From contig JADYZP010000042.1 in NCBI GenBank assembly GCA_020853025.1, positions 62,001 to 126,000 on the forward strand: a stretch of 64,000 nt of DNA, in the 5' to 3' direction. Positions 1 to 64,000 of the stretch are shown one piece after another. The notes under the pieces are model-generated. The model was not told where the DNA came from. It searched no databases and worked only from the letters and a program-made list of their open reading frames with translations. Position 1 is the first letter of the stretch, and each line of letters begins with the position of its first letter. The position numbers and the translations under genes were made by a program. Source of the stretch: Burkholderiales bacterium (GTDB taxonomy: Bacteria > Pseudomonadota > Gammaproteobacteria > Burkholderiales > Casimicrobiaceae).

Positions 1-196
1 GGAGTTTCTCCGGTGCGACGTCGGTTTCGCTCGCCAAGTCGGTGACGACCCCGACCAGTCTGCGCGGCCCGAGCTTGACGCGAACCATGCTCCCAGGTCC
101 GACCGCGAGCCCCTCCGGGATCCAGTAGTCGAACGCGGATTGCGCCCGCACGGGAAGTGCCACGCGCGCTATCGGCACGGCGGGCACCTCATGCAC
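1..196 (-). CDS. priA: Primosomal replication restart helicase PriA, N-terminal fragment
   Basis: Only the first ~65 codons are inside the window; the gene runs off the left edge. Read on the minus strand, the peptide contains ARVALPV, FDYWIPEGL, GSMVRVKLG and LVGVVTD, the pattern of the PriA 3'-DNA-binding domain that recognises the 3' end of the leading strand at stalled forks. PriA is a 3'-5' DNA helicase that reloads the replisome. The start is uncertain: GTG codons at 196, 187 and 178 are all in frame, and none has a convincing ribosome binding site. hemE follows downstream on the same coordinate axis, a neighbour often seen beside priA in beta- and gammaproteobacteria. The helicase and zinc domains are not visible, so integrity cannot be judged. 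Confidence 0.8.
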   Translation of the reverse strand, partial: MHEVPAVPIARVALPVRAQSAFDYWIPEGLAVGPGSMVRVKLGPRRLVGVVTDLASETDVAPEKL

Positions 197-602
197 GTCC
201 CAAGGTCGGAGGCCGACGCCGTGGGTGAGTTGTAGTATTCCAAAGCTTCACAGCCAACAACAGCAATCGTGTCTAAGTCTTTCATTTTCAATGAATCAAG
301 AATCCCCGACCTTCACTGTGCATAACTTTGTGCGTAACCGACCACCCATGGCGATTGATTATGACGCAGGCACAAGGGGGTTCTTGCGGCCTTGTGGTCC
401 CTTTGAGGAAAATCCCTTGCGCATCAGGTAATTGCAATCGCCTATCGGCTGCGGGGCCACTGTCGCCCCGCATCGCGCTCGCGACGACGCGCGATGTGCA
501 TAACTGCTGATTCGGGAACCTCTTTTGCGCTTGTTGTCAAGAGCCTGCAAATCAAGCGCTGGCGCGGCTTTGCGGCGTTTTCCCTAGCGGGCTCCGCGCA
601 AC
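197..602. other. Intergenic region between priA and hemE with DnaA-box-like 9-mers
   Basis: This 400-base stretch has no convincing gene. The part from about 235 to 345 is visibly richer in A and T than the rest of the window. It holds TGTGCATAA at 317-325 and 495-503, both fitting the reverse of the degenerate DnaA box TTWTNCACA, and a related TGTGCGTAA at 329-337, all in the same orientation. It must also contain the priA promoter, but no clear -35/-10 pair was found. Short open frames here have no family resemblance and conflict with one another. Confidence 0.5.
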
Positions 603-1664
<1,062 letters not shown>

Positions 1665-1714
1665 GCGATGAGCCGTGTGTGCCGTGTGTCCGCGCGCGAT
1701 TTGCGCGATCCGAA

Positions 1715-1852
1715 TCAGGCGTGAATCGATCGCGCGCGCGCGCAGACCAGCATCCGCCTGGCCAGGTGCTCGAGGATGGCCAACGGAGCCCGCTCGGGAT
1801 CGTAGTCGCGGCGTATGCCGCGGGGGACACGCAAGCTCAGAATTCCGGTCAT
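1715..1852 (-). CDS. Possible small ORF of 45 residues, unknown function
   Basis: Between hemE and gltD an ATG-initiated frame encodes a basic peptide starting [20 protein letters not shown] and ending in ARARSIHA. A purine-rich GGTGGAG lies about nine bases before the ATG. Codon use is like that of the neighbours. I do not recognise a family, and no membrane segment or known motif is visible. It lies on the same strand as both neighbours, 29 bases after the gltD stop and 50 bases before hemE. It may equally be a chance frame in a hemE leader region. Confidence 0.25.
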
Positions 1853-1881
1853 TCGGGCAGTCTCCACCTGTATGCACGCGT

Positions 1882-3318
1882 TCAGCGCGGCAGCGCCGAA
1901 ACCCCCATCAGGAATTCATCGACCGCGCGCGCCGCCTGCCTGCCCTCGCGTATCGCCCAGACGACAAGCGACTGGCCGCGACGCATGTCGCCGGCGGCAA
2001 ACACCTTCGGCACCGACGTCCGATAGTTCTCGGTGTCGGCCTTGACGTTGGATCTTGCATCGCATTCGACGCCGAACTGCTCGAGCAGGCCGGATTGCAC
2101 CGGTCCGACGAAACCCATCGCGAACAGCACGAGGTCGGCCTTCAGCTCGAATTCGCTGCCGGGAATCTCGACCATCTTCGGCGGACCATTGCCATCGCGC
2201 TGCCACTCGACGCGCGCGGCGACCAATCGTTCGACCTGACCGTGGCTGCCTTCGAAGCGCTTGGTGGTGACCGACCAATCGCGGTTGCAGCCCTCCTCGT
2301 GCGACGACGACGTGCGTAGCTTGATCGGCCAGTTCGGCCACACCAATGGCTTGTTCTCCGACACGGGCGGCTGCGGCAGCAGTTCGAACTGCGTGATCGA
2401 GGCGGCGCCGTGCCGGTTCGACGTGCCCACACAGTCCGACCCGGTGTCGCCACCACCGATGACGACCACGTGCTTGCCGGTGGCCATGATCTGCGTGGGC
2501 ACCCGATCTCCGGCCACGACCCTGTTCTGCTGCGGCAGGAACTCCATCGCGAAATGCACGCCGTCGAGATCCCTCCCCGGCACATCGAGGTCACGCGGCG
2601 CTTCGGCGCCGCCGGTGAGCACGATCGCGTCGTAATCGCGCAGCAGGTTGCGCGCCGCGATGCCGCTACCGACATGCGAATTCGGGCGGAACTCGACGCC
2701 CTCCTCCGCCATTTGCGCCATGCGCCGGTTGATGGCCACCTTCTCCAACTTGAAATCGGGGATGCCGTAACGCAGCAGGCCGCCGATGCGGTCGTTTTTC
2801 TCGAACACGACGACATCGTGCCCCGCGCGCGCCAGCTGCTGCGCGCAGGCGAGTCCTGCCGGACCGGAACCGACGATCGCGACCCGACGACCCGACCTCG
2901 AAGCCAGGGGCTGCGGCGTCACCCAGCCCTCCTCCCAGCCGCGGTCGATGATGAAATGTTCGATCGACTTGATGCCGACCGGGTCGTTGTTGATGTTGAG
3001 CGTGCACGCCGTTTCGCAAGGCGCCGGACAGACCCGGCCGGTGAACTCGGGAAAGTTGTTCGTCGAGTGCAGCACGTCGAGCGCCTGCCGCCACTGTCGC
3101 CGGTAGACCAGATCGTTCCAATCGGGAATCACGTTATGCACCGGACAGCCGCTCTGGCAAAACGGGATGCCGCAGTCCATGCAGCGCGCGCCCTGCTTCG
3201 CCGCGTCGTCGTCGCCGAGCGTCAGCACGAATTCACGATAGTGCCGCACGCGCTCGCCTGCGGGCTGCGCCGCCTCGCGGATACGCTGGAGTTCGAGAAA
3301 GCCGGTGATCTTGCCCAT
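1882..3318 (-). CDS. gltD: Glutamate synthase (NADPH) small subunit GltD
   Basis: The beta subunit passes electrons from NADPH through FAD to the large subunit, which makes glutamate from 2-oxoglutarate and glutamine. The 478-residue product has the N-terminal cysteine clusters of the two 4Fe-4S centres ([17 protein letters not shown] and [14 protein letters not shown]). It then has an FAD-binding [17 protein letters not shown] and an NADPH-binding GGGDTGSDC, and ends with the family sequence [19 protein letters not shown]. It begins at ATG 3318, 15 bases after the gltB stop, so the two subunits are co-transcribed gltB then gltD. Nothing is missing or unusual. Confidence 0.97.
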
Positions 3319-3333
3319 GACTCGCCGATTCGA

Positions 3334-6300
3334 CTACGCCGCCGCGCGCTGCTTCCTGTGGAGCTCCGGCTGCCGCAGCGCCCTGTTCGCGTTCATCTCG
3401 GTGAGCGCGCGCCGGTATTCGTGCGGGAACACCTTGACGAATTTCGTCCGCGCGGTATCCCAATCGTCGAGCATGGCAAGCGCCAGCGTGCTGCCGGTGA
3501 AGCGCAGATGTCGATCGATCAACTCGCGGAGCAGCACCTCGTCGGCCTTCGCCGCATGGCGCTGCAGCCCCTTCCCGGCCACCTCGAGCTCGTGCTCGGC
3601 GGCACTCTGCTGCACTTCGGTCAGCAGCGGCTCGAGCGCGACCATCGACGTGTTGCAGCGCTGCGCGAAGCTGCCATCGGGATCGTAAACGAATGCCAGC
3701 CCGCCGCTCATGCCGGCGGCAAAATTGCGCCCGGTGCCGCCGAGCACGACCACCGTGCCGCCGGTCATGTCTTCGCAGCCGTGGTCTCCGGTCCCCTCGA
3801 CGACCGCGCTGGCTCCGGAATTGCGCACGCAGAAACGCTCTCCCGCCACACCGCGGAAATAGGCCTCACCGTCGATGGCGCCGTACATCACCGTGTTGCC
3901 GACGACGATGTTCAATTCGGGTGCCGCCGGGCACGCGGGGTCCGGATAGACGACGATGCGCCCGCCCGACAGTCCCTTGCCGACGTAGTCGTTGGTCGCG
4001 CCCTGCAGCTCGAAACTGATGCCGTGCGCGAGGAAGGCGCCGAAGCTCTGGCCGGCGATGCCCTCGAAGGCGACGTGAATCGTGTCGTCGGGCAGGCCCT
4101 CGTGCCCGTAGCGCCTGGCAACCACACCGGACAGCATGGCGCCCACCGAACGGTTGGCGTTGCGGATGCGATGCGTGAGGCGAACCGGCTGCTGCTCGTC
4201 GATGGCGGGCTGCGACTGTCCGATGAGCTCGTAATCGAGCGCTCCGGCGAGACCGTGATCCTGCACTTCCCGGTGCGAACGCGCGACGTCGTCCGGCATC
4301 TTCGGCTGGTGGAACACGCGCGAGAAATCGAGGCCGCGCGCCTTCCAGTGGGTGATGCCCGCACGCATGTCGAGCAGATCGCAACGTCCGATCATTTCGT
4401 CGAAGGACCTGAACCCGAGTTGCGCCATCAGCTCGCGCGCTTCCTCGGCGACGAAGAACATGAAGTTGATCACGTGCTCGGGCTGCCCGCTGAATTTCCG
4501 GCGCAAGACCGGATCCTGCGTCGCCACGCCCACCGGGCAGGTGTTCAGATGGCACTTGCGCATCATGATGCAGCCGGCCGCGACCAGCGGCGCCGTCGCG
4601 AAACCGAACTCGTCGGCACCGAGCATCGCACCGATGACGACGTCGCGACCGGTCTTCATCTGGCCGTCGACCTGCACGGCGATGCGACCGCGCAGGCGGT
4701 TCAGGACCAGCGTCTGCTGCGTCTCGGCAAGGCCCAGCTCCCACGGCGTGCCGGCATGCTTGATCGACGACAGCGGCGACGCGCCGGTACCGCCGTCGTG
4801 GCCGGCGATCGTCACATGGTCGGACTTGGCCTTGGCTACACCCGCGGCGACGGTGCCCACACCCACTTCGGAGACGAGCTTGACCGAGATCGACGCCTTG
4901 GGATTGGCGTTCTTCAGGTCGTGGATCAGCTGTGCCAGATCCTCGATCGAATAGATATCGTGATGCGGCGGCGGCGAAATGAGCCCGACGCCTGGCACCG
5001 AATAGCGCAGCTTTGCGATGTACTCGGAAACCTTGTGGCCTGGAAGCTGGCCGCCCTCGCCCGGTTTCGCACCCTGCGCCATCTTGATCTGGATCTGGTC
5101 GGCCGACGCCAGGTATTCGGCGGTGACACCGAAGCGCCCCGAGGCCACCTGCTTGATCTTCGAGCGCAGGCTATCGCCCGGCTGCAGCGGGATGTCACGT
5201 TCGATGCGGTCGCGTCCGATCACCGAGGCCACGGTGTCGCCGGCGCCGACGCCGCTGTCGCCGGTGCGCAGCTCGGCGCGGTAGCGCGCCTCGTCTTCGC
5301 CGCCCTCGCCGGTGTTCGACTTGCCGCCGATGCGGTTCATCGCGATCGCGAGCGTCGTATGCGCCTCGGTGGAAATCGAGCCCAGGCTCATCGCACCGGT
5401 GGCAAAGCGGCGCACGATCGAGGATGCCGCCTCGACTTCCTCGATCGGCACCGGCGTGCGTTCGGCCGTCTTGAACTCGAAGAGTCCGCGAAAGGTCTTC
5501 AGTTCGCGACTTTGCTCGTTGATGAGCTTCGCATAATCGCGGTAGGTGCCGGCGCTGTTCGAGCGCACCGCGTGCTGCAGCTTGGCGATCGACTCCGGCG
5601 TCCACATGTGCGCCTCGCCGCGAATTCGGTACATGTACTCGCCACCGGCATCCAGCATGTCGCGCAGCAGCGGATCGTCTCCGAAGGCGAGCGCATGCAG
5701 GCGCACCGCTTCCTCGGCCACCTCGAAGATCCCGATGCCCTCGATATTGCTCGCGGTGCCGGTGAAGTACTTGTCGACAAAGGACCTCTGCAGCCCCACC
5801 GCCTCGAAGGTCTGCGCGCCGCAGTACGACTGATACGTGGAGATGCCCATCTTCGACATCACCTTGCAAAGACCCTTGCAGATCGCCTTGATGAAGCGCT
5901 TGCCCGATTCTTTCGGATCGATCGCCGGAATCGACTGCGAAAGCTGCGCCAGCGTCTCCAGCGCCAGGTACGGATGGATCGCCTCGGCGCCGTAGCCGGC
6001 AAGCAGCGCGAAATGATGTACCTCGCGCGCGGAGCCGGTTTCGACGACCAGCCCCGTCGAAGTTCGCAGCCCCGTCTTCACCAGATGCTCGTGCACAGCG
6101 GCGGTAGCCAGCAGCGCGGGAATCGGCAGCGCCTCCGGCGACACGTTACGGTCGGAGAGAATCAGGATGTTGTAACCCTGGGTGATCGCGTCTTCGGCGT
6201 GTGCGGCGAGGCTCGCCAGCGCCGCCTCCATGCCGTTGCCGCCCCACTTCGCCGGGTAGCAGATGTCGAGTTCGAGCGAGCGGAAAGCGCCTGACGAAAA

Positions 6301-8082
6301 GAGCTCGACGTGCCGGATCTTCTCCATGTTATCGGGCGTCAGGATCGGCTGCAGCGCCTCGAGCCGCATCGGTGGCTCGGTGACGCCCGCATCAAAATCG
6401 ACCGCCAGCAGGTTCGGCCGCGGCCCGATGAACGAGACCAGCGACATCACAAGCTCTTCGCGGATCGGGTCGATCGGCGGATTGGTGACCTGCGCGAACA
6501 GCTGCTTGAAGTAGCTGTAGAAGACCTTGGGACGGTTGGACAACACCGGCAGCGCCGCGTCGTTGCCCATCGAACCCAGCGCCTCCTCGCCGCCTTCGGC
6601 CATCGGCGCCAGCAGGATCTTCACTTCCTCCTGCGTGTAGCCGAAGGCCTGCTGGCGATCGAGCAGCGGGACGTCTGCCGGGTCGGCAGGTGCTGGCTCC
6701 GGCATGTCCTCGAGCCGCATCCGGCAGCTCTCGATCCACTCGCGGTACGGCTTTGCGGTCGCCAGCGCGCGCTTCAATTCGTCGTCGTCGATGATGCGAC
6801 CCTGCTCGGTGTCGACCAGCAGCATCTTGCCTGGCTGCAACCGCCACTTCTTGATGATCTTGCTCTCCGGGATGTCGAGCACGCCGACCTCGGAGGCCAT
6901 GACGACGTAGTCGTCGTCGGTGACGATGAAGCGCGCCGGCCGCAGTCCATTGCGGTCGAGCGTGGCGCCGATCTGCCGGCCGTTGGTGAACGCCATTGCG
7001 GCTGGGCCGTCCCACGGCTCCATCAGCGCGGCGTTGTATTCGTAGAAGGCGCGGCGGTCCTCGTCCATCAGCGGGTTGCCCGCCCACGCCTCCGGAATCA
7101 TCATCGTCATCGCGTGCGCCAGCGGATAGCCGCTCATCACCAACAGCTCGAGCGCGTTGTCGAACGACGCCGAATCCGACTGGCCGTCGTAGATCAGCGG
7201 CCACAGCTTCGACAGATCGTCGCCCAGCACCTTCGACGCGATGGCACCCTCGCGTGCGCGGATCCAGTTGAAGTTGCCGCGCACCGTGTTGATCTCGCCG
7301 TTGTGCGAAATGTAACGGAACGGATGCGCGAGGTCCCAAGTCGGGAAGGTGTTGGTCGAAAAGCGCTGATGCACCATCGCCAGCGCCGAAACCATCGCTT
7401 CGTCGGCGAGGTCGAGGTAGTAGCGACCGACCTGGTGGGCGAGCAGCATGCCCTTGTAGACGATCGTCCGCGTCGACAGCGAAGGCACGTAGAACTCGCG
7501 ACCATGGCGAAGCTGCAGCGACTGGATCGCGTGCCCCGCGCGCTTGCGGATCACGTAGAGCTTGCGCTCGAGCGCAGCGGCGTCGACGTGGCGGCCGCCG
7601 CGGCCGACGAAACACTGCCGGATCACCGGCTCGACTTCCTTGGTGCGTTCGGACAGCCCGCCATTGTCGGTTGGCACGTCGCGCCAGCCCAGCAGCACCT
7701 GGCCTTCGGCCGCGATCGCGCGCTCGATCTCCTGCTCGCAGGCCATCCGCGACGCCGGCTCCCGTGGCAGGAACACCATGCCGACACCGTATTGCCCGAT
7801 CGCCGGCAGCGTGATGCCGAGCTTGCCGCAGGCGCGGCGCAGGAAGGCGTCCGGCAACTGGATCAGGATGCCGGCGCCGTCGCCCTGCAGCGGATCGGCG
7901 CCGGTCGCGCCCCGGTGCGTGAGGTTTTCGAGGATCGCCAGCGCGTGACGAATGACCGAGTGGCTCTTGCGGCCCTTGATGTGCGCGATGAAGCCGAGCC
8001 CGCAGGCGTCGTGCTCGTTGTCCGGATCGTAGAGGCCTTGCCCGACCGGCGGCCACATTGACGAGACTTGATCCTGTTCCAC
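3334..8082 (-). CDS. gltB: Glutamate synthase (NADPH) large subunit GltB
   Basis: A 1582-residue GOGAT alpha subunit. Its class II amidotransferase domain removes ammonia from glutamine and a tunnel carries it to the FMN/3Fe-4S synthase domain. The mature catalytic cysteine is Cys27 in [14 protein letters not shown], implying removal of a 26-residue propeptide. [10 protein letters not shown] and the FSTNTFPTW stretch belong to the glutaminase domain. In the synthase domain [12 protein letters not shown] and the 3Fe-4S ligands [15 protein letters not shown] are intact. The C-terminal GXGXG beta-helix is visible as [21 protein letters not shown]. The GTG at 8082 is preferred because GAGGA lies five bases upstream; an ATG eight codons later would leave a shorter propeptide. 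It heads a gltB-gltD operon. Confidence 0.97.
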
Positions 8083-8374
8083 AATGTCCTCGATCGTCGT
8101 AGCGAAGCGCGCGGACGCCCGAACGCCGCAGCCGCAGGAAAAAGGGGCCGAAAGCGGTTCATACTACTCGCCGTGCTGCAATGCGGCAATAACGAGTCGG
8201 ACCGCCTGCCGCGCAACAGCAGCCGTCGAGCGGTGGTCATTTGCGGAGAGAAATACTTGCGCCAGTCATGTACTTGCGCTTTAATCTGAACAAAATGGCC
8301 TAGATGCTTGTTGCAATGTTCAAATCGGCCTCGGACAATCGGTGTTTTAGGACATCATCATCAGGATCGGAATC
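8083..8374. other. Divergent intergenic region between gltB and a lipoprotein gene
   Basis: About 290 bases separating gltB (minus) and the lipoprotein gene (plus), so it should hold both promoters. The part from about 8225 to 8350 is locally AT-richer. AGGA lies about eight bases before the lipoprotein ATG and GAGGA just before the gltB GTG. No clean -35/-10 pair or operator could be fixed by eye, and no convincing ORF is present. Confidence 0.4.
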
Positions 8375-10357
8375 ATGGCTCAACGGCGACTCACCGCGTG
8401 GCTGCGCCCGGCGCTTGCCCTTCTAGGCTTTGCCGGCATCGTGCTGCTTGCCGGCTGCGGCGGCGGCAGCGGTGCGCCGAACAACCCCTACGAGCCGCCG
8501 CCGCCAATCATCCCGCCGCTGAAGCTCCTGCCGGGCAATCTGTCGCTGTATCCCGGCACGCCGGTGACGCTGACCGTCTACGGCGGGGTTGCCCCCTATC
8601 GTGCGTTTTCGACCGACCCGACGATCCTGCCTGTCGCCGCGAGCGTATCCGGCGACACGGTCGTTCTATCCGCCAACAACGTGACGGCAACGACCAGCGT
8701 GGGCATCACGGTTCAGGATGCGGTCGGAACGGTCTCGCTGCCGGTACCGGTGGCGGTCAATCCGGCGCCGCTGCTGCCGTCGAATATCACGGTCACGGCC
8801 AACCCCAATCCCGCCTGCGCCAGCGACGGCAATAACCTGTGCTCGGGCAGCACCGGCACGGCGTCGGTGAAAGTCACCGGGGCGGGTGGCGCCGGCATCA
8901 AGGGCCGTTCGGTCAAGTTCGACGTCGTGCAAGGCAGCTTTTCGATCGTGTCGACCAACCCGGCGCAGCCGCTGGTGTCGACGCTGACCGTGGTCACCGA
9001 CGCCAACGGCGACGCGGTGGTCGTGCTCTCGGTGCCCGCCAATACACCGACGCAGACCGGGATCGTCCGCGCGACCGACGTGACCTCGGGCAACCAGGTC
9101 ACCGGCAGCTTCAACATTCTGCAAATGACGATCAACGGCGCCGTGCTGTCGATCCTGCCGACCGGGAACACGACGATCACCGGGCCGGACAACCAGACCT
9201 GCTCCTCCGGCGTGTCGGTCACCAATTTCATCTTCGGCGGCACGCCACCGTACCAGGTGGGCATCAACTTCCCGGGGGCTGCGACCCTGTCCGGCGTTCC
9301 GGTGCTGACCAACGGCGGTGCGTTCTCGACGACCACCAACGGTACTTGCTTCATCAACCTGACCTACGTCGTCACCGATGCGAACGGACTCACGATCCCC
9401 GGCGGCAGCTATCCGACGGTGACCAACGAGCTGGGTGAGAATCCTCCGGCACCCCCGCCGCCGACGGCCATCGTCGTCACGCCGGGCGCGATCGCCAGGA
9501 ACAATTGCGTGCCGTCGAACACCTTCCAGTTCATCGCCACCGGCGGTACGACGCCGTACTCGGCGGTCGTGGCGGCGACCACCAGCCCGACGTCGCCGGT
9601 ACTTTCGCCGCAAACCGGGCTCGCGCAGGGCCAGGCGGTCTCCGTCAGCGGACTCACTTCGCCGTCGATCACGACCATCAACGTCATCGACGCATCGAAT
9701 CCGGTGCAGTCGGGAACGGTCACCATCGACTGTACGGGTGCGCCGACACCACCCCCGGGATCCGCGCTGATCGTCTCGCCGCTCAACTACAACTACTCGG
9801 TGAATCCGGGCTCGTGCGTCAACCAGACCGCGAACTTCGTCGTCACCGGCGGCTCGCCGCCGTACAACGTGTTCTTCGCTTCGCCGCGTCCGGGCGCGAC
9901 GATCGCACCGACGACGCTTGCGACCTCCGGACTGGGCTTTGCAGTCACAGGGCTCACCGACGGCGTGCTGACCACCAACATCACGGTGGTCGACGCCAGT
10001 TCGCCGCAGCTGCAGCAGGTAGCGACGATCACCTGTCCGACGGTGCCGAATCCGCCGCAGGCACTGGCGGTTTCTCCGGCGACCTATACCTACGTCGGCG
10101 GCCCGACGTGCAGCGCCGCGACGTCGAACTTCGTCGTCACCGGCGGCACGCCGCCGTACACGGCGGTGTTCTCGGTGCCAAGCACGGCAGGCGCGATCAC
10201 GCCGACGACGATCACGGCCTCGGGCCAAGGGTTTGCGGTGACCGGACTGGCGGCGACGCCCTTGCCACGCACCACGCAGGTCACGGTCACGGACTCGAGC
10301 GTGACACCGTTGTTGCAGGTGGTCTCGATTCTCTGCAACCCGGCGGCGGGTCCCTAG
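8375..10357 (+). CDS. Large repetitive surface lipoprotein with Ig-like domains
   Basis: A 660-residue secreted lipoprotein. Residues 1-27 form a signal peptide ending in a lipobox (LLAG before Cys28), followed by a Gly/Ser/Pro-rich spacer. Residues ~130-245 resemble a bacterial Ig-like (Big_1/invasin type) domain with ITVTANPNPAC and FDVVQG. From ~270 to the end, four units of about 100 residues repeat the pattern Cys, ~8 residues, F-x-x-T/G-GG-x-PPY, and a second Cys near the unit end; FIFGGTPPY, FIATGGTTPY, FVVTGGSPPY and FVVTGGTPPY mark them. A more diverged VYGGVAPY occurs near residue 70. The last two units are also nearly identical in DNA around the motif, which suggests recent duplication. 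It stands alone and ends at a strong terminator. Likely an outer-membrane-anchored adhesin-like or structural protein; the exact role is unknown. Confidence 0.75.
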   Translation: MAQRRLTAWLRPALALLGFAGIVLLAGCGGGSGAPNNPYEPPPPIIPPLKLLPGNLSLYPGTPVTLTVYGGVAPYRAFSTDPTILPVAASVSGDTVVLSANNVTATTSVGITVQDAVGTVSLPVPVAVNPAPLLPSNITVTANPNPACASDGNNLCSGSTGTASVKVTGAGGAGIKGRSVKFDVVQGSFSIVSTNPAQPLVSTLTVVTDANGDAVVVLSVPANTPTQTGIVRATDVTSGNQVTGSFNILQMTINGAVLSILPTGNTTITGPDNQTCSSGVSVTNFIFGGTPPYQVGINFPGAATLSGVPVLTNGGAFSTTTNGTCFINLTYVVTDANGLTIPGGSYPTVTNELGENPPAPPPPTAIVVTPGAIARNNCVPSNTFQFIATGGTTPYSAVVAATTSPTSPVLSPQTGLAQGQAVSVSGLTSPSITTINVIDASNPVQSGTVTIDCTGAPTPPPGSALIVSPLNYNYSVNPGSCVNQTANFVVTGGSPPYNVFFASPRPGATIAPTTLATSGLGFAVTGLTDGVLTTNITVVDASSPQLQQVATITCPTVPNPPQALAVSPATYTYVGGPTCSAATSNFVVTGGTPPYTAVFSVPSTAGAITPTTITASGQGFAVTGLAATPLPRTTQVTVTDSSVTPLLQVVSILCNPAAGP

Positions 10358-10370
10358 GCTGCAGTCAGCG

Positions 10371-10406
10371 TGCAAAACGGCGCCCTTTCGAGGGCGCCGT
10401 TTTGCA
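10371..10406. terminator. Bidirectional intrinsic terminator between the lipoprotein gene and aroB
   Basis: A perfect 16-bp stem (TGCAAAACGGCGCCCT and its exact complement) encloses a TTCG tetraloop. The stem begins with AAAA and ends with TTTT, so it supplies a U-run in both directions. It sits between two convergent genes, 13 bases after the lipoprotein stop and 24 bases beyond the aroB stop. Confidence 0.9.
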
Positions 10407-10430
10407 TTGCGGCCGGCTTCCGGAAGCGAG

Positions 10431-11513
10431 TCAGCGCAGGACTTCGCGCAGCAGCGAATCGGGGACTTCGGTGGCTACGACCGCCTGCCCGAGTCCGTCG
10501 AGCAAGACAAAGCGGATGGCACCCGCCTGCACCTTCTTGTCGCGCGCCATCAGCGACATCCAGCGTTCGAAGCCCAGTGCGGGCGCCTGCGTCGGCAGCC
10601 CTGCACGCCCCAGCAGCACGCGCACCCTGTCCGCGACCCCGGAGTCGATGCGCCCGCTGCGCGCCGAAACCTCGGCGGCGACGACCATGCCGGCGGCAAC
10701 GGCTTCGCCGTGCAGCCATTGCCCATAGCCCATGGCATTCTCGATGGCGTGACCGAAGGTATGGCCGAAGTTGAGCAGCGCGCGTTCGCCGTGCTCGCGC
10801 TCGTCGGCGGCGACGATTTCGGCCTTGATCCGGCAGCTCGTCTGTATCGCGTGCGCCAGCGCTGCAGGATCGCAGGCGACCAACGCGTCGACGTGTTTCT
10901 CGAGCCAGGCGAAGAAAACGGCGTCGCGAATGGCGCCGACCTTGACGACCTCTGCCAGGCCGGCGGCGAGTTCGCGCGACGGCAACGTGCGCAGGCAATC
11001 GGTGTCGATCAGGACGGCGCGCGGCTGGTGGAACGCGCCGATCATGTTCTTGCCCAGCGGATGATTGACGCCGGTCTTGCCACCCACCGACGAGTCGACC
11101 TGCGCGAGCAGCGTCGTCGGGATCTGGATGAACGGCATCCCCCGCTGGTAGATCGCGGCGACGAAGCCGGCGATGTCGCCGACCACGCCGCCGCCCAGCG
11201 CGACGAGCATCGTCGAACGCTCGGCGCGCAGCTCGAGCAGGCGGGTCAGCACCATGTACAGCGTGTCCCAGTTCTTGTGCGCTTCGCCGTCCGGAATCAT
11301 CGTCGTTTCCACGCGCAGCCCGGCGCCGGCGAGACTCCGCTGCAGCGGCGCCAGCCAATGCGCGGCGACCGTGGCGTTGGTGATCACGACGGCGTCGCGC
11401 ACGCGTTGCGCGGCGAGCAGCGTACCGGCTTCGTGGATGACGCCGCTCCCGATGCGGATCGGATAGCTGCGCTCGGCCAGCGCCACTTCGAGCGTTTGCG
11501 GGTCAGCGTCCAT
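10431..11513 (-). CDS. aroB: 3-dehydroquinate synthase AroB
   Basis: Second enzyme of the shikimate pathway, converting DAHP to 3-dehydroquinate with NAD and a divalent metal. The 360-residue product is full length. Visible family features are the nucleotide-binding ALGGGVVGDIAGFVAA, the LLAQVDSSVGGKTGVNHP segment with active-site Lys, HPLGKNMIGAFHQP, and metal-binding histidines in NFGHTFGHAIE. The ATG at 11513 overlaps the end of aroK by 11 bases. aroK-aroB is the usual pair, here transcribed behind pilMNOPQ as in many proteobacteria, and the unit ends at the perfect hairpin beyond the stop. Confidence 0.97.
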   Translation of the reverse strand: MDADPQTLEVALAERSYPIRIGSGVIHEAGTLLAAQRVRDAVVITNATVAAHWLAPLQRSLAGAGLRVETTMIPDGEAHKNWDTLYMVLTRLLELRAERSTMLVALGGGVVGDIAGFVAAIYQRGMPFIQIPTTLLAQVDSSVGGKTGVNHPLGKNMIGAFHQPRAVLIDTDCLRTLPSRELAAGLAEVVKVGAIRDAVFFAWLEKHVDALVACDPAALAHAIQTSCRIKAEIVAADEREHGERALLNFGHTFGHAIENAMGYGQWLHGEAVAAGMVVAAEVSARSGRIDSGVADRVRVLLGRAGLPTQAPALGFERWMSLMARDKKVQAGAIRFVLLDGLGQAVVATEVPDSLLREVLR

Positions 11514-12081
11514 CGCGGTCGTCTCGAGGTTCGAACATGCGCATGACGCGCAGAACTTCGCTGCGCTCGGACTCGATGACGTGATCGGCGGTCTCGCGAT
11601 AGAGCGCGTCGCGCTGCATGTACAGCTCGGCCAGCCGGGCCAGCGGATCCTCGGTCTGCAGCAGCGGCCGGTTGCGGCTGTGCCGGATGCGCGACCACAG
11701 CGTCGCCGGTTCCGCGTGCAGGTAGACGACCGTGCCGTTTTCGCGCAGCCGCTTCCGGTTGGCCGGACGCAGCACCACTCCTCCCCCGGTCGACAGCACT
11801 ATATCCGCCAACCCGGTCAAGTTGGTGATCGTAACCTCTTCCCGATCGCGAAAGCCGGCCTCCCCCTCGATTTCGAATATGGTCGGAATCGAGACACCGA
11901 GCCGTTGCTCGAGTTCGGCGTCGGCGTCGACGAAGCGCTTGCGCAGGCGCCGGGCCAGCTGGCGGCCGAGCGTCGACTTGCCGGCGCCGGGCAGGCCGAC
12001 CAGAAACAAATTGCCCCGGTGTAGCGGCACCGGGGCAGGGAAGTCGATGGCGGCAGGCACGCCGCCGGTCGCGTCGCTCAC
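11503..12081 (-). CDS. aroK: Shikimate kinase AroK
   Basis: Phosphorylates shikimate at the 3-hydroxyl using ATP. The 192-residue protein has the P-loop GLPGAGKSTLG, the DADAELE segment, FRDREEV, STGGGVVLR and the lid RNRPLL. The chosen start is a GTG whose last bases overlap the pilQ stop (GTGA), the same coupling seen throughout this operon; the frame remains open upstream inside pilQ, so a longer start is possible but would add unrelated sequence. An N-terminal extension of about 20 residues precedes the P-loop domain. Confidence 0.95.
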   Translation of the reverse strand: MSDATGGVPAAIDFPAPVPLHRGNLFLVGLPGAGKSTLGRQLARRLRKRFVDADAELEQRLGVSIPTIFEIEGEAGFRDREEVTITNLTGLADIVLSTGGGVVLRPANRKRLRENGTVVYLHAEPATLWSRIRHSRNRPLLQTEDPLARLAELYMQRDALYRETADHVIESERSEVLRVMRMFEPRDDRDGR

Positions 12082-14333
12082 CGCACGGATGTTACCGTGT
12101 CCTTGACGATGCGCGGTGTGAGGAAGATCAGCAGCTCGGCCTTTTCGCTGCTGTTGCCGGTCTGCTTGAACAGGTAGCCGAGCAAGGGAATGTTGCCCAG
12201 CCACGGCACCTGGGTCACGTCGTTGCGGATCGTTTCCTCGTAGATGCCACCGATCACCGCCGTGTCGCCGTTATTCACCGAAATCTGGGTGATCACGTTC
12301 TTGGTGTCGATCGACGGTACCGAGAAGCCGCCACCCAGCTGCACGTACTGGCCGACGGTGTCCTTGCGCACCTCGACGACCATGATGATCCGGCCGTCCG
12401 CGGTGATCTGCGGCGTGACGTCCAGACGCAACACCGCCTTCTTGAACTGGACGGTTGCCGGCGAATTGGCGCTTCCGGGAGTGACGTAGGGAATTTCCGT
12501 TCCCTGCTCGATTGCGGCCTTCTGGTTGTCGCCGGTGACGACCCGAGGGCTGGAGACCACCTTGCCGCGGGCGTCGGCCTCGAGTGCCGACAGCTCCAGG
12601 TTGATGAGGTTGCCGCTGCCGAGGTTGATCAGCGTCAGCGCGAGCTGGCCCGCCGCGTTGGGCACCGGCAGGTTGACGTTGAGCTGCGGCGAGTCGGAAT
12701 AACCTGCCGAAGCCAGGCCCGACGCCAGTTCGAACGGCGTCTGCGTTCGCGTCTCGCGGATCAGCCTGTCGCCTTCGGTCTTGACAACCGGCTGCGTGGA
12801 AAGCGACCCGCTGGATCCGGCCGAGTACTTGCCATTGGAGAACGTGAAGCCTGTCTGCTGGCCAAAGCGGATGCCCAGCTGCTGGCTGAAGCGGTCGCCG
12901 GCGATCACGATGCGTGCCTCGATCAACACCTGCCGGATCGGCGTGTCGATCTGCCGGATGATCTTGCGCACTTCCTCCAGGCGCGACGCGGTGTCGGTGA
13001 CGAACAGGATGTTCGAGCGCGGATCGATGATGGCCACGCCCCGCCTGCTGATGATCGAGCCCTGGCCGCCGGTCGTGGCCGTCTGCCCCGCCCCCGCGCC
13101 GAACTGTTGCTGCCGGTTGCTGGTGATGAGGTTGAGGATGTCCTGCGCCTTGATGTAGTTGAGCTGGAACGACTCCGAGACCAGCGGCTCCAGCTCGCCG
13201 ATCTGGATGGCGTTCTCCAGCTGCTGCTTCTCCTTCAACGCCAGCTCCTCCCGCGGCGCGATGAGCACGACGTTGCCGTTCTTGCGCATGTCGAGGCCCT
13301 TCGTCTGCAGGATGATGTCGAGCGCCTGGTCCCAGGGAATGTCCTTCAGCCGTAGCGTCAGGCTGCCCTGAACGGTGTCGCTGGTGATGATGTTGAGCCC
13401 GGTGAAATCGGCGATGACCTGGAGGACCGCGCGCACCTCGACGTTCTGGAAATTGAGCGAAAGCTTCTCGCCCTTGTAGCCGCCACGCGATCCCTGCACC
13501 AGCTTGTTGGGATCCTCGAGGATCGGCTTCACTTCGAGGATGAAGCGGTTGTCGGTCTGGTAGGCCGAATGCTCCCAAAGGCCCTTGGGCTCGATCACCA
13601 TCCGCGCGTTGCTGCCCTGCTGCAAGGTATCGATCGTGATCACGGGTGTTCCGAAATCGGCGACGTCGACTCGACGCTCGAGGTTGCGCGGCACCGAAGT
13701 CTTCAGGAAATCGACGATCAGCTGGCGTCCCTGCTGGCGGATGTCGATGCCCGTCGAGCTGTCGGAAAGGTCGACAACCAGGCGGCCTTCGCCGTTGCGC
13801 CCGCGACGGAAGTCGACATCGCGAAGCGAGTGCTGCGCCTGGTCGGTCTTCGCCTCGGCGAAGCGCTGGACCGTGTCCACGCCCGGCTTCATCTGCTCCT
13901 GGTCGGTCAGCGTGACGATGACCGTGTTGCCTTCGACGGCGCTCTCGAAAGACTGGGGCTTGTTGAGGTTGAACACCACGCGCGTACGGTTGCCGGCCTG
14001 GATGAAATTCAGGCTGCGCAGCGCCGCTTCGTCGACGGGTCTCTTTGTGGCGCCGAGCCCGTTGCCTGTATCGACAAAATCGAGGGCGATGCGCGGTGGG
14101 TTATTGATCGAAAAGCTCGCCGGCGGATTGGCGGGCGGGTTTTTCAACTGGAAACGGACAACGACGCGACCGGAACTCGCACGCGAGACGGTGACGTTGT
14201 CGAGGCTGTTGGCCATTTGGCCGAACGCGGCACTGGCGAAGGCACACGCACACACAGCGGCAAGTGCGGCTCCCCATCCTCGTCGGGTGGCGTGCGCCAC
14301 GCGGGAATGTCGATTGCCGTTCAACGCGCTCAT
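12078..14333 (-). CDS. pilQ: Type IV pilus secretin PilQ
   Basis: Forms the outer-membrane ring through which the type IV pilus passes. The 751-residue precursor has a signal peptide ending near SAAFGQ. Two AMIN-type regions (e.g. VRFQLKNPPAN and LVVDLSDSS) bind peptidoglycan, the STN/N0 domain has the LSLNFQNVEVRAVLQ motif, and an N1 domain precedes the C-terminal secretin core. The core has the typical QVLIEARIV and VPWLGNIPLLGYLFK sequences and ends in LLIFLTPRIV. It overlaps pilP by four bases (ATGA) at its start and aroK at its end. Complete and unremarkable for the family. Confidence 0.97.
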   Translation of the reverse strand: MSALNGNRHSRVAHATRRGWGAALAAVCACAFASAAFGQMANSLDNVTVSRASSGRVVVRFQLKNPPANPPASFSINNPPRIALDFVDTGNGLGATKRPVDEAALRSLNFIQAGNRTRVVFNLNKPQSFESAVEGNTVIVTLTDQEQMKPGVDTVQRFAEAKTDQAQHSLRDVDFRRGRNGEGRLVVDLSDSSTGIDIRQQGRQLIVDFLKTSVPRNLERRVDVADFGTPVITIDTLQQGSNARMVIEPKGLWEHSAYQTDNRFILEVKPILEDPNKLVQGSRGGYKGEKLSLNFQNVEVRAVLQVIADFTGLNIITSDTVQGSLTLRLKDIPWDQALDIILQTKGLDMRKNGNVVLIAPREELALKEKQQLENAIQIGELEPLVSESFQLNYIKAQDILNLITSNRQQQFGAGAGQTATTGGQGSIISRRGVAIIDPRSNILFVTDTASRLEEVRKIIRQIDTPIRQVLIEARIVIAGDRFSQQLGIRFGQQTGFTFSNGKYSAGSSGSLSTQPVVKTEGDRLIRETRTQTPFELASGLASAGYSDSPQLNVNLPVPNAAGQLALTLINLGSGNLINLELSALEADARGKVVSSPRVVTGDNQKAAIEQGTEIPYVTPGSANSPATVQFKKAVLRLDVTPQITADGRIIMVVEVRKDTVGQYVQLGGGFSVPSIDTKNVITQISVNNGDTAVIGGIYEETIRNDVTQVPWLGNIPLLGYLFKQTGNSSEKAELLIFLTPRIVKDTVTSVR

Positions 14334-14866
14334 CTTCTCCGCTCCTGTGGTCTTGCATCAGCCTGCAGCAGTTTCAGCGTGCTGGTTCGCTCGGCCCAGT
14401 CGCCGGCGCCGTCCTGCACCAGTTCCTTCAGCTGGACTTCGCCTTCGCCGATGCCGGTCACGACACCGAAGTTCTGGCCGACATAGTTGCCGGGCCGGAT
14501 CTGGTAGACATCGCGGTCGGGCGTGCGCACCAACGCGAAAACCGCCTTGTTCTTCTCGAGCGTGCCGACCATCGCCAGCGACTCGAGCGGATAAGCCTCG
14601 AGCGGCTCCTTGCGGCGTGTAAGATCGGGCGCCAATTTGGAACTGCCCTTGGTCGGTTCGATCTTGCGCGGCTTGAACGGATCGGGAAGGTCGAAGGCGT
14701 TGTACGCGAACGGTTCGTACGGCCGTATCTGCGGCAACGGGTCGAGCTTGCCGCGCGAACCCTTGCCCTGTTCGGACATCCAGTGGCGCAGGTCCTGATG
14801 GCTTTCGCCGCCACAGCCGGCCAGCAGCGTCGCGACGACCAGGAGCGCGGCAGCACGCGCAATCAT
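14330..14866 (-). CDS. pilP: Type IV pilus assembly lipoprotein PilP
   Basis: An inner-membrane lipoprotein that links the PilNO complex to the PilQ secretin. The 178-residue precursor has a short signal sequence and lipobox with Cys18 (LLAGC). A proline-rich linker follows (RPYEPFAYNAFDLPDPF), and then the beta-sandwich HR domain with LAMVGTLEKNKAVFALV and GNYVGQNFGVVTGI. The ATG at 14866 was chosen because it yields the lipoprotein signal and overlaps the pilO stop by four bases; the open frame upstream is a shadow of pilO. Confidence 0.95.
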   Translation of the reverse strand: MIARAAALLVVATLLAGCGGESHQDLRHWMSEQGKGSRGKLDPLPQIRPYEPFAYNAFDLPDPFKPRKIEPTKGSSKLAPDLTRRKEPLEAYPLESLAMVGTLEKNKAVFALVRTPDRDVYQIRPGNYVGQNFGVVTGIGEGEVQLKELVQDGAGDWAERTSTLKLLQADARPQERRR

Positions 14867-15492
14867 CGCTTCCCCTTGGCCTTCGCCTTGGCCGCCGCCC
14901 GCTGCTTGGCGATTTCCTCTTCGTCCAGATAGCGGAAGGTCTTCGCTTCGGCGTCCAGCGACAGCACGCCACCCTGATTGGCGATGGCGAGGTCGTTCAG
15001 AGTGACGATTCGCGGCAGCTGGGCGACGTCGCTGGCGAACGCCCCCATGTCGTGGTAATTGCCGGTGATCCTGATCTTGATCGGCAGCTCGGCGTAGAAG
15101 TCCGCCATCTTTTCCTGCGCGGCGGGCCGGAAGAGCTGGAACTCCAGTCCGCGACCAAGCCCGGCCTGGTTGATGTCGGTCAGCAGCGCATCGATTTCCG
15201 CACGATTGGGCAACTGCTTGACCAGTGCGCCAAAAGACTGCTCGACCTCGTTCAACTGCTGGACGTAGAGCTCGAAGTTGATCGCCTTGGCCTTTTTCTG
15301 CGCATACTGCCCCTTGAGCGTCACCTCTTCCTGCTGGGCGAGCTCGAGCGCATCCCACTGGTCCTTCCAGTCAAGCAGGAAGCCGCCGGCGACGATCACC
15401 GTGAAGATCACGAGCAGGACGAGGATCTTCGGCAGCAGCGGCCAGTTGCCGATGTCGCGCAGGTTCAGGCGGCGAAGGTCGTCGAGATTCAC
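14863..15492 (-). CDS. pilO: Type IV pilus inner-membrane protein PilO
   Basis: A 209-residue bitopic protein that pairs with PilN in the alignment complex. After a cytoplasmic RRLNLRDIGNWPLLPK it has one membrane segment (residues ~22-42), a coiled-coil region rich in Glu/Gln/Lys, and a periplasmic ferredoxin-like fold containing PIKIRITGNYHDMGAF. A very basic Ala/Lys tail closes the protein. Four-base overlaps with pilN and pilP show translational coupling. Confidence 0.95.
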   Translation of the reverse strand: MNLDDLRRLNLRDIGNWPLLPKILVLLVIFTVIVAGGFLLDWKDQWDALELAQQEEVTLKGQYAQKKAKAINFELYVQQLNEVEQSFGALVKQLPNRAEIDALLTDINQAGLGRGLEFQLFRPAAQEKMADFYAELPIKIRITGNYHDMGAFASDVAQLPRIVTLNDLAIANQGGVLSLDAEAKTFRYLDEEEIAKQRAAAKAKAKGKR

Positions 15493-16160
15493 GAGAGCTT
15501 CCCTGTCGTGGACGCCGAAGCCTTGGTCTTCGCTGGTGCCGCCGCCGGCGCTTTCGCGGGCGGACCACCGGCGGGTGCACTAGCCTCGATCGGCGCCGCG
15601 CGCTTGACCAGGAAATTCAATGTGAACTCGTTGATCTTCAGATCCCGGCCTTTCGGCGTTCCCGGGGCCGGCACCAGCTTGATCTCGACGAGTTCGGGAT
15701 TGGTCAGCCAAGGCGACGCCTCGATGTTGCGCATCAGCGTCGACACCCGCGCGTTGGACTGCGCGTAACCGTTGATCGTCACCTTGGGCCCCACCTGGCG
15801 AATGCTGCGCAGGTAGATCCCGTCCGGGAGTTGCCTGACCAGCTGGTCGAGGATGTGCACGGCCTCGCTGCGATTGGCCTGCAAGGTCTCCACCACCTGC
15901 TTGCGCGCCAGCACCGCCTGGATCTGGTCGCGCAAGCGGTCGATTTCCTTGATCTGCTCGTCCAGCTTGGCGATCTCGGCCTTCAGCAGCGTGTTACGGC
16001 TCTTCTGGTTCTCGATCTGCGCCGAGAGTATGCCATGCACCAGCGCGACGACCGCCAGTGCCAGCACCCCGAGCGACAGCGCGAGCGAGATGAACTGGCG
16101 CTGCCGCGCCTGCCGCTTCTGCTCCCGGTGGGGGAGAAGATTGATGCGGACGCCGGCCAT
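15489..16160 (-). CDS. pilN: Type IV pilus assembly protein PilN
   Basis: A 223-residue inner-membrane protein. It begins with the conserved INLLPHRE motif (residues 6-13) that docks into PilM, followed by a basic stretch, a single membrane helix (~24-46), a coiled coil and a periplasmic domain with INGYAQSNARVSTLMRNIE. The C-terminal tail after about residue 195 is Ala/Pro/Lys-rich, longer than in some homologues. The start overlaps the pilM stop by one base (TAATG). Confidence 0.95.
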   Translation of the reverse strand: MAGVRINLLPHREQKRQARQRQFISLALSLGVLALAVVALVHGILSAQIENQKSRNTLLKAEIAKLDEQIKEIDRLRDQIQAVLARKQVVETLQANRSEAVHILDQLVRQLPDGIYLRSIRQVGPKVTINGYAQSNARVSTLMRNIEASPWLTNPELVEIKLVPAPGTPKGRDLKINEFTLNFLVKRAAPIEASAPAGGPPAKAPAAAPAKTKASASTTGKLS

Positions 16161-17251
16161 TACTCGAAGCTCCGCAACGCGAGGCCGGCGGCGATCAGCA
16201 ACATCGGCGCGTCCTGCGCGAGTTGCCGCGGGCGTATCCGATCAGAGGCCTGCATCGACGCAAAGGGGTTGGCGATGACGGTGGCCACCCCTGCCCGCTT
16301 GGCCACCAGTTCGTCGATCCCGGGCAGCGCGCCGCAGCCGCCGGCCAGCACGACGTGGTCGACCTGGTTGTGCGACGTCGACGTGAAGAAGAACTGCAGC
16401 GCGCGCGTGATCTCCAGCGCCAGTGTTTCCATGAACGGCTGCAGAACGTCGCTGTCATAGTTCTCCGGCAGCCCCTGGTTCTTCTTGGCCGACTCGGCCT
16501 CTTCCGCCGACAGGTTGAAGGCCCGCTGGATGTCCTGCGTCAGCTGATTGCCCCCGAATGCCTGGTCACGCGAAAACAGAAACTGGTTGTTGCGCAGAAC
16601 GTAGAAATGCGTGACGTGGGAACCGATGTCGACCAGCGCGATGTTCTGGTCGCGGCCGTTGGCCGGCAGCGACGGAGTGATCAGCCCGAACACCTCCTGC
16701 GTGGCGTAGGATTCGACGTCCATGACCCGAGGCTTCAAGCCCGCGGCCTCCGCGATGGCGACCCGATCTTCGACTTTTTCCTTGCGCGAGGCCGCGATCA
16801 GCACCTCGACCTCGTCCGGATTGTTGGGCGCGGGTCCCAGGGTCTGGAAGTCGAGATTGACCTCGTCCAGTGCAAAGGGTATGTACTGGTTCGCCTCGGC
16901 TTCGACCGTCAGTTCGAGTTCTTCTTCCTTCTGGCCGGCGGGAACGATGATTTTCTTGGTGATCACCATCGCCGCCGGAAGGGCCATGGCAATGTTGCGA
17001 TTGCGGCTGCCCAGTCGCTTCCACCCGCGCTTCAGAGCATCGCTGACCTGGTCGAGGTTCGCGATATTGCCGTCGGCGACCGCGTCCTTGGGCAGCTGCT
17101 CGATCGCGTACCGTTCCAGGCGAAAGGTCCCCTTGCCCGTCTGCGACAGTTCGATCAGCTTGATCGAAGTCGAAGCGATATCGACCCCGATCAGCGATGG
17201 GGGCTTGGTTTTGAAGAAGTCGAGGGCGGTGGCGAACTTTTCGGCGATCAT
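16160..17251 (-). CDS. pilM: Type IV pilus actin-like ATPase PilM
   Basis: A 363-residue cytoplasmic actin/FtsA-like protein that binds the PilN tail. Visible features are GVDIASTSIKLIEL (phosphate-1 region), NIALVDIGSHVTHFYVL (phosphate-2) and VVLAGGCGALPGIDELV (adenosine motif). It opens the pilMNOPQ-aroKB operon and is divergent from the PBP1A gene, the classic proteobacterial arrangement. The 92-base divergent region must carry both promoters; no clear hexamers were assigned. Confidence 0.97.
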   Translation of the reverse strand: MIAEKFATALDFFKTKPPSLIGVDIASTSIKLIELSQTGKGTFRLERYAIEQLPKDAVADGNIANLDQVSDALKRGWKRLGSRNRNIAMALPAAMVITKKIIVPAGQKEEELELTVEAEANQYIPFALDEVNLDFQTLGPAPNNPDEVEVLIAASRKEKVEDRVAIAEAAGLKPRVMDVESYATQEVFGLITPSLPANGRDQNIALVDIGSHVTHFYVLRNNQFLFSRDQAFGGNQLTQDIQRAFNLSAEEAESAKKNQGLPENYDSDVLQPFMETLALEITRALQFFFTSTSHNQVDHVVLAGGCGALPGIDELVAKRAGVATVIANPFASMQASDRIRPRQLAQDAPMLLIAAGLALRSFE

Positions 17252-17343
17252 GGCAACACACGGCCAGATGCTGACAAATTACATTAAACTCTGGCAGCAA
17301 GTATGAACCTTGTCAATTTGTTTCCGGATCCGAAGGGGCCTCG

Positions 17344-19725
17344 TTGTCGCATCTTGTACAACGGCGCAACGCTTATGCTTCCTTGTCCAAGTTTTATTCC
17401 TCCGTGCTAAGGCGCTGGGCCATCTACCTGGCGTCGGTCGCCGTCGGCCTGGGCGTCGTCGGCGCCTTGCTGGGGGCCTTCGTGCTCGCCTTGTTGTGGC
17501 CCACGCTCCCGTCTCTCGAGGTACTGACCGCGTACCAACCCAAGATCCCCCTTCGCGTGGTCTCCGCCGAAGGCGAGCTGCTGGGTGAATTCGGGGAGGA
17601 ACGGCGTGCGCTGATTGCCATCGGCGAAGTCCCGAATGTCATGAAACAGGCCATTTTGGCCGCTGAAGACGAGCGTTTCTATCAACATGGCGGTGTCGAC
17701 TATTTGAGCATCGCGCGGGCCGCCCTCGCCAACCTGACCTCGGGTACCCAGCAGGGAGCGGGAACGATCACGATGCAGGTGGCGCGCAACTTCTTTCTCA
17801 CCCGCGAGAAGACCGTCACCCGGAAGCTGCGCGAGGTGCTTCTCGCCTGGAAAATCGAGGCCAATCTAAGCAAGGATGAGATCCTCGAGCTCTATATAAA
17901 CCAGATTTTCCTCGGGCAGCGCGCCTACGGCTTCGCCGCCGCGTCGCAGATTTACTTCGGCCGGCCGCTGAAGGAGATCAGCGTCCCTGAGGCCGCGATG
18001 CTCGCCGGCCTGCCCAAGGCGCCTTCCGCGTACAACCCGGTCAACAATCCCCGCCGGGCCAAGACCCGGCAACTGTATGTGCTTCGGCGTATGCACGAGC
18101 TGGGGTTCATCACCGATGTCCAGCTTGCGGAAGCACAAAACATGCCGCTTGTCGTTCGACAGGGGATACGCGATTCGGCACCCACCCACGCGGAATCGGT
18201 GGCGGAGATGGCAAGGCAGGTCGTCTTCGACGCGTTTGGCCAGGATGCGTATACGATGGGCATCACGGTGTGGACGACCGTTCGCAAGGCGGAACAGGAA
18301 GCCGCCCATGCCGCGGTGCAGCGTGGCGTTCTCGATTACGATCGCCGCCACGGCTACCGGGGTCCGGAGGCCTTCGTCAACCTGCCGATCGATCCCGCCG
18401 AGCAGGAGCAGGCACTCGACCGGGTATTCCAGGAAACGGCGGAAAGCGAGCAACTGCCGCCCGCGGTGGTGCTGGAGGCGACCGGGAACGAAGTACGCGC
18501 GATGGTTGCCAACGGCGACATCGTGACGATCTCCGGCGACGGACTGCGCTTCGTCGCCCGGCACCTGACCGACAAGACGCCGGCCGCGCAGCGGATCCGC
18601 CGCGGCGCCGTCGTGCGCCTGCTGCGCGACGACAAGGCACACTGGTCGATCGCGCAGACCCCGCAGGTCGAGGCGGCGTTCGTCGCCATCTCCCCGCTGG
18701 ACGGCGCCATCGTTGCGCTTTCAGGCGGTTACGAGTACGAGCACAACAAGTTCAACCACGTGACGCAGGCGCAACGCCAGCCGGGATCGGCGTTCAAGCC
18801 TTTCATCTATTCGGCGGCGCTGGAAAAGGGCTTCTCGCCGGCGACCGTCATCAATGATGCGCCGTTTTTCGTTCCCGGCGACAAGACCGGTGGCGAGGAC
18901 TGGGAACCGAAGAACTACGACGGCAAGTTCGAAGGCCCGATGCGCCTGCGCAACGCGCTGGCCAAGTCGAAGAACCTGGTCACCGTCCGCGTGCTGCAGG
19001 CGATCGGTCCGCAGTATGCGCAGGACTACATCACGCGCTTCGGCTTCGACCCCAAACTCCATCCGCCGTACCTGACGATGGGGCTCGGCGCCGGTTCCGT
19101 GACGCCGCTGCAGATGGCAGCGGCGTTCGCGGTTTTCGCCAACGGCGGCTACCGCGTCGCGCCTTACCTCATTGCAAGGGTCACCGATGCGCATGGAACG
19201 GTCCTGTCGGAAGCGAAGCCGGTGCAAGCCGGCCTGCAGGCCGAGCGGGCGATCGACCCCCGCAATGCCTTCGTGATGACCAGTCTCTTGCGCGACGTGA
19301 TCGCCTTCGGCACCGCGACTCGGGCGCAGGTGCTGCGCCGCAAGGATCTCGCCGGCAAGACGGGCACGACCAACGACAACGTCGATGCATGGTTCTGCGG
19401 CTACAACCCGGCACTGGTCGGCGTCGCCTGGATCGGCTTCGACCAGCCGAAGTCGCTCGGTGCCCGCGAAACGGGAAGTCTCGCTGCGTTGCCGATCTGG
19501 ATCAACTTCATGCAACGCGCGTTGCAGGGCGTCCCGGAGGCGCCGTTCGCTCCGCCCGAAGGCGTGATCTCGATGCGCATCGATCCCGAGAGCGGCCTGC
19601 GTGATGATTCGAGCGCGCTCAGCGAGTACTTCTTTGCCGAGTTCCCGCCCGCCAGCCGCGTGCAGCCGCTGGCCCCGGTGACGCCTGGTCGCACGCCGCA
19701 GGACGTGCGCGACCAGATCTTCTAG
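17344..19725 (+). CDS. mrcA: Penicillin-binding protein 1A (bifunctional transglycosylase/transpeptidase)
   Basis: A class A PBP of 793 residues that polymerises and crosslinks peptidoglycan at the inner membrane. One membrane helix spans ~26-52. The glycosyltransferase-51 domain shows catalytic Glu in AAEDERFYQHGGVD, GAGTITMQVARNFFL and the EILELYINQIFLG helix. The transpeptidase has SAFKPF (SxxK), SKN and AGKTGTTND (KTG), all intact. The start is probably TTG at 17344, with GAAGGGG five bases upstream; no ATG is available before the membrane segment, and a second TTG and a GTG follow slightly downstream. Divergent from pilM, as is usual for ponA/mrcA. Confidence 0.95.
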   Translation: MSHLVQRRNAYASLSKFYSSVLRRWAIYLASVAVGLGVVGALLGAFVLALLWPTLPSLEVLTAYQPKIPLRVVSAEGELLGEFGEERRALIAIGEVPNVMKQAILAAEDERFYQHGGVDYLSIARAALANLTSGTQQGAGTITMQVARNFFLTREKTVTRKLREVLLAWKIEANLSKDEILELYINQIFLGQRAYGFAAASQIYFGRPLKEISVPEAAMLAGLPKAPSAYNPVNNPRRAKTRQLYVLRRMHELGFITDVQLAEAQNMPLVVRQGIRDSAPTHAESVAEMARQVVFDAFGQDAYTMGITVWTTVRKAEQEAAHAAVQRGVLDYDRRHGYRGPEAFVNLPIDPAEQEQALDRVFQETAESEQLPPAVVLEATGNEVRAMVANGDIVTISGDGLRFVARHLTDKTPAAQRIRRGAVVRLLRDDKAHWSIAQTPQVEAAFVAISPLDGAIVALSGGYEYEHNKFNHVTQAQRQPGSAFKPFIYSAALEKGFSPATVINDAPFFVPGDKTGGEDWEPKNYDGKFEGPMRLRNALAKSKNLVTVRVLQAIGPQYAQDYITRFGFDPKLHPPYLTMGLGAGSVTPLQMAAAFAVFANGGYRVAPYLIARVTDAHGTVLSEAKPVQAGLQAERAIDPRNAFVMTSLLRDVIAFGTATRAQVLRRKDLAGKTGTTNDNVDAWFCGYNPALVGVAWIGFDQPKSLGARETGSLAALPIWINFMQRALQGVPEAPFAPPEGVISMRIDPESGLRDDSSALSEYFFAEFPPASRVQPLAPVTPGRTPQDVRDQIF

Positions 19726-19732
19726 GAACACC

Positions 19733-20350
19733 ATGGGACAGCACGGGTCCTCGCATCGACGGACGAGACCGTCGTACGGCGTGGGGCGCGATACCAAGGA
19801 CCGGCTGCGCATCGCGCAGGTCGCCGCGAAGCTGATCGCCGAGCATGGCATGGCCGATTGGACCGCGGCCAAGCGCAAAGCCGCGCGGCAATTGATGCTG
19901 CCTGAGCGTGAGGCGCTGCCCGGCGACGACGAAGTGACCGCCGCGCTGGCCGAGTACCACGCGCTGTTCGGCGGCGAAGCCCATACGCTGCGTCTGCGCG
20001 AACAGCGCGAACTGGCCGTGCGGTGGATGCGGCGTCTTGCCGACTTCACCCCTGCGTTGACCGGAGGCGTGGCGGAAGGCTGGGCCACCGAGCACAGCGA
20101 CGTCCGGCTGGAATTGACCGCGGCCGACGCCAAGCTGGTCGAGATCGCTTTGCTCAACGCCGGGGTCGGCTACCGGGCGATGCACGCGGATCGTGACGGC
20201 GCCGCCGAGCTGTACGTCGATACGCCGGGCGGCGGTCTGCGCCTATCGGTGCGCACGCCGGCCGACGCACATCAGCGTCCGCGGCGCGATCGGCATGGTC
20301 GCGATGAAGTTCGCCTCGATGTCGACGCCGTCCTCGCCTTGCTGCAGTAG
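19733..20350 (+). CDS. Conserved protein with a degenerate nucleotidyltransferase-like motif
   Basis: A 205-residue cytosolic protein starting at ATG 19733, seven bases after the PBP1A stop, so probably co-transcribed. The N-terminal half is helical and has TAAKRKAARQL. The middle holds GGVAEGWATEHSDVRLEL, which resembles the minimal nucleotidyltransferase motif (GS-x-x-RG-x-x-x-x-SD-x-D), but the catalytic carboxylates are only partly kept. I recall similar proteins beside cell-wall or haem genes in beta- and gammaproteobacteria, sometimes mislabelled as a Mur ligase. The function is unknown. It converges on hemB with a gap of 23 bases. Confidence 0.7.
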   Translation: MGQHGSSHRRTRPSYGVGRDTKDRLRIAQVAAKLIAEHGMADWTAAKRKAARQLMLPEREALPGDDEVTAALAEYHALFGGEAHTLRLREQRELAVRWMRRLADFTPALTGGVAEGWATEHSDVRLELTAADAKLVEIALLNAGVGYRAMHADRDGAAELYVDTPGGGLRLSVRTPADAHQRPRRDRHGRDEVRLDVDAVLALLQ

Positions 20351-20373
20351 TCGGACCCTGCGCGGCGACGGAA

Positions 20374-22131
<1,758 letters not shown>

Positions 22132-22135
<4 letters not shown>

Positions 22136-24066
22136 GGGTAATCGAGCTGCAGGCGCTGCTGCAGCTTGCGCACCTGGCGCAGCGCCTCCTTCAGCACCCG
22201 CCGGTCGAGATCGGAGAGGCTCGCCACCGGCACCAGGTTGGGATTGGCCGACGGCGGCAGTTCATGGGCGACGCGCCGGTGTTGCGTGCGCAGCCTCAGC
22301 ATCTGCAGGTAGTCGAAGGCGTCGGCCCAGTTGACGAGATCGGACTTGGCGACACCTTTGTTGGTCCCGCCGTCGCGCAAGCGCTCCTGCGTGTTGGTGG
22401 CGGTGATGCCGGTGGCCAGCGCGAAAATGCGTGCGCCGTCGGTGATCGGCATGCTGCCGTAGAGTTTCAAGTCCATGCCCTCGGCGCCACTCGCATCCTC
22501 GCTTTCGACGATTTCGCCGCGCCACGACAACGGCGGGCGGTTGCGGCACGCATTCTCGGCGAGCTGTTTCAGGAAGCGCGGGTTTGCCTTGGCTCGCCTG
22601 GCAATATCGTCGCGCAGCGCACCGGCAAGATCCTTGTCTCCCCACAGGCGGCGGAAATCGAAGAAGATGCTCGAGGCAAGCAGACTTTCCGGATCGCCGC
22701 GATCGATCCACCTCGCGAACGCGGCCTGCCATTCGGGAAGCGACAGGCACCACTTGGGGTTCATCGCCATGACGCCGCCCTTGCACAGTGGGTATCCGCA
22801 ACGATCGAGCGCGTCGTTGACGGCGCGTGCGAACGGCAGCAGGCGTTCGCGCACCGCGGCCTCCGGCGTCGCCGCGTCGTCGACGGCAAAGATGATTCCG
22901 TTGTCCTGATCGGTCGCAATGGTCTGCTCGCTGCGCCCCTCGGAGCCCAACCCCAGCCAGCAAAGCCTGAGCCTGGACAGGTCGAAGTCCTTCGCATACA
23001 GGTCGAGGATGCGTTCGGTCAACCGGTCGTTGAGGCTGGAGATCATCCTCGTCAGCGATCTGCTGCCCACGCCCTGCGCGACCAGCGCATACGACAGCGC
23101 GCGGATGTCGGCGGCGCACTGGACCAGCGTCGGCAGGTCCTTCGCACGGCCCAGCGCGGATGACAGTTCGCGCACCGACAGCCGGTGCAGTTGAAAGAGG
23201 TCGCGTTCCGAGACCACACCGCGGACGCGGCCATCCGCGTCGGTCAGCACCACGTGCCGGATACCGCTTTGTGCCATCATCAGCGCGGCGTCGGCCGCCG
23301 TCGCATCGGTGGCCAGCGCGATGACCGGCGAACTCATCACTTCGCCGATTCCGGTGCCGAGGTTGCGCTGCGGAAGCACGATGCGCCCTATCACGTCCTG
23401 CCGTGTGAAGATCCCCAGCGGGCGCCCGTCCGGATCGACGACCGGCAGCGAACCGATCCGGCGGGACTCCATCGTTGCCAGCGCGTCGGCAAGCGCCGTT
23501 TCCGGTGCCACGGTGACGGGCGCGCCGCGCACCAGCGCGTGCAAAGGGGTCGCCATGCCGTGGCGGGACGTGATGCCGCTGACGTACTCGGCCTGCACGT
23601 TGGCGCGCAGCACGTCGAGCAAATAGGCCAGGCGTCGCGTGCAGGAGTCGCGAAACTGCGGCGAACGTTCGATCAGCACGTCGAACTCCGCAGTCGGCAG
23701 CACCAGGCAAAACGTGTCCTGCGCAGCACGGTAGATCGATGTCACGCCGCGCTCACCGAGCAGCGCACCCAACGGAAACATTTCGCCGGCGGACAGTTCC
23801 CACAGTGCTGTGGCCGGCCCCGCCCCGCCCGGCCGCTCGCCGCGCACCGACCCCTGCTTGATCACGTAGCAATGTTCGGGTCGATGCGTCTCGGGTGCCA
23901 GGATGATGTCGCCTGGCGCGTAGTACGAAAGGCGCGACGCGCTCACAAGGCGGTCGAGGTCTTCGTCGGCCATCGCCGAGAACGGCGCGTGCGGCCGCAG
24001 CGCCGCAGTCAGGCCGGCGAGCACCGTGGGTGCGGGACGATAGGTGGGCGTCATCGACAAGGCCAT
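22132..24066 (-). CDS. cNMP-binding, twin-CBS, DUF294 nucleotidyltransferase-like signalling protein
   Basis: About 644 residues. In order they form a cyclic-nucleotide-binding domain (~25-145, with YYAPGDIIL and a basic segment after CYVIKQGSV), two CBS motifs (~150-280, with MESRRIGSLPVVD and MMAQSGIRHVVLTD), and a nucleotidyltransferase-like domain with GSEGRSEQTIATDQDNG (~370). A C-terminal helical DUF294_C domain follows. The family is annotated as putative signal-transduction proteins sensing nucleotides. The start is unsure: ATG at 24066 or 24054, or a TTG at 24126, and none has a strong ribosome binding site. It is coupled to the DnaQ-like gene by ATGA. No acetate genes are nearby. 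Confidence 0.85.
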
Positions 24067-24171
24067 TCCAGAATTTTTCGGACGCGCGGCAGACACGCGG
24101 AACTTAGATGCCGGAACGTCGGTCAATCAAGCAGACGTTCAACGTCTCCCGCTTCCCTCCCTGAGCGGGTG

Positions 24172-24198
24172 CCCGCTCCCGGGTTCTCCGGGAGCGGG
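24172..24198 (-). terminator. GC-rich hairpin just beyond engB
   Basis: An 11-bp perfect stem (CCCGCTCCCGG and CCGGGAGCGGG) with a five-base loop lies five bases past the engB stop on the minus strand. No T-run follows in that direction, so termination would rely on the stem or on Rho. A second hairpin overlaps the gene end. Confidence 0.5.
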
Positions 24199-24202
24199 TG
24201 TT

Positions 24203-24970
24203 TCAAGGCCCCGCGCCACTCCCCCTGGTCGCGGGGCCTTTCTTCGCCTGTTCGCCGTCTGTATTCTGCCACGACGCCCCGATAGCCGCTTCGGGTAGCC
24301 ATGAAGCGATCGTGGATTCCGCCTCGGGTACGCCCAGCCGCGTGACAGCCGAGAACAGTTGGATCGTGATCTGCGGCGCACCGAAGGGAAAGGCATCGTC
24401 GAGCTGCGTGGCGACGCTCGCCACCGCAGCGCGCCGGCCGGTCGTCGTGAGCTTGTCCGCCTTGGTGGCCAGCAACAACACCGGCCTGCCCGACGGCACG
24501 AACTGCGCCAGTACTTCGAGGTCGAGTTCCTTCAAGCCATGCCGGGCATCGATCAGCATGACCAGCGCGACGAGACTGCTGCGCGTGCTGACGTATTGCC
24601 AAAGAAATTCTTGCCAGCCGCGCTTGACGCTGCGCGCGACGGCTGCGTAGCCATAACCGGGGAGATCGGCGACCAGCGCGCCGCTGCGCAGCGCAAAAAG
24701 GTTGATCTGCTGCGTGCGTCCGGGTGTCCGACTTGCATAGGCGAGCCGCGTGCGGTTGGCGAGCGCATTGATCGCGCTCGACTTGCCGGCGTTGGAGCGA
24801 CCCGCGAACGCGATCTCGGGAACGCCGGGCGGCGGCAACTGCGATGCTTTCGCCGCACCGATGACGAACTGCGCCCCGACCAGCGGATGCGGCTTGTGCG
24901 GACGGGCTCGCGGCGACACGTCGTCTTTGGAAGGGCGACGGGACTCCGTTACAATAACAGGCTTGTTCAC
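24203..24970 (-). CDS. engB: Ribosome biogenesis GTP-binding protein EngB/YsxC
   Basis: A TrmE-Era-like GTPase needed for 50S subunit assembly. The 255-residue product shows G1 GRSNAGKSS (57-65), the G2 threonine region SRTPGRTQQ, G3 DLPGYGYA, G4 TKADK and G5 SAVTRLG. The GTG at 24970 starts VNKPVIV; a longer frame exists upstream but reads antisense through the cytochrome gene. Compared with the usual ~200-220 residues it has a long N-terminus and about 25 extra C-terminal residues ending GPATRGSGAGP, which coincide with a GC-rich hairpin and may be read-through into a terminator. Divergent from cytochrome c4, as in many proteobacteria. Confidence 0.94.
   Translation of the reverse strand: MNKPVIVTESRRPSKDDVSPRARPHKPHPLVGAQFVIGAAKASQLPPPGVPEIAFAGRSNAGKSSAINALANRTRLAYASRTPGRTQQINLFALRSGALVADLPGYGYAAVARSVKRGWQEFLWQYVSTRSSLVALVMLIDARHGLKELDLEVLAQFVPSGRPVLLLATKADKLTTTGRRAAVASVATQLDDAFPFGAPQITIQLFSAVTRLGVPEAESTIASWLPEAAIGASWQNTDGEQAKKGPATRGSGAGP
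24205..24240. terminator. Terminator-like hairpin inside the 3' end of engB
   Basis: An 11-bp perfect stem (AAGGCCCCGCG and CGCGGGGCCTT) closes a 14-base loop, and TCTTC follows on the plus strand. It lies inside the last dozen codons of engB. In the plus direction it looks like a terminator, although no plus-strand gene precedes it. On the minus strand it may act together with the next hairpin downstream. Confidence 0.4.
24927..24955 (+). promoter_or_regulatory. Candidate sigma-70 promoter for cytochrome c4
   Basis: TTGGAA (4/6 to consensus), a 17-bp spacer and TACAAT (5/6) precede the cytochrome gene by about 97 bases. If engB starts at GTG 24970, this promoter lies over its first codons on the opposite strand. 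Confidence 0.45.
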
Positions 24971-25051
24971 GGCGCGTCCGTCCCGCCGTTGCGCCGCGCA
25001 CTTGTGGGCGCCGCGCGGCGGCATGGGTGCCGCCATCGGGGAGTCGAAAGA

Positions 25052-25699
25052 ATGGATCGCACGTTGTTGCTGGCCGTCTTGTCGTTGACGGCGCTGGCCC
25101 TGTTTCCGCCTCCGGCCTTCGCGCAGGGCGCGGGCAAACCCGACCTCGCCCGTGCAAAGCAAATTGCCGAAACGGTCTGCGCGGCGTGCCACGGTGCCGA
25201 CGGCAACAGCGCGTTGCCGGTCAACCCGAATCTCGCCGGACAGGGTGCTGAGTATATCAGCCGTCAGTTGCAGCATTTCAAGGCAGAGGTACGGGTCAAT
25301 GCCGTGATGCAGGCGATGGTCGCGACGCTGACGCCGGAGGATATGGTCGCACTGGGCATCTACTTCGCGCAGCAAAAGCCGAACCCGGGTGCGGCGAGGG
25401 ACGCCAAACTCGTCGAAATGGCACAACGAGTGTTCCGCGCCGGCGACGCGGCGACCGGCCTGCCGGCGTGCTCGGCTTGCCATTCGCCGACCGGCGCCGG
25501 AATTCCGAAAAACTACCCACGACTGTCCGGACAGCATGCCGACTACACGTTCACGCAACTGAAGGCGTTCCGAACCGGCGAGCGCGGCAACGACAGTGCC
25601 GGCAAGGACGTCCAGGGCAGGATCATGGCGGGCATCGCGCAACGAATGACCGATACGCAGATGAAGGCGCTCGCCGACTACGCGTCGGGACTGCGCTGA
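25052..25699 (+). CDS. Dihaem cytochrome c4-type electron carrier
   Basis: A 215-residue periplasmic cytochrome with a signal peptide cleaved near AFAQ. It has two haem-binding sites, CAACH at 43-47 and CSACH at 140-144, in two similar ~90-residue halves. Candidate distal Met ligands are present in both halves (the QAMVATLT and RIMAGIAQRM regions). Cytochrome c4 carries electrons from bc1 or donors to cbb3-type oxidase at the inner membrane. ATG 25052 follows GGGGAG; an in-frame extension upstream is the antisense of engB. The divergent engB neighbour is typical. Confidence 0.94.
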   Translation: MDRTLLLAVLSLTALALFPPPAFAQGAGKPDLARAKQIAETVCAACHGADGNSALPVNPNLAGQGAEYISRQLQHFKAEVRVNAVMQAMVATLTPEDMVALGIYFAQQKPNPGAARDAKLVEMAQRVFRAGDAATGLPACSACHSPTGAGIPKNYPRLSGQHADYTFTQLKAFRTGERGNDSAGKDVQGRIMAGIAQRMTDTQMKALADYASGLR

Positions 25700-25736
25700 C
25701 GGTAGCGCGAGCCTCCGCGCTTGGCCAGGCACGGTC

Positions 25737-26585
25737 ATGGCAGACGACATCCGGGTAGCGTCGTTGCACGTCTATCCGGTGAAAGGGTGCCGGGGGCTGT
25801 CGCCGGCATCGGCACGCCTGGCGATCACCGGACTGTCGACCGACGGTGTTGGCGATCGCGAGTTCATGATCGTCGACCGCGACGGCCGATTCGTCACCCA
25901 GCGCGATTTTCCGCGTCTTGCGCTGATCGATGCCGTGGTCGTCGATGGCGCACTGGTCCTGTCGGCGCCGGGCTGCGCGCCGCTGTCGACGCCGCTCGCC
26001 GGAAAGGCGGCCAACTCCCGCAATGTCGTCGTCTGGAGCAGCGAAGTGCGCGGCTTCGACGCCGGCGATGCAGCGGCATCGTGGCTGTCGGTCTGGCTCG
26101 CGTCGGAGCTACGCCTGGTTCGTTTCGACCGGAAGACGAAGCGCCTGTGCAATCCCGAGTACGCCGGCGATTCCGGAGCGCATACGCTGTTCGCCGATAG
26201 CTACCCGCTGCTGGTGATTGGCGAAGAGTCACTCGCCGAATTGAACGAGCGGCTGGCCGCAGCGGGACACCGGGCACTGCCGATGAACCGGTTCCGGCCG
26301 TGCATCGTGCTGTCGGGATTGCCGCCGTTCGCCGAAGATCAAGTCGACACCATCACCATCGGCGACGCCGTGCTGAAATGCGTCAAGCCCTGCGTGCGCT
26401 GCCGGGTCACGACGACCGACCAGGCGACCGCCGAGGTCGGCATCGAGCCCTTGCGCACGTTGGGCGAGTTCCGGATGGATGCGCGCATGGGCGGCGTCAC
26501 CTTCGGCATGAACGCGATCGTCCTGGCCGGCGACGGAAGCACGCTTCGCGCAGGTGCGGCGGCCACCGTCGACTACCGGTTCTAG
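25737..26585 (+). CDS. MOSC domain protein
   Basis: A 282-residue protein with the N-terminal MOSC beta-barrel domain (YPVKGCRGLSPASA, GDREFMIVD, FVTQRDFPRLALI) and the C-terminal MOSC domain with NRFRPCIVLSG and KPCVRCRVTTTDQ. In this family a conserved cysteine near the C-terminus is thought to carry the molybdenum-cofactor sulfur or bind the cofactor; the CVRC here fits. It resembles the YcbX/mARC group, which reduces N-hydroxylated compounds, but it lacks a ferredoxin domain. ATG 25737 lies 37 bases after the cytochrome stop, so the two may share a transcript. Confidence 0.9.
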   Translation: MADDIRVASLHVYPVKGCRGLSPASARLAITGLSTDGVGDREFMIVDRDGRFVTQRDFPRLALIDAVVVDGALVLSAPGCAPLSTPLAGKAANSRNVVVWSSEVRGFDAGDAAASWLSVWLASELRLVRFDRKTKRLCNPEYAGDSGAHTLFADSYPLLVIGEESLAELNERLAAAGHRALPMNRFRPCIVLSGLPPFAEDQVDTITIGDAVLKCVKPCVRCRVTTTDQATAEVGIEPLRTLGEFRMDARMGGVTFGMNAIVLAGDGSTLRAGAAATVDYRF

Positions 26586-26589
26586 CGGA

Positions 26590-28557
26590 CTACGATGCGA
26601 CTGCGCACATGACCGGCAGGTACGGGCCCGGTCCGTAGCCTTCCGCTACCCAGCCGTAGGAAGCGTCGAGGCTGTTGCGGACGACGATTTCCGTCGTATA
26701 GCGATGGTTGGTCGTCAGCGTATTGAAGTACCGGTAGACGGGCGTGGTGCTTGCAGGACAGGCACCCGTCGTCGCGTCCGGCAGCGCAACGTAGAACACG
26801 CTCGGGCTTTCGTAGACCCAGTCGACCGGATGCGCTGCGGCGGTGGCGGCGCATTCGGACGGGCTCGCCGAATAGAAATGCGAGTCGCCATAGGCGGGTG
26901 CCCGGTAGAAGCGACACACCGGACCGGTTCCCGGCGTCGGACGCTCATGGACAATGAAACGCAGGCCCGTGCGCTGCCAGCCTCGCGTCCTGCCGCTGTC
27001 GAGATTGTCGATCTCGACCGGATTGGTCGACAGGAAATAGTGATCGAGCGCCTGGTTGTAGAACTCGGTCGCGGCGACGAGGCCGTCCGGATTGGCGGCG
27101 TTCGGCGTCAGGTACGAACGCATCACCGGCAGCGCGGTTTCGAGTCGCGAGTAGTAGTCGGGGGAGTGCGGCTGCGCGCAAGACGAGATGCCTGCATAGA
27201 GCGCACCGCGAACCTCGTAGTGGCTGCCGCCGGGGGCCAGCGTCAGCAGCGCCCCGCCGCTCGATCCGGCCTCGGTGACGCCCTCGTTCCACACCACTTC
27301 GGTAAAGATGTCGTAGACGTAGAAATCATCGATCGGCAGCGATCCGGTCGTCTGCCCCTTGCTCCACTTGAGGAGATCGCCTTCGGGATGGTGCAGCGTC
27401 GCGACGCTCGTTGTGTCGGCAATCGGCTCGGCGCGCCATGCGGCGAATATCGCCCCGGCCGGCGGCACATCGAGCAGGCGCACGATGGACCAGTCGTGAT
27501 CCGGGCTGCGGCCAAGCAGCTGCGCACCTCCGGTGAGCTGGACGAACGGCGGTGTCTGCTTGCTGTTGCAGGCGTCCGCAGCGAAGAACCAGAAGGTGTT
27601 GAGCGTGGCTGCGACGTTTGCCGAGTCGAGACAGTGATTGGCGGACAGCAGGTACGGCGTGAACGATTGCACCGAATCGCCGAGCAGCGTGCCCGTGCAG
27701 ATATAGGAGCCGCCGGAATCGCCGACGAAGCTCAACCTCGCAACGGACTTCGCGAGATCGCGCGCCGCGGGGTTGGCCGGAAACACACAGGCACTGTCGA
27801 TGTTGCAGGTGCCCGCGGCGCCGATACCCGAGACCTTGCGAATCACTCCCGGCAGCGAATGCAGGTCCCGGCCGGCGGCGAGCAGATGCGAAATGCGCGA
27901 AATGCGCAGCGACGCGCCGTCGACAGTCGCGCCGGCGGCGACATGCACTTCGATGATGGCGACGTCCCCCGCCAGCACCGGTGACCAGAAGCGACCACCG
28001 GCGCCGGCCACCCTGCCGATGTGTCGAGGGGAGCGCGCGTCGAAGACTTCCGTGTCGGCCGCCGATCCGGCAAAGCGCAGCGAAAGCGCCGACGTCGGAT
28101 CGGACAATTCCACGGCAACGCGCAACGCCGCCGCGCCGGGGGACACGATGTCGACGCGCGCCGTGCGGCCGCCATCCGCGCTGGCAATCCAGGTCAGCGC
28201 GGACAGGGCGATGACGCGATCGGCCGTCGGCAACTCGCGTCCGAAACCGATGGCCAACGGCTGCCCCTTGCCCTCGCCGCGGAGCAACGCGGCGTTGTAC
28301 AACTGCATCGGGGCCGTTTCAGCCGCGTCCGGAGCCGCGAGTTCAATCCGGCGCGCGAGCGCAGCGGTCGAAGTAAGCCGTGCCGCATTCCGGGAAATGG
28401 CGGGGCGTCGAAACTCGACCGGCGGGACCGACGTCACCACGCCAGCCGCCGCGTCACGCGCGACCGCGTCCGCCGCCAGCGCGGATCCGGCGCCGGACGC
28501 GGCAATTGCTGCTGCGACGCAGAACATGGCGGTCGTCGCCGACAAACGAAACTTCAA
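26590..28557 (-). CDS. Secreted trypsin-like serine protease with C-terminal DUF5648 domain
   Basis: About 655 residues. A signal peptide (KFRLSATTAMFCVAAAIAA, cleaved near SALAA) is followed by a ~230-residue beta-rich pro-region and then a chymotrypsin-fold domain. The triad is visible: His ~308 in SANHC, Asp ~355 in DHDWSIV and Ser ~433 in AGSSGGAL. Cysteines around CNIDSACVF and CTGTLLG suggest a lysyl-endopeptidase-like enzyme. The C-terminal ~150 residues match the DUF5648 repeat pattern (EFYNQALDHYFLS, VCRFYRAP, HFYSASPSEC, VYRYFNTLTTNHRYT). The start is uncertain: TTG 28557, ATG 28527 or an upstream TTG at 28632. It lies directly behind rmlD on the same strand and four bases from the convergent MOSC gene. 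Confidence 0.85.
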   Translation of the reverse strand: MKFRLSATTAMFCVAAAIAASGAGSALAADAVARDAAAGVVTSVPPVEFRRPAISRNAARLTSTAALARRIELAAPDAAETAPMQLYNAALLRGEGKGQPLAIGFGRELPTADRVIALSALTWIASADGGRTARVDIVSPGAAALRVAVELSDPTSALSLRFAGSAADTEVFDARSPRHIGRVAGAGGRFWSPVLAGDVAIIEVHVAAGATVDGASLRISRISHLLAAGRDLHSLPGVIRKVSGIGAAGTCNIDSACVFPANPAARDLAKSVARLSFVGDSGGSYICTGTLLGDSVQSFTPYLLSANHCLDSANVAATLNTFWFFAADACNSKQTPPFVQLTGGAQLLGRSPDHDWSIVRLLDVPPAGAIFAAWRAEPIADTTSVATLHHPEGDLLKWSKGQTTGSLPIDDFYVYDIFTEVVWNEGVTEAGSSGGALLTLAPGGSHYEVRGALYAGISSCAQPHSPDYYSRLETALPVMRSYLTPNAANPDGLVAATEFYNQALDHYFLSTNPVEIDNLDSGRTRGWQRTGLRFIVHERPTPGTGPVCRFYRAPAYGDSHFYSASPSECAATAAAHPVDWVYESPSVFYVALPDATTGACPASTTPVYRYFNTLTTNHRYTTEIVVRNSLDASYGWVAEGYGPGPYLPVMCAVAS

Positions 28558-28635
28558 GGCAGGCCCCGCAATTCGAATGGGTTCGCGTCCGGCTCGATTC
28601 GCGAATTCGGTTGGAGTGGCGCGCCGGCGCAAGGT

Positions 28636-29514
28636 TCAGCCCGAGGCCTCGGCGCGCTGCTCCGCCAGACAGGCGGCGAGCGCATCCTGCCACGTGGGCA
28701 GCTCGAGTCCGAAGGTACACCGGAACAAGGTACTGTCCAACACGCCGTAGGCCGGGCGACGCGCCGGTGTCGGGAATTCCTCGGTCGTGATCGGCAGTAC
28801 CCGCGGCTTGGCCGCCGCGCCGACGATCGCCGTCGCCAGTCCGTGCCAGGTCGTGCTGCCCAGCGCGCTCAAGTGATACAAACCCGCGCGTTCGACCAGG
28901 TCGAAGACGCCGCGCGCAAGCAGCGCACAAGTTGCCTGCGCCAGCGTGCGTGCCCAGTTCGGCGTTCCAGTCTGGTCGGCGACGATCTTCAATTCGTCGC
29001 GCTCGGCGGCAAGTTTCTGCACGGTGCGCAGGAAATTCCTGCCGTGCAATCCGTAGACCCAGCTGGTGCGCAGCACCAGCGCATGCGCGCCGGTCGCCGC
29101 GACGGCGCGCTCGCCTTCGAGCTTGGACTCACCGTAGACGTTGAGCGGCCCGATCGGCGCGGCCTCGGCGTAGGGTGTCGTCGCCGTACCGTCGAACACA
29201 TAGTCGGTCGAGTAGTGGATAAGCAGCGCGCCGCACCGGCGCGCTTCTTCGGCGAGCACTCGCGGTGCGTTGGCATTGACGGCGAACGCCGCTTCACGCT
29301 CGCCCTCGGCCCGGTCCACCGCTGTATAGGCGCCTGCGTTGACGACCAGGCCGGGCTTCAGTGCGCGCATCGCGGCGACGACCGCGTCGGGATCGGCCAG
29401 ATCGAGAGTGGACCGATCGGTGGCGATCAGTTCACCATGCACGGGAAGCAGTCGCGCGAGTTCGAAGCCGACCTGTCCGCGCGCGCCGGTAAGCAGGATG
29501 CGGGGTCGGTCCAT
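28636..29514 (-). CDS. rmlD: dTDP-4-dehydrorhamnose reductase RmlD
   Basis: The last step of dTDP-L-rhamnose synthesis, an NADPH-dependent reduction. The 292-residue SDR enzyme has GARGQVG at the N-terminus, NAGAYTAVDRAE, the YSTDYVFDG motif, catalytic YGESK and RTSWVYG. It follows rmlC with a short gap in the rmlB-rmlA-rmlC-rmlD operon. Complete. Confidence 0.96.
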   Translation of the reverse strand: MDRPRILLTGARGQVGFELARLLPVHGELIATDRSTLDLADPDAVVAAMRALKPGLVVNAGAYTAVDRAEGEREAAFAVNANAPRVLAEEARRCGALLIHYSTDYVFDGTATTPYAEAAPIGPLNVYGESKLEGERAVAATGAHALVLRTSWVYGLHGRNFLRTVQKLAAERDELKIVADQTGTPNWARTLAQATCALLARGVFDLVERAGLYHLSALGSTTWHGLATAIVGAAAKPRVLPITTEEFPTPARRPAYGVLDSTLFRCTFGLELPTWQDALAACLAEQRAEASG

Positions 29515-29524
29515 CGCCTGCGCG

Positions 29525-30067
29525 TCACGCGTAGGTGTCGGCCGCCGCCAGCACGACGCCTGCGGCGTCCTTGGGCGCCAGCGTCGGCGCGCCGTCGAGC
29601 GGCCACGCTAGCCCAAGCGCCGGATCGTTCCACAGCAGCGTGCGTTCGTGCTCGGGAGCCCAGTAGTCGGTTGTCTTGTAGAGAAATTCCGCCTCGTCGG
29701 ACAGCACCAGAAAGCCGTGCGCGAAACCGGGTGGCACCCACAGCATCCGCTTGTTGGCCGCCGACAGCACGCAATTCATCGACTTGCCGAAATGGGCGGA
29801 ACTGCGGCGCAGGTCGACCGCAACATCGAACACTTCGCCGGAGACGACGCGCACCAGCTTGCCCTGCGCGTGCTCGATCTGATAGTGGAGTCCGCGCAGC
29901 ACGCCGCGCCGCGAGTGCGAATGATTGTCCTGCACGAATCCGGCGGGCAGTCCGGCGCGTGCAAAAGCGTGCTGATTCCAGCTTTCGTAGAAGAAACCAC
30001 GATCGTCGCCGAACACCCGCGGTTCGATCAACAGGACTTCGGGCAGCTGCGTCTGCGTGACCTGCAT
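29525..30067 (-). CDS. rmlC: dTDP-4-dehydrorhamnose 3,5-epimerase RmlC
   Basis: A cupin enzyme that epimerises C3 and C5 of the keto sugar. The 180-residue product has FGDDRGFFYESWN, VQDNHSHSRRGVLRGLHYQ with the catalytic His, and VPPGFAHGFLVLSD. The ATG at 30067 (MQVTQTQLPE) fits the family; an upstream in-frame ATG or alternative codon would add 11 unrelated residues. It lies between rmlA and rmlD. Confidence 0.96.
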   Translation of the reverse strand: MQVTQTQLPEVLLIEPRVFGDDRGFFYESWNQHAFARAGLPAGFVQDNHSHSRRGVLRGLHYQIEHAQGKLVRVVSGEVFDVAVDLRRSSAHFGKSMNCVLSAANKRMLWVPPGFAHGFLVLSDEAEFLYKTTDYWAPEHERTLLWNDPALGLAWPLDGAPTLAPKDAAGVVLAAADTYA

Positions 30068-30080
30068 CGTGTCAGCGCCA

Positions 30081-30961
<881 letters not shown>

Positions 30962-30965
<4 letters not shown>

Positions 30966-32026
30966 CGCACGCTCACGTCTTTCGCGTACTGCAGCGTGAT
31001 CCACTTCCGGTAGTCCTTGGTCGCGACGCTCTCGAGCCAGGAATCGTTGGCGAGGTACCAGCGAATCGTGCGCTCGAGCCCCGAAGCGAAGGTCTCTTCC
31101 GGCGACCAGTGGAGCTGGTCGCGGATTTTCGCGGCGTCGATCGCATAGCGGCGGTCGTGGCCAGGCCGATCCTTGACGTAGGTGACCAGCGACGCGTAGT
31201 CGGGGCCGGGCCGTGTGCGTGCGAGGATGGTGCAGATTTCGCGCACGACGTCGACGTTGGTCATCTCGGCGTCGCCGCCGATGTTGTAGGTCTCTCCGGG
31301 ACACCCGCCCGCCATTACCACCCGGATCGCGCTGCAGTGATCGCCGACGTAGAGCCAGTCCCGGACATTCTGGCCGTCGCCGTAGACCGGCAGCGGCCGG
31401 CCGGCGAGGGCGTTGACGATCATCAGCGGAATCAACTTCTCCGGGAACTGGCGTGGACCATAGTTGTTCGAGCAGTGGGTCGTCAGCGTCGGCAGCCCGT
31501 AGGTGTGGTGATAGGCGCGCACCAGATGGTCCGAGGCGGCCTTCGACGCCGAATACGGGCTGTTCGGCGCATAGGCCGTGGTTTCGGAAAAGCCCGGTGC
31601 GGTCGGCGCCAGCGAGCCGTAGACCTCGTCGGTCGAGACGTGGACGAAGCGAAAGGCGGCGCGCGGCGCGGCCGGCAGCGCCGTCCACCACGCGCGCACG
31701 GCCTCGAGCAGCTTGAAGGTGCCGACGATGTTGGTGTCGATGAAGGCCGCGGGACCGCGGATCGAACGGTCGACATGCGACTCGGCGGCAAAGTTGACGA
31801 TCGCGCGCGGCCGGTGTTCGCGCAGCAGCGCGGCGACGTGTGCCTCATCGCCGATGTCTCCGCGCACGAACACGTGACGCGCGTCGCCGGCAAGCGAGTG
31901 CAGGTTGCAAAGGTTGCCGGCGTAGGTCAGGAGGTCGAGGTTGACGACGGGCTCGGCCGTTGTGGCGAGCCAGTCGAGCACGAAGTTGGCGCCGATGAAA
32001 CCGGCGCCGCCGGTGACGAGGATCAT
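30962..32026 (-). CDS. rmlB: dTDP-glucose 4,6-dehydratase RmlB
   Basis: Oxidises and dehydrates dTDP-glucose to the 4-keto-6-deoxy sugar. The 354-residue SDR has [11 protein letters not shown] for [22 protein letters not shown] with the catalytic Thr/Asp/Glu, [12 protein letters not shown] (Tyr/Lys pair), and [14 protein letters not shown]. First gene of the rmlBACD operon. Rhamnose is probably used for LPS or exopolysaccharide, given the neighbouring waa genes. Confidence 0.97.
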
Positions 32027-32124
32027 GATGGAACTCGGGTGGGGAGGGCCGGGACCGGCCGTTCGATCTCAGGCGTGATTCTAGCAGCGCCCCCGCCTCG
32101 CAGGCAGGCGTCGGCACCCGTCGC

Positions 32125-33099
32125 CTACATGCGGTAGTAGTCGCGATACCAGGCGATGAATCGCGCGAGCCCGTCGGCGAGCGCGGTCCGCGGCGTGAAT
32201 CCGGTCAGCGCATGGATACGGTCGATCGCCGCGTAGGTGGCCGGCATGTCGCCCGGTTGCATCGGCTGGTTGTCGCGGATCGCCCTGCGGCCCAGCAGCC
32301 GCTCGAGCAGCGCGATGAAGTCCTCGAGCTCGGTGGCCGCATGGTTGCCGATGTTGTAGATGGCCGCCGGCGCCGCGTCGCCCGCACGCCGCGGCGGATG
32401 CGCGAGCGTGCCCACGACGCCGTCGACGATGTCGTCGATGTAGGTGAAATCGCGCTGCATCCTGCCCCCGTTGAACACCCGGATTGGTTCGCCACCGAGG
32501 ATCGCACGCGTGAACAGCATCGCCGCCTGATCGGGGCGGCCCCAGGGTCCGTAGACGGTGAAGAAGCGCAGCCCGGTCGACGGCAGTCCGAACAGGTGGC
32601 TGTAGCTGTGCGCCATCAGTTCATTCGCGCACTTCGTCGCCGCGTAGAGGCTCACCGGGCGGTCGACGCGCTGGTCCTCGGAAAAGGGCAGCCGGTGGCT
32701 GGCGCCGTAGACCGACGAGCTCGACGCGTAGACAAGATGCGCGATGCGTGCGTGCCGGCAGCCTTCGAGCACATGGCCGAAGGCGTCGATGTTGTTGCGC
32801 AGGTAGTCGGCGGGGTGCGTCAGCGAATGGCGCACGCCGGGCTGTGCCGCGAGGTGTACGACATGCGTGTAGCCGCCGTTCCGAAAGAGCCGGGCGGTGG
32901 CCTCGGACTCGGCCAGGTCCATACGTACGAAGCTGAAAGCCGCGTCACCGTCCAGTGTGGCGATCCGCGACTCCTTGAGCGCGACGTCGTAGTAGGGGTC
33001 GAGGTTGTCGACGCCGGTGACGCGCGCGCCGCCTGCCAGCAGCGCGCGCGCGGTGTGCATGCCGATGAACCCCGCGGCGCCGGTCACCAGGACGTGCAT
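32125..33099 (-). CDS. UDP-glucuronate 4-epimerase-like NAD-dependent epimerase
   Basis: A 324-residue extended SDR. It has GAAGFIGMHTARALL for NAD, DNLDPYYDVALKESR, SSSVYGA, YAATKCANELMAHSYSHL (catalytic Tyr and Lys) and GLRFFTVYGPWGRPDQA, which together are characteristic of the CapI/WbnF UDP-glucuronate epimerase group. ATG 33099 is preferred to the TTG nine codons upstream. It probably supplies galacturonate or a related sugar for cell-surface polysaccharide. It lies 98 bases upstream of rmlB on the same strand. Confidence 0.88.
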   Translation of the reverse strand: MHVLVTGAAGFIGMHTARALLAGGARVTGVDNLDPYYDVALKESRIATLDGDAAFSFVRMDLAESEATARLFRNGGYTHVVHLAAQPGVRHSLTHPADYLRNNIDAFGHVLEGCRHARIAHLVYASSSSVYGASHRLPFSEDQRVDRPVSLYAATKCANELMAHSYSHLFGLPSTGLRFFTVYGPWGRPDQAAMLFTRAILGGEPIRVFNGGRMQRDFTYIDDIVDGVVGTLAHPPRRAGDAAPAAIYNIGNHAATELEDFIALLERLLGRRAIRDNQPMQPGDMPATYAAIDRIHALTGFTPRTALADGLARFIAWYRDYYRM

Positions 33100-33130
33100 C
33101 GGCTTGCCGGCGTGTTGGCGTAGCAACGCA

Positions 33131-33898
33131 CTATTCGTCCGCCCGGCGGTCGAGTGCGCGCAGCTTCACGTACTTCAAAAAGCTTGCGAAAGCGCCGATC
33201 GCGATATGCGCAAAGCCGGCGACGCCATCGAGCAGCCCGAGCTTGAGCACATACTGGCGGAAAAAGCGGGCTGCCGGGGACAGCGCGATCGTGATCGCGC
33301 CTGCGCGCTCGCCGCGCGCATGCATCGCCTCCGCCTGCAGCGTCGTGTACCGGTTCTGCTTGTCGATATACGCGGCGATCGACTCCGCCGACGCGTGCAG
33401 CAGGTCACCCGACAGACGCGCGGCGGGCCCGTCCGACAGCACGTGCTCGTGCACCTGATCGGCACTCCAGCGCGCCCGGCGGCGGTCGAAGAGCCGCGTG
33501 TTCCAGTCCGGGTAGCCTTCGCCGTGCGCGAGCCAGCGGCCGAGAAAGCGATTGCGACGCGCCATCGCGTAGGCGGCGCCCGCGGGCGCGCCTGCGGCGA
33601 ACAGTGCCTGTATCGATGCCGCGAGCTCGGGGCTCAAGCGCTCGTCGGCGTCCAGGCACAGTACCCAGTCGTGGCCGGCTTCGCCGACCGCGAAGTTCTT
33701 TTGCGGTCCGAATCCCGCGAAAGCGTGGTCGACCACTCGCGCGCCCATGCGCTGCGCCAGCGCTACGGTATCATCGCTGCTGCCCGAATCGACCACGACG
33801 GTCTCAGCCGCAAAGGGCACGGACGCCAGGCACTCCGCAAGCTCGTGGGCGGCGTTGCGGGTGATGACTATGAGCGACAACGGAAGCGGTTCGGACAT
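33131..33898 (-). CDS. Family 2 glycosyltransferase, WaaE-like (LPS core)
   Basis: A 255-residue GT-A glycosyltransferase. It has SLIVITRNAAHELAECLASV, VVVDSGSSDDT, GFGPQKNFAV, CLDADERLSPEL (DxD) and a late RNRFLGRWLAHG. This matches the WaaE/KdtX group that adds a sugar to the LPS inner core, and a hydrophobic C-terminal helix (VAGFAHIAIGAFASFLKYVK) would attach it to the inner membrane. ATG 33898 is chosen; the open frame upstream is antisense to waaC. It lies divergent from waaC. Confidence 0.88.
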   Translation of the reverse strand: MSEPLPLSLIVITRNAAHELAECLASVPFAAETVVVDSGSSDDTVALAQRMGARVVDHAFAGFGPQKNFAVGEAGHDWVLCLDADERLSPELAASIQALFAAGAPAGAAYAMARRNRFLGRWLAHGEGYPDWNTRLFDRRRARWSADQVHEHVLSDGPAARLSGDLLHASAESIAAYIDKQNRYTTLQAEAMHARGERAGAITIALSPAARFFRQYVLKLGLLDGVAGFAHIAIGAFASFLKYVKLRALDRRADE

Positions 33899-34018
33899 TC
33901 GCGGTGGGTCGGCGGGCGTGTCGATATCCGCACGTGCGCGCGGCGCGCCCGGGGCCCAGCGCCGGATTCTACGTGGTTTGCCGCAGGTCGTTGCGAACCC
34001 CGCCTGCAGGGCACTCGC

Positions 34019-34990
34019 TTGAGCGCAGTTCTCGTCGTCCGGCCCTCGTCGCTTGGCGATATCGTGCATGCGCTGGCGTTGGTCGCCGACGTCCGCAGGC
34101 ACATGCCGGCGCTGCCAATCGACTGGGTCGCCGAGGAGGCATTCGTTCCGCTGGTGCGGCTTGACCCGCGGATCCGCACGGTGATTCCGGTGGCGTTTCG
34201 GCGCTGGAAGACGCATTTGCTGGCACCGGCAACGCTGGCCGAGTTCGCCGATTTCCGCCGCACGCTGCGCAGCGTGCAGTACGACGCGATCGTCGACCTG
34301 CAGGAGCAGATCAAAGGCGCGCTGATCGCCCGCATGGCGCGCGGACGCCGCCACGGATTCGACCGGCAGAGCATCCGTGAACCGACGGCAACCTGGCTGC
34401 ACGACGTTCACCATCGCATCGAACGCGACCAGCATTTCATCGACAAGGCGCGCGCGCTGGCCGCCGCAGCGCTGGGCTACGCGGTCACCGGTGCGCCACG
34501 CTGGGAGTTCGCCACCCCTGCCGCCGGCCAAATCATGCCGGCGCAACCCTACGCAATGGTCTTCCACGCGACAAGCCGCACCGACAAGCTGTGGCCGGAG
34601 CCAAGTTGGCGCGAACTGCTCGCCCATTTCGCGCAGGCGGGATTGACGACGCTGCTGCCGTGGGGCAACGCCGCGGAGGAGGCGCGCAGCCACCGGCTCG
34701 CTGTCGGCGCCCTGCACGCGATCGTGCCACCGCGGCAAACGATCGCCGAGCTTGCGGCGCTGATGAACCACGCCGGGATCGTCGTCGGCGTCGACACCGG
34801 TCTCACCCATCTCGCGGCCGCGATGGGCGTGCCGACCGTCGCCGTGTTCACGACTACCGACGCGTCGCTCGCCGGTGTTGCGCGCGCCGGCGCGCACGCA
34901 CGGGACCTCGGCGGCAATGGACAGGTGCCATCGCTCGACCAGGTCATCAGCGCGGCCGGAAGCATGCTGCGCGACACCCCCCGCTGCTGA
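34019..34990 (+). CDS. waaC: Lipopolysaccharide heptosyltransferase I WaaC
   Basis: Adds the first L-glycero-D-manno-heptose to Kdo in the LPS inner core. The 323-residue GT9 protein starts at TTG (SAVLVVRPSSLGDIVHAL), with AGGG about seven bases upstream; the longer open frame is antisense to the WaaE-like gene. Further family marks are YDAIVDLQEQIKGALIAR, VFHATSRTDKLWPE and VDTGLTHLAAAMGVPTVAVF. Its TGA overlaps the waaA ATG by one base, so the two core enzymes are coupled. Confidence 0.95.
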   Translation: MSAVLVVRPSSLGDIVHALALVADVRRHMPALPIDWVAEEAFVPLVRLDPRIRTVIPVAFRRWKTHLLAPATLAEFADFRRTLRSVQYDAIVDLQEQIKGALIARMARGRRHGFDRQSIREPTATWLHDVHHRIERDQHFIDKARALAAAALGYAVTGAPRWEFATPAAGQIMPAQPYAMVFHATSRTDKLWPEPSWRELLAHFAQAGLTTLLPWGNAAEEARSHRLAVGALHAIVPPRQTIAELAALMNHAGIVVGVDTGLTHLAAAMGVPTVAVFTTTDASLAGVARAGAHARDLGGNGQVPSLDQVISAAGSMLRDTPRC

Positions 34991-36324
34991 TGCGCGCGCT
35001 CTACACGCTGCTGTGGTACGTCGCGCTGCCGTGGCTGCCGTTGCGCCTGTGGTGGCGCGGGCGCCGCGAACCCGGATACCGCGTCCACTTCGGCGAGCGC
35101 TTCGGCCGCTACGCGCAGCACCCATCGGCGCCGGGGTCGGGCCCGATCTGGATCCACGCGGTTTCGCTCGGTGAAACGCGCGCGGCCGCACCCCTCCTGG
35201 CGCGCATCGAACGCGAACTGCCCGATGCGACGATCCTGCTCACGCACATGACCGCGACCGGCCGCGCGGCAGGACGCACACTCTATGGCGATCGCGTCGT
35301 GCAGGCGTGGCTGCCGTACGACGTCCCATTCGCAGTGCGTGCCTTCGTCATGCACTTCGCGCCGCGTGCCGGATTGTTGATGGAGACCGAGGTCTGGCCG
35401 AACCTGCTCGCGACCTGCGCGGATCGTGATGTGCCGGTGTATCTGGTCAACGCGCGACTGTCGGCGCGCTCGCTGGCCGGCTATCGGCGCTTTGCATCGC
35501 TGTCCCAGCCGATGTTCGCGTCGCTCGCCGGCGTCGCCGCGCAGACCGGGAGTGACGCGACGCGCCTGACCGAGGCCGGTGCACGCGACGTCGTCGTCAC
35601 CGGCAACCTCAAATTCGACGTCGATATCGCCGCGGCGGCGCTCGAACTGGGAGGGCGACTGCGTGCCCGCTTCGGCAAGCGACGCCCGGTCTGGCTCGCG
35701 GCGTCGACGCGCGAAGGCGAGGAAGCGCTGCTGTTGGCTGCGATCGCGCGTGGCGCCCTGCCGCCGCATACGCTCACCGTCATCGTGCCGCGGCACCCAC
35801 AACGCTTCGATGCGGTAGCGCATCTGCTGAACACGCGCGGGATCACCTTCGTCCGGCGCAGTGCCGATGCGGCGGTGCCGGAAGATGTCGACGTGGTGCT
35901 GGGGGATACGCTCGGCGAACTACCGGCTTACTACGTTGCTGCCGACGTCGCCTTCGTCGGCGGCAGCCTGCTGCCGCTCGGCGGGCAGAACCTGATGGAG
36001 TCCATCGTCGCCGGCGTTGCGACCATCGTCGGTCCGCACACCTTCAATTTCGCGGAAGCGACCAACGCGGCGGTCGCCGCCGGCGCGGCGCGGCGCGTCG
36101 ACGATGCGGACGCACTGGTTCGCGAAGTGGCCGCGCTGCTCGACGATGCCGGCCGCCGAGCGCGAATGCGCGAGGCCTCGCTCGCTCTCCACGCGGCGCA
36201 CCGCGGCGCGACCGACCGCCTGTGGGCGTGGCTGGCGCCAAAGCTGGGATCGGGGCCGGAACCGAAACCGGGAAATACGGGGCCGGTCCCGAAGGAAAAT
36301 CGGGGCAGTGGCCGCTCGGCCTAG
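34990..36324 (+). CDS. waaA: 3-deoxy-D-manno-octulosonic acid transferase WaaA (KdtA)
   Basis: Transfers Kdo to lipid A at the inner membrane. The 444-residue GT30 protein has an N-terminal hydrophobic anchor (YTLLWYVALPWLPL), WIHAVSLGETRAA with the catalytic Glu, LTHMTATGRAAG, LMETEVWPNLL, TGNLKFD, and GGSLLPLGGQNLMES. A Gly/Pro/Lys-rich tail ends the protein. It ends in CTAG, shared with the stop of the convergent tolC gene. Confidence 0.96.
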   Translation: MRALYTLLWYVALPWLPLRLWWRGRREPGYRVHFGERFGRYAQHPSAPGSGPIWIHAVSLGETRAAAPLLARIERELPDATILLTHMTATGRAAGRTLYGDRVVQAWLPYDVPFAVRAFVMHFAPRAGLLMETEVWPNLLATCADRDVPVYLVNARLSARSLAGYRRFASLSQPMFASLAGVAAQTGSDATRLTEAGARDVVVTGNLKFDVDIAAAALELGGRLRARFGKRRPVWLAASTREGEEALLLAAIARGALPPHTLTVIVPRHPQRFDAVAHLLNTRGITFVRRSADAAVPEDVDVVLGDTLGELPAYYVAADVAFVGGSLLPLGGQNLMESIVAGVATIVGPHTFNFAEATNAAVAAGAARRVDDADALVREVAALLDDAGRRARMREASLALHAAHRGATDRLWAWLAPKLGSGPEPKPGNTGPVPKENRGSGRSA

Positions 36325-37673
36325 CCGTTCAGCCGACGATTCAGTTGCTCGACATCCTGCTCGTTCAACGCGCCCACCGCGGATTTCAGGCGCAGCACGG
36401 CGAGCAGATACTGGAAGTACGCGTTGGCCAGGTCCCGACGCGTCGAGTAGACGTTCTGCTGGACGTTCAGGACGTCCAGATTGGTGCGGATGCCGACCTC
36501 CTGGCCGAGGATGTTCGATTGCAACGCGACTTCGGCCGAGGCGACCGCCTGCTCGAAGGCCTTGACACCCGCGGCCGCGTTGTTGACACCGAAGTATCCG
36601 TCCTGCGCGTTGGTCACCGCCGTCCGTTTCGCGGTCTCGAGGTCGGCACGCAGCTTGTCCTGCAGCGAAATCGCCTCGCGCACGCGCGAACTCACGAAGC
36701 CCCCGGTGTAGATCGGCACGTTCAACACGACGCCGAAGAGCGCCGAGCGTGAGTTGCTCGAGAAGTCGTTTGCCGTCGAGCCGCTGCTAGCCTGCGCGCT
36801 TGCGCTGGCGACGAGATCGAGCGTCGGCAGGTGCCCGGCCTTCGCGCGATCGACCTCGAGCGTCGCGACCTCGTAACTCGATTGCGCGAAGCGCACCGAC
36901 AGGTTGTCGCGCAGCGCGCGATTCACCCAGAAATCGATGTTGTTCGGGTCGGGCAGCTGGGGCTCGAAGCCGCTTCCAATTCGCTTCAAGCTCTTCGGCA
37001 CCCGGCCGATGATCGCCATCAGCGCGGTGCGCCGGCGCTCCAGGTCGTTGCGCGCCTGGATTTCGGTGGCGATGATCGAGTCGTACTTGGCCTGGGCTTC
37101 GTTGGTGTCGGTGATGGTCGCCGTGCCGACTTCAAAATTGCGCTTGGCCTGCGCCAGCTGCTCGGAGACCGCGAGCTTCTGCTGTTCGGCGAGCTCGATG
37201 TTGAACTCGGCAAGCAGGACATCGAAATACGCGACCGCAGTACGGATGATCAGGTCCTGCTGCGCGATGCCGAGCGTGAAATCGGACTGCGTGACCTGCT
37301 CTCGCGCCTGGTCGAGCGCTACGACACTCTGCGGGCGGTACAGCGGCTGCGACGCGGAGAAGGTGAGGTAGCCTTGGCCGTAGTTCGCCGAAAAGCTGTT
37401 GCGTGGACGGGAATTGATCGTCGCGTCGTAGGCGTTGGCGTTCGCCTGCCCCTGTGCGGATACTGCCGGCAGCAACGCCGAGCGCGCCTGCGGTATACGT
37501 TCCTGCGTCGCCTGCCACTGCGAACGCGCGGCGGCGATCGACGGGTCGTTCTTCTGCGCCTGGCGATAGACTTCGAGCAGATCCTCGGCCGAGGCAATAC
37601 TTGCCGCGCACATGAATGCCAGCGCCAAAGCTGGCGCGAGCCGGTAGGTGAAACGAGTGGCCATTCGAGTCAT
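36321..37673 (-). CDS. tolC: TolC family outer-membrane efflux channel
   Basis: A 450-residue outer-membrane channel of type I secretion and tripartite pumps. The signal peptide ends near SIASA, followed by two OEP repeats made of long helices and beta-hairpins. Typical sequences are EVYRQAQKNDPSIAAARSQ, QARSALLPAVSAQG, VPIYTGGFVSSRVREA and NVQQNVYSTRRDLANAYFQY. A second ATG three codons in is an alternative start. It lies downstream of pcm, an RND pump and its fusion protein, so one cluster holds all three pump parts. Confidence 0.95.
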   Translation of the reverse strand: MTRMATRFTYRLAPALALAFMCAASIASAEDLLEVYRQAQKNDPSIAAARSQWQATQERIPQARSALLPAVSAQGQANANAYDATINSRPRNSFSANYGQGYLTFSASQPLYRPQSVVALDQAREQVTQSDFTLGIAQQDLIIRTAVAYFDVLLAEFNIELAEQQKLAVSEQLAQAKRNFEVGTATITDTNEAQAKYDSIIATEIQARNDLERRRTALMAIIGRVPKSLKRIGSGFEPQLPDPNNIDFWVNRALRDNLSVRFAQSSYEVATLEVDRAKAGHLPTLDLVASASAQASSGSTANDFSSNSRSALFGVVLNVPIYTGGFVSSRVREAISLQDKLRADLETAKRTAVTNAQDGYFGVNNAAAGVKAFEQAVASAEVALQSNILGQEVGIRTNLDVLNVQQNVYSTRRDLANAYFQYLLAVLRLKSAVGALNEQDVEQLNRRLNG

Positions 37674-37743
37674 GTACGTCGTCCATCATGATGCAGCGCG
37701 TCGGCGTTCCACGCGGCAAGTTCCAAACGTGCGCTCCGCGGGT

Positions 37744-38394
37744 TCAAAACCGGAACCGTGCGGGTGCGGCAGCGTTGCGTAGCGGCGCCACCACCGTCTC
37801 GAACAGGTCGGTGGTCACGCGCGAGCCGGGCGCGGTCCAGGCGACCAGCCGCGCGGTCATCACCGGCGCTTCGCCGACAATCGCGAATACGCGACCGTTG
37901 GGCTTCAGTTGCGCGAGGAAGCGCTCGGGGAGCAGTGGTGTGGACCCGGTGAGGACGATGGCGTCGCAGGTTTCCTCGCCCCATCCCTGTGCACCGTCCC
38001 CGATCGCGCGACTCACATTGGCAAAGCCGCCCTTCTGCAATCGCGCCGCCGCTTGGGACGCGAGTTCGGGATCGATCTCGACCGTCGTGACATGGCCGGC
38101 ACGACTGGCCAGCAGCGCGGTGAAGTACCCGCTGCCGGTGCCGATTTCGAGAACGCTCTCTTCCCGTCGCAGCGCCAACGCCTGCAGGACTCGCGCCTCG
38201 ACCTTCGGCGCCCACATCTTCTCGCCGCGGCCAATCGGCAGTTCGAGATCCGCAAAGGCGAGCCTGCGGTACTGCGGGAGAACGAAGTCTTCGCGCCGGA
38301 CCGTGGACAGCAGGTCGAGCACATCCTGGTCGAGCACTTCCCAGGTGCGGATCTGCTGCTCGATCATGTTGAAACGCGCTTGTTTGAAATCCAT
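37744..38394 (-). CDS. pcm: Protein-L-isoaspartate O-methyltransferase family protein
   Basis: A 216-residue SAM-dependent methyltransferase that repairs isoaspartyl residues. Visible are MIEQQIRTWEVLD at the N-terminus, FADLELPIGRGEKMWAPKVEARVLQ, the SAM motif VLEIGTGSGYFTALLA, TTVEIDPELA and DAIVLTGSTP. In many betaproteobacteria a pcm-like gene sits directly before tolC, as here with a gap of 70 bases. The active-site segment has LPIGRGEKMW instead of the classic LPIGHGQTIS, so activity on isoaspartate is less certain. Confidence 0.88.
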   Translation of the reverse strand: MDFKQARFNMIEQQIRTWEVLDQDVLDLLSTVRREDFVLPQYRRLAFADLELPIGRGEKMWAPKVEARVLQALALRREESVLEIGTGSGYFTALLASRAGHVTTVEIDPELASQAAARLQKGGFANVSRAIGDGAQGWGEETCDAIVLTGSTPLLPERFLAQLKPNGRVFAIVGEAPVMTARLVAWTAPGSRVTTDLFETVVAPLRNAAAPARFRF

Positions 38395-38460
38395 GGCGTT
38401 ATCCAGTGGCGCCGCATTATCGCACGGCGACCGCCCTGCTTCTGCGCGTCTGGCGGCCGG

Positions 38461-41400
38461 TCATTCGGCGGCAGCATCCGGAGTGTGCTGCGCCGTCACC
38501 GCGGCCGCCCTGGCTGCGCGTCGCGCCCGCAGGCGCTCGGTCCAGCCGTCGAGATACGTGTAGAGCACCGGCACGACGACGAGGGTCAGCAACGTCGACG
38601 TGATGACGCCGCCGATGATCGCGCGCCCCATCGGGGCCTGCGTCTCGCCGCCCTCGCCGGCGCCCAGCGCCAGCGGCAACATGCCGCCGATCATCGCCGC
38701 AGTCGTCATCAGGATCGGCCGCAGCCGGACCTGGCCGGCCTGCAGCATCGAATCGTGCAGGCTGGCGCCGCCGCGGCGCGCGCGGTTCGCGAAGTCGACG
38801 AGCAGGATCGCATTCTTGGTGACGAGGCCCATCAGCATGATGAAGCCGATCATCGAGAAGATGTTGAGCGTGGTGCCGGTGAGCATCAACGCCAGAAAGA
38901 CGCCGATCAGCGACAGCGGCAGCGACACCATGATCGCGACCGGTTGCAGGAAGCTCGCGAACTGCGACGCGAGGATCAGGTAGATGAAGATCACTGCGAG
39001 GCCGAGCGCGGCCATCGCTGCCGCGAAGGAGTCCTGCATCTGCTCGGTCTGGCCGCGCACCGAAAAGCGGTAACCCGGGGGCAGCGTCGTCTTCTTGATC
39101 AGCGCATTGACGTCGGTGCCGACGTCGCCGGCCGGCCGACCCTGCGCGTTGGCGTAGATCGCGACCCGTCGCTGCAGTTCCTCGCGGCGTATCGTCTGCG
39201 GGCTCGACGTCTCGACGATCTCCGCCACCTGCCGCAGCGGTACCATCCGCAGCTCGCCGTCGGGTCCGCGCTTGTTGGTGGTCAGATGGAGGTTGGCGAG
39301 GTCGGAGGCGAGCTGCCGGCGGTCACGGGCCAGGCGCACGTTCACCTCGTAGTTCTGCTGGTCGGGCGCCAGCCAATAGCTCACCGTGTCGCCGGCGAGC
39401 AGTGGCCGCAGCGTTGCACCGACCTGAGCGACCGTGATGCCGAGATCGGACGCGATGTCGTTGTAGAGGCGTACCGAAAGCGCCGGATTTGCCGGCTTTT
39501 CGGAAAGCTCGAGGTCGGCGATTCCGGGAATCGCCGCCATCCGCGACTTGAGGTCGACAGCGAGCTTGGTCAGCGTCTCCGGGTCCGGGCCCAGAATGTT
39601 GATGAGTATCGGCCGATTGAAGCCGACCGAGAGTTCGATGCCGGGGATCGGCCGCAGCGTTTCGCGGATCGCCTTCTCCAGGTCCTTCTGCGACCGCCGG
39701 CGCTCCGTGCGGTCGTGGAGCTTCAGGTTGACGCGCGCGAAGTTGCGGCCCTCGTCGGTACCTACCGTCGTGATGGCCAGCTCGATTTCCGGAAACGACT
39801 TCAGCGCTTCCTCGACTTGCCGCACCTTGCTGTCGGTGTAGTCGAGGCTCGATCCTACTGCCGTGTTGAGTCGCAGCGAAATGAAACCCTGGTCGGACTG
39901 CGGAACGAACTCGGTGCCGATCAGCGGCACCAGCGCGAAACTGCCGACGAACGCGGCGGTCGCGATCGCCAGCACGCTCTTTCTGTGGCGCAGCGCCCAT
40001 TCGAGGATCTCGGCGTAGACCTCGTGCATCCACTCGATGAAGCGCTCGACGCGATCCATGAAGCGACCCATCCACGGCATCCGCCGGTAGCGATCGCCCG
40101 GCGGGTCGCGCCAGATCGACGACAGCATCGGGTCGAGCGTAAAGCTCACGAACAGCGACACCATCACCGCCACCGCGACCGTCACGCCGAACTGGAAGAA
40201 AAAGCGGCCGATGATGCCGCTCATGAACGCGATGGGAACGAAGACGGCGACAATCGCGAAGGTCGTCGCCATCACGGCGAGGCCGATCTCGTCGGTTCCT
40301 TCGCGCGCGGCGGTCTTGTGATCCTTGCCCATCGCCAGGTGGCGGACGATGTTCTCGCGCACGACAATCGCGTCGTCGATCAGGAGCCCGATGCACAACG
40401 ACAGCGCCATCAGCGTCAGGAAGTTGAGCGAAAAGCCGAAGGCATGGATGGCGATGAACGTCGCGATCACCGAGATCGGCAGCGTCAGGCCGGTAATCAC
40501 CGTGCTGCGCCAGCTGTGCAGGAACAAGAACACGATCAGCACGGTGAGCGCGGCACCTTCGAGAATCGTGCTCTTCACCCGATTGACGCTTTTCTCGACG
40601 CTCTCGGCAGCGTTGTGAACGACGGTGAGCTCGACGTCGTTGGGTATGCGTTTCCTGAGTTCCTCGACTGCGGCCAGGACACCGCGTCCGGTTTCGACGA
40701 TGTTGGCATCCTGCGCCTTCATGACGTCGATGGTGATCGACGGCCTGCCGTTGATGCGGGCGATCGACGTCTCCTCCTTCTCACCGTCGATGATGTCGGC
40801 GACCTGCGACAGGTAGACCGGCCCGCCGCCTTGCTGCGCGACGATGATGCGACCGAATTCCGCGGGCTCCTTGATCTTGCCCTCGATGCGCACGATGGTG
40901 TCGCTCTGTCCGCGCGACAGCCGGCCGGCGGGCACGTCCTGGTTCGCCGTGCGGATCGCGCTCATCACCTGATCGACGCCGATCCCGAGTGCAGTCAACG
41001 CGTTCGGCTTGATCTGCACCAGGATCTGTCGCGTCACGCGTCCCGAGGCGTCGATGCGCGCCACGCCCGGAACATTTTCCAGGCCCTTGATCAGCGTCTG
41101 GTCGGTCAGCGACGTGAGTTCGCGCAAGCCCGTCGTCTTCGACATCACGGCCAGCGAGACGACGGGCTCCTGGTTCTCGGTGTCGGCGCGGACGATCAGC
41201 GGATCCTTGACGTCCTTCGGGAATCCCGGGCGCACCAGCGCCACCTTGTCGCGCAGGTCCTGCATCGCCCGGATCATGTCGGTATCGAGGCGGAACTCGG
41301 CAACCACCGTGCTGCCGCCCTCGAAGGTGATCGAGCGTACGAGCTTGACCCCCGAGACCCCGTTGATCGCGTTCTCGATCGGGCGCGTGACGTCGATCTC

Positions 41401-41577
41401 GACCGCCTCCGGCGATGCGCCCGGATACTGGGTCTGGACGACCAGGAACGGCAGCGTGACATCGGGCATCTGCTCGACGCGCAGCCGCGCGTAGGAAAAG
41501 ATGCCCAGCACCGTGAGCGCCACCATCACCATGGTGGCGAATACCGGGTTGTCGATGGAGACGCGGGTGATCCACAT
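38461..41577 (-). CDS. RND efflux transporter, HAE1/AcrB-like inner-membrane pump
   Basis: A 1038-residue proton-driven pump with 12 predicted membrane helices and two large periplasmic loops (~40-335 and ~560-865). The N-terminus [20 protein letters not shown], proton-relay Asp pair in [18 protein letters not shown], and second-half [21 protein letters not shown] are typical. [19 protein letters not shown] marks the porter domain. It belongs with the MdtB/AcrB-like drug or hydrophobe pumps, not the heavy-metal CusA type, whose methionine motifs are absent. It follows the fusion-protein gene with a gap of 96 bases and precedes pcm-tolC. Confidence 0.95.
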
Positions 41578-41673
41578 TTCAGGAATCAGGAGTCAGTTGA
41601 CAGTTGCGATAGCGGTGGCGGCGATTGCGGCGGCGGCGAGTCGATCGCCGGGGGGGCGGTGCGCCGCTGCGTG

Positions 41674-42864
41674 TCAACTGTGCGAGGCGGCGTCGATGGC
41701 GGCGGCGCTGGCCTTGGGCGGAAGGGATTCGGGGGCCTTGACCAGGGCAGGGGCACCTTCCTTCAGGTTCTCGAACCGCGTCGCCAACACGCGCAGCGTC
41801 GCGGGCAGCGCGGTCTTGATCTCGACACGGCCGGATTCCTCGTCGCGCCTTCCGGTCACGACCATCCGACGGACGAGCTTGCCGTCCTCGATCGCCCAAA
41901 CGAAGGTCTGTCCCGCCTCGCTGCGCACGGCGCCGGCCGGCAGCGACGCTACCGGGGCGGACGAAGCCAGCGCGATGCGACCGGTGGCGAACATGCCGCC
42001 GCGCAACTCGTCGTCCGGATTGGGAATGCCGACGAACACCATGATGGCGCGCGTGCCGGGTTCCGTCGCCGGATTGATGCGTTCGATGCGCCCCTTGAAG
42101 CTGCGCTCGCCGAAGCCGTCGACGGTCAGGTCGACGCTCATGCCGACCTTGAGCTCCGGGATGTCGATCGCCGGCACCAGCGCCTGCAGCTCGATCTCCT
42201 TCAGCCTGACGATGGTCACCAGCGGCGCGTCGAAGGCGACCTTCTCGCCCGGCTGCACGTGCCGCTTGGCGACGATGCCGGACAAAGGCGCATGCACCAC
42301 CGCATCCTTCAGCGCGTTCTGTGCGAGTCGCACCTGAGCCTCGGCGGACACCACGCTGCCGCGCGTCACGTTCATGTTCGATTCGGAGCTGTCGAATGCC
42401 GTCCGCGAGATGAAATTTTGCTGCAGCAACTTGCGGTTGGTGGCGAGCGTCTTCTCCGCGAGCGCCAGTTGCGCCTTCGCAGATTGCAGCTGGCCCTGGC
42501 GCTCGAGCAGCCGGGCGTCCAGATCGGCGGTATCCACCTTGATCAGCAACTGGCCCTCCTTCACCGCGTCGCCCTCGCGCACGGTGATCTCGCGGACGTC
42601 GCCGGAGACCTTGGACTTGACGGTCGCCTGGTGGACCGGACGCATCGTTCCCGACACCGGGAGCCAGCGGCTGAGCGTCCGGGTTTCGACGGACGCCAAA
42701 TCCGCCGGCCCGAATTCCAGTGTCACCGGCACCTTGATGTCGTTCTCGCGCCGCTCCTGCTGCTTCTGGTACCAGCGCGCGCCGATCGCGCCGGCGAGGC
42801 TAGCCACCGCCAGCAGCGTGATGATGGCGGCCACGACGCGCCGCCGCGTTATGCGTACTCCCAT
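41674..42864 (-). CDS. RND efflux periplasmic adaptor (membrane fusion protein)
   Basis: A 396-residue adaptor linking the RND pump to TolC. One N-terminal membrane anchor (RRVVAAIITLLAVASLAGAI) is followed by the lipoyl halves (VSGTMRPVHQATVKSKVSG and GIVAKRHVQPGEKVAF), a helical hairpin with a Gln/Leu-rich coiled coil, and beta-barrel and membrane-proximal domains. ATG 42864 is preceded by GGGAGAGG, a strong ribosome binding site. First gene of the MFP-RND-pcm-tolC series, all on the minus strand. No regulator gene is next to it. Confidence 0.93.
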   Translation of the reverse strand: MGVRITRRRVVAAIITLLAVASLAGAIGARWYQKQQERRENDIKVPVTLEFGPADLASVETRTLSRWLPVSGTMRPVHQATVKSKVSGDVREITVREGDAVKEGQLLIKVDTADLDARLLERQGQLQSAKAQLALAEKTLATNRKLLQQNFISRTAFDSSESNMNVTRGSVVSAEAQVRLAQNALKDAVVHAPLSGIVAKRHVQPGEKVAFDAPLVTIVRLKEIELQALVPAIDIPELKVGMSVDLTVDGFGERSFKGRIERINPATEPGTRAIMVFVGIPNPDDELRGGMFATGRIALASSAPVASLPAGAVRSEAGQTFVWAIEDGKLVRRMVVTGRRDEESGRVEIKTALPATLRVLATRFENLKEGAPALVKAPESLPPKASAAAIDAASHS

Positions 42865-43259
42865 GTCCTCTCCCGTCGGGCGCTTCGGGACCGATCGATC
42901 CCGATGCACCGCCTGTCGCCGCCGATCCTGTTTGGATGCGGCGACGATATCGAATGGATTCGTGCCGGTTGCGCCGGCAAAAAGTCCCGCATTTTCGCCG
43001 TACCGGGCCGATTCGGACAACTTTCTTGCGACGAAGTGCCGGAAGCGGCGACGAACCGCAGCCTATAGGCGCGTCGCCGGCGCCCCCTTGGGTTCGAAGC
43101 TCGACATTGACACCGCGCTTGCCGGCAGCGAGAATACTCTGTTTGCCTTCGGGTCCCCGTACAGAACCTTTAAGCAGGCGCTAAGCTGCGGGTCTCAAGC
43201 TTCGGGTTCCGGATACGGTCGCCACTCATTCCTTTGCATCCTCCTTGGAGAGAAATCTT
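42865..43259. other. Divergent intergenic region between the efflux adaptor and livK
   Basis: About 395 bases without a convincing gene. It should hold promoters for the efflux operon and for livK. One good plus-strand promoter candidate lies near 43107-43135. The rest shows no clear operator, riboswitch or repeat to the eye; open frames that cross it are extensions of antisense frames. Confidence 0.45.
43107..43135 (+). promoter_or_regulatory. Candidate sigma-70 promoter for livK
   Basis: A perfect TTGACA is followed by a 17-bp spacer and GAGAAT (4/6 to TATAAT), 124 bases before the livK ATG. The long leader leaves room for regulation, but no obvious attenuator was seen. Confidence 0.5.
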
Positions 43260-44549
43260 ATGATCATGTCGAAAAAGCTCGGCCTGACGCTCGTCGCCGC
43301 CGCGCTCATCACCGTCTACGGCTGCGGCAAGGAAGAGCCGAAAAAGGCTGCCGAAGCCCCGAAGGCCGCCCCGCCGGCCGAAGAGGTCGTCGTTGTCAAG
43401 ATCGGCCACGCCGCGCCGCTGACCGGCGGCATCGCGCACCTCGGCAAGGACAATGAAAATGGCGCCCGCCTCGCCATCGACGAAGCCAACGCAAAGGGCG
43501 TCAAGCTCGGCGGCAAGAAGGTCAAGTTCGAGTTGATGCCCGAAGACGACCAGGCGGATCCGAAGTTGGGGCCGACGATCGCCCAGAAGTTCGCCGACGC
43601 CCATGTTGCCGGCGTGGTGGGACACCTGAATTCCGGCGTCACCATACCCGCTTCGGCGGTCTATAACCAGGCCGGGATTCCGATGATCTCCGGCTCGGCG
43701 ACGAATCCGAAACTGACCGAACAGGGCTTCAAGAACATCTTCCGCGTCGTCGCCCGCGACGATCAGCAGGGCCCGGCCGTCGCCCAGTACCTGGAAGGCA
43801 TGAAGGTGAAGAACGTCGCCATCGTCGACGACGCCACCGCCTACGGCGAAGGCCTCGCCAACGAAGTCGAAAAGACGCTGAAGGCAGGCGGTGTCGTGAT
43901 CGTCGCGCGCGAGAAGACCAACGACAAGGCCACCGACTTCAAGGCGATCCTGACCAAGATCAAGGGCAAGACGCCGGACGCGGTGTTCTACGGCGGCATG
44001 GATGCGACCGGCGGTCCGCTGCTGAAGCAGGCGCGTGAACTCGGCATCAAGAGCGTGTTCAGCTTCGGCGACGGCGCGTGCACTTCCGAGATGGCGAAGC
44101 TCGCCGGCGGCGCGTCGGAGGGCCTCATCTGCTCGCAGGCCGGATTGCCGGTCGAGGCGGCCAGCAAGGACTTCGTCGCGGCCTTCAACAGCAAGTACGG
44201 CGAGATCAAGCAGTACTCGCCCTACACCTACGACGCCACCAACCTCATCATCGCGGCGATGCAGAAGGCCGATTCGGCGGACCCCGCCAAGTATCTGCCC
44301 GAACTGCAGAAGATCCACGCCGCCGGCGCGACCGGCAACATCGCCTTCGACGACAAGGGCGATCGCAAGGATGCCGAGGTCACGATCTTCACGTTGAAGG
44401 AAGGCAAGGTCGTGCCCGTCGGTGTCGTCCAGGGTGGCAAGGCGATGTCCTTCGACGAGTTCATGAAAATGGCTTCGGCCGCTCCGGCCGCGGCGCCCGC
44501 GGCTGCTCCGGCCCCCGCCGCTGCACCGGCGATGGCCCCGAAGAAGTAG
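43260..44549 (+). CDS. livK: Branched-chain amino acid ABC transporter substrate-binding lipoprotein
   Basis: A 429-residue type I periplasmic binding protein for branched-chain amino acids. The signal ends in a lipobox-like VYG before Cys22, so it is probably anchored as a lipoprotein, followed by a Lys/Ala/Pro-rich spacer. The binding domain begins VKIGHAAPLTGGIAHLGKD and has the typical GVVGHLNSGVTIPASAVY, ATNPKLTEQG and FRVVARDDQQGPAVAQYL. The last ~25 residues form an Ala/Pro tail not usual for the family. ATG 43260 follows GGAG by nine bases; another ATG lies two codons on. A strong terminator follows, so livK is likely made in excess over the downstream permease genes. Confidence 0.93.
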   Translation: MIMSKKLGLTLVAAALITVYGCGKEEPKKAAEAPKAAPPAEEVVVVKIGHAAPLTGGIAHLGKDNENGARLAIDEANAKGVKLGGKKVKFELMPEDDQADPKLGPTIAQKFADAHVAGVVGHLNSGVTIPASAVYNQAGIPMISGSATNPKLTEQGFKNIFRVVARDDQQGPAVAQYLEGMKVKNVAIVDDATAYGEGLANEVEKTLKAGGVVIVAREKTNDKATDFKAILTKIKGKTPDAVFYGGMDATGGPLLKQARELGIKSVFSFGDGACTSEMAKLAGGASEGLICSQAGLPVEAASKDFVAAFNSKYGEIKQYSPYTYDATNLIIAAMQKADSADPAKYLPELQKIHAAGATGNIAFDDKGDRKDAEVTIFTLKEGKVVPVGVVQGGKAMSFDEFMKMASAAPAAAPAAAPAPAAAPAMAPKK

Positions 44550-44570
44550 TCTTCCAAAGTCGGCAAACGA

Positions 44571-44596
44571 GCGGCGCCTTCGGGCGCCGTTTTTTT
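44571..44596 (+). terminator. Intrinsic terminator after livK
   Basis: A 7-bp GC stem (CGGCGCC / GGCGCCG) with a TTCG tetraloop is followed by seven T residues, 22 bases beyond the livK stop. Partial read-through would allow lower expression of livH and the genes after it. Confidence 0.9.
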
Positions 44597-44682
44597 GCCC
44601 GCGCTTGCGTTTCGCTTGCGGGAGCTCGGTGCGAGGGAACACAATCGCGCTTCCGCGCGACGAGCCATACACGGGGTGCCCA

Positions 44683-45690
44683 CTGGACACATTCCTGCAA
44701 CAGATGATCAATGGCCTGACGCTGGGCAGCGTCTATGCGATCGTCGCGTTGGGCTACACGATGGTCTACGGCATCATCCAGCTCATCAACTTCGCCCACG
44801 GCGAAGTGGTCATGATCGGCGCGATGACCGCGTACACAGTGATCGTCGCGATGACCGGCGCCGACACGGGCCTGCCGCCTGCGGCCATCGTTCTGGCCGG
44901 ATTGCTGGTGGCGATTCCGGTCTGCGTGGGCGTCGGTTATGCGCTCGAAAGGGTCGCCTACCGGCCCTTACGCCGCGCGCCGCGCCTGGCGCCGCTGATC
45001 ACCGCGATCGGCCTCTCGATCATCCTGCAGAATCTGGCACTCATCGTCTGGAGCCGCAATCCGATGCCGTACCCGCAGGTGCTTGCGACGGTTCCCTTCC
45101 ACGTCACGGCTTCGCCCAACGGAGCAACGATCACCAACGTGCAAATCGTGATCATCGCCGGCTCGCTCGCGCTGATGGCGCTGCTGCTGCTGCTCGTCTA
45201 CCGGACCAAGCTCGGCATCGCGATGCGCGCCACCGCCCAGAACCAGGAAGTGGCGGGCTTGATGGGCATCGACATCAACCGAGTGATCTCGCTGACCTTC
45301 GTCATCGGCGCCGCGCTCGCCGCCGTGGCTGGCGTGATGGTCGGCAGCTACTACGGTATCGTCCACTACCAGATGGGCTTCATTCTCGGCCTGAAGGCAT
45401 TCTCGGCCGCGGTACTGGGCGGCATCGGTAACCTGGCCGGCGCCATGCTCGGCGGCCTGCTGCTCGGCGTGATCGAGGCACTCGGTGCCGGCTACGTCGG
45501 CGATTTGACCAACTTGTGCCATCTGTCCGGCTGGTTCGACGCGCTGGCATCGACATGCGTGGCCAACGACAACCGCATCACGCTGTTTGGCTCCAACTAC
45601 CAGGACGTTTTCGCCTTCCTGGTGCTGATCTGCGTGCTCGTCTTTCGTCCGTCCGGGCTGCTGGGCGAGCGCGTATCCGATCGCGCGTGA
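44683..45690 (+). CDS. livH: Branched-chain amino acid ABC permease LivH
   Basis: An inner-membrane permease of about 335 residues with ~8 hydrophobic helices. It opens DTFLQQMINGLTLGSVYAIVALGYTMVYGI, matching LivH proteins that begin MDTFLQQ or MDIFLQQ; position one here is CTG, with GGGG about six bases before it. Other in-frame choices are GTG 44629 and ATG 44704. INFAHGEVVMIGAM and the EAA-type loop near AMRATAQNQEVAGLMGID are conserved. Its stop overlaps the start of a pqiA-like gene, not livM. Confidence 0.92.
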   Translation: MDTFLQQMINGLTLGSVYAIVALGYTMVYGIIQLINFAHGEVVMIGAMTAYTVIVAMTGADTGLPPAAIVLAGLLVAIPVCVGVGYALERVAYRPLRRAPRLAPLITAIGLSIILQNLALIVWSRNPMPYPQVLATVPFHVTASPNGATITNVQIVIIAGSLALMALLLLLVYRTKLGIAMRATAQNQEVAGLMGIDINRVISLTFVIGAALAAVAGVMVGSYYGIVHYQMGFILGLKAFSAAVLGGIGNLAGAMLGGLLLGVIEALGAGYVGDLTNLCHLSGWFDALASTCVANDNRITLFGSNYQDVFAFLVLICVLVFRPSGLLGERVSDRA

Positions 45691-46319
45691 CACGCGAGCG
45701 GCCCGGCTTGGACACCGTCGCGTGTCGCGATTGCGACTTGCTGCAGCGCGTCCCATGCCTGCATGACGGCGAGCGTGCGTGCTGCGGCCGCTGTGGCGCG
45801 CTGCTTGTCCAGCAGCCGGCGGACCCGTTTACACGCCCGCTCGCGCTGACGGTGGCCGCCGCGACCGCACTGGTAATCGCCAACTGCACGCCGCTGCTCC
45901 TGTTGTCCGCCGCGGGACGCGAGTCGAGCACGACGCTCGCGGGCGGCGCCTACCGAATGTGGGAGCAGGGAAGCGAAGTCACCGCGCTGGTCGTCGGTTT
46001 CTGTGCGGTCGCGGCCCCCATCGGCTACGTCGGGCTGCTGCTCGCTGTGCTGCTGATGGTGCGGCGCGGGTCCGCACCGCACTGGGTCGCCACGCCGCTT
46101 CGGGTCGCGGATCGGCTGCGGCCGTGGTCGATGAACGACGTGCTGCTGCTCGGCCTGCTGGTCGCGCTGACCAAGATCGCGCAGCTCGCGACGGTGATCG
46201 CCGGTCCTGCGCTGTACGCGGTGGCCGCGCTGGTGCTGTTGTTGCCGGCGATCGTCAGCTGCTTCGACGCGCGCGCAGTCTGGCGCCGGATCGACTGGGC
46301 GACGGCGCGGCCGAACTGA
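45687..46319 (+). CDS. pqiA: PqiA-like membrane protein, first half
   Basis: A 210-residue protein starting at a GTG that overlaps the livH stop (GTGA). The N-terminus has a zinc-ribbon pattern with paired cysteines (ACRDCDLLQ and CCGRCGALL), followed by four hydrophobic helices and the family's NCTPLLLLSAAGRES and LLGLLVALTKIAQLATV. In E. coli PqiA is one ~417-residue protein with two such domains; here each domain is its own gene. PqiA works with PqiB and PqiC in lipid transport across the envelope. Confidence 0.88.
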   Translation: MTRERPGLDTVACRDCDLLQRVPCLHDGERACCGRCGALLVQQPADPFTRPLALTVAAATALVIANCTPLLLLSAAGRESSTTLAGGAYRMWEQGSEVTALVVGFCAVAAPIGYVGLLLAVLLMVRRGSAPHWVATPLRVADRLRPWSMNDVLLLGLLVALTKIAQLATVIAGPALYAVAALVLLLPAIVSCFDARAVWRRIDWATARPN

Positions 46320-46320
46320 C

Positions 46321-46965
46321 ATGGACGCCGCATATGGAAGTGCCATGCGCGCAGGTATTCTTTGCTGTCCCGGCTGCACGCTGCTCACCCGCCCGGCGGC
46401 GCGCGGCGTCCCGGGCTACTGCCCGCGCTGCGGCGCGCGCCTGGAATGGCGGCGCGCGCATGCGATCCAGCGCACCTGGGCGCTGCTCATCGCCGCGGCC
46501 ATCCTCTACGTTCCTGCCAACCTGCTGCCGGTGCTGACGACGAACACGCTCACCTCGTCGACCTCGGATACCATCTTGTCGGGCGTACTCCTGCTCTACG
46601 ACACGGGATCGTGGCCGCTGGCGCTGATCGTGCTGGTGGCGAGCGTGCTGATTCCGATGGGCAAGATCCTCGCGCTGTCCTATGTGCTGGTCAGCGTGCA
46701 GCGTGGATCGGTCGATGGCAACCGGCAACGCACGCGACTGTATCGGACCATTGAATTCATAGGCCGCTGGTCGATGCTCGACGTCTTCGTCGACACCTTC
46801 GTCGTGGCGCTGGTGCAGCTTTCGCCGCTGATGTCGGTCGACCCGGGACCCGGCGTCGTCTATTTCATGGCAGTCGTCGTGCTGACGATGTTCGCCGCAC
46901 GCAGCTTCGATCCGCGGCTGATCTGGGACGCCGACGACGAGCGGGGTCTCACCCGTGGCGCCTGA
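46321..46965 (+). CDS. pqiA: PqiA-like membrane protein, second half
   Basis: A 214-residue protein beginning one base after the preceding stop. A second zinc ribbon (CCPGCTLL and YCPRCGARLEW) precedes four membrane helices with the conserved PANLLPVLTTNTL, LIPMGKILALSYVL and GRWSMLDVFVDTFVVALVQL. It is the C-terminal domain equivalent of one-piece PqiA. Its end overlaps pqiB by 11 bases. Confidence 0.9.
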   Translation: MDAAYGSAMRAGILCCPGCTLLTRPAARGVPGYCPRCGARLEWRRAHAIQRTWALLIAAAILYVPANLLPVLTTNTLTSSTSDTILSGVLLLYDTGSWPLALIVLVASVLIPMGKILALSYVLVSVQRGSVDGNRQRTRLYRTIEFIGRWSMLDVFVDTFVVALVQLSPLMSVDPGPGVVYFMAVVVLTMFAARSFDPRLIWDADDERGLTRGA

Positions 46966-48634
46966 ACCCGAACACGAAGACCTGCCGCAGGCCACCGTCG
47001 AGCCGCGGCGACGTGCACACTACTCGGCAATCTGGGCCGTTCCGGCGCTGGCGATCCTGGTCGCGATCGGGATCGCCGTTCAGCGATACCTCTCCGAGGG
47101 GCCGACGATCTCGATCGTGTTCAAGACGGCCGACGGCGTCGAGGCCGGCAAGACCTTCGTCAAGTACAAGGACGTGAATATCGGACAGGTGACCGCGGTG
47201 CGCCTCACCGAGGACCTGGGCAGCGTCGAGGTGACGGCGAAAATCGCAAAGTCCGCGGCGGCGCTGATGGTCGAGGACGCGCGCTTCTGGGTCGTGCGTC
47301 CGCGGATCAGCCTGTCTGGAATTTCGGGATTGTCGACGTTGCTGTCGGGCAATTACATCGGCTTCGAAGCCGGCGTGTCGACGGCGCGCGCGCGGCATTT
47401 CACCGGCGTCGGGGTCCCGCCGATCGTCACCGGCGGCGAGTCCGGGTCGCAGTTCGTTCTGACCGCACGAGACTTGGGCTCGCTTTCCGTGTCGTCACCC
47501 GTCTACTACCGCCGTGTCCCGGTGGGCCAGGTGATCGCCTACGAGCTCGCTGCCGACGGCACTTCGGTGGTCGTCAGGATCTTCGTCAATGCGCCCTACG
47601 ACAAATTCGTGACCGCGAGCACGCGCTTCTGGAACGCGAGCGGGGTCGACATGTCGCTCAGCGCCAGCGGCCTCGACCTGCGCACCCAGTCGCTGGTATC
47701 CCTGCTCGAGGGCGGCATCGTGTTCGAGTCGCCGATGCGGGTGGCGCCGGAATCGCCGGCCGCCGCCGACGCAAACTTCCGGCTGTTCGCCGACCGCAAG
47801 GCCGCGATGAAGCTGGACGAATCGATCGCTACGCCGTACGTGCTGCATTTCTCGGAATCGGTGCGCGGGCTGTCGATCGGCGCGCCGGTGACCTTCTTCG
47901 GCGTTCCGGTGGGTGAAGTCACCGATGTGGGCCTCTCGATGGACGTGAAGACGCTGGAAGGGCGGCCGCGCGTGGCGATCCTGGTGTTTCCGGAACGCGT
48001 GATGAACGCGCTGACGCCGGGGCAGGAGCAGAAGCTGCAACCGGCAGAGCAGGACAGGCAGCTGCGCCACGCCTTCATGCGGCAGATGGTCGAAAGGCGG
48101 GGCTTGCGGGCGCAGCTGATGACGGGCAGTCTGCTGACCGGACAGCGCTACGTGTCGCTCGGCTACTTCCCCAAAGCCCCGAAGGCGCGCATCGACTGGG
48201 ACCTGCCGGTGCCGGAACTGCCGACGATACAGAGCGCGCTGCCGGAGCTCGAGGCCAGGCTCGGCAATATCGTGGAAAAGCTCGAGCGCGTGCCCTTCGA
48301 CACCATCGGCGACGATCTCGTGACGACGCTCGCCACGCTACGCGAGTCGCTGCAGGACGCGCGCACCGTGCTCGGCAACTTCGATGCGAGGGTCGTGCCG
48401 GCACTCGAGTCGACGCTCGAAGAAGCGCGCGGTGCGCTTCGTTCCGCGGAAAAAATGCTCACCAGCACCGAGGCCAACCTGGTCGGGGCTTCGGCACCCG
48501 GGCAGATCGAGTTGCGGCGTGCGTTGTCCGAACTCGCCCGTGCGGCGCGCAGCCTGCGCGTGCTCGCCGACTACCTCGAACGCCATCCGGAATCGCTGAT
48601 CAGGGGCAAGCCCGCGGAGTCCGCAACGAAATGA
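46955..48634 (+). CDS. pqiB: PqiB-like MCE-domain lipid transport protein
   Basis: A 559-residue protein with one N-terminal membrane helix (IWAVPALAILVAIGIAV) and three MCE/MlaD domains (~45-135, ~160-270, ~285-400). In E. coli this protein builds a long periplasmic tube carrying lipids between membranes. A C-terminal helical coiled-coil region (~420-550) follows. Typical sequences are FKTADGVEAGKTFVKYKDV, SGNYIGFEAG and VTFFGVPVGEV. It starts with GTG inside the end of the second pqiA and ends over the pqiC start. Confidence 0.94.
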   Translation: MAPEPEHEDLPQATVEPRRRAHYSAIWAVPALAILVAIGIAVQRYLSEGPTISIVFKTADGVEAGKTFVKYKDVNIGQVTAVRLTEDLGSVEVTAKIAKSAAALMVEDARFWVVRPRISLSGISGLSTLLSGNYIGFEAGVSTARARHFTGVGVPPIVTGGESGSQFVLTARDLGSLSVSSPVYYRRVPVGQVIAYELAADGTSVVVRIFVNAPYDKFVTASTRFWNASGVDMSLSASGLDLRTQSLVSLLEGGIVFESPMRVAPESPAAADANFRLFADRKAAMKLDESIATPYVLHFSESVRGLSIGAPVTFFGVPVGEVTDVGLSMDVKTLEGRPRVAILVFPERVMNALTPGQEQKLQPAEQDRQLRHAFMRQMVERRGLRAQLMTGSLLTGQRYVSLGYFPKAPKARIDWDLPVPELPTIQSALPELEARLGNIVEKLERVPFDTIGDDLVTTLATLRESLQDARTVLGNFDARVVPALESTLEEARGALRSAEKMLTSTEANLVGASAPGQIELRRALSELARAARSLRVLADYLERHPESLIRGKPAESATK

Positions 48635-49296
48635 TCTGCATACGCATGAGCGGCACTCGTTTCCTGCCGCAGCACCCCGCGACGCGATGCCGCCGACACC
48701 GATGGATGGGCGCCGTCCTCTGCGCCGCACTCGTCGCGGGCTGCGCGTCGACGCCGCCGTCGCGCTACTACACGTTGAGCGGCGCCGCCGCAGCGCAGCG
48801 CCCGGCGGCGGGTCCCGCCGTTGCGGTCGGGCCGGTGACCATTCCCGCCGTCGTCGATAGGCCCGAGATCGTCGTCACCGTCGGCGACCACGAGGTCTGG
48901 CTGGACGAATTCAATCGCTGGGCGGCGCCGCTTTCCGACAACATCGCACTCGCCGTCGCGGAGAACCTCACGGCAAAGCTCAATACGTCGCGGGTGACGC
49001 TGTATGCGACGACCGCGCTCGCGCAGGTGCAGTTCCAGGTGACGATCGATGTCCAGCGCTTCGAATCCGCACCCGGCAGCCACGCGTTGCTCGATGCGGT
49101 GTACACGGTGCGTCGATTGCCCGACGGCGCGACGGCCAGCGGGCGCACGACCGTACGCGAGACCGTCGCCGACCGTGGCTACGACGCGCTTGCCGCCGCC
49201 CACAGCCGTGCGCTTGGCCGCCTTTCCGCCGACGTCGCCGGCGCCATCGGTACCATGGAGGCCGTGCCGGCCGCAGCGTCCCCTTCACCGCGCTGA
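48631..49296 (+). CDS. pqiC: PqiC-like ABC-transport auxiliary lipoprotein
   Basis: A 221-residue outer-membrane lipoprotein that caps the PqiB tube. A lipobox (LVAGC) puts the lipidated Cys at residue 38 if ATG 48631 is used; internal ATG codons at residues 6 and 26 may be the true start and would shorten the signal. The mature domain has SRYYTLSG, VAVGPVTIPAVVDRPEIV and WAAPLSDNIALAVAENL, characteristic of the family (formerly DUF330). It overlaps pqiB by four bases (ATGA) and is followed after 60 bases by livM. Confidence 0.9.
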   Translation: MICIRMSGTRFLPQHPATRCRRHRWMGAVLCAALVAGCASTPPSRYYTLSGAAAAQRPAAGPAVAVGPVTIPAVVDRPEIVVTVGDHEVWLDEFNRWAAPLSDNIALAVAENLTAKLNTSRVTLYATTALAQVQFQVTIDVQRFESAPGSHALLDAVYTVRRLPDGATASGRTTVRETVADRGYDALAAAHSRALGRLSADVAGAIGTMEAVPAAASPSPR

Positions 49297-49356
49297 ACTT
49301 TGCAGGCATCCTTGCGGTGCGTTGCGCATGCACCGCGTCGACTCCACGCCTCTTTC

Positions 49357-50436
49357 ATGCACAATCTGTTCGATACCCGCCAACACCCCAGAATCGCCTG
49401 GACGGCGCTCGCGCTGGTCGCCGTCACGCTGGTCGTGCTGCCGTGGGCGCTGGCGTCGGTCGGCACGGCGTGGGTGCGCATCACCAATCTCGCGATTCTC
49501 TACGTGTTCCTCGCGCTTGGTCTCAATATCGTTGTCGGTTTCGCGGGCCTGCTCGACCTGGGCTATATCGCGTTCTACGCGGTCGGCGCCTACGTCTACG
49601 CGCTGCTGGCGAGCCCGCACTTCAACATCCATCTGCCGTTCTGGGTGATCCTGCCGATCGGGGCCGCCGTGGCCTGCCTGTTCGGCGTGCTGCTCGGCGC
49701 GCCGACGCTGAAATTGCGCGGCGACTACCTCGCCATCGTGACGCTAGGCTTCGGCGAGATCATTCGCATTTTTCTGAACAACCTGTCGCAGCCGGTCAAC
49801 ATCACCAACGGGCCGCAGGGTATCTACCTGATCGACCCATTCCGCATCGGCAGCTTCAATTTCGCCGCGGGACAGACGATTCTCGGACTCGATTTCTCGG
49901 GCCCGATCAAGTACTACTACTTTTTCCTGGTCATGCTGGTCGCGATCATCGTCATCAACATCCGGCTGCAGGACTCGCGTATCGGCCGCGCCTGGGAGGC
50001 CGTGCGCGAAGACGAGGTCGCGGCACGGGCGATGGGTATCGACACCCGCAACATCAAGCTGCTCGCCTTCGCGATGGGCGCGTCCTTCGGTGGCATCGCC
50101 GGCGGCATGTTCTCGGCCATCCAGGGCTTCATCAGCCCCGAGAGCTTCGTGCTGGTCGAGTCGATCATGGTGCTGTCGATGGTCGTGCTGGGCGGCATGG
50201 GCAACATCTGGGGCGTGATCCTCGGTGCAGTCCTGCTGTCCTTCGTGCCGGAGGTGCTGCGCTACACGGTGACGCCAGTACAGGCGGCGCTGTTCGGCCG
50301 GACGCTGCTCGACCCCGAAGTGATCCGCATGCTGCTGTTCGGACTGGCGCTGGTGCTGATGATGCTGTTCCGGCCGGCGGGCATCCTGCCGTCCGCGGTG
50401 CGCAAGCGCGAACTCGAAACACCCGGCAAAGCATGA
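49357..50436 (+). CDS. livM: Branched-chain amino acid ABC permease LivM
   Basis: A 359-residue inner-membrane permease with ~9-10 hydrophobic helices. It has ALGLNIVVGFAGLLDLGY, the LRGDYLAIVTLGFGEI motif, the cytoplasmic EAA-like loop WEAVREDEVAARAMGID and GGMGNIWGVILGAVLL. ATG 49357 (MHNLFDTRQH) was chosen, though no clear ribosome binding site precedes it. Normally livM follows livH directly; here a four-gene pqi module separates them. Confidence 0.94.
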   Translation: MHNLFDTRQHPRIAWTALALVAVTLVVLPWALASVGTAWVRITNLAILYVFLALGLNIVVGFAGLLDLGYIAFYAVGAYVYALLASPHFNIHLPFWVILPIGAAVACLFGVLLGAPTLKLRGDYLAIVTLGFGEIIRIFLNNLSQPVNITNGPQGIYLIDPFRIGSFNFAAGQTILGLDFSGPIKYYYFFLVMLVAIIVINIRLQDSRIGRAWEAVREDEVAARAMGIDTRNIKLLAFAMGASFGGIAGGMFSAIQGFISPESFVLVESIMVLSMVVLGGMGNIWGVILGAVLLSFVPEVLRYTVTPVQAALFGRTLLDPEVIRMLLFGLALVLMMLFRPAGILPSAVRKRELETPGKA

Positions 50437-51224
50437 GCCGCCAGTCGCTGCTCGCGGCCAAAGGCATCAGCAAGCGCTTCGGCGGCGTGCAGGCGCTGTC
50501 CGACGTCGGCTTCACCATCGATCACGGCGAGATCTACGGGCTGATCGGTCCCAACGGCGCGGGCAAGACATCGCTGTTCAACGTGCTCACCGGCATCTAC
50601 GAACCGGACGGCGGCGAATTCGTCTTCGACGGCGAGCCGCTGGTCCAGCTGAAGCCCAACCAGGTCGCCGACCGCGGCATCGCGCGCACGTTCCAGAACA
50701 TCCGGCTGTTCGGCAACCTGTCCGCGCTCGAGAACGTGATGATCGGCCGCCATGTGCGCACGCACGCAGGTGTCTGGGGCGCCATTTCGCGCAACCAGGC
50801 GACACGCGCCGAGGAAGCGGCCATCCACAAGCGCGCCTACGAGCTGCTCGACTACGTCGGCGTGGCCAGACGCGCGAACAGTCTCGCCAAGCACCTGGCC
50901 TACGGCGACCAGCGACGGCTCGAGATCGCCCGCGCACTGGCGACCGAGCCGAAGCTGCTGGCGCTCGACGAGCCGGCGGCGGGAATGAACGCCACCGAAA
51001 CCGCCGGACTGCGCAAGCTGCTCGACGACATCCGCCGCGACGGCACGACGATCCTGCTGATCGAGCACGACATGAAGCTGGTGATGAGCGTTTGCGACCG
51101 CGTGCTGGTCCTCGACTACGGCAAGAAGATCGCCGAGGGCATCGTCTCCGAAGTGCAGAGCGACCCGGCGGTGATCGCCGCGTACCTGGGCGGCGACATC
51201 ACCTTCGCTCTCAAGCGCGCATGA
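50433..51224 (+). CDS. livG: Branched-chain amino acid ABC ATPase LivG
   Basis: A 263-residue ATP-binding subunit. Walker A is GPNGAGKTSLFN, the Q-loop lies in FQNIRLFGNLSALENVM, the signature is the degenerate LAYGDQRR common to LivG, Walker B is LLALDEPAAGMN, and the switch His is in LIEHDMKLVM. The C-terminal LGG motif family tail is present. It overlaps livM by four bases and livF by four bases. Confidence 0.96.
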   Translation: MSRQSLLAAKGISKRFGGVQALSDVGFTIDHGEIYGLIGPNGAGKTSLFNVLTGIYEPDGGEFVFDGEPLVQLKPNQVADRGIARTFQNIRLFGNLSALENVMIGRHVRTHAGVWGAISRNQATRAEEAAIHKRAYELLDYVGVARRANSLAKHLAYGDQRRLEIARALATEPKLLALDEPAAGMNATETAGLRKLLDDIRRDGTTILLIEHDMKLVMSVCDRVLVLDYGKKIAEGIVSEVQSDPAVIAAYLGGDITFALKRA

Positions 51225-51967
51225 CCGGCGTGACCGACATGGCCGGCAACGATGCGCTGCTGTCGCTCTCCAAGCTGCAGGTCGCCTACGGCGGCATCCA
51301 CGCGGTCAAGGGCATCGACCTCGAAGTGCGCCGCGGCGAACTCGTGTGCCTGATCGGCGCCAATGGCGCCGGCAAGACAACGACGCTGAAGGGCATCTGC
51401 GGTCTGCTGCCGGTGAAGGCAGGCAGCATTCATTACGCCGGCAGCGACGTCACCGGCAAGCCCGCGTTCCGGCTGGTGCGCAGCGGCCTGGCGATGGTGC
51501 CGGAGGGGCGCGGCGTCTTCGGCGCGCTGACCATCGAGGAAAACCTGGTAATGGGCGCCTACATTCGCAACGATGCCGACGGCATCAAGGCAGATATCGC
51601 ACGCGTGTATCACCTGTTTCCGCGCCTGAAGGAACGGCGGCGGCAGACGGCCGGCACGCTGTCCGGCGGCGAACAGCAGATGCTGGCGATGGGCCGCGCG
51701 ATGATGTCGAGGCCGAAGCTGCTGCTGCTCGACGAGCCGTCGATGGGACTGGCGCCGCTGATGGTGCAGAAGGTGTTCGAGACGATCTTGACCATTTCGG
51801 CGGAAGGCGTGACCATCCTGTTGATCGAGCAGAACGCGAGGCTGGCGCTCGAGGTCAGCCGCCGCGGCTATGTGATGGAATCCGGCGAGATCACGCTCGA
51901 AGGCGAAGCTTCGTCGTTACTCGACGACCCCAAGGTACGCGCGGCGTATCTGGGCGACACCGACTGA
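51221..51967 (+). CDS. livF: Branched-chain amino acid ABC ATPase LivF
   Basis: A 248-residue ATPase partner of LivG. It has Walker A GANGAGKTTTLK, MVPEGRGVFGALTIEENL, signature LSGGEQQMLAMGRAMM, Walker B LLLLDEPSMGL and LIEQNARLALE. ATG 51221 overlaps the livG stop; an ATG six codons later is possible. Last liv gene; no terminator is obvious before the next gene. Confidence 0.96.
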   Translation: MTGVTDMAGNDALLSLSKLQVAYGGIHAVKGIDLEVRRGELVCLIGANGAGKTTTLKGICGLLPVKAGSIHYAGSDVTGKPAFRLVRSGLAMVPEGRGVFGALTIEENLVMGAYIRNDADGIKADIARVYHLFPRLKERRRQTAGTLSGGEQQMLAMGRAMMSRPKLLLLDEPSMGLAPLMVQKVFETILTISAEGVTILLIEQNARLALEVSRRGYVMESGEITLEGEASSLLDDPKVRAAYLGDTD

Positions 51968-52020
51968 CGCCGGCGCGCCGCGATCCTGCCAGGTGACCAG
52001 CGGCGCACTTCGACCCCCTC

Positions 52021-52782
52021 GTGTCCCCCAAAGCTTCATTTGCGCCAGTGCCGTCCCGTTCACCGCGCGCGGTCCCCGCCTCGCATGCGCTGGCATGGTT
52101 TGCCGAAGCGATGCGTTTGTGGAAACGCGGCCCGACGACATTCTCGACGATGGCCGTCGTGGTCCTCGTCGTCAGCGTTGCGCTCGAGCCCGTTCCCTTC
52201 GCCGGTTTCGTCGCCGCCAACATCATCGCCCCGCTGCTGGCCTGCGGCCTCCTCTACGCGAGCCTCGCCGCCGACCGCGAAGGCCGGCCGCGCTTTCGCG
52301 ATATCGCGGCGGTCTTCGTGGCGCCGCTACCGGCGCTGGCGACGGTCCTGGTCGCGAGCCTCGCCGTGCTCGCCGTGCAGGCGTTCGCCGCATGGCGGCT
52401 GGCAGGCGTCAATCTGTTGCTGCCGCTCGCCGATTCACAGAGCCTGTCCGGAACGTCGATCGTGGCGATCTACGCGATCGGCGTGCTGGTATCGCTGCCG
52501 GTGACCTTCGTTCCGATGGCGGCGCTGTTCGACGGCGAGCGCATGCGCGAATCGCTCGCGCTCTCGCTGCGCGCCGCAGCGCTCAACCTGGCTCCGCTCG
52601 CGCTGTTCGCTACCTATTCGTTCGCGCTGCTGATGCTGGGATTGATGACCATGGGCGCGGGCCTGGTGCTGGCGGTGCCCTGGATCGCAGCCGCGTCCTA
52701 CGCGGCATGGAAGGATGTCTTCGGTCTGGATCGGGCGACCGGCACGCGCCTACTTTCCGCGCCGCCGCCGCCACGCGAATAG
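52021..52782 (+). CDS. BPSS1780-like integral membrane protein
   Basis: A 253-residue protein with about five to six hydrophobic segments after a soluble ~25-residue N-terminus. HALAWFAEAMRLWKRGPTTF near the start and the glycine-rich last helices (LMLGLMTMGAGLVLAVPWIAA) fit the BPSS1780 family of betaproteobacterial membrane proteins, whose function is unknown. The GTG start lies 53 bases after livF, so it may be co-transcribed. Its last 33 bases overlap the end of the convergent nudix gene. Confidence 0.7.
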   Translation: MSPKASFAPVPSRSPRAVPASHALAWFAEAMRLWKRGPTTFSTMAVVVLVVSVALEPVPFAGFVAANIIAPLLACGLLYASLAADREGRPRFRDIAAVFVAPLPALATVLVASLAVLAVQAFAAWRLAGVNLLLPLADSQSLSGTSIVAIYAIGVLVSLPVTFVPMAALFDGERMRESLALSLRAAALNLAPLALFATYSFALLMLGLMTMGAGLVLAVPWIAAASYAAWKDVFGLDRATGTRLLSAPPPPRE

Positions 52783-53304
52783 CGCTGCGACCGATTTGCC
52801 GTCGGTGAGGCCTCCGCAATCGAAGACGGCGAGCAGTTCGTCCTCGGTCATGATCACGATATCGAGGAATTCGCCTTCGTCGAGTCTGGCGCCGACGTGC
52901 GTGAGGCCGGTCGCCTCGAAAAAGTCGATGAACTCGGTCGAATAGCCGACCTCCGGGTGCAGTGTGCCGATCTTCTTCCACGTCGTCGCGGTGTAGCCGG
53001 CCTCCTCGACGAGCTCGCGCTGCGCGGTGGCGAGCGAGGATTCTCCAGCATCGATCTTGCCGGCGGGGACCTCGAGCATCACACGCCGCACCGGGTAGCG
53101 AAACTGCCGCTCCAGCACCAGCCTGCCATCGGGAAGCACGGGAACGACGAGCACCGCGCCCGGGTGAACGACGAACTCGCGGGTCGCTTCGCCGCCATCC
53201 GGCAATCGGATGCGGTCGCTGCGCACTTCGAGCAGCCTGCCCGAGTAGACGACCGAGGATGCGAGCTCGGTCTCGACCAGATGCGCGTCGTCGTCACGGC
53301 TCAT
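52750..53304 (-). CDS. Nudix hydrolase, ADP-ribose pyrophosphatase-like
   Basis: A 184-residue hydrolase that probably cleaves ADP-ribose or a related nucleoside diphosphate. The Nudix box is complete: [14 protein letters not shown] followed by RELVEEAGY, with its REx2EExG core. [21 protein letters not shown] and [14 protein letters not shown] match the ADPRase (NudF) group. ATG 53304 overlaps the hemF stop (ATGA). Last gene of the minus-strand purine/haem group. Confidence 0.9.
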
Positions 53305-54200
53305 GTCAACCAATCCTTCGCGACCAGGAAATCGGTGGTCAGCGCGGCTTCCGGCGTGCCCGCTTCCGGCCGCCAGTCGTAACGCCAAAGTGCCAGTGGC
53401 GGCATCGACATCAGGATCGCCTCGGTGCGGCCCTTCGACTGCAGGCCGAACAGCGTGCCGCGGTCCCAGACCAGGTTGAACTCGACGTAGCGGCCGCGGC
53501 GATAGAGCTGGAAGTCGCGTTCGCGGTCGGTGAACGGGGTGTCCTTGCGGCGCGCGACGATCGGCGCGTAGGCGTTCAGGAATTGATCGCCGACGCTGCG
53601 CGTCAGCGCGAAGCAGCGCTCGAAGCCGCCCTCGTCCAGATCGTCGTAGAAAATGCCGCCAACGCCGCGCGCTTCATTGCGGTGCTTCAGGTAGAAATAT
53701 TCGTCGCACCACTTCTTGTACCGCGCGTGAACTTCGTCGCCGAAGGGTGCGAGCGCTTTGCGGCAGCAGCGGTGGAAGTGGACGGCGTCGTCGGCGAAGC
53801 CGTAGTACGGCGTCAAGTCCATGCCGCCGCCGAACCACCAGATCGCTTCGGCGTTCGCCTTCTGCGCGACGAAAAACCGGACATTGAGATGGACGGTCGG
53901 CGCGAAAGGATTGCGCGGATGCAGCACCAGCGATACGCCCATCGCCTCCCACACGCGCCCGGCGAGTTCGGGACGATGCGCGGTCGCCGACGGCGGCAGT
54001 CGGTCTCCGGTCACGTGCGAGAAGAGGACACCTCCACGCTCGAATACGCGCCCCCCCTCGATCAGCCGCGACACGCCGCCGCCACCCTCGGCGCGCGTCC
54101 ACGCGTCGCTGCGGAAGGCGCCGCCTTCGATCGCCTCCAGGCCGGCAACGATGCGCTGCTGCAATCCGGCCAGGTAGGCGAGTGGCGTCGCGGTGTCCAT
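53301..54200 (-). CDS. hemF: Oxygen-dependent coproporphyrinogen III oxidase HemF
   Basis: Converts coproporphyrinogen III to protoporphyrinogen IX using oxygen, which implies aerobic growth. The 299-residue enzyme has [58 protein letters not shown] and [16 protein letters not shown]. It follows purD with a gap of six bases and overlaps the nudix gene. Confidence 0.97.
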
Positions 54201-54206
54201 CGCGAC

Positions 54207-55502
54207 TCAAGACTTGCGCGGCGCCAGCGCGCGGTGGCCGATGTCGGTGCGCCACTGCATGCCGGCAAAGCCCAATTCCGCAACTGCCGCGTACGCCGCC
54301 TTTTGTGCCAATCGCACCGAGTCTCCGAGTGCGGTCACGCACAGCACACGACCGCCCGTGACAACCGTGCGCTCGCCGTCGATGGCCGTGCCGGCATGAA
54401 AAACCACGACGTCCGGGTGCGCGGCAGGCGTCACGCGGTCGAGACCGTCGATGACGTCGCCGCTGCGCGGCGAATCGGGATACCCGGCGGCCGCGAGCAC
54501 GACGCCGAGCGCGCTGCGGCGGTCCCATTCGGCCTCGATCGCGTCGAGCCTGCCGTCGACCGCGTGCAGCAGAAGCTCGGCCAGGTCCGACTTCAGCCGC
54601 AACATGATCGGCTGCGTCTCCGGATCCCCCAGCCGGCAATTGAACTCAAGCACCTTTGGCGCGCCGGAAGCGTCGATCATCACACCGGCGTAGAGAAATC
54701 CCGTGTAGGGGGCGCCGTCGGACGCCATGCCGTTCACCGCCGGGTCGATCACCTCGCGCATGATCCGTGCGTGCATCGCCGGCGTCACCACCGGTGCCGG
54801 CGAGTACGCACCCATGCCGCCGGTGTTGGGACCCGCGTCGCCGTCGCGCAGCCGCTTGTGATCCGGCGACGAGGCAAGCGGCAGCACGTGCCTGCCGTCG
54901 ACCATGACGATGAAACTCGCCTCCTCGCCTTCGAGGAAATCCTCGATCACCACACGCGCGCCCGCATCGCCCAGCGCGTTGTCGACCAGCATCGCGTCGA
55001 TCGCCGCGTCCGCGTCCGCCCGCGTCCGCGCGACGACCACGCCCTTGCCTGCGGCCAGACCATCCGCCTTGACGACGATTGGCGCACCGCGCTGCGCGAC
55101 GTAGCCGTGCGCGGCAGCGGCATCGCTGAACGTCCGGTAGTTCGCGCTCGGCAGTCCGTGGCGCGCCATGAATGCCTTGGCGAAATCCTTGGAACTCTCG
55201 AGCTGCGCTGCCATGCGCGTCGGGCCGAAGATCGGCAGTCCCGCCGCGCGGAAAGCGTCGACGATTCCCGCGGCCAGCGGCGCCTCGGGACCGACGACCG
55301 TCAGTCCGATCTCCTCGCGCCGCGCGAAATCAACCAGGTCGGCGACGGCGGTGGCGGAGATCGCGACGTTCACCAGCGCGGGATCGCGCGCGGTGCCGGC
55401 GTTGCCCGGCGCGACGTAGACGCGGGCGACACGCGGACTCTGCACGATCTTCCACGCCAGCGCGTGTTCCCTGCCTCCGCCGCCGACGACGAGGATGTTC
55501 AA
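54207..55502 (-). CDS. purD: Phosphoribosylamine-glycine ligase PurD
   Basis: An ATP-grasp enzyme making GAR in purine synthesis. The 431-residue protein begins MNILVVGGGGREHALAWK and has the ATP-binding VVKADGLAAGKGVVVA, DFLEGEEASFIVMVDG and GGMGAYSPAPVV. FNCRLGDPETQPIMLRL is the family signature. It lies 12 bases after purH, with hemF behind it. Confidence 0.97.
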   Translation of the reverse strand: MNILVVGGGGREHALAWKIVQSPRVARVYVAPGNAGTARDPALVNVAISATAVADLVDFARREEIGLTVVGPEAPLAAGIVDAFRAAGLPIFGPTRMAAQLESSKDFAKAFMARHGLPSANYRTFSDAAAAHGYVAQRGAPIVVKADGLAAGKGVVVARTRADADAAIDAMLVDNALGDAGARVVIEDFLEGEEASFIVMVDGRHVLPLASSPDHKRLRDGDAGPNTGGMGAYSPAPVVTPAMHARIMREVIDPAVNGMASDGAPYTGFLYAGVMIDASGAPKVLEFNCRLGDPETQPIMLRLKSDLAELLLHAVDGRLDAIEAEWDRRSALGVVLAAAGYPDSPRSGDVIDGLDRVTPAAHPDVVVFHAGTAIDGERTVVTGGRVLCVTALGDSVRLAQKAAYAAVAELGFAGMQWRTDIGHRALAPRKS

Positions 55503-55514
55503 GTCCCGGAATTC

Positions 55515-57089
55515 CTAATGTCGGAAATGGCGGACGCCGGTGAACACCATCGCGATGCCGCGCTCATCGGCGGCGGCGATCACCTCGGTGTCGCGCATAC
55601 TGCCGCCGGGCTGGATCACCGCGGTTGCGCCGTTGTCGGCGACCACGTCGAGGCCGTCGCGGAACGGAAAGAACGCGTCGGACGCAACCACCGAGCCGGC
55701 AAGCACGAGTCCGGCGTTGCCCGCCTTGATCGCAGCAATCCTCGACGAGTCGACGCGGCTCATCTGTCCGGCACCCACACCCAGCGTCTGCCCCTCCCGG
55801 CAATAAACGATCGCGTTCGACTTCACGAACTTGGCTACACGCCACGCGAACAGCAGGTCTTCGATTTCCGATGCCGTCGGAGTCCGCCGCGTGACGACCT
55901 TCAACTCGGAGGCGGCGACGTTGCGGTCGTCGGGCGACTGGATCAGAAAGCCGCCGCCGACGCGCTTCAAGTCCCAGGAGTTAGCCGCCGCCGCGCCGCT
56001 GGGCAGCGGCACACGGAGCACGCGCACGTTCGCCTTGCGCGCGATCTCCGTTACCGCGTCGTCGGTGTACGCCGGTGCGATCAGGACTTCCAAAAACTGC
56101 GCCGACACCGCTTCGACCGTCGCGGCGTCGACGGGCCTGTTGAAGGCGATGATGCCGCCGAACGCCGATACGGGATCGGTGGCGAGCGCCTTGCGGTAGG
56201 CGTCGAGCGGCGTGCCGGCGATGGCCACGCCGCAGGGATTGGCGTGCTTGACGATCACGCAGGCGGGCTCGGCAAAGGTCTTGACGCATTCCCACGCGGC
56301 GTCGCTGTCGCCGACGTTGTTGTACGACAGTTCCTTGCCCTGCAGCTGCCGGAAGGTCGCGATCGACCCCGGCGCCGGCGACTCGTCGCGATAGAACGCC
56401 GCCGACTGGTGCGGGTTCTCGCCATAGCGCATCTGCTGGCGCTTGCCGCCGGCGAAATGGAATGAATCGGGCCAACCCAGCACGGTGCCGTCGGCGGCGC
56501 GTGCCGTCAGCCAGTTGGCGACGGCGCCGTCGTAGGAGGCCGTGTGCGCGAAGGCCTTGCGCATCAGGCGAAAGCGCGTGGCGTCGCCCAGGCTGCCGCC
56601 CTGCGCCGAAAGCTCGGCAAGCACCGCCGCGTAGTCGTCCGGATCGACGACGACGCCGACGTGCGGCCAGTTTTTCGCCGCCGCGCGTACCATCGACGGG
56701 CCGCCGATGTCGATATTCTCGATCGCTTCCTCGAGCGTGCAGCCGGGCCGCGCGACCGTCTCCCGGAAGGGGTAGAGATTGACGACGACAAGGTCGATGG
56801 TCGGGATGCCGTGCTCGCGCAGCGCGGCCGCGTGCGCCGGCAGGTCGCGGCGGGCCAGTATGCCGCCGTGGATCTTCGGATGCAGCGTCTTCACGCGCCC
56901 ATCGAGCATTTCCGGAAAGCCTGTGTAGCTGCCGACGTCGGTGACTGCGAGCCCCGCGTCGGCGATGGCCTTGGCGGTGCCGCCGGTGGACAGCAGTCGC
57001 ACGCCGAAGGCTGTGAGTCCGCGCGCGAAGTCGACCAGCCCCGCCTTGTTCGACACCGACAGCAGCGCCCGGGCGAGGGGGGTGGCCAT
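55515..57089 (-). CDS. purH: Bifunctional AICAR transformylase/IMP cyclohydrolase PurH
   Basis: Catalyses the last two purine steps to IMP. The 524-residue protein has an MGS-like cyclohydrolase domain ([45 protein letters not shown]) and a transformylase domain with [25 protein letters not shown] and [12 protein letters not shown]. It follows fis closely and precedes purD, the usual purHD order. Confidence 0.97.
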
Positions 57090-57095
57090 CGCGCG

Positions 57096-57350
57096 TCAGG
57101 CCAGCTTGTGCTTGACGAGCTTCGACCGCAGCGTGTTGCGGTTCATGCCCAGCATGTCGGCCGCCTGCGTCTGGTTGCCGTCGGCGCGTTCCATGATCGA
57201 TGACAGCAGCGCTCGCTCGACATGGCCGATCACCATGTCGTAGACGCCAGTCGGTGTTTCCCCGTCGAGGCGCTTGAAATATTCGTCGAGCGAGCGGTCG
57301 ACGCTGCGGCAAATCTCGTTGCTGCCGTTCAGTTTGTGTTTTTTGCTCAC
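57096..57350 (-). CDS. fis: Fis family nucleoid-associated DNA-binding protein
   Basis: An 84-residue protein with an N-terminal helical part (SVDRSLDEYFKRLDGE), a dimerisation helix (HVERALLSSIMERADG) and a C-terminal helix-turn-helix (NQTQAADMLGMNRNTLRSKL). Fis bends DNA and modulates transcription and recombination. The GTG at 57350 overlaps the dusB stop (GTGA); a longer frame upstream reads through dusB. dusB-fis is a conserved operon pair, and here purH follows after six bases. Confidence 0.94.
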   Translation of the reverse strand: MSKKHKLNGSNEICRSVDRSLDEYFKRLDGETPTGVYDMVIGHVERALLSSIMERADGNQTQAADMLGMNRNTLRSKLVKHKLA

Positions 57351-58432
57351 GCCACGAGGGCCTCCCCCGCCCACTGTCGATCGTTGGTTGCGGGCGGCAT
57401 CGTGAAAGCCGGGAGAGCGGGTGCCGTCGCGCCGTCCGCGCGGTGGTACTCGAGCCTCTCGCCGGTCTCCGCGAGCCGGTCGAAGTAATCATCGACGACG
57501 GCGAGCTGTGCCGCCGTCGTCTGCGCCTCGCACATCGTGCGGCGAAACACGTCGCCGCCGGCGAGCGCCTGCGTGTACCAGCCAAGGTGCTTGCGCGCCG
57601 TGCGCAGGCCGGCGACTTCACCGTAGAACGCGTAATGATCGTGCAGGTGCTCGACGATCAGCGCGCGGGCCTCGGCCACGGTAGGCGGCGGCAGGTGTAC
57701 GCCGGTGCCCAGAAAATGCGCGATTTCGCGGAAAATCCACGGCCGGCCCTGCGCGGCGCGCCCGATCATCACGGCGTCGGCGCCGGTATGCCGCAACACC
57801 CCCCGTGCCGTCTCGGGGGACGTGATGTCGCCGTTGGCGATGACCGGAATATCCACCGCGCGCACTACCGCCGCGATGCTGTCGTAGTCGACGGCACCGA
57901 CGAAGGCGCAGGTGCGCGTACGGCCGTGGATGGTCAGCGCCTGCACGCCGGCGGCCTGCGCGATGCGTGCGACGGCGACGGCGTTGCGCGCACCCGGATG
58001 CGGTCCGGTGCGCATCTTGAGCGTGACCGGCACGTCGACGGCGCGCACGGCCGCGTCGAGGATCGCCGCGACCAATCCTTCGTCGGCGAGTAGCGCGGAG
58101 CCGGCGGCGGCGTTGCAGACCTTCTTCGCGGGGCAGCCCATGTTGATGTCGATGATCTGCGCGCCGCGATCGACGTTGTAGCGCGCCGCGTCGGCCACGA
58201 GTCGCGGGTCCGCGCCGGCGATCTGCACGGCGATCGGTGCGCTCTCGCCCGCGTGATCGATGCGTCGCAGCGATTTCTCGCTGCCCCATAGTCGCGGATT
58301 CGACGCCACCATCTCCGACACCGCGTAGCCCGCACCCAGCCGCCTGCACAGCATGCGAAAGGGCCGGTCGGTGACACCCGCCATCGGCGCAACGGCAAGC
58401 GGGTTGGGCAATAGGTGCGGCCCGATGCGCAT
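57347..58432 (-). CDS. dusB: tRNA-dihydrouridine synthase DusB
   Basis: An FMN enzyme reducing uridines in the tRNA D-loop. The 361-residue protein has LAVAPMAGVTDRPFRMLCR, MVASNPRLWG, the catalytic Cys in NMGCPAKKVCNAAAGSAL, LKMRTGPHPG and GRAAQGRPWIF. ATG 58432 (MRIGPHLLPNPLA) is chosen over in-frame upstream codons, which add unrelated sequence. A C-terminal tail of ~25 residues rich in Ala and Pro is longer than in E. coli and runs into the fis start. Confidence 0.96.
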   Translation of the reverse strand: MRIGPHLLPNPLAVAPMAGVTDRPFRMLCRRLGAGYAVSEMVASNPRLWGSEKSLRRIDHAGESAPIAVQIAGADPRLVADAARYNVDRGAQIIDINMGCPAKKVCNAAAGSALLADEGLVAAILDAAVRAVDVPVTLKMRTGPHPGARNAVAVARIAQAAGVQALTIHGRTRTCAFVGAVDYDSIAAVVRAVDIPVIANGDITSPETARGVLRHTGADAVMIGRAAQGRPWIFREIAHFLGTGVHLPPPTVAEARALIVEHLHDHYAFYGEVAGLRTARKHLGWYTQALAGGDVFRRTMCEAQTTAAQLAVVDDYFDRLAETGERLEYHRADGATAPALPAFTMPPATNDRQWAGEALVA

Positions 58433-58555
58433 GATCGGATCAGAACTCCGGAGGAATGGAAAGCAGAGACAGGACCCGCGCCAATTATAACGGTCCGATC
58501 GCACACCACGGCAACCGCTCGCCGGAAATTTGCGCAGCGAACGCGCGTTCAGCGT

Positions 58556-59710
58556 TCAGGTCAAGCCGAAGAGCATGCTGCGACTGAACATTTTTTTTAC
58601 AAGCGGCATCGAGTCCAGCAACGACAGCGCGAAGCCGCGCGGCCACCGCAGCAGCGGAGTGTCGTTGGCGAACACACGCAGGAGGCCGTGCGTGAACGCG
58701 ATGCCTGCATAGCGGTCGACCCGGCGCCGCGCCGCGTATTCCGCCAGCATCGCGCGGTCGCCGAGCGCCGCGGGCCGGCAGCCGTTGATCGCCTGCGCCA
58801 GCTCGAAGGCATCGCGCAGTCCGAGGTTGAATCCCTGCCCGGCCACCGGGTGCAGCGTCTGCGACGCGTTCCCGATCAGCGCGCAGCGACCGGTCGTCGT
58901 CGGCCGTGCGAACTCCAGCATCAGTGGAAACGACTTTCGATCGTGCACGGTCTCGAAGCCGCGCACGCGTGCGCCGAAGTGATGCGCGAGCTGCTCGAGA
59001 AATTCGTCATCGGGAAGTGTCAGCATGCGCTGCGCTTGTGCAGGCGGCATCGTCCACACCAGGCTGTAGTGGTCGCTCTCGGGCAGGAGAGCGATCGGTC
59101 CCTGCGGCGTGAAGCGCTCGTAGGCGAGCCCCGCGTGCGGCTCGCTCATCCCGATTTTCGCGAGCACCGCCACTTGCCCATAGTCGAGGCGCTTGCGCGT
59201 CGATCCGGAGACGGCCGCACCCGTGCCGTCGGCAACGACGGCGAGTCGCGCGAGCAACGGATCGCATGATGCGTCCTCGAATTGCACTGCCGCGTACGCG
59301 GGCGTGCCGCCGACGCTTGCGGCGGCCGCGCCATAACGCAACTGCGTGAGCGTGCGGGCGAGTTCGGCGTCGATCGCGTTCTGCAGCGCTACGTAGGAGG
59401 CGACGTAGCCAAGCGCGGGCAGCTCCTGCTCGCTGGCGGTCAGCCGCGCCATGCCGAAGCCGCCGGTCTGCGAAATGTCGATGGCAGCGATCGGTGTCAC
59501 GCCGCCCTCGGTGGACGCCAACCGCGACCAGACGCCCAGCCGCTCGAAGATCAGCCGTGCGCCGTGCGAGAGCGCGAGTGAACGGTCGCGCCGCAGCGTC
59601 GTGCCGGGCGCCCGCGCGTCGAGCGCGACCACGTCGAGGTCGGCGTCGGCGATCGCCAGCGCCAGCGTGCCGCCGACCGGCCCGGTGCCGACGATGACCA
59701 CGTCGTGCAT
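58556..59710 (-). CDS. UbiH/UbiF-family FAD monooxygenase (ubiquinone biosynthesis)
   Basis: A 384-residue flavoprotein hydroxylase. It has the FAD-binding GTGPVGGTLALAIADADL, the DxDGARS-type region in VVADGTGAAVSG and the family signature GNASQTLHPVAGQGFNLGLRD. In betaproteobacteria such enzymes hydroxylate the ubiquinone ring; which position cannot be told by eye. It follows pepP with a gap of 25 bases, the same pepP-ubiH order as in E. coli, and precedes dusB. Confidence 0.9.
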   Translation of the reverse strand: MHDVVIVGTGPVGGTLALAIADADLDVVALDARAPGTTLRRDRSLALSHGARLIFERLGVWSRLASTEGGVTPIAAIDISQTGGFGMARLTASEQELPALGYVASYVALQNAIDAELARTLTQLRYGAAAASVGGTPAYAAVQFEDASCDPLLARLAVVADGTGAAVSGSTRKRLDYGQVAVLAKIGMSEPHAGLAYERFTPQGPIALLPESDHYSLVWTMPPAQAQRMLTLPDDEFLEQLAHHFGARVRGFETVHDRKSFPLMLEFARPTTTGRCALIGNASQTLHPVAGQGFNLGLRDAFELAQAINGCRPAALGDRAMLAEYAARRRVDRYAGIAFTHGLLRVFANDTPLLRWPRGFALSLLDSMPLVKKMFSRSMLFGLT

Positions 59711-59735
59711 GCGAACGCGAAGCGACCGCGCCCCG

Positions 59736-61055
59736 CTAGCGGACGCAGGCCGCTTCCACCTCGGCGACCGTCTTCGGCGTGGCGGCGGTCAGGTTCTCGT
59801 GCCCGGTGGCGGTGACCAGCACGTCGTCCTCGATGCGCACGCCGACGTTCCAGAAATGCTCGGGCACGTTGTCGGCCGGACGTATATAGGTGCCGGGCTC
59901 GACGGTGAGCACCATGCCGGGCACCAGCGTCTGCGACACGCCGTGCACCTGGTAGAGGCCCGCGTCGTGGACATCCAAGCCCAGCCAATGACCGGCGCGG
60001 TGCATGTAGAACTGCTTGTAGCTGCCGTTCTCCAGGACTTCGTCGACCGTGCCGCTGCACAGTCCGAGATCGATGTAGCCCTGCGCCAGCACGCGCTCCG
60101 CCACCCTGTGATAGTCGTTGAAGGCGGCTCCGGGCCGCACCGCTTCGAGACAGGCCAGCTGCGACGCCAGCACCAGCTCGTAGACGTCCTTCTGCGGTCC
60201 GCTGAAACTGCCGCCGACCGGGAAGGTGCGCGTGATATCCGACGCGTAGCCCCGGTATTCGCAGCCGGCATCGATCAGCAGCAACTCGCCGTCGATGAGT
60301 TCGCGGTCGTTGTCGCGGTAGTGGAGCACGCAGGCGTTCGGACCCGACGCGACGATCGACGGATACGCGACCGCCTGCGCGCCATTGCGCAGGAACTCGT
60401 GCAGCAGTTCCGCCTCGACCTGGTACTCGAACCAGCCCGGCCGCGTGCGCTCCATCGCACGCCGATGCGCGCCGCTGGAGATCGCACCCGCCCGACGCAT
60501 CAGGCCAATCTCGTGCTCGTCCTTGACCAGCCGCATCGCGTCGAGTACCACGCGCACGTCGACGACCTCGCCAGGTGCCGAGACGCCGGTGCGTGCGCGG
60601 TCGCGCACATCGTTCAATAATTGCGTGATCCTGCGGTCCCAGGGCTCGAAAAGCCCTAGCGGCGTAAACAGCGACGGCTGGTCGGATGCGAACTCCGGGA
60701 GTTTTTCTCCAAGTGCGCTGATCGGATAGGCCTCGTCGAAGCCGAAGATCTCGCGCGCCGCATCGGGGCCGTAACGGAAACCGTCCCAGATTTCGCGTTC
60801 CTCGTTCTTGTCGCGGCAGAACAGCACGTGCCGGTCGCCGTCGGGACCGGCGACGAGCGCCATGGCCGCGTCGGGCTCGGGGAACCCCGTCAGGTAATGG
60901 AAGTAGCTGTCCGGTCGATAGGGGAACAGCGAGTCGCGGTTGCGTGCGACTTCGGGCGCGGTGGGTAGCAGCGCCAGGCCGCCCGCACCGCGCTCGCGCA
61001 TCGAGCGCAGCAGCGCATTGCGGCGTTCGCGATAGAGCTGGTGCGTGTTTCTCAT
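59736..61055 (-). CDS. pepP: Xaa-Pro aminopeptidase PepP
   Basis: A dimanganese peptidase removing N-terminal residues next to proline. The 439-residue protein has an N-terminal AMP_N domain (YRERRNALLRSM, SYFHYLTGFPEPDAAM) and a pita-bread domain. Metal ligands are visible: LLIDAGCEYRGYASDITR (two Asp), HRAGHWLGLDVHD (His), VEPGTY (Glu) and VRIEDDVLV (Glu). First gene of a long minus-strand series through ubi, dusB, fis, purH, purD and hemF. Confidence 0.96.
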   Translation of the reverse strand: MRNTHQLYRERRNALLRSMRERGAGGLALLPTAPEVARNRDSLFPYRPDSYFHYLTGFPEPDAAMALVAGPDGDRHVLFCRDKNEEREIWDGFRYGPDAAREIFGFDEAYPISALGEKLPEFASDQPSLFTPLGLFEPWDRRITQLLNDVRDRARTGVSAPGEVVDVRVVLDAMRLVKDEHEIGLMRRAGAISSGAHRRAMERTRPGWFEYQVEAELLHEFLRNGAQAVAYPSIVASGPNACVLHYRDNDRELIDGELLLIDAGCEYRGYASDITRTFPVGGSFSGPQKDVYELVLASQLACLEAVRPGAAFNDYHRVAERVLAQGYIDLGLCSGTVDEVLENGSYKQFYMHRAGHWLGLDVHDAGLYQVHGVSQTLVPGMVLTVEPGTYIRPADNVPEHFWNVGVRIEDDVLVTATGHENLTAATPKTVAEVEAACVR

Positions 61056-61146
61056 GATTCGAACGCTCGCATCGGGATCGCTGCATTATAAGTGACGCGG
61101 TCGTCGTGGCACCGCCGCAGTCCCCCGCATGCGCTAAGATTTGCCG

Positions 61147-61785
61147 ATGGCCAGCGATCCCGCGCCTTCCGTCAATGCGCTCACGGGACTCGAGCTGCAC
61201 GAAGCCAAGCGCGCGATGCGTACGCGGATCGTCGCTGCGCGCGATGCGCTCGCCCGGCAGGCGAGGGAGACGGCGACCGCGGCGATCGCGGCGCGCGTTG
61301 CGGATCTGCCTTCGTTCCGGCACGCGCGCTGCGCGCTGTTGACGCTGCCCTTTCGCAGCGAATGGGATACGACTGCGCTGTTCGCCGCAGCTCTCGCGGA
61401 AGGCAAGACCATTGCCATGCCGCGCGTCGACACCGTGTCGCGGATGCTCGACCTGCACACGGTGCACGACATCGCCCGCGATACGGCACCCGGCTACCGC
61501 GGCATACCCGAACCGAATCCGCGGTTGCCGCGCGTGGCCGTCGGGGACGTCGAGTGGGTGCTGGTCCCCGGAGTCGCCTTCGACCTCCAAGGCCGGCGCC
61601 TGGGCTACGGCGGCGGCTTCTACGATCGGTTGCTGGCGATGGTGCGCAAAGGCGTGCCGCGCGTGGCCGGCGCCTTCGATGTCCAGGTGGTCGATGCCGT
61701 CCCGGCCGCGCCGCACGACTTGGCGGTCGACGTGATCGCGACCGAATCACGAATCCTGATCATCCGCGTCGACGGTGAGTCGTGA
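61147..61785 (+). CDS. ygfA: 5-formyltetrahydrofolate cyclo-ligase
   Basis: An ATP-dependent enzyme returning 5-formyl-THF to 5,10-methenyl-THF. The 212-residue protein has MRTRIVAARDAL, LTLPFRSEWDTTALF, and the ATP-binding signature VPGVAFDLQGRRLGYGGGF with YDR following. ATG 61147 was taken; a TTG two codons earlier also fits. In many proteobacteria 6S RNA precedes ygfA; only 91 bases separate it from pepP here, too few. It overlaps the MFS gene by four bases. Confidence 0.92.
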   Translation: MASDPAPSVNALTGLELHEAKRAMRTRIVAARDALARQARETATAAIAARVADLPSFRHARCALLTLPFRSEWDTTALFAAALAEGKTIAMPRVDTVSRMLDLHTVHDIARDTAPGYRGIPEPNPRLPRVAVGDVEWVLVPGVAFDLQGRRLGYGGGFYDRLLAMVRKGVPRVAGAFDVQVVDAVPAAPHDLAVDVIATESRILIIRVDGES

Positions 61786-63002
61786 CCGCCCTCGGAACGC
61801 GCACCGCGCTGGTCGCACTGGCGGCGACGCTCGCGATCCAGGGCTTCGCCTCGGTGGCAGCCACCGCGCCGGCGGTGCTGGCGCCGGTCCTCGCGCGGGA
61901 CTTCGGCATCACGCCCAGCTGGATCGGCATCTTCGTCGGCATCATGTATGCGGGCGCGATGCTGGCGAGCCTGGGTAGCGGTGCGTTCATCACACGCTAC
62001 GGCGCGATTCGCGTGTCGCAGGCCTGCGTGCTGCTCTGCGCCTGCGGCATCGCTGCGATGGCGGCACTGCCCGGTACCGCCGCGCCGTTGCTCGTCTTCG
62101 CCGCATTCGCGATGGGGCTGGGTTACGGTCCGATCACCGCCGCGTCGTCCGAACTGCTGGCGCGGACCACCCCGCCGGGACGCATGGCGCTGACCTTTTC
62201 GATCAAGCAGACGGGCGTACCGGCGGGCGCTGCGTTCGCCGGCGCCGTGCTGCCGGGACTGGCGCTCGTCGGCGGTTGGCGAGCGGCGTTGCTGGCGATC
62301 GCGGTGCTCGGTGTCGCGGTCGCGGTCGCCTCCGAACCCACCCGCCGTGCGCTCGACATCCGCCAGAGATCGGCGGCGCGGATGTCGGTCGCGTCCATCC
62401 TCGGGCCGCTGCGCATGGTCTGCAGTTCGCCGTCGTTGCTCGAACTGGCGCTGGTCGGCTTCGCGTTCGCGGCCGTCCAGGTGTCGTTGACGAGCTTCCT
62501 GGTCGTCTTCCTGACCGCCACGCTGCACTGGCCGCTGGTCGCCGCCGGGTTGGCGCTCACCTGTGCCACCGTCAGCGCGGTTCCAGGACGCATCGGATTC
62601 GGCGCCGCCGCGGACGGGAGGTTTCCCGCCCACCGGATACTCGCGCTGATTGGGACGCTGGCCTGCGCCTGCGGTGCCGCCTTCGCGTTCGCCACCCCCC
62701 ACTGGCCGGCATGGATCGTTCTGCCGCTGGCCGCCGCCTACGGCGCCACCGCCATCGGCTGGAACGGCGTCCAGTTGTCGGAACTCGCCCGCCGCGCACC
62801 TTCGGGGACCGCGGGCGCGGTCACCGGCGCCGCAGGCTTCATCACCTTTGGCGGGGTTTTCTGCGGACCGATGCTGTTTGCCGCGCTGACCGGAGTGACC
62901 GGAGGCTACCGCGCCGGATTCCTGCTCAACGCGGCGATCAGCGGCATCGCTGCAATCGCGATGCTGCGCAGGGGCGCAGCATCAGGACGTCGTTCGCTGT
63001 AA
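61782..63002 (+). CDS. Major facilitator superfamily transporter
   Basis: A 406-residue transporter with 12 predicted membrane helices and short ends. It has the MFS motif-like SLGSGAFITRYGAIRV between helices 2 and 3, and a central cytoplasmic loop around EPTRRALDIRQRS. PGRMALTFSIKQTGVPAG in helix 5 resembles nitrate/cyanate-type (NarK/CynX-like) transporters, but the substrate cannot be assigned. The GTG start overlaps the ygfA stop (GTGA). It ends 61 bases before the aceE-like ORF. Confidence 0.88.
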   Translation: MTALGTRTALVALAATLAIQGFASVAATAPAVLAPVLARDFGITPSWIGIFVGIMYAGAMLASLGSGAFITRYGAIRVSQACVLLCACGIAAMAALPGTAAPLLVFAAFAMGLGYGPITAASSELLARTTPPGRMALTFSIKQTGVPAGAAFAGAVLPGLALVGGWRAALLAIAVLGVAVAVASEPTRRALDIRQRSAARMSVASILGPLRMVCSSPSLLELALVGFAFAAVQVSLTSFLVVFLTATLHWPLVAAGLALTCATVSAVPGRIGFGAAADGRFPAHRILALIGTLACACGAAFAFATPHWPAWIVLPLAAAYGATAIGWNGVQLSELARRAPSGTAGAVTGAAGFITFGGVFCGPMLFAALTGVTGGYRAGFLLNAAISGIAAIAMLRRGAASGRRSL

Positions 63003-63004
63003 TG

Positions 63005-63033
63005 TGGAAATCATTTCCATAAATGCCTAGAAT
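63005..63033 (+). promoter_or_regulatory. Promoter candidate with palindromic operator before the aceE remnant and aceF
   Basis: TGGAAA (4/6) and TAGAAT (5/6) are separated by 17 bp. The -35 lies within a perfect inverted repeat, TGGAAAT-C-ATTTCCA (63005-63019). This gives a likely regulated start for the pyruvate dehydrogenase genes, independent of the MFS transcript. The palindrome does not match the E. coli PdhR site as I know it. Confidence 0.55.
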
Positions 63034-63063
63034 CAGACGACTCCAGCCGCTCGGAAGAAACCG

Positions 63064-63228
63064 ATGGATGCGCAAAGAAACGATCCCGATCCGCAGGCAA
63101 CGCGCGCGTGGCGGGAGGCGCTGTCCGGCGTGCTGGCCGACGATGACACGATCGCCGCGACGACGGCGGCCGAGGCGATCGCGAAGTACGGTGTTGATCC
63201 CGACAAACCCGCTCCCTGGACGGTGTGA
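63064..63228 (+). pseudogene. aceE: aceE with a large in-frame internal deletion (54-residue remnant of pyruvate dehydrogenase E1)
   Basis: The 54-residue frame has an ATG with GGAAG about seven bases upstream and ends two bases before the aceF ATG. Its first half, with NDPDPQATRAWREAL, matches the start of homodimeric E1 (E. coli AceE NDVDPIETRDWLQAI). Its second half, with TAAEAIAKYGVDPDK, matches the extreme C-terminus (E. coli VVADAIAKFNIDADK). About 830 residues between, including all thiamine-diphosphate and active-site regions, are absent, yet the frame is kept. It cannot be an active E1. Since both E1 ends are implicated in docking to E2, a binding role is conceivable. An assembly collapse is the main alternative. 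Confidence 0.75.
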
Positions 63229-63230
63229 TC

Positions 63231-64000
63231 ATGGGTACGATCGAAGTCAAAGTGCCGGACATCGGGGACTTCACCGACATCCCGGTCATCGAGGTGTACG
63301 TGAAGCCCGGCGACAGCGTACGTGCCGAGGATTCGCTGATCGCGCTCGAGTCCGACAAGGCAACGATGGACGTGCCGTCGCCGGCCGCGGGCGTCATCGG
63401 CGAGCTGCGTGTGAAGGCCGGCGACAAGGTCAGCGAAGGATCGGTGGTGCTGACGCTGGAAACAACGGGTGGGGAGACGGCGGTGGAGGCGCCGCCAAAG
63501 GACGCACCCTCGGGCCAACCCTCTCCCGCAAGCGGGAGAGCGAGCGCAGGTGCGCAGGCGAGCGCGCCCTCCCCTCTCCCGCCCGCGGTAGTGGAGCCGG
63601 CGATTGAGGCGCCCACTGACAGCGAAGCCGCCAAGGCCGCGCACGCGTCGCCATCGGTGCGGCGCTTCGCACGCGAGCTCGGCGTCGACGTCGCGCGCGT
63701 GACCGGCAGCGGACCGCACGGAAGAATCCTGCAGGACGACGTGCAGCGCTACGTGAAGGAAGCCTTGCGGGAGACCGACCACAGCGCCGGCGGCGGCGCG
63801 CTCGACCTCCTGCCCTGGCCAAAGGTCGACTTCGCCAAATTCGGCACGATCGAAGCGACGCCCTTGTCGCGGATCCGGAAGATCTCCGGCGCCAACCTCG
63901 CGCGCAACTGGGTGATGATCCCTCACGTCACACAGTTCGACGAAGCCGACATCACCGATCTCGAAGCCTTCCGGCTGCAGTTGAACCGCGAGAACGAAAA
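63231..64000 (+). CDS. aceF: Dihydrolipoyllysine acetyltransferase (pyruvate dehydrogenase E2), 5' part
   Basis: The E2 core transfers acetyl groups from E1 to CoA. The ~256 visible codons contain one lipoyl domain (1-~80) with the lipoylated Lys in ESDKATMDVPSP, and an Ala/Pro/Ser linker (~83-135). A peripheral-subunit-binding domain follows with ASPSVRRFARELGVDVARV and GRILQDDVQRYV (~140-180). After it comes the start of the catalytic domain (IRKISGANLARNWVMIPHVT). The gene runs off the right edge. Only one lipoyl domain is present, against three in E. coli. A palindromic repeat lies in the linker. The expected full-length aceE upstream is missing. Confidence 0.95.
   Translation, partial: MGTIEVKVPDIGDFTDIPVIEVYVKPGDSVRAEDSLIALESDKATMDVPSPAAGVIGELRVKAGDKVSEGSVVLTLETTGGETAVEAPPKDAPSGQPSPASGRASAGAQASAPSPLPPAVVEPAIEAPTDSEAAKAAHASPSVRRFARELGVDVARVTGSGPHGRILQDDVQRYVKEALRETDHSAGGGALDLLPWPKVDFAKFGTIEATPLSRIRKISGANLARNWVMIPHVTQFDEADITDLEAFRLQLNRENE
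63521..63577. repeat. Palindromic repeat element within the aceF linker
   Basis: A perfect 9-bp inverted repeat CTCTCCCGC-AA-GCGGGAGAG occupies 63521-63540, and a further CTCTCCCGC-like copy appears near 63573-63581. Its shape resembles REP-type palindromes usually found between genes in high-GC proteobacteria. Here it is translated as Ser/Pro/Ala-rich linker and does not break the frame. Confidence 0.55.

Follow-up and report, generated by a model that had tools for sequence, protein, structure and literature searches.

A probable in-frame deletion remnant of a redundant aceE gene upstream of an intact aceF in a Casimicrobiaceae genome

Introduction

AceE, the homodimeric E1 component of pyruvate dehydrogenase described by the curated model TIGR00759, is a protein of about 890 residues, and acidic residues at its N-terminal end are needed for binding to E2. 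Two further kinds of known system are relevant to the short open reading frame (ORF) described here. Gene remnants arise by deletion between short direct repeats, and leader ORFs are known whose translation is coupled to that of the next gene. A literature search returned no paper on substitutions at the E1 N-terminal end, or on in-frame remnants or deletions like those of the present stub.

The window, i.e., the whole stretch of DNA analyzed, comprises 64,000 nucleotides (positions 62001–126000 of contig C42) of a Burkholderiales genome (G000; 3.65 Mb, 71 contigs, 93.9% completeness). Near its end lies an ORF of 54 codons that carries both ends of AceE directly before aceF, the gene for E2. 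We consider it a recent, non-polar deletion remnant of the syntenic aceE gene of the genus, redundant in this genome, with a rough probability of 0.85.

Results

The stub and its two halves

The features that define the locus are as follows:

61782..63002, plus strand: MFS transporter gene (Pfam MFS_1), the 5′ neighbour of aceE in the genus
63064..63228, plus strand: aceE remnant of 54 codons, here called the stub (ORF, matches to relatives, synteny)
63064..63135, plus strand: stub codons 1–24, from the aceE 5′ end (alignment with relatives)
63139..63225, plus strand: stub codons 26–54, from the aceE 3′ end, ending in PAPWTV (alignment with relatives)
63231..64000, plus strand, continuing past the window end to L004:6533: intact aceF (E2), 433 aa from the ATG at 63231 (TIGR01348)

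The stub (MDAQRNDPDPQATRAWREALSGVLADDDTIAATTAAEAIAKYGVDPDKPAPWTV) starts with ATG and ends with TGA, and the aceF ATG follows 2 bases past this stop; a GTG at 63225, overlapping the stop, is an alternative aceF start. Sequence comparison with relatives confirmed that both halves match AceE beyond chance. Residues 22–54 match AceE C-terminal ends (best E = 3.0e-10, 70% identity, G003) and residues 1–30 match N-terminal ends (best E = 4.1e-7, 63% identity, G009), these E-values being per single genome in a search of 100 genomes, its own included, at E ≤ 0.01. G009 is among the relatives whose ends best match the stub (13 of 18 and 20 of 29 residues). TIGR00759 itself gives 14.6 bits (E 0.006) in two stretches, below its cut-off of 859.9 bits, so the identity of the stub is proven by the relatives and not by the model. 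Other families tried for the 54-aa peptide in Pfam and NCBIfam gave weak matches throughout, among them a phage tail chaperone model (E 0.15) and TIGR03186 (E 0.12).

The catalytic body is missing: of the relatives' genes, the stub lacks all that lies between approximately codon 25 and the final 29 codons. A sequence-only reading of this DNA had already recognized the two joined AceE ends and estimated an in-frame loss of about 830 codons; both proposals hold, the loss now standing at about 830–850 codons. The same reading had offered three origins for the ORF: a non-polar deletion remnant, a selected microprotein occupying E2 and an assembly collapse.

The syntenic locus in the genus

Whole-locus comparison included 20 stretches fetched from 19 of the 21 genus relatives, with G018 and G021 left out. 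A complete aceE occupies the syntenic place in 17 of the 19, while in the remaining two (G004 and G003) it is interrupted by contig ends. These 17 genes measure 885–905 codons, counted from 15 codons before a conserved Trp; G000 has 54 codons in the same position, with the neighbours retained and about 2.5 kb missing. As far as the stretches reach, the gene order is shared: in one direction Dus, a UbiH-type hydroxylase and a PepP-type peptidase, and in the opposite direction 5-FCL, MFS, aceE, aceF, (lpd), rpiA and proA. The MFS gene precedes aceE in 16 of the 17 relatives with a complete syntenic gene. At the locus itself, matches were absent for MFS in G011, for 5-FCL in G011 and G016, and for aceF in G010.

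The aceF gene beside the stub encodes the lipoyl, E3-binding and catalytic domains and scores 619 bits with TIGR01348 against a cut-off of 552.1, in a query with one extra codon in front. Among at least 80 named loci listed in an AceF search, the nearest named relatives were mostly Betaproteobacteria, at no more than 70% identity among the matches listed. In the locus tree, the position of G000 is weakly supported (0.50). Within the aceF linker, positions 63519–63588 hold CCCTCTCCCGC AA GCGGGAGAG together with a second copy of the first arm; by eye, this resembles a GC-rich repeat element within the Ala-Pro linker.

The deletion junction

One feature marks the place where the two halves meet:

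63132..63139, plus strand: junction GCTGGCCG, a short stretch resembling both breakpoint sites of relatives (alignment, breakpoint scoring)

The relatives that look nearest have GTG CTG GC. GCC GAG GGC or similar (VLAAEG) at the N-side site and GCG CTG GC. GAC GA. GGC (ALADDG or ALADEG) at the C-side site. The 18-nt N-side site was scored against each downstream position of the aceE gene of the same relative, in 17 relatives. The true 3′ site was the single best position in three of them (G008, G007 and G009, with 2,532, 2,592 and 2,553 positions) and fell within the best five, ties counted, in six more (G019, G011, G014, G005, G012 and G016); G001 and G006, with 12 matching nucleotides each, ranked it 8th and 9th. 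Similarity amounts to 12–15 of 18 nt in 11 of the 17 relatives, and is weak in the other six (9–11 of 18 nt, ranks 18th to 133rd). The longest in-register run common to both breakpoints is 2–8 nt across the 17. Because the two stretches are similar and lie in the same register, a deletion between such sites is automatically in frame.

Other E1 genes in the genome

TIGR00759 identified two other full E1 genes, on contigs C24 (888 aa) and C40 (899 aa), scoring 1466 and 1483 bits against the cut-off of 859.9; a third, partial match or an orphan aceE fragment was not found in the genome. The idea of an organism lacking E1 was accordingly rejected, and the expectation of the sequence-only reading that another E1 must exist was borne out. 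Judged by gene content, the aceE function would be supplied from elsewhere by these two genes, whose activity is predicted.

The C24 gene belongs to an aceE-aceF-lpd operon. Its aceF, at 543.6 bits, stays slightly below the TIGR01348 cut-off of 552.1, yet is matched over its full length, and its lpd exceeds the TIGR01350 cut-off. This lpd (L005:10911-12770, 619 aa) carries an N-terminal lipoyl-like part before the dihydrolipoyl dehydrogenase, and its residues 4–125 match the E2 model TIGR01348. Contamination was considered as a source of C24 and rejected on two native features. The tetranucleotide correlation of the contig is 0.90 with each half of the window, compared with 0.92 between the halves and at most 0.85 for other species of the genus, and C24 bears the sole hemA match of the genome (E ≤ 1e-50), which is closest to G009 (81%). 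An E1 tree built from 31 of 40 matches, leaving out nine fragments or near-copies from G003, G004, G009, G010 and G021, places the C24 gene in one clade (support 1.00) with the second copies of G008, G010, G018 and G021; the syntenic E1s fall outside it.

The C40 gene passes the cut-off of the aceE model but not that of TIGR03186. Over 16 kb, its contig correlates at 0.79 and 0.77 with the window halves, and some other species come higher (G010 at 0.84–0.85). From composition, C40 is less certainly native to this genome, and we therefore base the redundancy argument on C24. Beside this third E1 gene (L006:6642-9341, 899 aa) no aceF or lpd match was present in the 16 kb taken; it adjoins a large gene resembling, by eye, a glycoside hydrolase.

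Decay of the syntenic operon in other lineages

Loss at this locus is not confined to G000. G010 possesses a second operon of the C24 type and has kept its syntenic aceE, but unrelated ORFs stand where aceF would come next; its sole AceF match at E ≤ 1e-60 sits in the second operon. The expected aceF place (L137:3604-4895) holds two other ORFs of 309 and 130 aa. In G018, a piece at a contig start carries the C-terminal end of a syntenic-type aceE and then another ORF, which suggests the same aceF loss as in G010, as judged from contig-end pieces; the link of this piece to the syntenic locus comes from the E1 tree and from reading by eye. There, the expected aceF place (L025:305-1792) is taken up by an ORF of 496 aa or more, in which an ATPase-like motif was recognized by eye.

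G008, with two extra pyruvate dehydrogenase operons, still keeps both syntenic aceE and aceF, so redundancy alone does not force loss. Some of the lineages with a second operon are thus losing the old one gene by gene, though this does not hold for every such lineage. We count the parallel decay in G010, which lost aceF, and G000, which lost aceE, in favour of the remnant origin.

Conservation of the stub and selection

A different origin would give the peptide a function of its own. An internal deletion could have created a regulatory microprotein whose retained AceE ends bind E2, holding the core of the adjacent AceF, and so block or tune the full E1 from the other locus, making E2 favour or avoid the E1 encoded in the second operon. 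In favour of this idea, PMC6270654 states that in E. coli the peripheral subunit-binding domain of E2 is the main partner of the E1p N-terminal region. The stub has also kept its frame and its C-terminal end, and it breaks none of the eight invariant C-side columns.

Conservation across genomes argues against such a protein. A match over residues 1–54 came from the own genome only, with none of the 99 others holding both ends in a short ORF at E ≤ 0.01. The 64-genome family search at E ≤ 1e-5, own genome included, again gave a full-length match only in G000 and no other stub in the 63 remaining genomes, a set that held no second genome of the same species. A second short frame in this search, of 98 aa (G018:C77), is a contig-end piece. 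Moreover, the stub breaks two of the nine N-side columns that are invariant in 18 relatives, both by Glu to Ala changes in the ET.EW motif. Applied to the 18 intact relatives in turn, the same column test finds six that break one otherwise invariant column (two N-side, four C-side) and none that breaks two.

Codon models were fitted with branch times from PepP, UbiH, ProA and RpiA. On the G000 branch, which is long (2.77 neutral changes per codon), the joined aceE ends have an omega of 0.116 against a background of 0.094 (p 0.55), a value far below 1 that an advocate of the microprotein could cite. Taken separately, the N-side gives 0.168 versus 0.059 (p 0.06) and the C-side 0.082 versus 0.116 (p 0.48), the absence of relaxation in the latter being usable in the same way. 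However, evolution before the deletion would by itself give a low omega. With the ends of intact aceE genes as foreground, 3 of 18 also reach p < 0.05 (G001 and G017 lower; G020 higher, omega 0.305), which makes the codon test a noisy one. AceF on the G000 branch, with 0.107 versus 0.085 (p 0.04), is still strongly purifying; as RpiA reaches p 0.04 in the opposite direction, we make nothing of the AceF difference from background, whereas the purifying selection on AceF itself counts for the remnant origin.

In most of the first codon fits a poor starting simplex left the time scale at 1.0; a refit of the aceE ends reached about 0.9 at best, and we rely on the neutral-fraction profile of that refit. 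A neutral end-part of 2–5% of the G000 branch fits best and 0 to 15% is compatible, for one genome, twice the log-likelihood cost being 0.5 at 0%, 3.4 at 15% and 6.0 at 20%. The codon data fit a recent deletion and a few later changes; they do not need selection on the peptide and are compatible with it. Recent descent from a working AceE accounts for the conservation of the stub.

Upstream elements and aceF translation signals

Three short elements flank or lie within the stub:

63005..63019, no strand assigned: 15-bp palindrome TGGAAATCATTTCCA / TGGAAATNATTTCCA, candidate operator from the aceE promoter region (inverted repeat)
63028..63033, plus strand: TAGAAT, a −10-like hexamer (consensus match only)
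63218..63225, plus strand: GGACGGTG, a probable ribosome-binding sequence for aceF that falls within the final AceE codons (predicted anti-SD pairing)

The palindrome has 7-nt arms of 100% complementarity, and its exact form occurs once in the genome. Within the genus it is found, as a single exact site per genome, in 10 of 22 genomes; in nine of these ten it precedes the syntenic aceE (the stub in G000), and the G009 site lies elsewhere. We regard it as a candidate operator of the pyruvate dehydrogenase operon. The palindrome is also present approximately 170 bp before aceE in G031, from another genus, and at four further sites in the family (two in G024, one each in G027 and G030).

The palindrome begins 59 nt ahead of the stub start. 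In the eight relatives sharing its exact form, 127–198 nt lie between its beginning and that of the aceE match, and the shorter distance here hints at a real local deletion. General compaction of the upstream spacer was considered and dropped: the spacer between MFS and the stub is 61 nt, G013, G005, G010 and G016, which lack the palindrome, have about 40 nt between MFS and aceE, and only the palindrome-to-start distance is short.

Promoter-like sequence, as claimed by the sequence-only reading, is present as one hexamer pair at 63005–63033 with 9 of 12 matches (mean of shuffled sequences 0.2, sd 0.4), and by eye several relatives have TACAAT, TAGAAT or TAAAAT upstream of aceE. For the 20 nt that precede the aceF ATG, with the final 3 left off, anti-SD pairing is predicted at −9.3 kcal/mol, stronger than at the other 11 of the 12 loci with a script-found aceF start. 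The gap between stub and aceF is 2 nt as against 7–164 nt (upper estimates) in 11 relatives, whose spacers and energies are rough, the script taking the last possible start. Of the 18 available loci, 13 entered this comparison; no start was obtained for G009.

Discussion

We propose that about 2.5 kb would have been deleted between two short, similar, in-register stretches, VLA.EG near the N-terminal end and ALAD.G near the C-terminal end, a step that would have removed the catalytic body and fused the AceE ends in frame. Such a loss would be tolerable because of the second pyruvate dehydrogenase operon on C24 and the third E1 gene on C40. Since promoter-like elements, start, stop and the probable aceF ribosome-binding sequence were kept, aceF is probably still transcribed and translated, and its product may serve another E1. 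The stub would act, at most, as a short leader ORF for aceF, and the 54-aa peptide is most likely a by-product without a function of its own. Of the three origins first offered, the non-polar remnant is the one that we favour. Points that count against it are the reliance on one assembly, the retention of both genes in G008, the weak junction similarity in six of the 17 relatives, the unrelaxed C-side of the stub and the score of the C24 aceF slightly under its cut-off.

That the stub is selected as a leader ORF, coupling aceF translation through its position regardless of its amino acids, is a tentative possibility. This would be an addition to the remnant origin and does not compete with it. 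In its favour, the stop stands beside the aceF start, and the predicted pairing sequence, stronger than at the other loci compared, lies in the last aceE codons. On the other side, the energies are predictions and the comparison with the relatives is rough; the parts kept are those that aceF would need in cis, and any tolerated deletion in the operon would keep them too.

An assembly error, by which the deletion would exist only in the assembled consensus and the organism would have a full aceE here, appears improbable. The join comes from a single assembly, of 71 contigs and 93.9% completeness. Nevertheless, the in-register run shared by the breakpoints is probably too short for ordinary assembler collapse, no orphan fragment accompanies the two full E1 genes that match the aceE model, and the stub has changed at two columns that are invariant in the relatives. 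The shortened palindrome-to-start distance likewise hints at a real event.

Least probable is the selected microprotein, given its absence from every other genome searched, the Ala residues in place of two invariant Glu and a low omega that the time before the deletion would explain.

The remnant origin makes this locus a clear case of a duplicated central-metabolism operon in decay: G000 has lost E1 and G010, probably with its sister G018, has lost E2, the losses in G000 and G010 each occurring at the syntenic locus alongside a second pyruvate dehydrogenase operon. It also carries a warning: where similar stretches in the same register explain the join, well-kept ends and an intact frame are no proof that a stub is a microprotein. 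To us the stub looks like what is left when a spare gene is lost in the usual way, not like a new small protein, and it has little weight beyond its value as an example of decay and as such a warning.

Compared with known systems, the stub resembles AceE in having both its ends, its place before aceF and the upstream palindrome, and differs in lacking the catalytic body, as 54 of about 890 residues and the 14.6 bits against 859.9 reflect. With remnants of deletion between short direct repeats it shares the similarity at the junction, the loss of a redundant gene and intact neighbours; unlike them it is in frame, because the two stretches code for similar peptides in the same register. Like coupled leader ORFs, it ends 2 bases before the next start and contains a probable ribosome-binding sequence; regulation through it, or its conservation as a leader, is hypothetical.
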